DNA from: Verrucomicrobiota bacterium
GTDB lineage: Bacteria > Verrucomicrobiota > Verrucomicrobiia > Chthoniobacterales > JAFAMB01
Reading direction: 5' to 3'
Length of the DNA stretch: 46,496 bases
Assembly: GCA_019236675.1 (NCBI GenBank)
Contig: JAFAIO010000485.1
Span: 1-46,496, forward strand
The position numbers and the translations under genes are program-made. The stretch's first letter is position 1. Every line of letters starts with the position of its first letter. The notes below the pieces were generated by a model. It searched no databases and was not told the DNA's origin. It saw only the letters and a program-made list of their open reading frames with translations. This document shows, in pieces, positions 1 through 46,496 of this stretch.

Positions 1-116
1 CACGAGACGATAGTTGCCCGCAAACCCCGCTTGACGCTGGCCATCTTTTTATTCAGTACCAGTTTTCCCCGGTTCCATGATGACCCCCTTCAGCTAAACG
101 GTGACTTGGCTTCTGC

Positions 117-1103
117 ATGGTAGAATCTGAGACGCTTCAGTTTGAGAATGGGCGAGCGCTACAGAATCTGTATGCGAACGATCTGAAACTATTGCAGGCG
201 CTGGAAGAAAAGCTTGGCGTCAAAGTTACAACGCGAGACGGCTGGCTCCGTTTAGAGGGCGAACGCAACAATATCAATAAGGCGCGTGAAGTATTTGACC
301 AACTGGAGCAAGCGCGCCAACGGGGAATGCAGATTCAGAGGCACGAGTTCCAGTACGCATTGGATTCGGTCAGCGGCAACCAGCGCCAGCCTCTGGGCCA
401 CTTAGCCGGTGTTCAACTTTTAAGTTCGAATCGGCGCACCCCCATCAGCCCAAAGTCGGGCCAACAGTTAGCTTACGTTCAAGCCATTCAATCCAAAGAT
501 TTAGTATTTGGCATAGGACCGGCGGGTACCGGGAAAACGTATTTAGCAATGGCGATGGCGGTTGACGCATTAAAGCGGGAGCTGGTGAAGCGTGTCATTT
601 TGACTCGCCCCGCTGTGGAGGCCGGTGAAGCGCTGGGCTTCCTTCCGGGAGACCTCCAGGAAAAGATCTTTCCCTATTTGCGTCCTCTCTATGATGCGTT
701 GTATGATATGATTTCCGGAGAGGAGATTCAGAAATTCATGGATCGAGGCGTTATTGAGATCGCGCCTCTCGCGTACATGCGCGGACGCACTCTCAATAAC
801 GCCTTCGTGATCTTAGACGAGGCCCAGAATACGACGGCTGAACAGATGTTCATGTTTCTGACGCGGTTGGGAATTGACTCCAAGTGCGTGGTGACTGGTG
901 ATTATACTCAGATCGATCTTCCGCCTAACAAGGCTTCGGGCCTAATCGAGGCGATGCACGCTCTCAAAAACGTAGGGGAGATACAATTTGTCGAATTTAC
1001 TGAGCGAGATGTTGTTCGACATCCGCTGGTTCAATCGATTATTCAAGCTTACCGGGCATACCGGGAAGCTCCCAGGAACGTTCCGCCGCGCCCCGGGAAA
1101 TAG
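117..1103 (+). CDS. phoH: PhoH-like ATPase
   Basis: ORF 328 aa; P-loop GPAGTGKTYLAMAMAV, RPAVEAGEALGFLPGDLQEKIFPYLRPLYD, ILDEAQNTT, VTGDYTQIDLP motifs; followed by the 7TM-HD gene and ybeY as in many bacteria. Confidence 0.95.
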   Translation: MVESETLQFENGRALQNLYANDLKLLQALEEKLGVKVTTRDGWLRLEGERNNINKAREVFDQLEQARQRGMQIQRHEFQYALDSVSGNQRQPLGHLAGVQLLSSNRRTPISPKSGQQLAYVQAIQSKDLVFGIGPAGTGKTYLAMAMAVDALKRELVKRVILTRPAVEAGEALGFLPGDLQEKIFPYLRPLYDALYDMISGEEIQKFMDRGVIEIAPLAYMRGRTLNNAFVILDEAQNTTAEQMFMFLTRLGIDSKCVVTGDYTQIDLPPNKASGLIEAMHALKNVGEIQFVEFTERDVVRHPLVQSIIQAYRAYREAPRNVPPRPGK

Positions 1104-1127
1104 GGTACAGAAGGAGAGACGCAATGT

Positions 1128-2726
1128 ATGTTTGGATCAATTGATCGTAAGCGCTTAGTAAAGAAAGGACTAGCGTGCTCGAAGCAGCGTCGGAAGCCGA
1201 CGCAGAAGGAGTGGATGCGTAAGCTCGACACGAATCCTTGGCTCAAGACAAGCATCCTTGGACTTTTTGTTCTCGTTTTAGCGCTTCTCATTTTTTCCAG
1301 TTTGAACCAGGAGCCCGCTAAGTTTTTCCTGATCGGCTTCCTGGTTTTTTTGACAGCGGTAGCGCAACTCTGGATCAATTTCCCTGAGACCTTTCAGAAG
1401 AACTCTCGGGTCGGGTTGGTTTTTGGAACCATGCTGTTCCACCTGTGCGCTGCCAAGCTGATCATGGTGTTCTGCAGCGACCCTCGCGGTGGGCTACCGC
1501 CTGAGTTCGGGGTCTTGGTGATTCCTTATGCGCTGGCGCCTTTGGTCTTGTGCGTCTTGTTAGGGAAGAATTATGGACTGTACGCGGCGGTCTTTGTGAG
1601 TCTCTGGAGTTCGCTTCTTATCCGGGGAGTCGATGCTTTTCTGCTGGTGATGTCGCTCATCAGCGGTTTTATCGCGGTGTTTGTCACCATCTCGGTACGC
1701 CGCCGCAGCCGCTTGTTACGCGCCGGCCTCTACGTCGGATTAGCCACTTGGGTGCTGGCGCTATCCTTTGGGATCATCGCGATTCCATGGTTGCAATTGA
1801 ACCAGATGGATTGGGCCCGCTTTGGCGAACAGTCCGCTGCGGCCATTTTCACCAGTGTTATCACCGCAATGGTTGTCGGCGGTGCGTTGCCTCTGATCGA
1901 GACGCTCTTTCAGATCACCACAGATATGTCGTGGATTGAGATGGCGGACCGAAACCATCCGCTGTTATTGCGTCTGAGTCTGGAAGCGCCTGGTACCTGG
2001 CATCACAGCGACGTCGTTGCCGACTTAGCTGAAGCCGCTGCGAACCGGATCAGTGCGAACGGTACTATGTGCCGTGCCTGCGCCTATTTTCACGACATCG
2101 GCAAGCTAGTAAAACCGAATTACTTTTCAGAGAACATTGTCGGCGACGAAAATCCTCATGATGATCTGGCGCCGACGATGAGCGCGTTGATTATCATTGC
2201 TCACGTGAAAGAGGGAGTCGATTTGGCGCTGAAGTATGGCTTAAACCAGCGCATCGTTGACGTGATCCAGCAGCATCACGGCACCTCGCTAGTCAGTTAT
2301 TTTTACAAACGGGCCCTTCAACAACAGCAAGACGCCCGCGAAGGCGGTAAGATCATGAACATGCGGGTGGAAGATATCCCGGAAGTTCGTGAAGAGAGCT
2401 TCCGTTACAGCGGCCCGAAACCTCAGTTTAAGGAATGCGGAATTATCAGCTTGGCCGATTCGGTGGAAAGCGCTTCCAGAAGTTTGGACAAACCGACCCC
2501 TCAAAAGATCGAGCAACTCATCAACGAGATTGTTAACAAACGAATTGCTGAAGGTCAGTTGGATGAATGTGATCTAACCCTTCGCGAGATTAGGACGATC
2601 TCCGAGACGTTCCGTTATACGATCCAAAACATGCTGCACACGCGGATCAAGTATCCTAAGGACGAGGAACGCGTCGAAGGCGAAGCTCGTCGTCTTAAGA
2701 ACTTGCCGCCGGCGACGGCAGCGTAG
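1128..2726 (+). CDS. 7TM-HD family membrane phosphohydrolase (PgpH-like, putative c-di-AMP phosphodiesterase)
   Basis: ORF 532 aa; several hydrophobic helices then HD motif GTWHHSDVVADLAEAAA...YFHDIGKL...HH; AAGGAGAG just upstream. Confidence 0.88.
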   Translation: MFGSIDRKRLVKKGLACSKQRRKPTQKEWMRKLDTNPWLKTSILGLFVLVLALLIFSSLNQEPAKFFLIGFLVFLTAVAQLWINFPETFQKNSRVGLVFGTMLFHLCAAKLIMVFCSDPRGGLPPEFGVLVIPYALAPLVLCVLLGKNYGLYAAVFVSLWSSLLIRGVDAFLLVMSLISGFIAVFVTISVRRRSRLLRAGLYVGLATWVLALSFGIIAIPWLQLNQMDWARFGEQSAAAIFTSVITAMVVGGALPLIETLFQITTDMSWIEMADRNHPLLLRLSLEAPGTWHHSDVVADLAEAAANRISANGTMCRACAYFHDIGKLVKPNYFSENIVGDENPHDDLAPTMSALIIIAHVKEGVDLALKYGLNQRIVDVIQQHHGTSLVSYFYKRALQQQQDAREGGKIMNMRVEDIPEVREESFRYSGPKPQFKECGIISLADSVESASRSLDKPTPQKIEQLINEIVNKRIAEGQLDECDLTLREIRTISETFRYTIQNMLHTRIKYPKDEERVEGEARRLKNLPPATAA

Positions 2727-2786
2727 TGCATTGAGAAGCTGCTCAGCGGCTCCGCGGGAGTCAGATCCTTATACCTTGCACGAAAG

Positions 2787-3194
2787 ATGCAGGTCTCGAT
2801 TCTGAATCGCCAACGGAGGTATCAGGTGCCGGCTGGCGAACTTCTCCTTTTTGTCGAGCAACTATTGCCGCTCGTGTTGAAGGTGGCGCACGTCGAAATC
2901 CCGGAAGAGATCTCAGTCGTGCTGGTGTCAGATCGTAAAATCTCTGAGATTCATCAGCAGTTCATGAGTATCGCTGGCGCGACAGATGTAATCACGTTTC
3001 GGCACGGCGAGATTGTGGTGAGCGTGGAAACCGCGGCCAAACAAGCAGCCGAGTACGGAACGGATCTGTTGCATGAGATCCGGCTTTACATCACGCACGG
3101 GTTCCTCCACCTCGCCGGATACGACGACCTTTCAGAGGAGGGATTCAGGGAGATGGCGAAGCTACAAAATGAGCTTGTGGCTAAGGTTGGGTGA
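2787..3194 (+). CDS. ybeY: Endoribonuclease YbeY
   Basis: ORF 135 aa; ATDVITF and HGFLHLAGYDD (UPF0054 metal-binding motif, with D in place of the usual final H); downstream of phoH and the HD gene. Confidence 0.9.
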   Translation: MQVSILNRQRRYQVPAGELLLFVEQLLPLVLKVAHVEIPEEISVVLVSDRKISEIHQQFMSIAGATDVITFRHGEIVVSVETAAKQAAEYGTDLLHEIRLYITHGFLHLAGYDDLSEEGFREMAKLQNELVAKVG

Positions 3195-3317
3195 GAGCAC
3201 CGTCGACATTCATCCATTAGTCCCATAGGTCCCATCCGTGGCAGGCTCTATCGGGCGATTTTTACCGAAACGGCTGCGGTGCTCCCCGAATCGAGGACGA
3301 GGACGAGACACCTCCTC

Positions 3318-4520
3318 CTATTTCCTGGTCGCGAGGATCAAGGACGAATTGTGCCGGTTCCACTGGTAGCCAAAACTGAACGTCAGTGTCTTCGGCGAAC
3401 TTGTTTCGTAATACTGACGTAGTTCCGGTTGGTAGTAATTCTTGAAGAGGTTGATCGGCTCCGTGTAACTGCCGAAGAATCTCAAGGTCCATTTATCCGA
3501 TGGTATATATTTTATCGGAATACCGGAATCGTCTTCCACAATTGTAAGGCTGTCATTCAACAGAAAAGAGCGAACGGTATCAAAATGCCCTTCGTGCATC
3601 AGATAAGAGGCAGCCTTTAAAAAGCAGTTCGCCTGGCCTTGTTGTTCCGTAAAGCGAAGAACGGCTGGATTGCTTTTTATCCCGTCATCGGAAAGATCAG
3701 TGCTGAAGAAGTAGAGCACTTTTTGAGTACCAACAGATGGATCAACAAAAGTCACCTTTACGCCGTGGGGCGCACTTCCCGGCTTGATGAGCTGTCCTCC
3801 GCGATCAAGAGAGACGTATTCAACGGACTGAATGACTTTTCCGGTTCGAGCAAGAAACACGAATACAATCGGAAGAACCCCCTTCAGCTCTCCGCGGCCA
3901 AAGTCTTCCCGCATATCTTTGGTTTTGAAAAAGCTGAACTGCAGAATCGTGTTCAGTGAGATCTGGATATTCTCCAGGGTATAGTCAAGGGCAGCCGATG
4001 GGACAGTGCGCAGATCCGGTATCGCATCGACAGACTCTAACCCGACCAGAATGTAGGTCGTGCAGTCTGGGAAGAACGCGTCAGCATAAAGAAAATCGGG
4101 GCCGCCGAAATAATAGACACAAGTTTTCGAGCCCGCGGACAAGGGAGCCAAAAAGCCGGAGCGCCAGATCCGAATATTGCTGAGCTGCCGGTGGTCGAGG
4201 GCAGCGAACGCGGAATTCATTGCGCTGGCATGGGCTTGCCAGCGCTCAGTGTGAGTGAGTCCGGCCAGGGTAGAGTTGTCGGCTACCGGTAGGCCGGCCA
4301 GGAAACGAGCCGCATCCGTGATTGGATTACTAGGGACCTCGACGGGCTGTGCCGCTGTAGACGACGCCTGCGGTGCCGGCGACTCTTGAAGGATCGGCGT
4401 CGGCGCTTCGGCCGGTGAGATTTCCGGAGTTGGCTCCTCTGTTTGCGCGTGCATCCCGGTGCACGCTGCTACTAAGATTACCAAATTAACTAGCCAGCTC
4501 CTTTTGTAAGTCAGGATCAT
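3318..4520 (-). CDS. Secreted protein of unknown function with Pro/Glu/Ala-rich N-terminal linker
   Basis: ORF 400 aa; N-terminal hydrophobic segment LVNLVILVAACTGMHA then low-complexity TEEPTPEISPAEAPTP; no family recognised. Confidence 0.7.
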   Translation of the reverse strand: MILTYKRSWLVNLVILVAACTGMHAQTEEPTPEISPAEAPTPILQESPAPQASSTAAQPVEVPSNPITDAARFLAGLPVADNSTLAGLTHTERWQAHASAMNSAFAALDHRQLSNIRIWRSGFLAPLSAGSKTCVYYFGGPDFLYADAFFPDCTTYILVGLESVDAIPDLRTVPSAALDYTLENIQISLNTILQFSFFKTKDMREDFGRGELKGVLPIVFVFLARTGKVIQSVEYVSLDRGGQLIKPGSAPHGVKVTFVDPSVGTQKVLYFFSTDLSDDGIKSNPAVLRFTEQQGQANCFLKAASYLMHEGHFDTVRSFLLNDSLTIVEDDSGIPIKYIPSDKWTLRFFGSYTEPINLFKNYYQPELRQYYETSSPKTLTFSFGYQWNRHNSSLILATRK

Positions 4521-4556
4521 ATTTTTCGGCGTGATCGATTGCCCCGTACGAGTTCG

Positions 4557-5864
4557 TCAACGGGCTGTCAGCGATCCTTGCCTCGGGCGCACAATGTAGT
4601 AGATCCCGAGCCCAACAAGGGCTGTTAGTAGTCCAAGCAACGATGCGACAGTTCGCTGCTGTACGGTGTAGAGCATCATGAATAGCGTTACTACCAGGAA
4701 AATCAGCGGAGTGATGGGGTAGCCCCAAACGCGATATGGTCGGGGCAAATTTGGTTGGCTGAACCGCAGTACAATCAGACCAAGAACGGCCAGGAAAGAA
4801 GAAAGGAGTAGGACGAACTGGGTGTAAACGAGCACTGCTTCGAAGCTGTTGGTAAGTATGAATGCGGTCACAACGAGCGCCTGTAAAATCATTGCGATGT
4901 ATGGTGTCCCGTGCTGATTAACCCGGCCAAGGAACGCAAGTTTCGAAAAGTCATCGGCCATCGACTTGGTTACTCGCGAACCGACCCAGCTCATGCCGCT
5001 CACGTTCGCAATCAGGCCGAAACTAATAAGCCCGCTGACCAAGGCGCCACCGAGCTGACCGAAAAGGTGTCGTCCTGAGATCAAAGCAACAATCGGTTTA
5101 CCCTCGATTTCGGCCGCCGGCGCGCTAATGAGAAAAACCCAGTTCAACAAAACGTACAGAATCATCACGCTGATGGTGCCGATGAAGAGCGCCCAGGGCA
5201 CATTCCGCTGCGGATTACGCACCTCCGCAGTCAAATAAGAGGCCCCGTTCCAGCCGGAGTAAGAGTACATCACGTAAACCAGGCTCACCGAAAACGGACC
5301 CGACAACATAACGGCCAAATCGCTTGGCTGAGGAGTGAGGTGGAGCGGCAATTTTTGCTGAAAGAAAATGCCGTACCCGATCAAACAAATAATCAGCCCG
5401 ATTTTTAAAATCGTGGAGACATTTTGAAAATGTTCTCCGGTACGAATCCCGACCAGGAGTATGAGGGTCACGCCCCAGATCAACACCAAGGAGAGGATCA
5501 ATGGGGACGCAGAGGGTACGATACCCTGGGTATAAGTTCCGAAGGCCATGGCTGATAATGCAATGGGGGCCGGGAATCCGATGATAACAGATATCCAGCC
5601 GGCCATGAAGCCGAGCGCAGGGTGATAGATCCGAGACAGAAAGTTGTATTCGCCTCCCAACCGCGGGAGCGCCACGGCCAGCTCCGCATAACAGAGGGCG
5701 CCGCACAACGAGAGTAGTCCTCCGATGATCCAGAGCGCCATGATGGCAAAGTCGGAATGAATCGAGATTACCTGGAACCCGAGACTGACGAACACACCGG
5801 TCCCTATCATGTTGGCGACGACGATATTAGTGGCGGTGAGCCCGGAGATTTTCCTTTCAGTCAT
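4557..5864 (-). CDS. APC family amino acid permease
   Basis: ORF 435 aa; GLTATNIVVANMIGTGVFVSLGF and YSYSGWNGASYLTAEVRNPQRNVPWAL motifs, about 12 hydrophobic segments. Confidence 0.92.
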   Translation of the reverse strand: MTERKISGLTATNIVVANMIGTGVFVSLGFQVISIHSDFAIMALWIIGGLLSLCGALCYAELAVALPRLGGEYNFLSRIYHPALGFMAGWISVIIGFPAPIALSAMAFGTYTQGIVPSASPLILSLVLIWGVTLILLVGIRTGEHFQNVSTILKIGLIICLIGYGIFFQQKLPLHLTPQPSDLAVMLSGPFSVSLVYVMYSYSGWNGASYLTAEVRNPQRNVPWALFIGTISVMILYVLLNWVFLISAPAAEIEGKPIVALISGRHLFGQLGGALVSGLISFGLIANVSGMSWVGSRVTKSMADDFSKLAFLGRVNQHGTPYIAMILQALVVTAFILTNSFEAVLVYTQFVLLLSSFLAVLGLIVLRFSQPNLPRPYRVWGYPITPLIFLVVTLFMMLYTVQQRTVASLLGLLTALVGLGIYYIVRPRQGSLTAR

Positions 5865-5940
5865 TAGGTTTGCGGCCTAGTTAGTCGAACTTTGCGTCAA
5901 CGGAAAGAAAAAAAAGGAGCGGGAGGCGGCGGGGCGCTTC

Positions 5941-6270
5941 AGGCGAAACGGCGAATGGGCGAGACGGCGAAACGGCGAAACGACGGTGTGGCCGGAGATC
6001 GGTAGGGCGAAAACTCGGCACGCCCGTGGCTTCAATTCGCCCTATAATTTTCCCGCGCCGGTTTTGAGCCGCGGCGTGGGGGCTGGCAGCTCTCGAAATT
6101 GCGATCAACCCGTACGCGCTCACTTAGACAGACGTCGTAGGCAAAAGACATCCGCGCACCGCGGCTCAAAACCGGCGCGATTTAGCCGAAAGAGCTAAGG
6201 CTATCGTTCGCCGCGCCGAGTTTTTCGCCCTACCGATCTTCGGCCACGCCGCCCATTCGCCGTTTCGCCT
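5941..6270. repeat. Nested inverted-repeat element (three collinear arm pairs)
   Basis: 5941-5961 AGGCGAAACGGCGAATGGGCG is the perfect reverse complement of 6250-6270; 5989-6019 pairs near-perfectly with 6215-6246; 6054-6074 CGCGCCGGTTTTGAGCCGCGG pairs perfectly with 6159-6179. Confidence 0.9.
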
Positions 6271-6282
6271 AAATCGCCCGCC

Positions 6283-7620
6283 TCAACTCGCCTTTGCGGC
6301 CCGGATGAACTGTTGGTACCAACGGAACGAAGCCTTTGGCGTTCTGCGCTGAGTGGCATAATCCACGTGTGCCAGGCCAAATCTTCGATCGTATCCGTAT
6401 GCCCACTCGAAATTGTCCAAAAGCGACCACACGAAATAACCGCGCACGTCAACCCCTGCGTTTCGAGCCTCGGCCACCGCGGCGATATGTCCCTGTATAT
6501 ACTCCGTTCGTTCGCGATCATTGATCGCACCGTCGGACTCTACCGTGTCCACGAACGCGGCGCCGTTCTCGCTGATATAAATCGGCGGAGTTTTCGGGTA
6601 ACGATTTTTGATCGCGAGCAGGGTATCAGTGAAGCTGGCCGGCCGAATCTCCCAACCCATCGCTGTCTTTGGGACCTTGTCTGGTGGCGGAACCTCTCGA
6701 AAGCCGAATGGAGACTTGCTGTCTTTGATTACTCGCTCCGGGAAATAGTAGTTAACCCCAATGAAATCAACCGGATGCTGTATCAGCTGCAAGTCTCCTG
6801 TTCTCACGTAGCGGGCAATCAGTGGATCCAACGATTCGGGATAGCACCCCAGCAAGAGCGGATCGAGGAAGGGCCAGAAAAGTATCTCGTCATGCAGTTT
6901 GCCTGCTTCCGGATCGGCGCCTTCGATTTGCGGTGCTAAACCCATGTTTACAACGGTGCCGAGCTGCCAATCACCGCCTTGGGTGCGTAACGCGGTCAGC
7001 CCCTGGCCGGCGGCGAGGTTAAGGTGGTGGGTCGCCGCAAGGAATGCTTCTTTCGATTCCATTCCTGGCGCGTGCACGCCAAGGAAATGTCCCAGATAAG
7101 AGCAGACCATGGGTTCGTTGAGCATTACGAAGTGTCCGACGCGATCCCCCAGTTTGTCCGCAACTGCGATCGCGTAGTCTGTGTACCACCCGGCTGTATC
7201 CCGGTTTGTCCAACCACCCATCTCTTGCAGGGCCTGCGGCAAATCCCAGTGATAGAAACAGAGCCAAGGCTCGATTTTGTTGGCTACCAGTTCGTCGACC
7301 AGCCGCTGGTAGAAATCCATCCCGGCGTTATTCAATTTGCCTCTACCGGTTGGAAAGATCCGCGGCCAGGCCACCGAGAATCGGTAGACGTCTTGCCCCA
7401 GCTGCTTCATGAGCGCGATATCCTCGCGGTATAGATGATAATGGTCGCAGGCCACCGCCCCAGTATCCGCATTTAATATTTTGCCGGGCTGCTGGCAGAA
7501 AACGTCCCAAATACTAGGTTCGCGGCCATCCTCGCTCACTGCACCCTCGATCTGATAGGCGGCCGTCGATGTTCCCCAAAGAAAGTCCGGACCGAAATCT
7601 TGCGGGACTGGCTCTCTCAT
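6283..7620 (-). CDS. Glycoside hydrolase family 1 beta-glucosidase
   Basis: ORF 445 aa; FLWGTSTAAYQIEGA, catalytic LNEP and ISENGA motifs. Confidence 0.96.
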   Translation of the reverse strand: MREPVPQDFGPDFLWGTSTAAYQIEGAVSEDGREPSIWDVFCQQPGKILNADTGAVACDHYHLYREDIALMKQLGQDVYRFSVAWPRIFPTGRGKLNNAGMDFYQRLVDELVANKIEPWLCFYHWDLPQALQEMGGWTNRDTAGWYTDYAIAVADKLGDRVGHFVMLNEPMVCSYLGHFLGVHAPGMESKEAFLAATHHLNLAAGQGLTALRTQGGDWQLGTVVNMGLAPQIEGADPEAGKLHDEILFWPFLDPLLLGCYPESLDPLIARYVRTGDLQLIQHPVDFIGVNYYFPERVIKDSKSPFGFREVPPPDKVPKTAMGWEIRPASFTDTLLAIKNRYPKTPPIYISENGAAFVDTVESDGAINDRERTEYIQGHIAAVAEARNAGVDVRGYFVWSLLDNFEWAYGYDRRFGLAHVDYATQRRTPKASFRWYQQFIRAAKAS

Positions 7621-7694
7621 AATGGGGGAACATGATCAACGCCGGGAGCGCCGTCAACGTTCATAACGGAAGTGGACGCTGGGAATGGAGACCT

Positions 7695-7906
7695 TGGTAG
7701 GGCGAGGCTCCCGAACTATCTATAGGCAGAGCGGAGCCTACACTCTCAACGACCCAACATCGCTGCTAGGCCGAGAGACGCGCCGAGCCAGGGTCTTGCG
7801 CCGTGCCCCGGCTCGGCGCGTTCTTAGGCCTAACACACCTTTCAATGGCGAAACACCGGCGACCTTGCGAGAATGCAGGGGTTCTTTCGGGAGCCTCGCC
7901 CCACCA
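7695..7906. repeat. Second nested inverted-repeat element
   Basis: 7695-7715 TGGTAGGGCGAGGCTCCCGAA pairs 20/21 with 7886-7906; inner 7768-7789 pairs with 7810-7830 around ACGCGCCGAGCC/GGCTCGGCGCGT. Confidence 0.88.
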
Positions 7907-7918
7907 GCTCAGGGGTCT

Positions 7919-9649
7919 TTAAAACTGGTCCGTTATCTGGGCTTGGGCCCGCAGAACATCGTGTAATGTCACGATCCCGATCGGAGGACCGTCTTGGTCC
8001 GCCGCCAAAACTAGAAGATCCGCAGAGTCTGCGACCATCCGATCAACCGCTTCTTTTACTGGGGTGTTCGGCGAAACGGTGTGGGCCGGCCGCCGGGCTA
8101 CGTTTTCTTCAGACGCCTCAAGCACTGAATCTCTCGAAATCAAACCTTCTAGTCTGTTTCCCAGAACCAGCGGAAAGAAGCGATAAGGATGTGCTTCTAC
8201 GATAGGAAGGAGCTCTTTCCGAGCGGTCGTATCGACGGTTACCGGCTTGAAAGTAGCGATCGTTGCTATGGGTCGCTTTTGAAAGGCTGCCAAGGATTTT
8301 ATGGGAATGTGTTGATCCAGATCGATCCCGTCACGCTCCAGGATCTCGCTGTAGAAATTCGTATGGCAGAACGCCCGGCTGACCGCTTGGCTGGCTAAAG
8401 CGCCGATCATCAGGAGGGGCACAAAAGCGAACTGATGGGTCATCTCGAAGACGATCAAGATTGACGTGATCGGTGCCCGGACCACTGCACCGAGACAAGC
8501 GCTCATTCCGGCAACCGTAAGCGCGAGTTGCTCATTCGGTGGCAAATGGGTGGCTAACGAGAAGAGCTGGCTTAGTGCTAAACCCGCAGCTGCACCGAAA
8601 AATAATGTCGGTGAAAAAATGCCTCCGGCTCCGCCCCAGGCGTACACCGCAATCGTGGCCGCCAGTTTGGCGACCCCCAGTATTAGTGCTTGGATCCCGG
8701 TGATCCGGCCGACCAACATATCTTGGAGATCGTTATAACCGAGGCCGAAGACGCCGATATGCGCAATGGCTAGAAAGACCGCGATCCCGCAGATCCAGTT
8801 GATGAGCGCGCCGATTGCCGGCCTCAACGCCAAAGGTATACGCCGGTGATGCTTGATTAGGTCTCGCCAGGTCAAAGCTCCTTTCTGGAAAACGACGCCG
8901 ATCAAACCGGCCAGAGCGGCGACCGGAATGACGAAGAGGTAAACCTTCCAAGAAAAACGGGCTGTCCCCGGAATCACAAAAGCCGGGTCATCGCCAAGAA
9001 AAAGGTGAGCCACGAACGTAGAGGCCACTGATGCAATCAAGACCGGCGCCAGATATCGGGTGCTGTTCAGGTCCTCCATAATCTCTTCCAGCACGAAAGT
9101 GATGGCGGAGAGTGGCGTGTTAAAGGCGGCGGCCAATCCGGCGGCAGCGCCGGCGAGTAAAGCAGACCGGCGATTCTGTTTGGCTGCACCGAATAGACCG
9201 GCAACGTTCGAAGCCAGTGCGCCGGCGATATGGACGGTTGGTCCCTCTCTGCCTAAGCTGGAGCCGCCACCGATCGTAATCACGCAACCGAAGAATTTTG
9301 CCAAACCAACGCTAAACGGCAGATAGCCGAAGTCTCGCCAGAAGGCGGCTTTCACTTGAGGGATTCCGCTGCCGGCAGCTTCTCTTGAGACGTAGGTAAG
9401 AATGAGGCCAGCAATGATAGCCGTGCTAATAATTACTCCAAAACTGAGCGGGATGAACGCTAGTCCAAGTGATCGGCTGGGACCGATCCACAGCCAGCGA
9501 AAAAGCGCCTGGGTCAACACCTGAAAGGCGACTGCCGATAAGCCGCCCGCTAGCCCGTAAATGAAGGGTTGATAGTAGGTTCGGAGATCAGACGGCAGGG
9601 CGGCTTTGAGGCGAACTAAGATAGTGCGTATCAGGCTGACTCCATTCAT
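7919..9649 (-). CDS. CLC family chloride channel/antiporter with C-terminal CBS domains
   Basis: ORF 576 aa; GSGIPQVKA, GREGPTVHIA, AAFNTPLSAITFVLEEI; C-terminal paired CBS-like repeats. Confidence 0.95.
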   Translation of the reverse strand: MNGVSLIRTILVRLKAALPSDLRTYYQPFIYGLAGGLSAVAFQVLTQALFRWLWIGPSRSLGLAFIPLSFGVIISTAIIAGLILTYVSREAAGSGIPQVKAAFWRDFGYLPFSVGLAKFFGCVITIGGGSSLGREGPTVHIAGALASNVAGLFGAAKQNRRSALLAGAAAGLAAAFNTPLSAITFVLEEIMEDLNSTRYLAPVLIASVASTFVAHLFLGDDPAFVIPGTARFSWKVYLFVIPVAALAGLIGVVFQKGALTWRDLIKHHRRIPLALRPAIGALINWICGIAVFLAIAHIGVFGLGYNDLQDMLVGRITGIQALILGVAKLAATIAVYAWGGAGGIFSPTLFFGAAAGLALSQLFSLATHLPPNEQLALTVAGMSACLGAVVRAPITSILIVFEMTHQFAFVPLLMIGALASQAVSRAFCHTNFYSEILERDGIDLDQHIPIKSLAAFQKRPIATIATFKPVTVDTTARKELLPIVEAHPYRFFPLVLGNRLEGLISRDSVLEASEENVARRPAHTVSPNTPVKEAVDRMVADSADLLVLAADQDGPPIGIVTLHDVLRAQAQITDQF

Positions 9650-10317
9650 CTCCTTCTCTTCTTGTAGCGCTTCGCGACAACAAATCCATCAAGGAATCTG
9701 CGGTTCGCTACAACGATCCAGCCGTTTTGGGTGGCCATCGCTGATTCGTCGAAACAGCGTCGAGCCTCAACGCGGCTCACGATCCGAAAGAAGGTGTATT
9801 GCAGCCACATCAACGCGCGACCCGCCATGGTCCTGGGAGGAGTAAAATCGACGTTGATCCAAGTTCCCTTCTCGGTGGTGATTTCTCCGATCTTCTTGAT
9901 AATGGCGAGTTGCGTGGGCGGATTAAAGAGATCAAGAAAGAAGTGCGTCACGACGCAGTCAAATTCTCTTCCCAGCCGGCAGCGAAGAAAATCAGCCTCA
10001 ATCAACTCCAGCGGTACCTTTCCCGTCCCGCCGATCCGGCTCTTCGTCAGCCGAATCATCGCCTTGCTTTTCTCCACAACTTTGAGGCATCCAACGAGCT
10101 TTCGAGTGAGCACCGATTTAAGGAAACGGCCATTTCCTTCGCCCACCAACAAGGCCCGGTCAGCTTTAAGGACATCGTCGATAAATGCCCGCCGAGCGTC
10201 ATCCAGATGGACTCCGAACACGAGTCGTTCCAATGTGGGATAAAGTGGAGCTATGAGATCAAATTGAGCCCGTGTTTGTGATCTAACTGCCGAGTTAAGT
10301 GCAATTTCCATATTCAC
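9646..10317 (-). CDS. Putative SAM-dependent methyltransferase
   Basis: ORF 223 aa; ALLVGEGNGRFLKSVL, LIEADFLRCRLGREFDCVVTHFFLDLF; 4-nt ATGA overlap with the downstream CLC gene. Confidence 0.75.
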   Translation of the reverse strand: MNMEIALNSAVRSQTRAQFDLIAPLYPTLERLVFGVHLDDARRAFIDDVLKADRALLVGEGNGRFLKSVLTRKLVGCLKVVEKSKAMIRLTKSRIGGTGKVPLELIEADFLRCRLGREFDCVVTHFFLDLFNPPTQLAIIKKIGEITTEKGTWINVDFTPPRTMAGRALMWLQYTFFRIVSRVEARRCFDESAMATQNGWIVVANRRFLDGFVVAKRYKKRRR

Positions 10318-10808
10318 TCAGATCATAGTAATCGACTGAATCAGGTAAACCGGTGCGTTGTTCGAACCCGCTTTAAAACCCTATTCTAATCTCGGACAGA
10401 CGAAATTATGAAAATTCCTAGAGCGCTTGTCAAATTCTGGCGAGCGTGAGTTCTTCAAACGAATTTACTTCATATCTGCTTCTTTCTGGCTAACACTCGC
10501 TTCGTTCCAAGGCATTGTGGGGACAGCTTGGTTGTTTCGAGCAAGAGTTCAGGTAGTAGTTGACGGCAAAACGGAATTTGGCCAAGTGCGGCAGCTTGTA
10601 GTCGTCAATAGCACATCGACATGAGCTCCATACGTTAGCCGCAACCTGCCTCTCCGTCCCTCGATAAAGTCTTAGTCACACGAAACAGAGCAGAGAGTTT
10701 TGTCCTGTGCAAAAGCAGCATCCGCCGCTCAAAGGTTCGCTTGATAGTTCGCTGTTTTCCGGCCTGCGATGAAGTGGCGGAACCATAGGTTCTATAAACA
10801 CAACTAAC

Positions 10809-11534
10809 GTGATAAAAACTGAAGAGCTTCCGCCATGGAAACGGCTCGTTGATTTAATTTGTATTCTTGTGAGTCTGCCAGTTTGGGCAGGCGTTTTCCT
10901 TGCAGTTGCTATCTGGATCAAGCTTGTGTCTCGGGGTCCCCTCTTCTTCTGTCAGGAACGGGTAGGGTACAGCGGAAGACAGTTCAAAATGTACAAATTC
11001 AGGACGATGGAAGTTAACGTCGAGACGCTTAGCCACGAGTTATATCTGCAAAGTCTTATCAAGGGTGATGGCCCGATGACCAAATTGGATGCGTCAGGTG
11101 ATCCACGGATTATTTTTGGTGGACGCATTCTCCGAGCCCTCGGGTTAGATGAATTGCCTCAGTTGTTCAATGTGCTGAGGAGAGACATGAGTTTGGTCGG
11201 TCCGCGACCATGTACGCCGACCGAACGTAAGTGTTATGAAGGCTGGCAACAGGAGCGATTCAACGCCGTGCCGGGCTTAACGGGATATTGGCAGGTGAAT
11301 GGAAAGAACAAGACCACATTTCGACAGATGATCGAGATGGACATCTATTACTCGCGCAATAAATCATTTCTGTTAGATGCAATGATCCTCCTAAGAACGG
11401 CTCCTGCGATAGTAGGGCAAGTTCTTGAGGCACGGGCTTGGCGACCCCGTCGCGAGATTAAACAAAGCCCGGCTTCCCAGCCTGCCAGCAGGCCGTTCGT
11501 TGAACCTGTATTTCGTTCCGGGAGCGAGGCGTGA
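10809..11534 (+). CDS. Polyprenyl-phosphate sugar-1-phosphate transferase (initiating EPS sugar transferase)
   Basis: ORF 241 aa with GTG start; GPLFFCQERVGYSGRQFKMYKFRTM, DELPQLFNVLRRDMSLVGPRP, PGLTGYWQVNG motifs of the bacterial sugar transferase family. Confidence 0.95.
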   Translation: MIKTEELPPWKRLVDLICILVSLPVWAGVFLAVAIWIKLVSRGPLFFCQERVGYSGRQFKMYKFRTMEVNVETLSHELYLQSLIKGDGPMTKLDASGDPRIIFGGRILRALGLDELPQLFNVLRRDMSLVGPRPCTPTERKCYEGWQQERFNAVPGLTGYWQVNGKNKTTFRQMIEMDIYYSRNKSFLLDAMILLRTAPAIVGQVLEARAWRPRREIKQSPASQPASRPFVEPVFRSGSEA

Positions 11535-11562
11535 AGATCGTAGTCGAAAGTTGAGTAGTGAT

Positions 11563-12153
11563 ATGTACAAAGCAGGACGCACTGATCGCGCAACCGGTGC
11601 TGCGGAAGGCTGTTGGTATTGTGTTCAGGCAAAGCATAAGCACGAACATATCGCGGCGGCACATCTCCGTGAGCTAAAAGGAGTAACCGTTCTTTGTCCA
11701 CGTATCAGGTTCAAACGAGAAACACGCATCGGGATCACTCGGGTGACGGAAGCGCTGTTTCCTGGCTATTTGTTTGCTCATTTTGAGTTAGCGAGAATGC
11801 ACCGAGTGGTGGGCTATGCCTCAGGGGTGCGATGCATCGTTCGATTCGCTAATCGGTATCCAACGATCGACGATGACACCATAGCTCAGCTACGCGAGCA
11901 CGTCGGTCCAAAAGAGATCAAGGAGATAAACTACGAGCCGTTACGAGGCGACAACGTCAAAGTAGCAGACGGCATCCTGGCAGGATTGGAAGCCGTAGTT
12001 ACACAGGTTCTACCGGCCAGAACTCGGGTTAAAGTGCTATTAGATTTCCTTGGTAGGAAAGTAGCCGCGGAATTAGAGCGCTCAAGTATACTCCTACAGG
12101 GGGTTCACCCATTGTCTGTTAACGCCGATGGTGATAACCCCCGCGCAGAGTGA
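11563..12153 (+). CDS. NusG-like specialised transcription antiterminator (RfaH/UpxY/LoaP-type)
   Basis: In-frame ATG at 11563; WYCVQAKHKHEHIAAAHLRELKGVTVLCPRIRF...EALFPGYLFAHFE NGN domain and C-terminal KOW-like segment; second gene of the EPS cluster. Confidence 0.85.
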   Translation: MYKAGRTDRATGAAEGCWYCVQAKHKHEHIAAAHLRELKGVTVLCPRIRFKRETRIGITRVTEALFPGYLFAHFELARMHRVVGYASGVRCIVRFANRYPTIDDDTIAQLREHVGPKEIKEINYEPLRGDNVKVADGILAGLEAVVTQVLPARTRVKVLLDFLGRKVAAELERSSILLQGVHPLSVNADGDNPRAE

Positions 12154-12186
12154 GTGACATAACCTCCTAGTCGTTATTTGCCGAAG

Positions 12187-12242
12187 AGGGTAGGCAAAGG
12201 ATGGGTAGAAAAATAGGGATCTCAAGTCGGAGTCCTTACCCT
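12187..12242 (+). other. Potential RNA stem in leader (AGGGTAGG / CC-T-TACCCT)
   Basis: Complementarity 12187-12194 with 12234-12242 (one bulged T). Confidence 0.35.
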
Positions 12243-12436
12243 CAAGTAGTAGTCTGCTTACTGGGCTCGATGGTATTGTGTCGTTCCCTTTTCCTCAATA
12301 GGCTGTAATCGATGGGCTCCAGCCTAGGCCCGTCTGATGAGGCGGCGGATAGTAATTCCCACGATGTAGGAGTTTCCAGACGCCGCGGTCGACGACCAAG
12401 ACAGAAAAGCAAAAACCCACAAGTGTAAATTAAGTA

Positions 12437-12465
12437 CGTCTAGACCAAAGAAGGTCGAAAAGACG
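12437..12465 (+). other. Two-tier stem-loop in the leader between the NusG-like gene and the downstream operon
   Basis: CGTCT-A-GACC-AAAGAA-GGTC-GAAA-AGACG: nested 5-bp and 4-bp stems. Confidence 0.5.
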
Positions 12466-12567
12466 GGTGTGGGACATCTGGATTTTATGAAGGACATTAG
12501 GCCGGCTGGGAAAGTGAGGCGGGCCGATAGCAAGGGATGACATCCTGACGAATCGTTTAACGGTGAT

Positions 12568-13662
12568 ATGAAAGAACCTATTGCGGTGGGAGTTGTTGGG
12601 TGCGGATATTGGGGCCCGAATCTTGTTCGTAACTTCAGTGCGCTGCCCAATTGCCGAATGCGGGCGATGTGCGACACGAGTGAGGCACGTCTAAAACACA
12701 TGAAAAGCGTCTACCCGGAGGTCGAGGGTATAACTGACTTTGAACGCTTTCTCAGAGACATGGATGTGGATGCAGTAGTGGTGGCGACCCCTGTTAAGTA
12801 TCATTATTTGCTGGCCAAGGCTAGCTTACTGGCCGGCAAGCACACCTTAATTGAAAAACCGATGGCAGCCTCCGCCGCCGAGTGTGAGGAACTAATAGAG
12901 ATAGCCACGCGGAACGGGCTAGTTCTGATGGTTGGACATACCTTCCTTTATTCGGCGCCGGTGCAAAAGATCGCCGATATTGTGGGAGCGGGCGATATTG
13001 GCGAGATCCGTTATATCAATTCACGCCGATTAAATCTGGGACTGTTTCAAAAGGATATCAATGTGGCGTGGGACCTTGCACCTCATGACATTTCCATCAT
13101 CTTACATATCCTCGGGGAATCACCGTTAACAGTTAACTGTCAGGGGAACGCCCACGTTACACCAGGGATCGAGGATATAACCAATATCTCCCTCTCTTTT
13201 CGGCATAAGCGCTTTGCCACCATCCAGAGTAGTTGGCTAGAGCCGCGAAAGGTTCGGGACATGACGATCGTGGGGACGCGTCGAATGATCGTCTATGACG
13301 ACTTGCAGACGAACGAAAAAATTCGCATTTACGATGTGCGGGTAGAGCGGCCACCTCATTACGATACCTTCGCTGATTTTCACTATTCCTATCACTACGG
13401 GGATAGCTACATTCCGCACATCAGACAGGAGGAGCCGCTAAAAGCGGAATGCCAACACTTTCTCGATTGCATCGAAACCGGGACTACGCCGCTAACCAGT
13501 GGGCATGATGGGCTCGAGTTAGTAAGGATTCTCGAAGCTGCGTCCGCCTCGCTCAAGGATCGGGGTGCGCCAGTTGTTCTATCGAGACAGCACGAAACAC
13601 CCTCTTATCTTGGACGGAACAACGTTGCCAAAGTGTTGGGAGCAGAACCAGTCTGCGCTTAA
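12568..13662 (+). CDS. Gfo/Idh/MocA family oxidoreductase (WbpB/WlbA-like)
   Basis: ORF 364 aa; GVVGCGYWGPNLVRNF, VVVATPVKYHYLLAKASLLAGKHTLIEKP, APHDISIILHIL. Confidence 0.92.
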   Translation: MKEPIAVGVVGCGYWGPNLVRNFSALPNCRMRAMCDTSEARLKHMKSVYPEVEGITDFERFLRDMDVDAVVVATPVKYHYLLAKASLLAGKHTLIEKPMAASAAECEELIEIATRNGLVLMVGHTFLYSAPVQKIADIVGAGDIGEIRYINSRRLNLGLFQKDINVAWDLAPHDISIILHILGESPLTVNCQGNAHVTPGIEDITNISLSFRHKRFATIQSSWLEPRKVRDMTIVGTRRMIVYDDLQTNEKIRIYDVRVERPPHYDTFADFHYSYHYGDSYIPHIRQEEPLKAECQHFLDCIETGTTPLTSGHDGLELVRILEAASASLKDRGAPVVLSRQHETPSYLGRNNVAKVLGAEPVCA

Positions 13663-13693
13663 CTCTGATTCGGAAATAAGCAAGAAACTGTCC

Positions 13694-13797
13694 GGAGAGA
13701 ACGCGATTATACGAGCGGGTAGCGCCGTACCGAAGACGTGCCCGCAAATCCCATTGTGGCCGGAAATCCGGCCAAAGTTTTTTTAGAAAAGCTGAAA
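13694..13797 (+). pseudogene. C-terminal remnant of a hexapeptide-repeat acyltransferase (frameshifted)
   Basis: Frame A GENAIIRAGSAVPK then frame B (D)VPANPIVAGNPAKVFLEKLK; together this is the typical left-handed beta-helix acyltransferase C-terminus, split by an apparent 1-nt loss near 13733-13737. Confidence 0.75.
13757..13784 (+). terminator. Candidate intrinsic terminator (hairpin plus T7)
   Basis: TGGCCGGA-AA-TCCGGCCA then AAG TTTTTTT. Confidence 0.4.
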
Positions 13798-14922
13798 ATG
13801 CAAATCAAAGTACCGTTTCTTGACTTGTGGTCGCAACATCTTCCGTTGATGAGCGAGTTCAGTCAGGCCATTCAGGAGGTAATCGAGAGCTCCGCATTTG
13901 CCGGCGGGCCATTCGTCGCTGCTTTCGAAAGGGACTTCGCCGCTTATTGCGACATTCCGTACTCGATTGGCGTTGGTTCCGGCACAGAGGCGCTCTGGTT
14001 GAGCTTATTGGCCTGTGGCGTTGGTTCTGGGGACGAAGTGATCACGGTTCCGAGTACGTTCATGGCCACAGCCGAGGCGATCACTTATTGTGGAGCGCGT
14101 CCGGTATTCGTCGACGTGGACGAACGAACCTACACGATGAATCCGGACGCGCTGAAGAATGCGCTAACCTCCAAAACCAAAGCGATCATACCGGTCCATC
14201 TGTTCGGACAACCCGCGGATATGGATCCCATTCTGGAATTCGGGCGTGAACACGGTCTCCACGTGATCGAGGACGCGTGTCAAGCCCACGGCGCTACCTA
14301 TAAAGGGAAACGTGTCGGCACGTTCGGTGACACCGCGTGCTTCAGTTTCTATCCTGGAAAGAATCTCGGCGCGTTCGGAGAAGCGGGGGCGATCGTTACC
14401 AGCAGCGCCGAGTTAGACCAAAAGCTTCGAGTGTTCAGGGACCACGGTCAGGAACGAAAGTACTTTCACTCAGTCATCGGCTGGAACTGTCGCATGGACG
14501 GAATTCAGGCGGCGGTCCTTAGGATCAAGTTGCAGCAACTCGAAGCAGCCAACCAACTGCGGCGTACCCACGCCGTCCAGTACGACGCTGGTCTGGGTGA
14601 ATTCGATGGTGTAATCACGCCAGCGCAGGCGTCTTATGCTCGGCATGTTTACCACATCTATGCCATTCGGGTGCGTAACCGAGACGAAACGATACAAAGC
14701 CTTACGGACCAGGGAATCGCAACCGGCATTCATTACCCCGTGCCCGTCCATTTACAAGAGGCCTATCAAAGCCTTGGCTATACACGCTATTCGTTCCCAA
14801 TTGCTGAACGCTGCGCGGCTGAATTTGTGTCGCTACCGATGTATCCCGAATTAACTCATTCCCAAATAGAACAGGTGATCGACGCTGTGAAAGAAGCTGT
14901 TGCTGGAGGCGTGGAGGTTTAG
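13798..14922 (+). CDS. DegT/DnrJ/EryC1/StrS family aminotransferase (WbpE-like)
   Basis: Internal ATG at 13798 (MQIKVPFLDLWSQH); [71 protein letters not shown]. Confidence 0.95.
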   Translation: MQIKVPFLDLWSQHLPLMSEFSQAIQEVIESSAFAGGPFVAAFERDFAAYCDIPYSIGVGSGTEALWLSLLACGVGSGDEVITVPSTFMATAEAITYCGARPVFVDVDERTYTMNPDALKNALTSKTKAIIPVHLFGQPADMDPILEFGREHGLHVIEDACQAHGATYKGKRVGTFGDTACFSFYPGKNLGAFGEAGAIVTSSAELDQKLRVFRDHGQERKYFHSVIGWNCRMDGIQAAVLRIKLQQLEAANQLRRTHAVQYDAGLGEFDGVITPAQASYARHVYHIYAIRVRNRDETIQSLTDQGIATGIHYPVPVHLQEAYQSLGYTRYSFPIAERCAAEFVSLPMYPELTHSQIEQVIDAVKEAVAGGVEV

Positions 14923-17004
14923 ATGGATAACGAAGACTTGCCGATTGTGGCACCGCAGAACCGCGAGACCTTGCATCTCGCACCCGAGTACGGTGCGGCG
15001 GCCGATTTTGAGGAGCGGCCAAACCAATCCAGTTTCGGTCTGCATGACATCCTGTTCATGCTGTTTCGGCACAAATGGAAAATTATTTTCTTTACAATAG
15101 CCGGCTTCATTGCGGCTGCCTTCGTCTATTTTGAGGTCCCGCCTGCATACGAATCGGAAGCTAAGCTTCTTGTCCGCTACGTGATGGACCGAGGGGCTGT
15201 AGACGGCCTGGACGCTCAGGTTAAGACACCGACGGCTTGGGATTCTAATCTTCTCAATTCTGAGGTTCAGATCTTGACCAGCTCAGACCTGATACGCCAG
15301 GTAGCAGAGTCAGTATACGCAAAGAAATCGGTTTCCGGTTCCGCAGATAGAGGCACCGTTGATACAATATCCGAAACCATTGGAAAAGGTCTGCAAGTGT
15401 CTGCGCTAAAGGATGCCAACATTATTTCTCTCGCCTTTACGAGCAGTGATCGGAATCTCCCCATGCCGGTCTTACAAGAGCTGGTAAAACGCTATTTTGA
15501 TAAGCATTTGGAAGTTCATCGCTCAACTGGTGCGTTCACTTTTGTGGCGCAAGAGACGGCCGATTTGAAAAAGAAATTGGACGAGACGGAAGGAGAATTG
15601 AAACAGCTGAGGGAAAGCGCCGGAATTATCTCCCTTGAAGAAGCCAAAAAAGATCTCGCCAGCGAAATTGGGAAAACCCAACAGGACTTGGATACGGCCG
15701 AAGCCGAACTAGCCGCGCAGCGGGCTCGAGTTAAGGATCTAGAAAAGTCGCTGGCTCTGCCTGAAAACGCACAGCCTACCGTCCCTGCCCAGCCGGTAAC
15801 CGGCGATACTCAAGAGAAATACAAAGCCCTTATTGCCCGGTTGACTCAACTGCAAAAGACCGAGACTGAACTTCTTTTGAAGTACACTCCGGAGAGTCCG
15901 ATGGTAAAGGTAAAGGCCGATCAAATTGCCCAGCTCGAAAAGCAACGCAGCGAGCTGGAAACAACCTATCCAGCCTTACTTGGTACGGTCCAAGGACAAC
16001 CGAATATAACATCCGACAGAGCAACTCTGGCTGGACTGGAGTCCAAAGTACAAGCGCTCAACGGCCGCATGACCGATCTGCAAGCACGGGTGAAAACCGT
16101 TCAGGAGGTAGCGCCGCGCATCGAAGAACTCCAGAGAAAAGAGGAAGTCGAGGAAACTAATTACAAACATTCCGAGGCAAGTCTGGAAAAGGCTCGGATC
16201 GACGAAACGCTTGACCCATCCAGGATGCCAAATATCAGCGTTGTCCAAACCCCTTTACCTGCGGGACAGGTAAAAAGGAATACGGAGAAAGTCGTGCTCG
16301 GCCTCGCGGGAGGTGGGTTGTTTGTGGGGGTCGCCCTGGCGCTGCTGATCGAAATGTTTATAGATCGTACTGTCAAGCGGCCGCTCGAAATCGAAAATCA
16401 GTTGCGTATACCTTTGTTGCTTTCGATTCCGCATCTGACTTTCGATCGCCGACGGTTACCTTTGCGCAATTCGGGTGACGCGGGGGAGATACAACATCGG
16501 AGGAAGTTAGATGTTTCCGGCGCAAATGGTGACGATTTAATTAGGCCGTTTTGTGAAGCCATTCGAGATCGCCTGGGACTGTTCTTCCAAATAAATAACA
16601 TGGCTTACAAACCGAAGCTGGTAGCCGTAACCGGGCTGGCGGCAAATGCGGGATCGTCCACCATTGCTGCCGGACTAGCGGACGCTCTGGCAGAAGCCTC
16701 TGAGGGGAAGGTGCTGTTGGTCGATAAGCTGATATCTCCAAAAGGCTTTTACAATACTCTAGAGGAGTTCAAGCGGAGCGATCTTGACTATGTGGTGTTT
16801 GACATGCCCTCGCTCGGGGACACCAGTGCAACTCTTCCTCTGGCCGGCTTTATGGATACCGTGTTGCTCGTGGTAGAGGCGGAAAAGAGCAACCGAAACG
16901 CGGTTAAACGCGCCTATGCTCAGCTGGCGGCCAAAACGAAGGTTTCGGTAATCGTTAACAAGATCAGGTCTTACGGTCCCAAATGGCTTGAGGGCGATTT
17001 TTGA
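14923..17004 (+). CDS. Wzz-type chain-length determinant fused to a degenerate BY-kinase/CpsD-like domain
   Basis: ORF 693 aa; N-terminal Wzz TM/coiled coil (HDILFMLFRHKWKIIFFTIAGFIAAAFVYFEVPPAYESEAKLLVRYV), C-terminal VTGLAANAGSSTIAAGLADALAEASEGKVLLVDK lacking the P-loop Lys. Confidence 0.9.
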   Translation: MDNEDLPIVAPQNRETLHLAPEYGAAADFEERPNQSSFGLHDILFMLFRHKWKIIFFTIAGFIAAAFVYFEVPPAYESEAKLLVRYVMDRGAVDGLDAQVKTPTAWDSNLLNSEVQILTSSDLIRQVAESVYAKKSVSGSADRGTVDTISETIGKGLQVSALKDANIISLAFTSSDRNLPMPVLQELVKRYFDKHLEVHRSTGAFTFVAQETADLKKKLDETEGELKQLRESAGIISLEEAKKDLASEIGKTQQDLDTAEAELAAQRARVKDLEKSLALPENAQPTVPAQPVTGDTQEKYKALIARLTQLQKTETELLLKYTPESPMVKVKADQIAQLEKQRSELETTYPALLGTVQGQPNITSDRATLAGLESKVQALNGRMTDLQARVKTVQEVAPRIEELQRKEEVEETNYKHSEASLEKARIDETLDPSRMPNISVVQTPLPAGQVKRNTEKVVLGLAGGGLFVGVALALLIEMFIDRTVKRPLEIENQLRIPLLLSIPHLTFDRRRLPLRNSGDAGEIQHRRKLDVSGANGDDLIRPFCEAIRDRLGLFFQINNMAYKPKLVAVTGLAANAGSSTIAAGLADALAEASEGKVLLVDKLISPKGFYNTLEEFKRSDLDYVVFDMPSLGDTSATLPLAGFMDTVLLVVEAEKSNRNAVKRAYAQLAAKTKVSVIVNKIRSYGPKWLEGDF

Positions 17005-17074
17005 CGAAAATCGCTGAAATTGCTCCCTACAATACGTTTCGAGCATCTCAGCCGGTCAACACCTTGGAGAAACG

Positions 17075-18391
17075 TTGACAACGACTCTTGACAATCCACA
17101 AACGGGGCCACTCCGGTTAGCGGGTCAGCGCGTAGCCGCGGTCGTCTATTCGAACTATCCTGCAGACCCGCGCCCGCGACGGGCGGCGGAGGCTCTAGTT
17201 AGGGAAGGTGCCAGCGTCGAAGTGATCTGTCTTAAAGAAGGGGATGATGAACCTCAGCACGAAATTTTCAATGGTGTAGATATCACCCGGGTCCCCCTAA
17301 AGCGTCGTCGAGGCGGAAAGTTATCTTACCTGACCCAGTATGGGACCTTCATTCTGCTCGCTGGGACGATTCTGGCATTTCGGACAGTTAGGAGGCGGTT
17401 TAACTTGATCCACGTCCATAACATGCCGGACGTGTTAGTATTTAGCGCGCTCGTACCCAAACTTTTCGGCGCAAAAGTTATCCTCGACCTGCATGATCCA
17501 ATGCCGGAATTAATGATGACGATCTTTGGGCTTCGGGAGAATAGCAGGGCGGTCCGGCTTCTTAAAATGCTCGAGAAGTGGAGCCTGTGTTTTGCTGATG
17601 GAATTCTAACGGTAAATGAAGCCTGCCGTAAACTTTTCTCGAGCCGGAGCTGTGCTCGGGAAAAAATAACGGTGATTATGAACTCGCCCGACGAAGAAAT
17701 CTTCCCCCTTCGCGAAGGGCCCATCTCGGCTCTGGCGGAACCGGACACTTCGAAGCCGTTCGTCTTAATGTACCATGGTTCGTTAGTCGAACGACACGGC
17801 TTAGACCTGGCAGTGAAGGCGTTAGCGAAGATAAAAAAATCAATACCAGGAGCAGAACTGAGGATTTTTGGCTGGAGTACGCCTTTTCTGGAACAGGTGC
17901 TTGGATCAGCGGAGACGGCAGGTCTTGGTGAAGCCGTCCGGTACATGGGACCGAAGAACTTGGAGCAAATTGCTGCTGCGATCCGCGATTGCCATGCCGG
18001 CGTTATACCGAATCGAAGGAGCATATTCACTGAACTCAACACGCCGACTCGGATCTTTGAGTATCTGTCTCAGGGCAAACTCACCATCGCTCCGCGGGCT
18101 CCGGGAATTTTAGACTATTTCGGTCCCCACGAGTTGGCCCTTTTCGAACTGGGGAACCCCGAAGATCTTGCGGCTACCATCGAATATGTGTTCAGGCATC
18201 CAGGCGAGACAGCGAAGATGATCGAACGGGGCCAGGACGTGTATCGGGCTCACAAATGGTCGACGGAACGACTTCAATTGGTTGCTCTAGTTGAGAGCCT
18301 GTTGAAGAAGACGGTGCGGTCAGCAGTATGGCCGAGCACACAAGAAACAAAATGTCGGCCGGATAGAACCGCATCCGGCGGCTGTACGTAA
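17075..18391 (+). CDS. Glycosyltransferase family 4 protein
   Basis: ORF 438 aa with TTG start; ASVEVICLKEGD, HVHNMPDVLVFSALVPK, MYHGSLVERHGLDLAVKALAKI, STPTRIFEYLS-like region. Confidence 0.9.
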   Translation: MTTTLDNPQTGPLRLAGQRVAAVVYSNYPADPRPRRAAEALVREGASVEVICLKEGDDEPQHEIFNGVDITRVPLKRRRGGKLSYLTQYGTFILLAGTILAFRTVRRRFNLIHVHNMPDVLVFSALVPKLFGAKVILDLHDPMPELMMTIFGLRENSRAVRLLKMLEKWSLCFADGILTVNEACRKLFSSRSCAREKITVIMNSPDEEIFPLREGPISALAEPDTSKPFVLMYHGSLVERHGLDLAVKALAKIKKSIPGAELRIFGWSTPFLEQVLGSAETAGLGEAVRYMGPKNLEQIAAAIRDCHAGVIPNRRSIFTELNTPTRIFEYLSQGKLTIAPRAPGILDYFGPHELALFELGNPEDLAATIEYVFRHPGETAKMIERGQDVYRAHKWSTERLQLVALVESLLKKTVRSAVWPSTQETKCRPDRTASGGCT

Positions 18392-18438
18392 AAGCTGGGA
18401 AGGCGACCGCCAAAGCAGCCACCCATAGGGGCGAGCGA

Positions 18439-20169
18439 ATGCACGCCGTGCATGAATTCTGGAAACCGGGGGTAAATGCCGGTTCCTATTTCTCCCAAGT
18501 CCACTCACAAATGATTGGTGTGTCGGTCGATGCAGGTGAGCGCGACATCGTGATGGAGTTCTTCGAACTGTTCAAGACTCCGTGGGAATTTTGCCGGCCC
18601 GATGAGCAATATGACGTGGTGTTGTGCACTTCGAATATTTCCCGTTGCAACGCGTCGCGATTGCTTTTGGTTTTCGAGAGCGGGGCAATCCCGTTTGACA
18701 AACAACATCGAATCAAGGGCAGACCGCGGGCTGGGGGGCTCATTATTTCTGACGAAGGGAAACGCTTGCCGATCTATGGCCCACTAACAACCTTTCCTAA
18801 TAGTCCAGATTGGGTGTTGAAGGAAGAAACGACTCAAGAGCCGGCGGCTTTTGTTAGGCGATCTGGAAGCACAACGGTTTTGCGGGTTGGCTATAACCTG
18901 TTCAATGAGGTTCGTCATCTACTCACGGTTGGCCAACCGGTTGCCAACGCTGGAATTCCGACGCTCGAGGAGCATATCGGATGGCTGCGCGATTGGATTA
19001 CTATGGCAGGGGTTCCGTCGGTGGAAATACCTCCAGTTCCCGATGGTTACAATTTTGTTAGTTGTCTTACACACGATATCGACCATCCGGCGCTGCGGAA
19101 CCATTGGTGCGATCACACCATGTTTGGGTTCCTCTATCGGTCGACGATCGGGACTTTAGTAAACGTCTGCCGGGGTAGGAAACCGTTCAAAAGTCTGTGG
19201 AGAAACTGGGGGGCGGCCTGGCGCCTGCCGTTAGTCCACCTTGAGATGGCCACTGATTTTTGGGCCGGATTTGATCGCTACCTCGAATTGGAACACGGGC
19301 ACGGCGCCACGTTCTTTGTCATCCCGCGCAGGGATTATGCGGGTCGCACGACGAACGGTCCAGCGCCATCCGCCCGCGCCTGCCGCTACGACATTGAACA
19401 GCTTCTTCCCAAACTAAAGAGAATCATTTCAGAAGGCTGTGAGGTTGGTGTGCATGGTCTCGACGCATGGCTCGATGTCGAAGAGGGCCGCAATGAACGC
19501 GAGCATTTGTCGCAATCGATCGGGACCGGGGAGCTTGGCGTGCGGATGCACTGGCTATTCTTCAATGAAAACTCTCCGGTTGTGCTGGAACGCGCCGGAT
19601 TTAGTTACGACGCGACTGTGGGCTACAATGAGACGATCGGTTATCGAGCGGGCACGACGCAGGTGTATAAACCGCCCGGGGTTGCGAAACTACTGGAGTT
19701 GCCATTGCACGTGATGGACACCGCATTGTTCTACCCGGGCTACTTAAATCTCAGCGAGTATGAGGCCGAACGATTAGTCCTTGGCCTGCTGAATGACGCG
19801 CAGCGTATCGGCGGTGCGCTTACCATCAATTGGCATGACCGTAGTATCGCTCCCGAAAGGCTATGGGGTGATTTCTATCTGCGATTGCTGCGCGAATTGA
19901 ATAACCGGGGAGCTTGGTTGCCCAATGCGGCGATGGCCGTTGCCTGGTTTAGAAAGCGGCGGTCTGCGGCAATCGAATGGAGCTGGTCCGGTACCGGTAC
20001 AATCCGGGTGAAAGGCTCGCTGGATACGGCCGATACGCTACCCAGCCTCAAAATTCGAGTCTTCAAACCTCGAGCCCAGTCGCTATCGGAGCCTGTGGGC
20101 GCACGAAGACCGCCAGAGTTTCTCGAGCAGCGATTCAACAGAACAACAGATCTAAATTTTGCGGTATGA
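18439..20169 (+). CDS. Polysaccharide deacetylase (NodB-like) family protein
   Basis: ORF 576 aa; SCLTHDIDHPALRNHW, GATFFVIPRRDYAG, GCEVGVHGLDAW, LTINWHDRSIAPERLWGDFY. Confidence 0.8.
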   Translation: MHAVHEFWKPGVNAGSYFSQVHSQMIGVSVDAGERDIVMEFFELFKTPWEFCRPDEQYDVVLCTSNISRCNASRLLLVFESGAIPFDKQHRIKGRPRAGGLIISDEGKRLPIYGPLTTFPNSPDWVLKEETTQEPAAFVRRSGSTTVLRVGYNLFNEVRHLLTVGQPVANAGIPTLEEHIGWLRDWITMAGVPSVEIPPVPDGYNFVSCLTHDIDHPALRNHWCDHTMFGFLYRSTIGTLVNVCRGRKPFKSLWRNWGAAWRLPLVHLEMATDFWAGFDRYLELEHGHGATFFVIPRRDYAGRTTNGPAPSARACRYDIEQLLPKLKRIISEGCEVGVHGLDAWLDVEEGRNEREHLSQSIGTGELGVRMHWLFFNENSPVVLERAGFSYDATVGYNETIGYRAGTTQVYKPPGVAKLLELPLHVMDTALFYPGYLNLSEYEAERLVLGLLNDAQRIGGALTINWHDRSIAPERLWGDFYLRLLRELNNRGAWLPNAAMAVAWFRKRRSAAIEWSWSGTGTIRVKGSLDTADTLPSLKIRVFKPRAQSLSEPVGARRPPEFLEQRFNRTTDLNFAV

Positions 20170-21173
20170 CCTGGAACGGGACAGTACTAGCTCAACTCGG
20201 CTGTGGGTATTGGGGACCGAACTTGCTTCGGAACTTTTCCTCATTACCAAATTGTCGAGTTAAATACGTGGTGGATTCAAGCTCAGACCGGCGCGCGTTT
20301 GTGGAAGCTAACTTTCCCAAAACGCTCAGTGTTCATTCGGTTGATCAGGCGTTGTCTGACCCGGACGTGACTGGAGTTGTTATTGCGACGCCGGCTGAGA
20401 CGCACTTCCAGTTAGCCAAGCAAGCGCTGCTGGCCGGGAAGCATGTGTTTGTCGAAAAGCCTCTCGCCACAAGAGTGACAGAGGTGGATGAGTTGGACCG
20501 ACTAGCGAAGGAGCGTGAACTCGTGGTGATGGCGGGTCATACTTTCATCTACAACGCGGCGGTACGCTATGTGAAGAAGCTGCTGGACGCGGGAGAATTG
20601 GGAGAAATCCGTTATATTTATACTCAGCGGCTCAATCTGGGACGGATTCGTTCCGACATCGACGCACTTTGGAACTTTGCGCCTCATGATATCAGCATCA
20701 TCCAATACTGGCTTGACGATCCGGAACCGGTCTCAGTTCATCGCGTGGGTATGGACTTTATCCAGAAGGGTATCGATGATGTCGTTTTCCTTAGCATTGT
20801 CTATCCACAAAAGGTGATAGCCAACATTCACGTTAGCTGGCTCGATCCTCAGAAGGTCCGTAAAATAATCGTGGTTGGTTCTCGGAAGATGGTTGTCTAT
20901 GACGACGTCGCCGAAGACAAGATTGCTATCTATGACAAGGGGATCGACAGGAAAGCGGTCCTCGGTCAGAACATGGATTTTGACAATCCACGACCTGAAC
21001 AGTTTAGCTATCGCAGCGGCGACATCCTAATGCCACAAATCCAATTCACCGAGCCTTTGCGCGCCGAAGCGGAATCTTTTGTGGAGTCTATTTGGAACGG
21101 CAAGAAACCGATCACCGGTATACCGCACGCGCGCCAAGTGGTGGGCATATTGGAACAGGCAGCCAAAGGTTAG
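20166..21173 (+). CDS. Gfo/Idh/MocA family oxidoreductase (WbpB-like), second copy
   Basis: ATG at 20166 overlaps the previous stop; LGCGYWGPNLLRNFSSLPNCR, VVIATPAETHFQLAKQALLAGKHVFVEKPLATR; similar to the 12568-13662 product. Confidence 0.92.
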   Translation: MTWNGTVLAQLGCGYWGPNLLRNFSSLPNCRVKYVVDSSSDRRAFVEANFPKTLSVHSVDQALSDPDVTGVVIATPAETHFQLAKQALLAGKHVFVEKPLATRVTEVDELDRLAKERELVVMAGHTFIYNAAVRYVKKLLDAGELGEIRYIYTQRLNLGRIRSDIDALWNFAPHDISIIQYWLDDPEPVSVHRVGMDFIQKGIDDVVFLSIVYPQKVIANIHVSWLDPQKVRKIIVVGSRKMVVYDDVAEDKIAIYDKGIDRKAVLGQNMDFDNPRPEQFSYRSGDILMPQIQFTEPLRAEAESFVESIWNGKKPITGIPHARQVVGILEQAAKG

Positions 21174-21222
21174 TATCTATTCGCGCTATTGCGCTGAGAT
21201 TTGCCCGTTAAAAGCGCCGTCT

Positions 21223-21699
21223 ATGCAGAACGCAGCTAATCAACCGACACTTCGTCACGTTGGTATCGTTGACGTCAGCTTCGGAGAGCGAGTAACCGTG
21301 GTTGAGCCGGTGAACCTATACGGTTGCGCAATTGGTGATGACAGTTTTATCGGACCCTTTGTCGAGATCCAACGTGAGGTCAGCATCGGGAAACGGTGCC
21401 GGATTCAGTCGCACGCCTTTGTGTGCGAGCTAGTCCAAATCGGGGATGATTGCTTCATCTCGCATGGCGCCATGTTTATTAACGATCTGTTTTCGACTGG
21501 TGGCCCGGCAAAAGGGCGACGCGATCTCTGGCGTTCAACAAAGATCGGAACCGGAGTCAGCATCGGCACCAACGCCACGATACTGCCGGTCTCGATCTGC
21601 GACCACGTGGTCGTAGGCGCTGGAGCTGTCGTTACCAAAGACATCACAGTACCCGGGGTTTACCTGGGTAATCCTGCGCGTCTGCATCGGCCTCTGTAG
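21223..21699 (+). CDS. Hexapeptide-repeat N-acyltransferase (WbpD/WlbB-like)
   Basis: ATG at 21223; IGDDSFIGPFVEIQREVSIGKRCRIQSHAFVCELVQIGDDCFISHGAMFIND, VVVGAGAVVTKDITVPGVYLGNPARL. Confidence 0.9.
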   Translation: MQNAANQPTLRHVGIVDVSFGERVTVVEPVNLYGCAIGDDSFIGPFVEIQREVSIGKRCRIQSHAFVCELVQIGDDCFISHGAMFINDLFSTGGPAKGRRDLWRSTKIGTGVSIGTNATILPVSICDHVVVGAGAVVTKDITVPGVYLGNPARLHRPL

Positions 21700-21765
21700 C
21701 CAAACCCCCAAAGCGAACACGCACTCAGCTGCACCGGGAACGGTCAGAAGCGCACCGTAAATTTT

Positions 21766-22884
21766 ATGAGAGTCCCCTTTGTTGACCTACACTCACAGTA
21801 TTTAAGTATTAAGTCTGCAATCGATGAAGCGATCGCGGGAGTAATTGCAGAATCGGCCTTTGTTCGGGGCCGGCATGTGGATGCGTTTGAGGAGGCCTGG
21901 GCCAATACTCTGGGCGTCAAACACTGTGTTTCCTGTGCTAATGGAACCGACGCGCTTTATATCGCGATGCGCGGATTGGGGGTCAAACCAGGAGATGAAG
22001 TGATCACCACGGCTCACTCGTGGATTTCAACGTCAGAGACGATCACCCAGGCGGGAGCCCGCGTAGTATTCTGCGATACGGACAACAAGACATTTACATT
22101 AGATCCTGGTTCGATTGAATCGAAGATTACTCATCGAACAGTTGGGATCATTCCTGTGCATCTCTATGGTCAGCCTGCGGATATGGATCCCATCATGTCG
22201 ATTGCAAAAAAGCACAATCTCTGGGTGATCGAGGATTGTGCTCAGGCGCACCTGGCGCGATACGGTGGGAAGCTGGTCGGGACCTTCGGAAATGCTGCGA
22301 CTTTTTCCTTTTATCCCGGCAAGAATCTGGGCGCATTCGGCGATGCTGGCTGTATTATCACAAACGACGACAGCCTGGCCGATTGGACTACGACTTATGC
22401 CCGGCACGGCGGAAAAGGCGAGCACGTGATTGAAGGAATCAATAGCCGGCTCGACGGGTTGCAAGCGGCTATACTAAAGGTGAAACTTCCACATTTGCCC
22501 GCGTGGACAGAAGCGCGCCGTCGGGTGGCGTCACAATATGATAAATTGTTTTCCGGCATTGAAGGATTGCTTACACCGGAAGTCGCTCCAGGCCGTGACC
22601 ATGTTTATCATCTTTATGTCATTCGGACCGACGAGCGAGACGCTCTGAAGAAACATTTGACTGACGCCGGCATATCGACTGTGCTTAGCTATCCGAAGGC
22701 GTTGCCCTTCTATCCTGCATATGCCTACCTTGCGCACGAACCGGAAGACTTTCCTGTGGCCTACGCCAATCAGTCGAGAATACTTTCGTTACCAATCTAT
22801 CCAGAGATTGGTGATGAAATGGTTGCGTACGTAGTCGACAAGATCGCCGAGTTCCATTCACGGTTAGCTCCGGTGTCAGCATAA
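21766..22884 (+). CDS. DegT/DnrJ/EryC1/StrS family aminotransferase (WbpE-like), second copy
   Basis: ORF 372 aa; [74 protein letters not shown]. Confidence 0.95.
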
Positions 22885-23032
22885 TAATGTTTGTGAACCG
22901 GCTCGCCTGACCGCTACCGATGGTCCACCTAGCCAGGTTGCCGAATTGCATGACCAGAAGCGGTCGAATCGTTGAAGAGACAGAAACGGTGGTAACCCCG
23001 TCGGTCCGTTCTACTAGTTCCGTTCAAGCTGT

Positions 23033-24406
23033 ATGCACCTGCCGCCGATAGTCGCGCTGTGGCTTACATTTGGGTTGATCTTCTTCCTTTTTCGGCGGCA
23101 AGTCCTGGAAAAGAGTGAGGTAAGTCCCGCCCTATGGCTCCCTTTGATCTGGCTTCTGATCAATGGGTCTAGGTCCCCCGGTCAGTGGCTCAACCTGGAC
23201 GCCGGCGCGGTAATAACATCAGGGGAAGACGGAAGTCCGCTTGACGCTACTTTTTATTTTGCATTGATTGTAGCCGGGTACGCTGTACTCAGGCGAAGAG
23301 GCGTGGACCTACTGACGTTTGCTCGAAACAATCGCTGGCTGACGGCTTTTCTGATGTATAGCTTAATTTCAATCCTTTGGTCGGACTTTCCCCTTGTCGC
23401 TTTTAAACGGTGGATCAAGATCCTAGGGCACCCGATCATGGTTCTTGTGATTTTAACAGATCCCGTTCCTCTGGAGGCAGTAAAGAGACTGCTGAAGAGA
23501 ATCGCTTATGTGTTGGTGCCTCTCTCGATCTGTTTCATAAAATATTTCCCGCAATACGGTCGTGGGTTCGACTCTTGGACAGGCCAAGGTTTCAACGGCG
23601 GTGTGGCCCTAAACAAGAACGAACTCGGTCTCTTGTGTCTGATCTTTGGGATCTTCTTTTTTTGGAGCATACTGCAAACGCTTAAAATCAAAAATCGCCG
23701 GACGCGCCGAAAAGAGCTGATCTTGGATATAGGTTTCTTTGTGTTGAATTGGTGGCTTCTAGCTGAGGCGTCGAGTGCCACTTCGTTAGTCACGATGCTC
23801 TTGGGGATCGCCGTGATCTGGTTCGTCGGACTTAGGTTTGTTGACAAGCGGTACGTCGGTTTTTACCTGATCGCCGCCGTACTAGTGTTCGCCGCTTTGG
23901 AACCGTTCTTTGGGATTTACACGCAGGTCGTTAAAGGACTTGGCCGGAATCTCAATCTGACAGACAGAACCGATATCTGGCAGTCGGTTTTGAAGCTTCA
24001 AGATAACCCAATTTTTGGTAGGGGATTCGAAAGCTTTTGGTTAGGCAGCCGGCTGGACACGCTTTGGGTGCAATTCCCTTTTCACCCCATACAGGCTCAC
24101 AATGGATACATTGAGACCTATCTTAATCTGGGATGGATCGGGATCGCGCTGTTGGTCGGGCAGTTTGTCGGAACTTTCCTGAAGATCCAGCGAGAACTAG
24201 TCAGGCGATTTGAGTTTGCTCGCCTTAGGTTAGCGTTTCTTCTGGCGATTATCGTTTTCAACTATACTGAAGCTGCCTTCGTAAACACTTCCTTCGTCTG
24301 GACGATGTTTTTCCTGATTGCGGTTGACTATCCAAACGCCCGTCAGCACTTCTCGAGGTCTGTTCCTAGCCAAACGAGGCGAAAATTGGTACCGGCCGGA
24401 GTGTAG
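23033..24406 (+). CDS. O-antigen ligase/polymerase (Wzy/WaaL-like) membrane protein
   Basis: ORF 457 aa; multi-TM; NKNELGLLCLIFGIFFFW, GRGFESFWLGS...QAHNGYIETYLNLGWIGIALL. Confidence 0.9.
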   Translation: MHLPPIVALWLTFGLIFFLFRRQVLEKSEVSPALWLPLIWLLINGSRSPGQWLNLDAGAVITSGEDGSPLDATFYFALIVAGYAVLRRRGVDLLTFARNNRWLTAFLMYSLISILWSDFPLVAFKRWIKILGHPIMVLVILTDPVPLEAVKRLLKRIAYVLVPLSICFIKYFPQYGRGFDSWTGQGFNGGVALNKNELGLLCLIFGIFFFWSILQTLKIKNRRTRRKELILDIGFFVLNWWLLAEASSATSLVTMLLGIAVIWFVGLRFVDKRYVGFYLIAAVLVFAALEPFFGIYTQVVKGLGRNLNLTDRTDIWQSVLKLQDNPIFGRGFESFWLGSRLDTLWVQFPFHPIQAHNGYIETYLNLGWIGIALLVGQFVGTFLKIQRELVRRFEFARLRLAFLLAIIVFNYTEAAFVNTSFVWTMFFLIAVDYPNARQHFSRSVPSQTRRKLVPAGV

Positions 24407-24470
24407 CCTCAAAGGTTTCCTTGACTGATATTATCGCTGTCGTCGGAGAACATTACCTTTGGATACTGAA

Positions 24471-25523
24471 ATGGATGCAAAGTATCTAGTTTCGCCCAGT
24501 GATCGCATCTTGGTAACCGGGTCGAGCGGATTCATTGGTGCGAAAGTCGTTGAAACCGTTCTGGAATATGGTTTCACAAATGTCCGCTGTTTCGTACGAC
24601 CTTCTAGCGATTTGAGTAGGCTGAAAGAGATACTCGGTCGGTCTCAACGCGGTGACGGCGTCGAGCTAGTTTGTGGCGATCTACTTTCGCGAAATGATTG
24701 CGAGAAAGCGGCCGATGGTGTTTCAGTTATTTATCATTTGGCTGCTGGATTTGATAAGTCCTTTGCCGGAGCATTCATGAACTCGGCCCTGGCGACTCGC
24801 AACCTGATGGAAGCGTTTATGCAACACGGGGAGCCGAAGCGTTTTGTGAATGTTAGCTCTTTTGCCGTTTACTCGAACTTGAAATTGAAACGAGGGGCAG
24901 TGCTTGACGAATCCTGCCCGCTAGAAGATGCCCCGCAGGAGCGTTATGACGCTTACGGGTTCGGCAAGCTGAAACAGGAAGAGTTGGTCGAGGAATATGG
25001 GAACAAACATAAATTGTCGTATGTTATCCTGCGACCGGGAACCGTGTTTGGACCCGGCAAGCGGGATTTAAGCGGTCGCATTGGAATCGACACCTTCGGC
25101 TTCTTTATCCAAGTCGGCGGCTCAAACCTCTTGCCGCTGACGTTTGTGGACAACTGCGCGGAAGCGGTCGTATTGTCAGGTTTAAAGGCTGGCGTGGATG
25201 GGGAGATCTTCAACGTTGTCGATGACCAGCTTCTCACCAGCGGGCAATTTCTTCGCGCGTACAAGAAGCGCGTGAAGCCTTTTTTCTCGGTGCGAATTCC
25301 ATACGCATTAGCATATTGGGTATGCGCCCTGTGGGAAAAGTATTCCAAGTGGTCGAAGGGGCAGCTCCCGCCGGCTTTCAATCGTCGGCGTTGTGCTGCT
25401 GAATGGAAAGGTAACCGTTATTCGAATCGGAAATTGCGAGAACGGTTGGGTTGGAGACCGAGAGTAAACCTGGACAGGGCGTTGGCTGCGTTTTTGGCGC
25501 AATTCCAATCACAGGAAAGTTAA
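24471..25523 (+). CDS. NAD-dependent epimerase/dehydratase (extended SDR)
   Basis: RILVTGSSGFIGAKVVETV, YHLAAGFDKSF, YDAYGFGKLKQEELV; ATG at 24471 preferred over TTG at 24459. Confidence 0.92.
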   Translation: MDAKYLVSPSDRILVTGSSGFIGAKVVETVLEYGFTNVRCFVRPSSDLSRLKEILGRSQRGDGVELVCGDLLSRNDCEKAADGVSVIYHLAAGFDKSFAGAFMNSALATRNLMEAFMQHGEPKRFVNVSSFAVYSNLKLKRGAVLDESCPLEDAPQERYDAYGFGKLKQEELVEEYGNKHKLSYVILRPGTVFGPGKRDLSGRIGIDTFGFFIQVGGSNLLPLTFVDNCAEAVVLSGLKAGVDGEIFNVVDDQLLTSGQFLRAYKKRVKPFFSVRIPYALAYWVCALWEKYSKWSKGQLPPAFNRRRCAAEWKGNRYSNRKLRERLGWRPRVNLDRALAAFLAQFQSQES

Positions 25524-25526
25524 TTC

Positions 25527-26645
25527 ATGCTTCGCATCGCTATCGTTGGCTGCGGTAAGATTGCCGATCAGCATGTTCAGGCTATCTCGCGTGTCCCGGA
25601 CTGCCAGATCGTGTCGGTGTGCGACCGGGAGTTTTTGATGGCCCGGCAACTTGGCGAACGTGCGGGCGTCTCTCATTGCTTTTCCGATTTAGGGGAATTG
25701 CTGAAGACGACTTCTCCGAATGTTGTTCATATTACCACACCGCCCCAGAGTCATTATCTACTCGCCAGGCAGTGCCTCGAGTCAGGAAGCCATGTCTATC
25801 TGGAAAAGCCGTTTACGGTGACGGCCAGCGAAGCGAAGACCCTGCTTCAACTTGCTGAAACGCGCGGCCTAAAAATTACGGCCGGTCACAACTATCAGTT
25901 TACGCCCGAGATGCTCGAAATGCGTCGACTGATAGAGCAGGGATTTCTCGGCGGGAAACCCGTGCATCTGGAAAGCTACTATTCCTATGATTTAGGAGAC
26001 GCAACTTATGTTGCGCCGCTTCTAGGGAATCGCTCCCATTGGGTGAGGCAGCTACCAGGTCAATTGCTTCATAATGTCATCAGCCATGGGATCGCGAGAT
26101 TAGCTGAATTCCTTGATGACGGTCTCGTCGAGATCACAGCCAGCGCGCACCAGAGCGACAGGCTTCGAAACCTCGGTGGAGAAGAAGTCCTTGATGAACT
26201 GCGCGTGATGATTCGCGACAAGAGTGGCACGACCGCTTTCTTCTGCTTCTCCACTCAGATTCAACCAGGTCTGAGTGAGTTCCGGGTTTGTGGACCGCTC
26301 AACTCGATTCTGGTGGATCAAGTCGCTGGCAGCCTGATCCGGAATCAGAAGCGGGCTTGTAAGAGTTATCTTACGTTTTTCTTACCGCCTTTGTGGAGTG
26401 CGATGGAGCACCTCCGGAACGGGCGACGAAATATTCTTAATTTCTTAGGAAGGAAACTGTACCAGGATTCCGGAATGACTGAACTGGTTCGCCGTTTTTA
26501 TCAAAGCATCCGAGATGGCACTCCTTTGCCAATCCCGCACCGCGAGATCCTGCTAACGGCTCGAGTCATGGATGAAATTTTCTCCCGAATCTATTCGGGA
26601 AGCGAAGTAGCTGAAAAAGAACAAACCGAGTTTTCTGTGGTATGA
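25527..26645 (+). CDS. Gfo/Idh/MocA family oxidoreductase
   Basis: ORF 372 aa; MLRIAIVGCGKIADQHVQAI, VVHITTPPQSHYLLARQCLESGSHVYLEKPFT. Confidence 0.92.
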   Translation: MLRIAIVGCGKIADQHVQAISRVPDCQIVSVCDREFLMARQLGERAGVSHCFSDLGELLKTTSPNVVHITTPPQSHYLLARQCLESGSHVYLEKPFTVTASEAKTLLQLAETRGLKITAGHNYQFTPEMLEMRRLIEQGFLGGKPVHLESYYSYDLGDATYVAPLLGNRSHWVRQLPGQLLHNVISHGIARLAEFLDDGLVEITASAHQSDRLRNLGGEEVLDELRVMIRDKSGTTAFFCFSTQIQPGLSEFRVCGPLNSILVDQVAGSLIRNQKRACKSYLTFFLPPLWSAMEHLRNGRRNILNFLGRKLYQDSGMTELVRRFYQSIRDGTPLPIPHREILLTARVMDEIFSRIYSGSEVAEKEQTEFSVV

Positions 26646-27553
26646 ACTACGTCCTAATTACTTCCGCTAGGAATGAGGAGAAGTTCATTGAAAGCACAAT
26701 TCGTTCGGTCGTCGCCCAGACTCAACTTCCTGAAAGATGGATTGTTGTGGACGATGGATCGACGGATAGCACGGCGCTGATCGTCGATAGATATTTGAAG
26801 TCTTACCCTTGGATAGAACTACTCGCGCGACCGAATCGCCACGATCGTAGTTTCGCCGGGAAAGCTCATGCCGTAAATGCGGCGGTTGAGCGTCTGAAGG
26901 GCCTTGAAGTCGACGTGATCGGGAATCTCGACGCGGATGTTTCCTTCGAGCCCGGCTATATGGCGTTTGTGCTGGAGAAGTTCAAAGAGGATGCCGAGTT
27001 AGGCGTGGCCGGGACCCCCTTTACTGAGGAGGGATACGATTCGAGAAAAGACAGCTTTGAAGGAGAGAACTACGTGGCTGGACCATGCCAACTCTTCCGA
27101 TACAGCTGCTTTCGGCAGATCGGCGGATACGTAGCCAATAAGGCAGGTGGCGTCGACTGGATCGCAGTTATGACAGCTCGCATGCAAGGCTGGAAAGTGC
27201 GCTCGTTTCCTGAAAAAACCTTCCATCATCACAGATCCATGGGAACCGCAGAAAGGGGCGCGCACTCTGCACTCTTTTCGTATGGGGAAAAGGATTATTA
27301 CCTTGGCGGTTCACCTGTGTGGCAAATTTTTAGAGTAGCTTATCGAATGACCAAGAAACCCGTCATTACAGGCGGTCTAGCCCTCCTTTTGGGTTACTGC
27401 TTTGCGGCTCTGCGGCGAATGGAACGCCCGGTGACGCCCGAGTTGATGCGGTTTCACCGGCGAGAGCAAATGAAAAAACTGAAAGCAGTGCTTCGAACGC
27501 TCTTGAGCTTCAAGAAAGTGGACAATTTCTCCGTAGCGACTGCAGAGAGGTAG
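26642..27553 (+). CDS. Glycosyltransferase family 2
   Basis: ORF 303 aa; NEEKFIESTIRSVVAQTQLPERWIVVDDGSTDSTALIV, IGNLDADVSFEPGY; 4-nt overlap with the previous gene. Confidence 0.93.
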   Translation: MNYVLITSARNEEKFIESTIRSVVAQTQLPERWIVVDDGSTDSTALIVDRYLKSYPWIELLARPNRHDRSFAGKAHAVNAAVERLKGLEVDVIGNLDADVSFEPGYMAFVLEKFKEDAELGVAGTPFTEEGYDSRKDSFEGENYVAGPCQLFRYSCFRQIGGYVANKAGGVDWIAVMTARMQGWKVRSFPEKTFHHHRSMGTAERGAHSALFSYGEKDYYLGGSPVWQIFRVAYRMTKKPVITGGLALLLGYCFAALRRMERPVTPELMRFHRREQMKKLKAVLRTLLSFKKVDNFSVATAER

Positions 27554-27555
27554 CT

Positions 27556-28791
27556 ATGTTAGTACAACAGAGGACCGAATCTGATCTGCTGGCGGACAGA
27601 GTTTCATCCACTCTCCTATCCTTTACGGATTGGCTTCAAGCCTTTGGTGAGACTTCATTGGATCACCAAACTTTTTTTGCCGGGCCCGTTGGTGCGTTTG
27701 CCAAATCATTCTATTACCGGAATCCGAAGCTCGGGATTGCCGCTGTCGCTCCGATGATTTTTTGTGAAGCGTTCGTCCCATCGACGCGCCGCTTATTTTA
27801 CTCTCCGGTACGGTTCCCGATAGCTGACGCTCACTATGCAATGGGGTTCGCGTTTCTCTACGAGGCGACCAAGGAAACAGCCTTTTTTGAGCGAGCCATT
27901 CATTTCCTCAATGAACTGGAACAGACCCGGTCTCCCGATTACAAAGAGTATTGCTGGGGCTATCCATTCAACTGGGTCACTCGAAACGGTACGATTAGAA
28001 AACACACTCCCCTGATCACAAGTACGCCCTATGGCTATGAGGCGTTCCTGCACGTTTACCGCCTGGAGCCGCAGGCCGAATGGAAAAGCGTACTCGAGTC
28101 AGTTGCCCGGCACGCAATATCTGATATTAAAGATTTCAAAATCTCGGAAACGACGAGTAGCTGTTCTTATACTCCTTTTGATCAAGGAGGTGTAATCAAT
28201 GCCGCTGCCTATCGTTCTTTTTTGCTAACAAGTGCCTCAAAGCTTCTGGCTAATGATTCGTATTGGAAGATCGCCGAAGGCAATCTGAACTTTGTGCTAC
28301 AGAATCAGAATCAGGATGGCTCCTGGTATTATGCAGTCGACGGGGTCCGTGATTTTGTGGATCACTACCACACTTGTTTTGTGATGAAAGCGCTGGCTAA
28401 GATTCATACCCTGAACGGTCATCAGGGTTGCCTGGAGGCGCTTTCCAAAGGCGTGACTTATTATGTTGCCAACCTTTTCGACAGCGATGGGCTCCCGCGC
28501 CCATTTTCCAAAGCACCTCGTCTGACCGTGTATAAAAGGGAACTTTACGACTGTGCCGAGTGCATAAATTTGTGTCTGCTTCTGCGAGATCGGTTCCCGC
28601 AGTTAAATGAGACCCTGAACACGGTCGTTAGCGGCATTCTGAAAGACTGGATCAAACCGGATGGCTCTTTCCGGTCGCGCCGCCTGCATCTTGGCTGGGA
28701 CGACGTTCCGATGCACCGTTGGGGTCAGTCGCAGATGTTCCGTAGCCTTGCTTACTACCTTCGCGAAGCCCGGCAGGGTTCGCTGCTTTAG
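27556..28791 (+). CDS. Putative alpha/alpha-toroid protein (carbohydrate-active or terpenoid-cyclase-like fold), function unknown
   Basis: ORF 411 aa; repeated helical segments with NQNQDGSWYYAVDG, DHYHTCFVMKALAKI, KPDGSFRSRRLHLGWDDVPMHRWGQSQMFRSLAYYL. Confidence 0.65.
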   Translation: MLVQQRTESDLLADRVSSTLLSFTDWLQAFGETSLDHQTFFAGPVGAFAKSFYYRNPKLGIAAVAPMIFCEAFVPSTRRLFYSPVRFPIADAHYAMGFAFLYEATKETAFFERAIHFLNELEQTRSPDYKEYCWGYPFNWVTRNGTIRKHTPLITSTPYGYEAFLHVYRLEPQAEWKSVLESVARHAISDIKDFKISETTSSCSYTPFDQGGVINAAAYRSFLLTSASKLLANDSYWKIAEGNLNFVLQNQNQDGSWYYAVDGVRDFVDHYHTCFVMKALAKIHTLNGHQGCLEALSKGVTYYVANLFDSDGLPRPFSKAPRLTVYKRELYDCAECINLCLLLRDRFPQLNETLNTVVSGILKDWIKPDGSFRSRRLHLGWDDVPMHRWGQSQMFRSLAYYLREARQGSLL

Positions 28792-28879
28792 CACACGCAC
28801 TAAACGAAAACGGAGTAACCGAAACCCGCATTGCGGACCCACTTTTTGCCTATGGTTAGCACGTTATCCTAAGGGACCT

Positions 28880-29899
28880 ATGAGCACCTGCGCTAAATTG
28901 CAACGAGCCGAGATCAGGATAGCTGGCAAAACGGTCTATGTACCGTCGGCAGAGATATATGATCGGACGGTCGTAGTGACCGGTAACTGGTTGCGGATAG
29001 CAGCAGTTAAGGATGAGCAACTAGTACAAGGGGAGATAATCGGCGATCCCAAAGCGTTCGTCGCCAGGATGAGAAGGAGCCACTTGCGAGCGGACATCCT
29101 GACATTCGCGCAGAAGATACCGAATACCGAACCCAAATACCGCTACTGCTTGCAATGGGATAACTGGGCCGCCACGCCCACCACGAGCTTCAGCGATTGG
29201 TGGGAGAAGAGACTGCCGCAAGAGTCCAGAAAGAATGTCCGCCGAGCAGCGAAACGAGGAGTGATAGTCAAAGTTGTCCAATTCGATGACGAATTGGTCA
29301 AAGGCATTCAAAAGATCTATGATGAGACTCCGGTTCGCCAGGGGAGACGCTTCTGGCACTTTGGGAAAGACTTCGAAGCTGTTAAACGAGAAAACGCGAC
29401 CTACCTGGACCGGAGCGAGTTTCTTGGTGCCTACTTCAAAGACGAACTGATCGGTTTCGTTAAGATAGTATATGTTGATCGGATCGCCACTCTCATTCAA
29501 ATCCTGGCAATGAATGAGCACCAGGACAAGAGGCCAATAAACGCCCTCCTGGCGAAAGCGGTTGAGGTGTGTGAAAGCAAGGGTATTGCATGTTTGCTCT
29601 ACGGGAAATACATCTACGAAGGAAACGCAGACAGTGCGTTGACCGAGTTTAAGCGCCGGAACGGATTCGAAGAGATAACCTATCCTAGGTATTTCTTGCC
29701 GCTAAGCCTCAAAGGAAAGATTGCAATCGGGCTGGGGCTTCACAAGGGACTAAAGAGCTTGATTCCTTCATCGGCGATAAGCTATTTGAGACGTCTACGA
29801 TCACAATTCTATGATCGACGGTACGCTGGCAAGGAAAGTCATGAAGACGGCGGACCGTCTGCAGAACAGTCCGTCAGCGAAAAGAATTTGACCACCTAA
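28880..29899 (+). CDS. FemAB/GNAT-like acyl/aminoacyl transferase
   Basis: Internal ATG at 28880; FSDWWEKRLPQESRKNVRRAAKRGVIVKVVQFDDELVKGIQKIYDETPVRQGRRFWHFGKDF, EFLGAYFKDELIGFVKIVYVD, LLYGKYIYEGNADSALTEFKRRNGFEE. Confidence 0.7.
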   Translation: MSTCAKLQRAEIRIAGKTVYVPSAEIYDRTVVVTGNWLRIAAVKDEQLVQGEIIGDPKAFVARMRRSHLRADILTFAQKIPNTEPKYRYCLQWDNWAATPTTSFSDWWEKRLPQESRKNVRRAAKRGVIVKVVQFDDELVKGIQKIYDETPVRQGRRFWHFGKDFEAVKRENATYLDRSEFLGAYFKDELIGFVKIVYVDRIATLIQILAMNEHQDKRPINALLAKAVEVCESKGIACLLYGKYIYEGNADSALTEFKRRNGFEEITYPRYFLPLSLKGKIAIGLGLHKGLKSLIPSSAISYLRRLRSQFYDRRYAGKESHEDGGPSAEQSVSEKNLTT

Positions 29900-29928
29900 C
29901 CCAGATATTTTTAGTTAATTCCCTCAAA

Positions 29929-30003
29929 GCTGGTGTAGCTCAAAGGCAGAGCAGCTGAATCGTATTCAGCAGATGGAGTGTTCAAATCCTCCCGCCGGCT
30001 CCA
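29929..30003 (+). tRNA. tRNA-Thr(CGT)-like, atypical T-arm
   Basis: Manual fold: acceptor GCTGGTG/CGCCGGC, D-stem GCTC/GAGC, anticodon arm GCTGA-ATCGTAT-TCAGC, T-arm GGAG(t)G-TTCAAAT-CCTCC with one bulged T at 29979, encoded TCCA 3' end. Confidence 0.82.
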
Positions 30004-30150
30004 ACCGAATCCCGGGCTGGTATGAAAAGGGTGCCGAAGGTACCGCAAGTTTTCGAACTAACTGAAGGAATTAACGTGCCACTTGGTAGGTGAGTAGAAC
30101 CGTGTGCGCTTCATTTTTCCGTTCGAGGTCCCTTGCCTATTCTCTGATTT

Positions 30151-32055
30151 ATGTGCGGTATAGCCGGGCAATTTAACTTTGGCAGCCAGGAACAGGTAGT
30201 AGAAGAGCGTGTCCGCCGAATGGCGCGCTCCATCGCGCACCGGGGTCCCGATGATGAGGGATACTTCTTTGATGATAATCTCGGACTAGGTTTCCGGCGG
30301 TTGTCCATCATCGATCTTTCGGGTGGTCATCAGCCTATGTCGGATGCCGAGGAAAGCGTCTGGGTCGTTTTTAATGGCGAAATCTACAATTACCAGGAGC
30401 TGAGGGCAGAGTTGGAGGCGAAGGGTCATCAGCTTCGCACTCGGTCTGACACGGAAGTGATCATCCACGGTTACAAGGAGTGGGGAACCGACGTGTTCAA
30501 CCATTTTAATGGCATGTTTGGTCTAGCCATCTGGGATGTCCGGAAGCGGCGGTTATTGGTCGCTAGGGACGCCATGGGTATAAAGCTAGTCTATTACCGT
30601 ATTTCTGGCGGGTGCCTGACATTCGGCTCGGAGATCCGGGCCGTGTTGGCTGCTGAGGATTCAACTCCGGAAGTCGACCCGGTGGCCCTCAATCTGTTTC
30701 TACGTTTCCGGTATGTGCCGTCGCCGCTTACTATGTTTCAAGGGATCCGCAAGCTGGCTCCCGGGACGATGCTCGTGGTCGAGAATGGCAGATGTAGCGA
30801 GCAGCGTTGGTACAACTGCACGCCTGTTCCTTTTGACAATCCCAAGCAGGACGCCGAGGCGGCTCGGGAATTATTGGACCTTTACAAGGGCGCCGTGCGT
30901 CGCCATCTCCTAAGCGACGTGCCGGTTGGCATTCTGCTGAGCGGCGGTCTCGATTCCGGGCTGCTACTAGCACTGATGAACGAGTATGGCGGGGAATGGC
31001 CAGCTTACACCGTCGGCTACGGCGAGACCTTTGCCGACGACGAACTCGCCGACGCAGCGGAGACCGCGCGGTTGTTAGGGGCAAAACACATTCCGGTGCA
31101 GTTGGACCGCGGAGAGTTTGAGCGATCGTTTCCGAAGATCGTGGATTTCCTGGAGGAGCCGGTCACGTCTTCGAGCGTCGTTCCGATGTATTTTGTGTGC
31201 CAGCGTGCGCGGCAGGATGTGAAGGTGGCTCTGATCGGGCAAGGACCGGACGAATTGTTCGGTGGCTACACTCGGCATCTCGGCGTGCATTACGGAAAAC
31301 ACTGGCGCGGCTTGCCCGGCGGCGTGCGTTCGATCTTGGGTGGTGCGGTCAATCGATTACCTCGCAATGAGGCGCTCAAGCGTGGAGTCCAGTCGCTCGG
31401 CACTGCGGATCGCTTGCAAAGGTATCACAGCGTATTTTCCCTGGCTCCGTTGGAGACGATTGACGGGCTGTTCAAGGATGACGTCCTTCCGCCGAGGCGT
31501 GGCCATGCCATCGTGGAATACTGGCGCGATCTTCTGCCTCAGATGGAGCACGCGGACGAACTGGGCGGCTTTCAAATGCTCGAAGTGCGGTCTTCGCTTC
31601 CGGACGAGCTGCTGATGTTCGGCGATAAAATGTCCATGGCGCATAGTATTGAAGTGCGGGTTCCCTACCTGGATCGCACGGTGGTCGAATTCGCGCAGCG
31701 CCTGGGAGCCCGTTTCATGATCCGCAATGGTGAGCGCAAGTGGCTGCACCGGCGAGTTTGCCGGAGCCTCCTGCCACCACAAATTCTGAAGCGAAAAAAG
31801 CGCGGCTTCGCGGTGAATGTTGTCGATGGCTGGTTCAACTCCACAGTTAGTGGCCGCCTGGCGGAGACGCTGCTCGATGAACAATCGCTGATGTATCGCT
31901 TGCTAAATCCCACCGGTGTACGCCGCCTGCTGAACGACCATCGCTCCAACCGCGCCGACAATCATAAGTTGCTGTTCAGCCTGGTGATGGTCGAGCAATG
32001 GCTGCGCGGATTGCGGCGAAATCAAGAGCACACAGTTCACGTCGGTGGAGCCTAA
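30151..32055 (+). CDS. asnB: Asparagine synthase (glutamine-hydrolysing)/amidotransferase
   Basis: ORF 634 aa; MCGIAGQF N-terminal nucleophile Cys, RGPDDEGYF, GILLSGGLDSGLLLALM PP-loop. Confidence 0.93.
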   Translation: MCGIAGQFNFGSQEQVVEERVRRMARSIAHRGPDDEGYFFDDNLGLGFRRLSIIDLSGGHQPMSDAEESVWVVFNGEIYNYQELRAELEAKGHQLRTRSDTEVIIHGYKEWGTDVFNHFNGMFGLAIWDVRKRRLLVARDAMGIKLVYYRISGGCLTFGSEIRAVLAAEDSTPEVDPVALNLFLRFRYVPSPLTMFQGIRKLAPGTMLVVENGRCSEQRWYNCTPVPFDNPKQDAEAARELLDLYKGAVRRHLLSDVPVGILLSGGLDSGLLLALMNEYGGEWPAYTVGYGETFADDELADAAETARLLGAKHIPVQLDRGEFERSFPKIVDFLEEPVTSSSVVPMYFVCQRARQDVKVALIGQGPDELFGGYTRHLGVHYGKHWRGLPGGVRSILGGAVNRLPRNEALKRGVQSLGTADRLQRYHSVFSLAPLETIDGLFKDDVLPPRRGHAIVEYWRDLLPQMEHADELGGFQMLEVRSSLPDELLMFGDKMSMAHSIEVRVPYLDRTVVEFAQRLGARFMIRNGERKWLHRRVCRSLLPPQILKRKKRGFAVNVVDGWFNSTVSGRLAETLLDEQSLMYRLLNPTGVRRLLNDHRSNRADNHKLLFSLVMVEQWLRGLRRNQEHTVHVGGA

Positions 32056-32106
32056 TTGGCTGACTTCCACCATTATGATTGACCCCTAGTTCGTGGAGTA
32101 GTTTGA

Positions 32107-32886
32107 ATGAATAATTCCGTCAAATGGAGAGATTTTTGGGAGGAGAATGCCGCCAAAAGCTGGTCTGATTATGAATATGACCACGGGAAGCTCCGGGAGC
32201 AGGAGATTGAAGATTTATCGAAGCGTGAACTTCTCGCCTTCATCGATCCTCAACCCGCAGATACTATATTAGACGTGGGCTGCGGAACGGGGAGCAATGA
32301 GTTGCTGCTGCACTCAAGGGTTAAGCGTGTGATTGGAATGGACTACACCACCGGCGCTCTTGATCGCTGCCGGCGGCATATTGAAACTTACAAAATAGAA
32401 AATGTGGAGTTAGTCCAGGGAGATGCCACCCAACTTCCGTCGCCCGACCATGCGGTCGATAAGGTTCTATGCATGAGCGTATTTCAATATTTGGACGATG
32501 CCGAAGTGCGAACTGCGCTTAAGGAATTTTCCCGAGTATTGAAGAGCGGCGGTACGCTTGTTCTACACGTGAAGAATAAGTCTTCCCTTTACCTTTCGAC
32601 GTTGTGCGCAGCCAAAAAACTCAAAATGTTTCTCAAGCGGCCAACGAAGTTAGAGCATATCCGTCCCTATCGTTGGTACATAGCCGAGCTAAAGGATGCG
32701 GGCTTCGAAGTCCTAGCTTACAACTCATTTAACATAATCATGATCGAGTTGATCCCCATTAAATGGCGTTTGTTCTTACAAAAATGGGAGCTGAAGCGGC
32801 ACAACAAATTTCCCTTGCGGATTGGCTTTCTGCGCCGGAGCGGAGCTGACCTCAAAATTAAAGCGCGCCCCCTCGCCAAACCGTGA
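32107..32886 (+). CDS. Class I SAM-dependent methyltransferase
   Basis: ORF 259 aa; ILDVGCGTGSNELLL, VLCMSVFQYLDD, FSRVLKSGGTLVLHVK. Confidence 0.9.
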   Translation: MNNSVKWRDFWEENAAKSWSDYEYDHGKLREQEIEDLSKRELLAFIDPQPADTILDVGCGTGSNELLLHSRVKRVIGMDYTTGALDRCRRHIETYKIENVELVQGDATQLPSPDHAVDKVLCMSVFQYLDDAEVRTALKEFSRVLKSGGTLVLHVKNKSSLYLSTLCAAKKLKMFLKRPTKLEHIRPYRWYIAELKDAGFEVLAYNSFNIIMIELIPIKWRLFLQKWELKRHNKFPLRIGFLRRSGADLKIKARPLAKP

Positions 32887-32949
32887 TGGCTGGCCAAGGC
32901 GAGTCGATCACCTCCGGTTCATTCTAACTAATTATCAGAATCTAAGAAT

Positions 32950-34770
32950 ATGTCTGGGATTGCAGGAATCATTCGAAAAACACCACACGAAACGATTGAC
33001 TCCGATCTGCAGCTTATGGTCGAGGCGATGCGGAATGGAACACAATATACGGGGGGGCAGTACAAGGATCCCGAGCTCGGCCTATATGTGGGTTGGATGA
33101 ACCTTCAAGGATCGTTTGCTGATTGCATGCCCCTTGTCAGTCGTCAGAAGGACATCGTGCTGATTTTTCAGGGCGAGAGTTTTCTGGAGGATGAATCTCG
33201 ATCACGGTTGAAGCGCCTTGGCGGCGGCGACGATTCGAATGCTCGGTACCTGATGGAGCTTTACCAGGAATTTGGCGAGGAATTTTTTCTCCAACTGAAC
33301 GGCTGGTTTTCCGGTATCATCGCGGACCTTCGTAAAAGGCGGCTAACGCTTTTCAATGACCGATTTGGAATGGGCAGGATCTACATTCATGAAGGGAAGG
33401 ATGAGTTTATTTTTGGATCGCAGGCGAAATCGTTGCTGAAGATTCGTCCTGATCTGCGGAGCATTGAGGAAGAATCATTGGCAGAACATCTTCGGTACAA
33501 CTGTGTCACGAAGGCCAAGACTCTCTTTAAAGGTATCTCCTTGCTCCCGCCTGGCTCCTGCTGGGATTTTGAGGACAGCGTTCAGCCGAAACGGCGGAGT
33601 TACTTTCATTTCAGCGATTGGGAGAAACAGCCGACCCTTGAGCCCGAGCAATTTTACCAAGCGTTCTCTGAGACAGTTTCACGGGTATTTCCAAGCTACG
33701 CGCGGGGAGCGAATCCTGTGGCTTTTTCCCTCACCGCCGGTCTGGATACGCGAATGATTGCGGCCGCCCTTCAGGAGGGCAATCGATCGGTTCCTTGCTA
33801 CACATTTGGCGGACAGTGGGGGGAATTATTTGACGTCAGCGTTGCCCGGAAGATCGCCAAGGTTAACAACCAGCCATTCGAGGCGATTACCATCGATGGT
33901 CGCTTTCTCACAGGATTCCCGGAATTTGCGCGCAGGGCTATCTATCTTTCGGACGGGACCCACGACGCATTTGGAGCGCATGATGTCTACTTTAATGAAA
34001 CCGCGCGCAAGATCGCACCAATCCGGCTAACTGGGAAATTCGGCAGCGAAGTGGTCAGAATCAGAAGGCTCATGCCTTCGCTGATCTATCCATCCGGTCT
34101 GCTTCAGCCCAGCTTGACATCACTCGTGGAACGGCTGCCATCATACGCGGAGATTAATCCAAACAACCACCCCCTCACCAGAGTCGTCAGCCAAGAGATT
34201 CCGTGGCACGAATTCGGAAGGGTCGCTATCGAACAATCCGAGATCACACTGCGGACACCCTATATGGATAACGAACTTGTGAAACTGATGTACCAGGCTC
34301 CTCTGGCGGTTCGGACGGCCGGTACAGTGCAGGAACAGTACGTGAGGGACAAGAGTCGCGAGCTCGGCACTATTGCGACAAATATGGGCAAATTTGCCTC
34401 TGATAATCGGATGATAACAAAGCTCCTCTACGGAGCGGCGTGGGCCTTGTTCAAGGTTGAGTACATCTATCTCTTTGCGACGCCCCACTGGCTGACACGA
34501 GTTGATCGGACCCTGGCTAAACTAAGGCTGGAGAAAATTTTATCAGGACGGCAGAAGTGGGAGGGTTACCGGCTTTGGATTAAGACGCATTTTTCGGAGT
34601 TCATCCAGGGAATGTTGCTGAATCCACAAGCCAATTACACGCGACATTTTGAGAAGAAGACAGTGGAGCGGATGGTCAGAGGCCATGTCGCGGGAACGCA
34701 TAACTATTTGAACGAAATCAACCGCGCACTCAGCGTCGAATTGATTTATTCGACGTTGCTCAATTCATGA
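32950..34770 (+). CDS. Asparagine synthase-related protein lacking the glutaminase Cys
   Basis: ORF 606 aa; starts MSGIAGII (Ser at the catalytic Cys position), FNDRFGMGRIYIHEGKDEFIFGSQAKSLL, SLTAGLDTRMIAAAL. Confidence 0.88.
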   Translation: MSGIAGIIRKTPHETIDSDLQLMVEAMRNGTQYTGGQYKDPELGLYVGWMNLQGSFADCMPLVSRQKDIVLIFQGESFLEDESRSRLKRLGGGDDSNARYLMELYQEFGEEFFLQLNGWFSGIIADLRKRRLTLFNDRFGMGRIYIHEGKDEFIFGSQAKSLLKIRPDLRSIEEESLAEHLRYNCVTKAKTLFKGISLLPPGSCWDFEDSVQPKRRSYFHFSDWEKQPTLEPEQFYQAFSETVSRVFPSYARGANPVAFSLTAGLDTRMIAAALQEGNRSVPCYTFGGQWGELFDVSVARKIAKVNNQPFEAITIDGRFLTGFPEFARRAIYLSDGTHDAFGAHDVYFNETARKIAPIRLTGKFGSEVVRIRRLMPSLIYPSGLLQPSLTSLVERLPSYAEINPNNHPLTRVVSQEIPWHEFGRVAIEQSEITLRTPYMDNELVKLMYQAPLAVRTAGTVQEQYVRDKSRELGTIATNMGKFASDNRMITKLLYGAAWALFKVEYIYLFATPHWLTRVDRTLAKLRLEKILSGRQKWEGYRLWIKTHFSEFIQGMLLNPQANYTRHFEKKTVERMVRGHVAGTHNYLNEINRALSVELIYSTLLNS

Positions 34771-34882
34771 AATAGGATGTTGAGATCAAGGCTTAGTTAG
34801 TCGCACGCTCTCCATCGGATTCCCGAAAGCTTAATTTTAACCCGCCGTTTATCGGCGCGTCTGTGCACGTTTACTAAAGAAT

Positions 34883-34913
34883 ACTCCGACCGCTCGTCTT
34901 TCGGTCGGCGAGT
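34883..34913 (+). terminator. Candidate terminator-type hairpin
   Basis: ACTC-CGACCG-loop-CGGTCG-gc-GAGT followed by TTTCCCTT; in the 254-bp gap after the Asn-synthase-related gene. Confidence 0.35.
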
Positions 34914-35024
34914 TTCCCTTCTATAACTCTGGGCGGGTAGACCCCAATGCCCGGAGGCCATTTTCGCTTCCTCAAGCCGTTTAATTAAGAACTACCCTGT
35001 CCAACTAACAGTATAGCTAGCAAA

Positions 35025-35909
35025 ATGAACATCTTAATCATCAAGTTGAACGCGACTGGAGACGTCGTTCGGACCACTCCATTACTTCGCTGTTTGGAAG
35101 GTGAAATCACCTGGATAACGGCGGACAAAAATCTGGTGTTGCTTGATGGATTGACGAAGAACCTTCGCGGTTTGTCTTGGGAAGATCGTGCCGTGGCCAA
35201 GGATGTAGACTATGACCTTGTCATCAATCTGGAGGACGATGGTGAGGTGGCCGAATTCTGCAAGGACGTTAGTTACAAGCTACTATTTGGGGCATATCTG
35301 AATAAGCGAAACGAACTTGAATACACCAGCGACTCGCGACCTTGGTTTGATCTTAGTCTTATCAGCGTCTACGGCAGGGAGAAAGCCGACCAGCTTAAGC
35401 TGCAAAACCGGCGCACTTACCAAGAGCTGATTTTTGAGGGTTTAGGATTGCGGTTTGAGGGTCAGAAGTACTTACTGCCGGATGCGGTAAGCACTGATTG
35501 TTCCGGAGATATCGCCATCGCACCGGAAGCGGGTCCGGTTTGGCCGATGAAGAATTGGGCGTACTACGATGAACTGAAGCGGAAACTTGAAGCGGAAGGT
35601 TTGACGGTGAATATACTGCCGCGGAGAAAATCGTTGCTCGAGCATTTGGGTGACGTGCAGAATCATCGTTGCCTGGTTGGCGGTGACAGTCTGCCCATGC
35701 ATATGGCGCTTGGCAGTCAAACCCGCTGTGTAAGCATTTTCAACTGCACAAGCCCGTGGGAGATTTATGAGTACGGAATTCAAACGAAGATCGTATCTCC
35801 GCTTCTATCCCAATATTTTTACCGACGCGACTTTGATTCCCGCGCTACCACGGCAATTGGTGTTGAAGAGGTGTTCGGAGCTGTGCTTAGCCAACTGAGC
35901 GGCAGCTAA
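35025..35909 (+). CDS. Glycosyltransferase family 9 (heptosyltransferase-like)
   Basis: ORF 294 aa; MNILIIKLNATGDVVRTTPLLRCL, IAIAPEAGPVWPMKNW, LVGGDSLPMHMALGSQTRCVSIFN. Confidence 0.88.
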   Translation: MNILIIKLNATGDVVRTTPLLRCLEGEITWITADKNLVLLDGLTKNLRGLSWEDRAVAKDVDYDLVINLEDDGEVAEFCKDVSYKLLFGAYLNKRNELEYTSDSRPWFDLSLISVYGREKADQLKLQNRRTYQELIFEGLGLRFEGQKYLLPDAVSTDCSGDIAIAPEAGPVWPMKNWAYYDELKRKLEAEGLTVNILPRRKSLLEHLGDVQNHRCLVGGDSLPMHMALGSQTRCVSIFNCTSPWEIYEYGIQTKIVSPLLSQYFYRRDFDSRATTAIGVEEVFGAVLSQLSGS

Positions 35910-35933
35910 AAGACTGAGCCTAACTGAAGCAAA

Positions 35934-35967
35934 AGAGTGGCGCGACTTTGGAAAGTCGCGCCACTCT
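35934..35967. repeat. REP-like palindrome
   Basis: AGAGTGGCGCGACTTT-GG-AAAGTCGCGCCACTCT: perfect 16-bp inverted repeat between two CDSs, no T-tract. Confidence 0.85.
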
Positions 35968-35987
35968 GAAACTCACAAGCCATTAAG

Positions 35988-37316
35988 ATGCAAACAGCGA
36001 GCCAAGGAGGATCCGAGAGCGAGACCCAAGTGCAGGCTGGGTCCGATCTGGCAGGGCTGGGCAAACAAGATCGATTGTCTGCGGGCGGTGGGCTGCGTTC
36101 CGTCGGCCTCCCTAGCGAGAAGGGATCCACCTTGCTGGATGCTAACCGCCGCGTGGCCGTTCTAACTGGCGGAGGTGACAGGCCCTACGCGCTTGGACTA
36201 GCATCGGCTCTGATCGACGAGGGAGTAGGGTTGGACTTTATCGGGAGCGATGAACTGGATGACCCCTCGCTGCATCGTAGTCCGTTGGTTCGCTTCCTGA
36301 ATCTGCGTAAGGAGATGCGCGCAAACGTCTCTGCAGTTAGGAAAGTCGTGCGCGTGCTGCTTTACTATTTGCGTCTGGCTTTTTATTCCGCCACGGCTAA
36401 GCCGAAATTGTTTCACCTGCTCTGGAACAACAAGTTCGCGGTTTTCGATCGCACACTGCTAATGCTCTACTATCGCGTTCTCGGTAAGCAAGTGCTTCTC
36501 ACAGTTCACAACGTGAATGCAGGTTGGCGTGACGGGCGCGACACCCCTCTTAACCGGCTGACCCTGAAGATCCAGTATCAGCTTTGTAATCATCTTTTCG
36601 TTCATACGGAGCAGATGAGAAATGAACTCCGAAGCAGCTTTGCGGTGGCGGACACCAAGATCAGCGTTATTCCGTTCGGAATCAACAGCACGGTGCCGAA
36701 AACCAACCTGACGCCCGTGGCTGCCAGACACCGACTAGGACTAAGTTGCCGGCAAAAGGTTGTGCTCTTCTTCGGTAATATCGCACCCTACAAGGGGCTG
36801 GAGTACCTGGTTGAAGCGATGGCGTTGCTGGTAGCAAAAGAAGCAGACTACCGCCTGGTTATTGCAGGACAACCAAAGGGCTGCGCCTCCTATTGGAACG
36901 AAATTCAGCGCCGGATTTCTTCTCCCGATCTTCAGCCTTACGTGGTCGAGCGCATCGAGTATGTGCCGGATGCAGCCACAGAAATCTACTTCAAAGCGGC
37001 TGATGTTCTGGTATTGCCTTATACCTACATTTTCCAGAGCGGGGTCCTGTTTCTTGGTTATAACTTCGGTTTACCTGCTATTGCTGCAGATGTCGGTTCT
37101 CTCAAAGAAGACATTGTCGAGGGACGAACCGGTTTTGTGTGCCGGCCGCGCGATCCAATCGGGCTGGCCAAAAGTATCGAAAACTACTTCTCCAGCGAGC
37201 TCTTTCACCGATTGGACACCACTCGTAGCCAGATCGTGGACTTCGCCGCCGACAAGTACTCGTGGAAGAGAGTCGGTGAAATCACCCGGGCCGTGTATGC
37301 GAATCTGCTTTCCTGA
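35988..37316 (+). CDS. Glycosyltransferase family 4
   Basis: ORF 442 aa; TVHNVNAGWRDGRDTPLNRLTLKIQYQLCNHLFVHTEQM, VVLFFGNIAPYKGLEYLVEAM, VLVLPYTYIFQSGVLFLGYNFGLPAIAADVG; true start may be internal. Confidence 0.92.
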   Translation: MQTASQGGSESETQVQAGSDLAGLGKQDRLSAGGGLRSVGLPSEKGSTLLDANRRVAVLTGGGDRPYALGLASALIDEGVGLDFIGSDELDDPSLHRSPLVRFLNLRKEMRANVSAVRKVVRVLLYYLRLAFYSATAKPKLFHLLWNNKFAVFDRTLLMLYYRVLGKQVLLTVHNVNAGWRDGRDTPLNRLTLKIQYQLCNHLFVHTEQMRNELRSSFAVADTKISVIPFGINSTVPKTNLTPVAARHRLGLSCRQKVVLFFGNIAPYKGLEYLVEAMALLVAKEADYRLVIAGQPKGCASYWNEIQRRISSPDLQPYVVERIEYVPDAATEIYFKAADVLVLPYTYIFQSGVLFLGYNFGLPAIAADVGSLKEDIVEGRTGFVCRPRDPIGLAKSIENYFSSELFHRLDTTRSQIVDFAADKYSWKRVGEITRAVYANLLS

Positions 37317-37329
37317 CGTGGCTGATTGC

Positions 37330-38673
37330 ATGCCCAGTATGACAAGCCCCATCACAAAACTGCCGCTTATTGTTTTGATGTTGTGCGGGTCAACGGCGTG
37401 GTGCTCCATGGTTTCGGGCAACATCTACACCACAGATGGATCGGAAAAGGATGTTCAGGGTGCCCTTGATTCTGCCCGCAATGGAGCAATTATCAAAATC
37501 CAGAACGGCTCGTATACCTGGAATAGGCCAGTGACAAACAGCAAAAATACGGCTGTGCACATCATGGCACAGTCGCTTGGCGGCGTGACCATCAAGCGCG
37601 GCTACAAAAGCGGCCACCTGCTGGTTCTGAACGCTTCGCCAAACGGCAACGTTGAGTTGAGCGGTATACATTTCACAAGCGATCTAGATGGCTCAAACGA
37701 CAACTACACCTTTACTCTGTTAGTTAACCAACTCAGCGGTCAACCGGTCCTGATCCACGATTGCTCGTTCGTCACGGGCTACGAATATGCCGTGGTGTTT
37801 CACGGAAACGGCGGTGTGGTTTGGAACTGTTCCTTCGCGACCCACAGTGATGCTCTAGGCGGCATTTCGTTTGTCGATACAAGCGCGACCTGCGCAGCAT
37901 GGAACCGGCCCGATACACTGGGCGGCTCGGCAACGAAGTATGGCACCGGAGACCCGGCTGGAACGCTAAACACTTATATCGAATCCTGCTATTTTCGAGA
38001 CGCGGCCAATACCATGGCAAACTGGGATGACAACAGCCGAGTGGTATGGCGGTACAACGAGATGTACAACGCGGCGTGCGGGAGTCATGGCCAGGAAACC
38101 AGCACCTGGGGCACTCGGCATTGGGAGGTTTATGGCTGCACGTTCACCCGCAGTGCCAGCGGAAAGGCATTTGGAGGAACCGCCTATCCGCTAAATCTAA
38201 ACTATTGGTTTGAGATTCGGGGCGGAACCGGGGTTGTGACGAATAATAAATTGGACGAGATCCCGACCAAGGTTGGAGTCCAGTTGAACGTTTTTTCTAT
38301 CAATCGGTTAGGACAAATCCCATGTCAGACAGGGTATCCGGCAGCGCATCAAACCGGTCAGGGCTGGAGTGCTTCCAGTAAGGCCGTTTTCGGGACACCT
38401 CGAGTGAGCCAGGACGGAGTCGGCGCTGTCTCCGATCCACTGTATGTCTGGAATAATACGGGTTCCCTGACCACGAGTCCCAACTACGTTTTACCCAGCC
38501 AATATAGTCCGGACGAGTGCGCGAAGGGACAAAAAATCGAAACCTTCCTTCAACGGAATCGAGATTACTTCGTCAATGTGGCGATGCCCCAGTGGACACC
38601 GTTCACGTACCCGCATCCACTCCGAAAGAAGACGCTGGGACCAACCGGATCCGGCCCGTTACAGGTACAGTAA
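37330..38673 (+). CDS. Secreted right-handed parallel beta-helix (pectate-lyase-like fold) protein
   Basis: In-frame ATG at 37330; signal peptide ITKLPLIVLMLCGSTAWC; beta-helix pattern IYTTDGSEKDVQGALDSARNGAIIKIQNGSYTW...VELSGIHF...VLIHDCSF...VVWNCSF...YIESCYFRD. Confidence 0.8.
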   Translation: MPSMTSPITKLPLIVLMLCGSTAWCSMVSGNIYTTDGSEKDVQGALDSARNGAIIKIQNGSYTWNRPVTNSKNTAVHIMAQSLGGVTIKRGYKSGHLLVLNASPNGNVELSGIHFTSDLDGSNDNYTFTLLVNQLSGQPVLIHDCSFVTGYEYAVVFHGNGGVVWNCSFATHSDALGGISFVDTSATCAAWNRPDTLGGSATKYGTGDPAGTLNTYIESCYFRDAANTMANWDDNSRVVWRYNEMYNAACGSHGQETSTWGTRHWEVYGCTFTRSASGKAFGGTAYPLNLNYWFEIRGGTGVVTNNKLDEIPTKVGVQLNVFSINRLGQIPCQTGYPAAHQTGQGWSASSKAVFGTPRVSQDGVGAVSDPLYVWNNTGSLTTSPNYVLPSQYSPDECAKGQKIETFLQRNRDYFVNVAMPQWTPFTYPHPLRKKTLGPTGSGPLQVQ

Positions 38674-38711
38674 AGGCGGATGAGGCAATTTCCACTACTA
38701 GATAAAGTTCT

Positions 38712-39737
38712 ATGCGTATCCTGGTCACTGGCTCCGACGGCTATTTAGGCTCGCTCCTGACGCCTGTCTTAATGCGAAGCGGCCACGACGTTGTCGGGCT
38801 GGACACCGGATTCTACAAGGAGCGTATGCTCTACCGTAGCAAAGATCCGACGCCGGCGACGCTGGTTAAGGATGTTCGCGATCTGGATGCCTCCGATCTC
38901 GCAGGTTTCGAAGCAATCGTCCACATGGGGGATCTCTCAAATGATCCCGCCGGCGAATTGGCGCCACAGATTACCTATGAAATAAATCACAAAGGCTCGG
39001 TGTGGTTGGCGGAACTGGCACGAAAGTCAGGCGTCGGGCGCTTTGTATATATGTCGTCATGCAGCGTGTATGGCGTGGCGGGCGAAGATTTTTTGACCGA
39101 GGAATCAGCGACCGATCCGCAGACCTCATACGCAATCTGTAAGACTCTGGTCGAACAAGATCTACGAAGGCTAGCGAACGAACGGTTTGCGCCGACTTGT
39201 ATGCGAAATGCGACTGCCTACGGAGCATCACCGCGAATGCGTTTCGATATCGTTCTCAACAATTTGGCGGGTCTAGCTTGGACGGGGAAGGGAATAAGCA
39301 TGACGAGCGATGGAACGCCTTGGCGGCCGATCGTGCATGGACTTGATATCTGCCAAGCGATTCTCGCGGTGCTAGAAGCACCCCGGGAAGCTGTCGCTAA
39401 CGAGGTGTTTAATGTTGGCAACACAAATCATAATTACCGAGTTAGAGAGATCGCCCAAATAGTGGGGGAAGTTTTTCCTGGCTGCACGGTTTCGTTTGGT
39501 CCGCCCAGTCCGGACAATCGTAGCTACCGGGTGTCGTTCGAGAAGATTAAAAAGCATCTGCCTGGTTTTGAGTGTCGCTGGGATGCGAGACAGGGAGCCG
39601 AACAACTGCTCAATTTGTTTAGGCGAGTCGAAATGACCGCCGAGGTATTTGAATGCCGAGCTTTCACCCGACTGAAGCAGCTCCAATACTTAATGCGGAC
39701 AGGACAGTTAGATGAACATTTCTATTGGACCGAATAA
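38712..39737 (+). CDS. NAD-dependent epimerase/dehydratase (SDR)
   Basis: ORF 341 aa; MRILVTGSDGYLGSLLTPVLM, YMSSCSVYGVAGEDFLTEES, SYAICKTLVEQDLR. Confidence 0.93.
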   Translation: MRILVTGSDGYLGSLLTPVLMRSGHDVVGLDTGFYKERMLYRSKDPTPATLVKDVRDLDASDLAGFEAIVHMGDLSNDPAGELAPQITYEINHKGSVWLAELARKSGVGRFVYMSSCSVYGVAGEDFLTEESATDPQTSYAICKTLVEQDLRRLANERFAPTCMRNATAYGASPRMRFDIVLNNLAGLAWTGKGISMTSDGTPWRPIVHGLDICQAILAVLEAPREAVANEVFNVGNTNHNYRVREIAQIVGEVFPGCTVSFGPPSPDNRSYRVSFEKIKKHLPGFECRWDARQGAEQLLNLFRRVEMTAEVFECRAFTRLKQLQYLMRTGQLDEHFYWTE

Positions 39738-40261
39738 TGCGTTTTATCGCTACCTCGTTGGAAGGCGCTTGCATCGTCGAACCGGAACCGCACGAGGACG
39801 ACCGTGGCCTATTTGCGCGCACCTTTTGTGAGAAGGAGTTTCACGACCAGGGTCTGATTGTGAAATTTGTTCAGTGTAACACATCGTGGAATGTCAGGGC
39901 AGGGACGATTCGGGGATTACACTACCAGTTAGCTCCATTGCTAGAAGCAAAGCTCGTTCGTTGTACGGCCGGTTCGTTATGGGATGTGATTGTGGATCTG
40001 CGACCCGACTCGCGGACCTATCTACAACATTTCGGTGTCAAATTAACCGCGCGAAATCGCAAAGCTTTGTATGTGCCCGAGATGTTTGCTCATGGGTTCC
40101 AGACTCTGGAGGACGGCACGGAAGTTTTTTATCAGATGAGCGAATTCTATTCGCCAAAAGTTGGACGGGGACTTCGATTTAACGATCCTAAGCTTGGAAT
40201 CAATTGGCCGTTGTCCGTAGCATCGATATCCGAGCGGGATCTCAGTTGGGATTGGCTATAG
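39737..40261 (+). CDS. dTDP-4-dehydrorhamnose 3,5-epimerase-like (RmlC family)
   Basis: ATG at 39737 overlaps the previous stop; EDDRGLFARTFCEKEF, NTSWNVRAGTIRGLHYQ, YVPEMFAHGFQTLEDGTEVFYQMSEFYSP. Confidence 0.93.
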   Translation: MRFIATSLEGACIVEPEPHEDDRGLFARTFCEKEFHDQGLIVKFVQCNTSWNVRAGTIRGLHYQLAPLLEAKLVRCTAGSLWDVIVDLRPDSRTYLQHFGVKLTARNRKALYVPEMFAHGFQTLEDGTEVFYQMSEFYSPKVGRGLRFNDPKLGINWPLSVASISERDLSWDWL

Positions 40262-40348
40262 AGGCTAGCGATTACTAAGCCTTGCCTTGATTTCTTCCGA
40301 ATTAAGCACTGAGTCGTTCCTTATTTCGCCTTTGAGAAGGAGTTCCTA

Positions 40349-41737
40349 ATGGTGGTAATAGCAGGCAGCCGCGAGACGGGGGATCCCTTTATGACTGACG
40401 TGCTAAAAGTGATCGACCCTAACGCTGAGGGTGAGATTGCCTATGCGCTGGTCGAGCGCCTTTATCCGATCTGTAGGAGCATCACCGGTAATGGAGTCCG
40501 GCGCAGTCTGCGTGTGCTTCGCGAAATCATCCCGCTGGCAATGCGCGAGGTCATAAGTAATACACCAGTCTTTGACTGGACGGTTCCAGACGAGTGGAAC
40601 ATCCGCGACGCCTATATCATGAACGAAGCCGGTGAACGGGTGGTCGACTTTCGGAAGTCAAATCTTCATGTCCTGAACTATAGCGTGCCGGTCAACCGAA
40701 TGATGTCGCTGGCGGAACTTCGACCCCATCTTTTCACCATTCCTGAAGCTCCGCGCTGGATACCCTATCGAACTTCGTACTACCAGAAAGACTGGGGTTT
40801 CTGCCTGGCTCAACAGCAACTCGATAGGCTGAAAGATGGAGAATACCATGTTTATATCGATTCTACTCTGCATCCCGGGCATCTGACTTACGGTGAATTT
40901 AGGATCCAAGGTCAAACCGACGATGAGGTGCTGATCTCGTGCCATTCCTGCCACCCGTCCCTCTGCAACGACAATCTTTCAGGGATGGTGATTGCGGCCC
41001 GAATGGCGCTTCTTCTCCAAGGCACTTCACCGCGATATTCCTACCGATTCGTATGGGTTCCCGGCACCATTGGGTCGATCACCTGGCTAGCCTTGAATGA
41101 AGCCATTCTGCCCCAGATCAAACATGGACTGGTACTATCCTGTCTCGGTGATCCCGGTAAGTTCACGTATAAGCGAAGCCGTCGCGGTGATGCGGAGATC
41201 GATCGCACGGTTGAACACGTGCTCGCCCACAGCGGGAACGAATTCAATATTCTGGATTTCGCGCCTTATGGTTACGATGAGAGACAGTACTGCTCTCCCG
41301 GTATCAATCTACCAGTCGGCTGCTTCATGCGCACGCCAAATGGTTGTTACCCGGAATACCACACTTCGGCAGATGATCTTTCGCTGGTCACACCCACTGC
41401 GCTCGGGGAGTCGCTTGTGCAGTTGTTACGCGTCATCCGGGTTCTGGAGGAGAACCGGCCCTACCTTAACCTTAACCCGACTTGTGAACCTCAACTTGGG
41501 CGCCGCGGCTTATATCGGCAAATGGGCGGAGCGAAGGATAGGGCGATGCTGGAGATGGCTATGCTTTGGGTTCTGAACTTTTCGGACGGAGAGCATGATC
41601 TTCTCGACATCGCGGTTCGGTCCGGTATTCCGTTTGAGCAGATTAGTCAGGCAACTCAATCGCTGCGTGAGGCGGGGTTGCTCGATTGGCCCGAAAATTA
41701 CACCACAGAAACGCAGAGAATACCGGGGGAAAAATAA
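40349..41737 (+). CDS. DUF4910/DUF2172-type protein (M28-like aminopeptidase fold plus C-terminal winged helix)
   Basis: ORF 462 aa; LYPICRSITGNGVRRSL, FDWTVPDEWNIRDAYI, LISCHSCHPSLCNDNLSGM, EYHTSADDLSLV. Confidence 0.85.
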   Translation: MVVIAGSRETGDPFMTDVLKVIDPNAEGEIAYALVERLYPICRSITGNGVRRSLRVLREIIPLAMREVISNTPVFDWTVPDEWNIRDAYIMNEAGERVVDFRKSNLHVLNYSVPVNRMMSLAELRPHLFTIPEAPRWIPYRTSYYQKDWGFCLAQQQLDRLKDGEYHVYIDSTLHPGHLTYGEFRIQGQTDDEVLISCHSCHPSLCNDNLSGMVIAARMALLLQGTSPRYSYRFVWVPGTIGSITWLALNEAILPQIKHGLVLSCLGDPGKFTYKRSRRGDAEIDRTVEHVLAHSGNEFNILDFAPYGYDERQYCSPGINLPVGCFMRTPNGCYPEYHTSADDLSLVTPTALGESLVQLLRVIRVLEENRPYLNLNPTCEPQLGRRGLYRQMGGAKDRAMLEMAMLWVLNFSDGEHDLLDIAVRSGIPFEQISQATQSLREAGLLDWPENYTTETQRIPGEK

Positions 41738-41873
41738 GAAAACGGTTTATCTGACCTCGGTATCTCTGTGATGAACCCTGACCGACCATAGAACTGATAT
41801 CAATAAGCCGATCGTGCTCGAGGAATCCAACCCAATAGCAGAACTGACGACGAGCATTTCAACCACCGCGCAC

Positions 41874-41992
41874 GCTTGTTTCTGCCGGGCGCCGCTGAGG
41901 CACACTTTCGTGGATCTAGGCATGTCACCTTTATGCGAGTCGATCCTGCAAGGGATCAGGTTAACCAATTGGAACCATTCTACCCGCTGCAT
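41874..41992 (+). pseudogene. N-terminal fragment of an NDP-hexose C-methyltransferase (frameshifted)
   Basis: Frame 41814: ACFCRAPLRHTFVDLGMSPLCESIL; frame 41876: PARDQVNQLEPFYPLH; together this is the start of the zinc-binding N-domain of sugar C-methyltransferases. Confidence 0.8.
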
Positions 41993-42186
41993 GATGAACA
42001 GCAGTGGTTCCTGGAGAAATCCCTGCATTCACAGAATTGGAGGCAATTTGAGCCCCTTACTAATGCTTCAATATATAACACTGCGGCAATTCGAAAGAAT
42101 ACGTAACACATGAACGCCTTGCTTTTTGATTCATCCGTTACGGCTCTCCGGGTCTCCACGATTCGTTACCCGGAGTACGACAAAAT

Positions 42187-43146
42187 ATGTTAAATCTTCA
42201 ACAACCGAAATTCGTCTATATGGGGGGCAAGCTTCGTCGATGGGAGGAAGCAACGCTGCACGTTGGTTGTGAGGCGGTCAATCGAGGCCTGAATGTCTTT
42301 GAAGGCTTAAAAGGGTACTGGCAACCAGACGGCCCGTTTGCTGTCGTCATGCTTCAGCGACATTACGAGCGCCTTCAGAAGTCGGCACGGCTACTTCATA
42401 TCCCATGCCTTTCCTCGTTCGAAGAGTACAAAAACTCGATCGAGCAACTCGCTTCATCGCTGCTGGAACCCGACCGGGATATGTGGTTTCGCACCACCCT
42501 GTTCGTAACGGAAGGTCATTGGGGTGAAGGCACCGTTGCCGATCTGGTGGTCACGGCTTTTCATCAGGACAAAGTCATACCTAGCCCTATAGATTTAGGT
42601 GTGAGTACCTGGCAGCGGAGCCTTGATGTGGCACTGCCGGCGAGAATCAAAACCAGCACTAATTATCAAGTTGCACGTTTAGCCAGGATAGAGGGGCGAA
42701 AAAGGGGTTGGCAGGAAATGATTCTGCTAAATCAATGGGGCCGAGTAGCAGAGGCAACCGGTGCTTGTATTTTGATGGTAAGGGATGGAGCGATAGCTAC
42801 TCCGCCCGCAACGGAAGGAGCTCTCGAGAGCATTACTTTGGAAATACTGGAGGTGCTCGCAGAATCTCTTGGTATTCCTTTTGTGAGGCGTCCCATAGAC
42901 CGTACTGAGCTACTGGTTGCTGATGAGATCGCGCTCTGCGGAACGCTAGCTGAGGTGGTGCTCGCTAAGTCAATAGAAGGTCTTCCTCTGCCCGAGGAAA
43001 CGCCTGTTCTAAGGGCATTGCAAACACGATACTTCGAAGCAGTCAGAGGTATGAAACCACACCCATTCGTCCATATGTCTACTGTGGGGAGTACTTGCGG
43101 AATGGCCTGGCCTCAAACCGACGTCGCGTACGCGCGCAAGACTTAG
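42187..43146 (+). CDS. Aminotransferase class IV (branched-chain/D-amino-acid aminotransferase-like)
   Basis: ORF 319 aa; VYMGGKLRRWEEATLHVGCEAVNRGLNVFEGLKGY, ARIKTSTNYQVARLARIEGRKRGWQEMILLNQWGRVAEATGACI. Confidence 0.92.
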   Translation: MLNLQQPKFVYMGGKLRRWEEATLHVGCEAVNRGLNVFEGLKGYWQPDGPFAVVMLQRHYERLQKSARLLHIPCLSSFEEYKNSIEQLASSLLEPDRDMWFRTTLFVTEGHWGEGTVADLVVTAFHQDKVIPSPIDLGVSTWQRSLDVALPARIKTSTNYQVARLARIEGRKRGWQEMILLNQWGRVAEATGACILMVRDGAIATPPATEGALESITLEILEVLAESLGIPFVRRPIDRTELLVADEIALCGTLAEVVLAKSIEGLPLPEETPVLRALQTRYFEAVRGMKPHPFVHMSTVGSTCGMAWPQTDVAYARKT

Positions 43147-43193
43147 GGTCGGAACTTGGCTCGAGACGGCGGATAAAAAAGGGAGTGATCCAT

Positions 43194-44255
43194 ATGCCTC
43201 GCGTTTCTATTGTCGTTCCTGTCTATAACGGAGAAACTGATCTATTCGAGTGCCTGGCGAGTATTTTGGCCCAGACTTATTCGGACTGGACGGCAGTCGT
43301 TGTCAATAATTGCAGCACGGACAGGACCGGAGAAATCGCTGACTATTTCGCGCACAAGGATTCCAGATTTCGGGTAGAACACTGTGCGGAATTCTTGTCT
43401 CAAAGCGGGAATTACAACCGGGCAGTCGATTTGAGAGCGGCTGATGCAGAATATGTTAAGATGGTCGAAGCGGACAATTGGCTGTGGCCCGAGTGCTTGG
43501 AGCGGATGGTTACCTTGGCTGACCGCGATCATGAGATCAGATTGGTCGGTTGTTATTGGTTGCACGGACAGGCATTGCGCGGCGGAGGGGCGCCCTGGCC
43601 GAACGAAGTTTTGGATGGGGACGAAGCTCGCCGGGACCACCTGCGCACAGACTGGTGCTATTACTTTGGTACGCCGACAACTCTATTGTTTCGCGCAGCA
43701 GCGCTTGCGCCGCTTAGTCCCTGCTTCCAACCCGGTCTGTTTTTCGACGATGTCGATCTTTGTTTTCGGGTGTTACGCCAATGGAAATTCGGCTTCGTTC
43801 ACCAGATTTTGGCTTTTCTAAGGGATGACAACGGTGGAGTGTCCGAGGCTTTCTCTAACTTCGATTACGTCCCGGCTTATCAATATCTTCTCGCTAGGGC
43901 CTACGGTGCTGAAATGTTCGATAGTCGCGAATCGAACGAAATAACTCGAAAACGAAAATCGGCATATCACCGGCGGCTGGGCCGTTCTTTGGTGGTTGGG
44001 AGACCGAAACAGTACTGGGATTTCCATAAAAAAGCGTGGGGCCTTATGAACTATGACTTGCCCCGGCGCGAGCTGATTTGGCCAGTAATTTTAGAGCTTT
44101 TGGATCTGGGATTTAATCTGAAAGCGACACTAAATCTGTTAATCCGGAAAGCGAATAGGCTGCTTGCGAGTCGATCCCGGAGGTATTCGCCTTCAGGGGA
44201 CTGCGCCGCTGATTCTCAAAAACGCGCGAGTGAAGTGATGCCAACGGCCAGATGA
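43194..44255 (+). CDS. Glycosyltransferase family 2
   Basis: ATG at 43194; MPRVSIVVPVYNGETDLFECLASILAQTYSDWTAVVVNNCSTDRTGEIADYF, FFDDVDLCFRVLRQW. Confidence 0.93.
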   Translation: MPRVSIVVPVYNGETDLFECLASILAQTYSDWTAVVVNNCSTDRTGEIADYFAHKDSRFRVEHCAEFLSQSGNYNRAVDLRAADAEYVKMVEADNWLWPECLERMVTLADRDHEIRLVGCYWLHGQALRGGGAPWPNEVLDGDEARRDHLRTDWCYYFGTPTTLLFRAAALAPLSPCFQPGLFFDDVDLCFRVLRQWKFGFVHQILAFLRDDNGGVSEAFSNFDYVPAYQYLLARAYGAEMFDSRESNEITRKRKSAYHRRLGRSLVVGRPKQYWDFHKKAWGLMNYDLPRRELIWPVILELLDLGFNLKATLNLLIRKANRLLASRSRRYSPSGDCAADSQKRASEVMPTAR

Positions 44256-44355
44256 AAACTATGCGCGTTCCACATATAACTGACGCTTTCTCCGCGTCGC
44301 ACTCCTCCGTACCTTTAGCAGAGGAAGCGAGGCACACTTCACCATAGAGCCATCG

Positions 44356-45348
44356 ATGAAGATATCGGTGATTGTAGGAACACGAAACCGGGCCCACGTC
44401 ATTAGGGAGTGCCTGGATTCTATAACGGCGGCTTTCGCTAAGGCGGCGCCTCTGGATGGGGAAATCATTGTCGTGGATAACGGTTCGACGGACGGTACGT
44501 TAGATCTCATTCGGAATTGGGTAGCCGCGTGTCCATTTTCTGCGCGCTGGCTTTCCGAGTCTAGACCGGGGCTTTCCGCAGCACGCAACTATGCGATGCG
44601 AGTTGCTCAGGGAGACTTGCTTGTGTTTACCGATGATGATTGCCGGCTGAACGAAGACTACATCAAGGATCTGCTGCGACATGACGCCGCAGATACCGAA
44701 CCGGTGCTGCGCGGCGGACGAGTCGAACTTGGTGACCCGACCGATTTAACCCTTTCAATCAAGACCAGCCCGGATCTGACGCGGTGGCATCGCCGGATGA
44801 GGTCAGCAAGATACGAAAATCTTGCCGCCTCCATTGTAGGATGCAATCTGGCTTTGCGCCGGGAAGTTGCTGAACGTATCGGCCCCTTCGACGAGCGCAT
44901 CGGGCCGGGTCGCAGTATACCTGCTGCGGAAGATACCGATTGGGTCTGGCGGGCCTATCTTGCAGACATCACGATTGAGTATGTCCCGGATATGGTGATC
45001 TATCATCATCACGGAAGAAAACGGCAGGCAGAAGGGGACAAGCTATTTGCTAATTACATGATTGGGAATGGTGCGCTTTATGCAAAATACCTATTCAAGG
45101 ATTTCGACTTCTGTCGCAAGTTCTTCCGGGATATTCAGATTTCGATACAGCAGCTGCTTTCCGGCCGAAAAAACTACTATATTATCGGGACTTACGGTTT
45201 CTACCTGCACGTGGGTCTGGCCTACAATGTGTTGGGTATGCTCAAGTTTGTGTTGGTGATCACCGGGCAACGATTGAAGAGAGCGATTCCAGGCTACTCT
45301 CTCCGACCATTTCATGGTCACAAATTGAACCCTGAACAACCGCAATGA
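44356..45348 (+). CDS. Glycosyltransferase family 2 (tandem paralog 1)
   Basis: ORF 330 aa; MKISVIVGTRNRAHVIRECLDSI, IIVVDNGSTDGT, FTDDDCRLNEDYIKDLL, AEDTDWVWRAYLA. Confidence 0.94.
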   Translation: MKISVIVGTRNRAHVIRECLDSITAAFAKAAPLDGEIIVVDNGSTDGTLDLIRNWVAACPFSARWLSESRPGLSAARNYAMRVAQGDLLVFTDDDCRLNEDYIKDLLRHDAADTEPVLRGGRVELGDPTDLTLSIKTSPDLTRWHRRMRSARYENLAASIVGCNLALRREVAERIGPFDERIGPGRSIPAAEDTDWVWRAYLADITIEYVPDMVIYHHHGRKRQAEGDKLFANYMIGNGALYAKYLFKDFDFCRKFFRDIQISIQQLLSGRKNYYIIGTYGFYLHVGLAYNVLGMLKFVLVITGQRLKRAIPGYSLRPFHGHKLNPEQPQ

Positions 45349-46322
45349 AGGTTTCCGTCATCGTCGGGACAAAAAACCGGGCACATATCATCGCCGCTTG
45401 CCTGACCTCTATCGCAGCGGCTATCAGCAAGTCCGCGCCCGGCGATGGAGAGATCATTGTTGTCGATAACGGCTCGACGGACAATACCACCCTCGTCATC
45501 CAAAATTGGGCTGCGACATGCCCCGTGCCGGTGCACTTACTGTTTCAGCTCAGTGCGGGGCTATCAGCCTCGCGAAATTACGCTATGCGGGTAGCTCAGG
45601 GCGATTTCTTTGTGTTTACGGACGATGATTGCCGGCTAAGTGAAGACTACATCCACGATTTGCTGCGGCACGATGCTGCTGATACCGAGCCAGTGCTGCG
45701 CGGCGGGCGAGTCGAACTTGGTGACCCGACCGATTTAACCCTCTCAATCAAGACCAGCCCTGATTTGCGGCGCTGGTGTCGCCGGTTGAGGTCGGCAAAA
45801 CAGGACAACCTTGGTGCTGCCATAATGGGATGCAACATGGCGTTGCGTCGCGAAGTTGCCGAACGAATTGGACCTTTCGACGAGCGTATCGGACAGGGAA
45901 CTACCATCCCGGCTGTGGAAGATACCGATTGGATCTATCAGGCGTATCTTGCAGGAGTCACCGTTGAGTACGTTCCTGATATGGTCGTCTACCATCATCA
46001 CGGAAGAAAACTGCAGTCAGAGGGAGATAAGCTCTTTGCTAGCTACGCGATTGGCAACGGCGCCCTGTATGCCAAATACCTGTTCAAGGACTCCGATCTC
46101 TGCCGTAGCTTTGTCAGGGATGTCGAGAGGTCGATCCGGCAGTTTATTTCGGGACAGAGAAATTACTTTCTTATCGGGAACTACGGTTTCTACCTGCATG
46201 TGTGGCTTGGGAACTGTGTCGTGGGAGCGATTAGATATCTTCGTTTAATGGTGAGCGAGCGTTTACGGAGCTGGTTTAAACCTCCCGTTCGGGGAGAGCG
46301 GCGCTCGGCGAGCGTGTGTTAA
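45345..46322 (+). CDS. Glycosyltransferase family 2 (tandem paralog 2)
   Basis: ORF 325 aa; MKVSVIVGTKNRAHIIAACLTSI...; ATGA overlap with paralog 1 and clear similarity throughout. Confidence 0.94.
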   Translation: MKVSVIVGTKNRAHIIAACLTSIAAAISKSAPGDGEIIVVDNGSTDNTTLVIQNWAATCPVPVHLLFQLSAGLSASRNYAMRVAQGDFFVFTDDDCRLSEDYIHDLLRHDAADTEPVLRGGRVELGDPTDLTLSIKTSPDLRRWCRRLRSAKQDNLGAAIMGCNMALRREVAERIGPFDERIGQGTTIPAVEDTDWIYQAYLAGVTVEYVPDMVVYHHHGRKLQSEGDKLFASYAIGNGALYAKYLFKDSDLCRSFVRDVERSIRQFISGQRNYFLIGNYGFYLHVWLGNCVVGAIRYLRLMVSERLRSWFKPPVRGERRSASVC

Positions 46323-46437
46323 AGCGCATTGATCCTCTAAAGCAAGAGCACCACGAACAGCTCGAAGCTAACGCCACGCTGGCTAGCTCGAAGCGAGATT
46401 GGCTTTGTCAATTCATCCAAAATCCAATTAGCAAACT

Positions 46438-46496
46438 ATGAAAGTCGTGCTTTTTTGCGGTGGCCTCGGAACCCGGTTGCGAGAGTTCGGGGACAA
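46438..46496 (+). CDS. Sugar-1-phosphate nucleotidyltransferase, truncated by window end (RfbF-like)
   Basis: ATG at 46438; MKVVLFCGGLGTRLREFGD, the N-terminal NTP-transferase signature. Confidence 0.75.
   Translation, partial: MKVVLFCGGLGTRLREFGD

What the first reader, a model, noticed from the sequence alone, without database searches (positions are those of the whole stretch)
28880..30003. FemAB-like transferase followed 29 nt later by an atypical tRNA-Thr(CGT): possible dedicated tRNA for polysaccharide aminoacylation
Seen: a FemAB/GNAT-like CDS ends at 29899 and a same-strand tRNA-Thr(CGT)-like gene starts at 29929, in the middle of an EPS cluster. The T-stem pairs perfectly (GGAGG/CCTCC) only if T29979 is bulged out. 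Established: Fem-type transferases use aminoacyl-tRNA as donor, EF-Tu contacts the T-stem, and staphylococci have tRNA-Gly species partly diverted from translation for cell-wall synthesis. Inference: a T-stem-altered tRNA co-transcribed with a Fem-like enzyme could be a non-ribosomal aminoacyl donor for decorating the polysaccharide. Alternatives: an ordinary tRNA gene placed here by chance, a decaying copy, or a 1-nt assembly error.
Basis: partly seen in the sequence, partly recalled or inferred. Interest (0 to 1): 0.78.

Follow-up and report, generated by a model that had tools for sequence, protein, structure and literature searches.

The report
Polysaccharide enzyme with its own tRNA
A bacterial polysaccharide gene cluster carries an amino-acid-transferring enzyme next to its own odd transfer RNA, and related clusters in several phyla keep the pair, some with transfer RNAs that have lost the anticodon altogether, so these RNAs look built to feed sugars rather than ribosomes.

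Summary
A tRNA-Thr(CGU) lies 29 nt downstream of a transferase gene (28880-29899) in a polysaccharide cluster. Its T-stem pairs only with one base bulged out. The bulge is not an assembly error: the 23 aligned relatives from independent assemblies keep a bulged T or C with compensatory changes, while all 30 ordinary tRNAs checked in this genome have perfect T-stems. The transferase model matches aminoacyl-tRNA-dependent transferases (Sbb17, FemX, MprF). The transferase-tRNA pair recurs in five phyla. In 213 genomes of the order, every tRNA found by the bulge pattern (6/6) abuts a gene of this transferase family. Genomes examined also have ordinary tRNA-Thr genes. Other branches carry Ala-type tRNAs (G3:U70, A73) or Ser-type tRNAs (long variable arm, G73) whose anticodon loop is replaced by a 3-4 nt hairpin loop (GCAA, GAAA, UUCG and others). 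They cannot decode, but keep what AlaRS or SerRS need; the Thr type keeps G35-U36, which ThrRS reads. Best reading: dedicated aminoacyl donors that avoid translation and supply a Fem-like enzyme, probably decorating an amino sugar. Charging, EF-Tu avoidance and the acceptor remain inferred.

The parts
28880..29899 (+). Fem-like (double-GNAT) aminoacyl-tRNA-dependent transferase, 339 aa; lacks the acetyl-CoA P-loop motif (HxDKxPxNAL instead)
   Evidence: AF2 model pLDDT 89.8; Foldseek best hits Sbb17, FemX, MprF/A-PGS; weak PF02388/PF00583 across the family; motif table
29929..30003 (+). dedicated tRNA-Thr(CGU), gene-encoded CCA at 30001-30003, discriminator U at 30000
   Evidence: ARAGORN, Rfam 49.2 bits, conserved beside the transferase
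29961..29963 (+). anticodon CGU; G35 and U36 (ThrRS identity) invariant in the family, position 34 varies (C, U, A)
29975..29992 (+). T-arm with bulge T29979: GGAG[T]G TTCAAAT CCTCC
30151..32055 (+). asparagine-synthase-like amidotransferase (nearest NCBIfam model: XrtA/PEP-CTERM amidotransferase, below its cut-off); conserved neighbour
32950..34770 (+). second AsnB-like protein (glutaminase domain detected)
32107..32886 (+). SAM-dependent methyltransferase
27556..28791 (+). protein of unknown function directly upstream of the transferase gene
   Evidence: no Pfam or significant NCBIfam match
26642..27553 (+). family 2 glycosyltransferase
25527..26645 (+). Gfo/Idh/MocA oxidoreductase
   Evidence: conserved neighbour
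24459..25523 (+). sugar epimerase/dehydratase
   Evidence: conserved neighbour
23033..24406 (+). Wzy_C/O-antigen ligase-like polymerase
21766..22884 (+). DegT/DnrJ/EryC1 sugar aminotransferase (could supply the acceptor amine)
13738..14922 (+). second DegT/DnrJ/EryC1 sugar aminotransferase
14923..17004 (+). Wzz chain-length determinant
10809..11534 (+). initiating sugar-phosphate transferase (Bac_transf)

Best explanation
The tRNA and the transferase form one functional unit. The tRNA is charged with threonine by the host's ordinary ThrRS, which can use G1-C72, C2-G71, G35 and U36. The distorted T-arm, and in many members a changed D-loop, weakens its use by EF-Tu and the ribosome. The Fem-like enzyme takes the threonine from it and transfers it to an amine in the product of the surrounding polysaccharide cluster, probably an amino sugar made by the DegT aminotransferases. 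In sister branches the same arrangement uses Ala- or Ser-type tRNAs that have lost the anticodon, as AlaRS and SerRS allow. Shown: the structure, the conserved linkage, the predicted fold, and the loss of decoding capacity in the Ala and Ser types. Inferred: charging, EF-Tu avoidance, the transfer reaction and the sugar acceptor.
For: A same-strand tRNA-Thr lies at or just after the gene's 3' end (21-nt overlap to 355 nt beyond it) in nearly every homologue at 47% identity or more, in five phyla. A DNA-pattern scan of 213 genomes, not seeded on the protein, found 6 bulged tRNAs, all beside a family member; a scan of 338 genomes drawn from the phylum found only the window's own. Bulged T-stem with covariation. 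Ordinary tRNA-Thr genes are also present. Dedicated tRNAs of different phyla resemble each other (79-82%) more than the ordinary tRNA-Thr of their own genome (66% in the Beijerinckiaceae). Anticodon-less Ala type with invariant G3:U70 and A73, and Ser type with long variable arm and G73, covarying stems closed by 3-4 nt loops. The fold matches aminoacyl-tRNA-dependent transferases. The acetyl-CoA motif is absent. The cluster holds two DegT aminotransferases, Wzz, Wzy and glycosyltransferases. Identity rules from PMC9976931.
Against: No biochemical evidence of any kind. About half of the wider transferase family has no detectable tRNA nearby, and one close homologue, L071, lacks it, so the enzyme may also use the general pool. 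The window tRNA itself keeps a full anticodon and G18-G19 and could still decode. One linked tRNA-Thr (L083) has no bulge. No transferase-tRNA or acceptor binding was tested.
Confidence: 0.82

Rival explanations
1. An ordinary extra tRNA-Thr gene that helps translation (reads ACG codons) and lies by chance in the cluster.
For: Intact CGU anticodon; the only CGU tRNA-Thr found in this draft genome.
Against: Linkage kept across five phyla with low protein identity; anticodon changes to UGU or AGU, once to an 8-nt loop; redundant with ordinary tRNA-Thr in relatives; sister loci carry tRNAs without anticodons; bulge absent from all 30 ordinary tRNAs checked.
Confidence: 0.06
2. The tRNA is a decaying copy or the scar of an integration event (tRNA genes are common attachment sites).
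For: Odd T-stem and low Rfam score; tRNAs often flank islands.
Against: Strong purifying selection: nearly invariant acceptor stem, 99% paired helices with covariation; sits inside, not at the edge of, the cluster; intact CCA in most copies. The one clearly decaying case (L177) has a broken transferase gene and has lost the bulge.
Confidence: 0.03
3. A cis- or trans-regulatory tRNA-like element (processing site, T-box partner or sensor of Thr charging) for the operon, rather than the enzyme's donor.
For: It lies in the presumed transcript, sometimes overlapping the stop codon; the pseudo-tRNA of B. cereus acts through a T box (PMC3399842).
Against: Preserved aminoacylation identity for three different amino acids; position varies (upstream or downstream, up to 1.2 kb); five tandem copies in L115 fit a dosage need; partner is an aminoacyl-tRNA-dependent fold.
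Confidence: 0.06
4. The neighbouring enzyme modifies the tRNA (for example an acetyltransferase acting on the charged tRNA) instead of using it as donor.
For: GNAT fold; weak similarity to RimI and PaiA acetyltransferases.
Against: Acetyl-CoA motif Q/RxxGxG/A absent; best structural matches are aminoacyl-tRNA-dependent transferases; location in polysaccharide clusters.
Confidence: 0.03

Closest known systems
Staphylococcus aureus non-proteinogenic tRNA-Gly with FemX/FemA/FemB
   Same: Specialised tRNA isoacceptors with EF-Tu-weakening T-stem changes (including A51-U63, also the commonest 51-63 pair here) and altered G18-G19 feed Fem-type transferases (PMC4052509, PMC4810233).
   Different: The reviews describe T-stem base-pair substitutions, not a bulge; target is peptidoglycan; anticodons are kept (own knowledge). 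Here the tRNA gene abuts the transferase gene, sits in polysaccharide clusters, carries Thr, Ala or Ser, and some copies have no anticodon.
Sbb17/Sba18, VlmA, DhpH, PacB, Orf11 (aminoacyl-tRNA-dependent GNAT transferases of natural-product clusters)
   Same: Closest solved fold (Sbb17, 9wqx, E 3.6e-11); VlmA, DhpH, PacB and Orf11 transfer amino acids from charged tRNA to small acceptors (PMC12945691).
   Different: Only about 12-13% sequence identity to Sbb17/Sba18; the review section read describes no cluster-encoded tRNA.
MprF / lysyl- and alanyl-phosphatidylglycerol synthases
   Same: Same double-GNAT fold using aminoacyl-tRNA; some family members match PF09924 weakly.
   Different: Acceptor is a membrane lipid; no dedicated tRNA gene known (own knowledge).
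Bacillus cereus tRNA-Other
   Same: tRNA-like RNA outside translation with a cell-wall phenotype (PMC3399842).
   Different: Poorly charged, has a Trp anticodon and acts through a T box; the passages read give no link to a transferase gene.
tmRNA
   Same: Anticodon-less alanine acceptor with G3:U70 (own knowledge).
   Different: Works on the ribosome and has an mRNA-like part; the RNAs here are full cloverleaves of 70-95 nt.

Membership tests
FemABX / aminoacyl-tRNA-dependent GNAT transferases | Double-GNAT fold matching FemX, Sbb17 or MprF | tested here: met
   pLDDT 89.8; Foldseek top ten hits E 1e-11 to 1e-9, TM-score (target-normalised) 0.46-0.64
FemABX / aminoacyl-tRNA-dependent GNAT transferases | Sequence match to Pfam FemAB (PF02388) above the gathering score | tested here: not met
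   Window protein 11 bits against a cut-off of 24; 28 of 47 family members match at E<1, best 8.7e-6. So 'Fem-like', not filed as a FemAB member
FemABX / aminoacyl-tRNA-dependent GNAT transferases | No acetyl-CoA pyrophosphate-binding motif | tested here: met
   Motif A reads HxDKxPxNAL, no glycine loop, across 47 sequences
FemABX / aminoacyl-tRNA-dependent GNAT transferases | Transfers an amino acid from aminoacyl-tRNA to an amine | not testable with these tools
   needs biochemistry
tRNA-Thr | Cloverleaf with ThrRS identity (acceptor G1-C72, C2-G71; anticodon G35, U36) | tested here: met
   Acceptor G1-C72 and C2-G71 and anticodon G35-U36 in every copy; published identity consists of acceptor pairs and anticodon bases, the specific pairs named from own knowledge
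tRNA-Thr | Standard five-pair T-stem | tested here: not met
   One-base bulge between 52 and 53
translation-evading specialised tRNA (S. aureus tRNA-Gly type) | T-stem and D-loop changes that weaken EF-Tu binding | tested here: inconclusive
   Bulged T-stem and A51-U63 seen; G18-G19 altered in 16 of 23 copies but kept in the window; binding not measured
translation-evading specialised tRNA (S. aureus tRNA-Gly type) | Redundant with ordinary isoacceptors for decoding | tested here: met
   Ordinary tRNA-Thr(UGU) in G000, G003 and G081; UGU, CGU and GGU in the Beijerinckiaceae genome
tRNA-Ala / tRNA-Ser (sister loci) | G3:U70 and A73 (Ala); long variable arm and G73 (Ser) | tested here: met
   identity rules PMC9976931
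tRNA-Ala / tRNA-Ser (sister loci) | Seven-base anticodon loop able to decode | tested here: not met
   3-4 nt loops GCAA, GAAA, UUCG, ACAA, UUUA, UUU close the anticodon stem

The most novel reading that the evidence does not exclude
A new class of gene-linked, non-ribosomal tRNAs, spread between phyla together with their own transferase and serving only as Thr, Ala or Ser donors for polysaccharide decoration. Each has shed what its synthetase does not read, so the Ala and Ser types have no anticodon.
Probability: 0.75. Interest if true: 0.93.

Novelty: new variant of a known kind. Interest (0 to 1): 0.88.

Why it matters
[quoted passage not shown] Here genomes appear to solve it by encoding a private tRNA next to the enzyme, in some branches one that cannot decode at all. 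That makes the question directly testable: each tRNA names the amino acid, the enzyme and the glycan cluster to examine. It also gives natural orthogonal donors for glycan or peptide chemistry, and a warning that tRNA annotation misses or mislabels such genes (ARAGORN calls them '???' or 'Lys').

Tried and rejected
Assembly error at T29979: rejected, the bulge is conserved in independent assemblies. Chance adjacency: rejected. Decay: rejected by covariation. Acetyltransferase reading: disfavoured by motif and fold. A phylum-wide search with the tRNA model was uninformative, because ordinary tRNA-Thr genes also match. Rfam E-value scans and two further covariance models around tRNA-less homologues found nothing. 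Lax ARAGORN thresholds gave only noise there, apart from L103. Plasmids hold no homologue of the transferase. Literature searches for such a system returned no match in the held library. L086 gave a long branch because of stops in its matched region and was left out of the protein alignment.

Full report
What was checked. The window is contig C243 of a 5.87 Mb, 84.7% complete draft genome; its relatives are Verrucomicrobiota. ARAGORN and Rfam both find one tRNA, Thr(CGT), at 29929-30003. The gene before it runs 28880-29899, preceded by an AAGGGA ribosome-binding-like site; the gap is 29 nt. The odd T-stem is real: GGAG[T]G TTCAAAT CCTCC pairs completely only with T29979 bulged.

Is the bulge an error or decay? 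No. Searching relatives by DNA gave the same tRNA behind the same gene in G003 (94% tRNA identity, 65% protein) and in G081 of another family (86% and 54%). An alignment of 23 such tRNAs (20 distinct) is 99% paired in the T-stem with the bulge and 62% without, with compensatory changes at two T-stem pairs; the bulged base is T or C. All 30 ordinary tRNAs checked in the window's genome have perfect T-stems and G18-G19. In 16 of the 23 dedicated tRNAs G18-G19 is altered; the window keeps it. Among linked tRNA-Thr genes only L083 and L177 lack the bulge.

Is the adjacency conserved? A scan of one genome per species for the transferase family gave 51 loci. Nearly every homologue at 47% identity or more carries a tRNA-Thr at its 3' end on the same strand, from 21 nt of overlap to 355 nt beyond the stop codon, in Verrucomicrobiota, Acidobacteriota, Nitrospirota, Thermodesulfobacteriota (Syntrophobacteraceae) and Pseudomonadota (Beijerinckiaceae, a beta-proteobacterium). 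These are mostly metagenome-assembled genomes, so single taxonomic labels may be wrong. L071 is the clear exception. In the tree these Thr loci form a supported set of 22 rows, 19 of them with the tRNA, with L119 separate. The converse test does not start from the protein: a DNA pattern for the bulged arm in 213 genomes of the order found six tRNAs, all six beside a family member, although only 21 of 213 genomes have the family (hypergeometric 4e-7 for co-occurrence alone). Three of the six (G000, G003, G081) were already known and shaped the pattern; the other three were new. A scan of 338 genomes drawn from the phylum found only the window. Dedicated tRNAs from different phyla resemble each other more (79-82%) than the ordinary tRNA-Thr of their own genome (66% in the Beijerinckiaceae), so the pair travels as a unit (inference).

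Is it needed for translation? Ordinary tRNA-Thr genes exist as well: UGU and GGU in the window genome, UGU in G003 and G081 although their dedicated tRNA is also UGU, and UGU, CGU and GGU in the Beijerinckiaceae genome, where the dedicated tRNA is the lowest scoring of 44. Position 34 of the dedicated tRNAs varies (C, U, A) and L090 has an 8-nt loop, whereas G35 and U36 never change.

The decisive comparison. Other branches of the same transferase family carry different tRNAs. Five distinct loci (L108, L115, L117, L170, L171) have an acceptor stem with G3:U70 and A73, the alanine identity; L115 has five identical tandem copies. Four loci (L103, L166, L167, L169) have a long-variable-arm tRNA with G73, the serine identity. 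In two further Ser-branch loci, L105 and L106, the contigs end inside the start of the same tRNA. In all nine distinct RNAs the anticodon loop is gone: the stem is extended and closed by GCAA, GAAA, UUCG, ACAA, UUUA or UUU. The helices covary: 9 of 22 pairs in the Ala type and 6 of 28 in the Ser type change on both sides, and G3:U70 is invariant while neighbouring pairs vary. A model of the Ala type run over the 213 genomes gives four standout scores (65-96 bits against at most 59 for the rest), all beside a family member; three of the four were in the model's training set. According to PMC9976931 serine identity is independent of the anticodon, alanine identity lies in A73, G2-C71, G3:U70, G4-C69 and G20, and threonine identity includes anticodon bases. 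So each tRNA type keeps what its synthetase reads and loses what only the ribosome needs. This pattern is hard to explain except as selection for charging without decoding.

The enzyme. Sequence matches are weak. The AlphaFold model (47-sequence alignment, pLDDT 89.8) matches Sbb17 (9wqx, E 3.6e-11), FemX of S. aureus and Weissella, A-PGS, L-PGS and MprF: nearly all of the best hits are transferases that use aminoacyl-tRNA. The acetyl-CoA motif is missing. GNAT-fold enzymes of this type hand amino acids to small acceptors in natural-product clusters (PMC12945691).

The cluster. It encodes an initiating sugar-phosphate transferase, a NusG-like factor, Wzz, a Wzy_C-like polymerase, several glycosyltransferases, three Gfo/Idh/MocA oxidoreductases, two DegT sugar aminotransferases, epimerases and two AsnB-like amidotransferases around the pair. 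AsnB-like, Gfo/Idh and epimerase genes recur at the other loci. A plausible acceptor is the amine of a DegT-made amino sugar; this is inference.

Relation to known systems. It works like the S. aureus tRNA-Gly/FemX arrangement, in which specialised isoacceptors with weak EF-Tu binding feed the cell wall (PMC4052509; PMC4810233). It differs in gene linkage, horizontal spread, choice of Thr, Ala or Ser, polysaccharide context, the T-stem bulge and anticodon loss. No such system turned up in the papers held, which do not include most subscription journals.

Limits. No expression, charging, EF-Tu or transfer data. About half of the wider family has no tRNA nearby and may use ordinary tRNAs. The window's own tRNA keeps an anticodon, so its exclusion from translation is by analogy and by the bulge.

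Noticed in passing
L115:6878-7348: Five identical tandem copies (period 99) of an anticodon-less Ala-type tRNA directly after the transferase gene.
   Followed up: yes
L077:1361-1381, L080:6967-6987: The transferase stop codon lies 21 nt inside the tRNA gene, so tRNA processing would cut the mRNA before its stop; possible regulation.
   Followed up: no
L105:3946-3963, L106:7956-7973: Contigs end inside the first 18 nt of the Ser-type tRNA at the same place, which suggests that repeats break assemblies and that such tRNAs are undercounted.
   Followed up: partly
L177 (G199): Broken transferase gene next to a tRNA-Thr that has lost the bulge: apparent joint decay of the pair.
   Followed up: partly
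L090:7080-7155: Dedicated tRNA-Thr with an 8-nt anticodon loop, which would be expected to shift frame if it were used by the ribosome.
   Followed up: partly
L083:2184-2256, L084:7343-7417: Linked tRNA-Thr with anticodon AGU (A34), unusual in bacteria; L083 has no T-stem bulge.
   Followed up: partly
L166, L167, L169, L103 T-arm: The Ser-type T-stem GGAGG/CC[T]TCC also needs a one-base bulge, on the 3' strand.
   Followed up: partly
window 27556-28791: 411-aa protein directly upstream of the transferase gene with no recognisable family.
   Followed up: no
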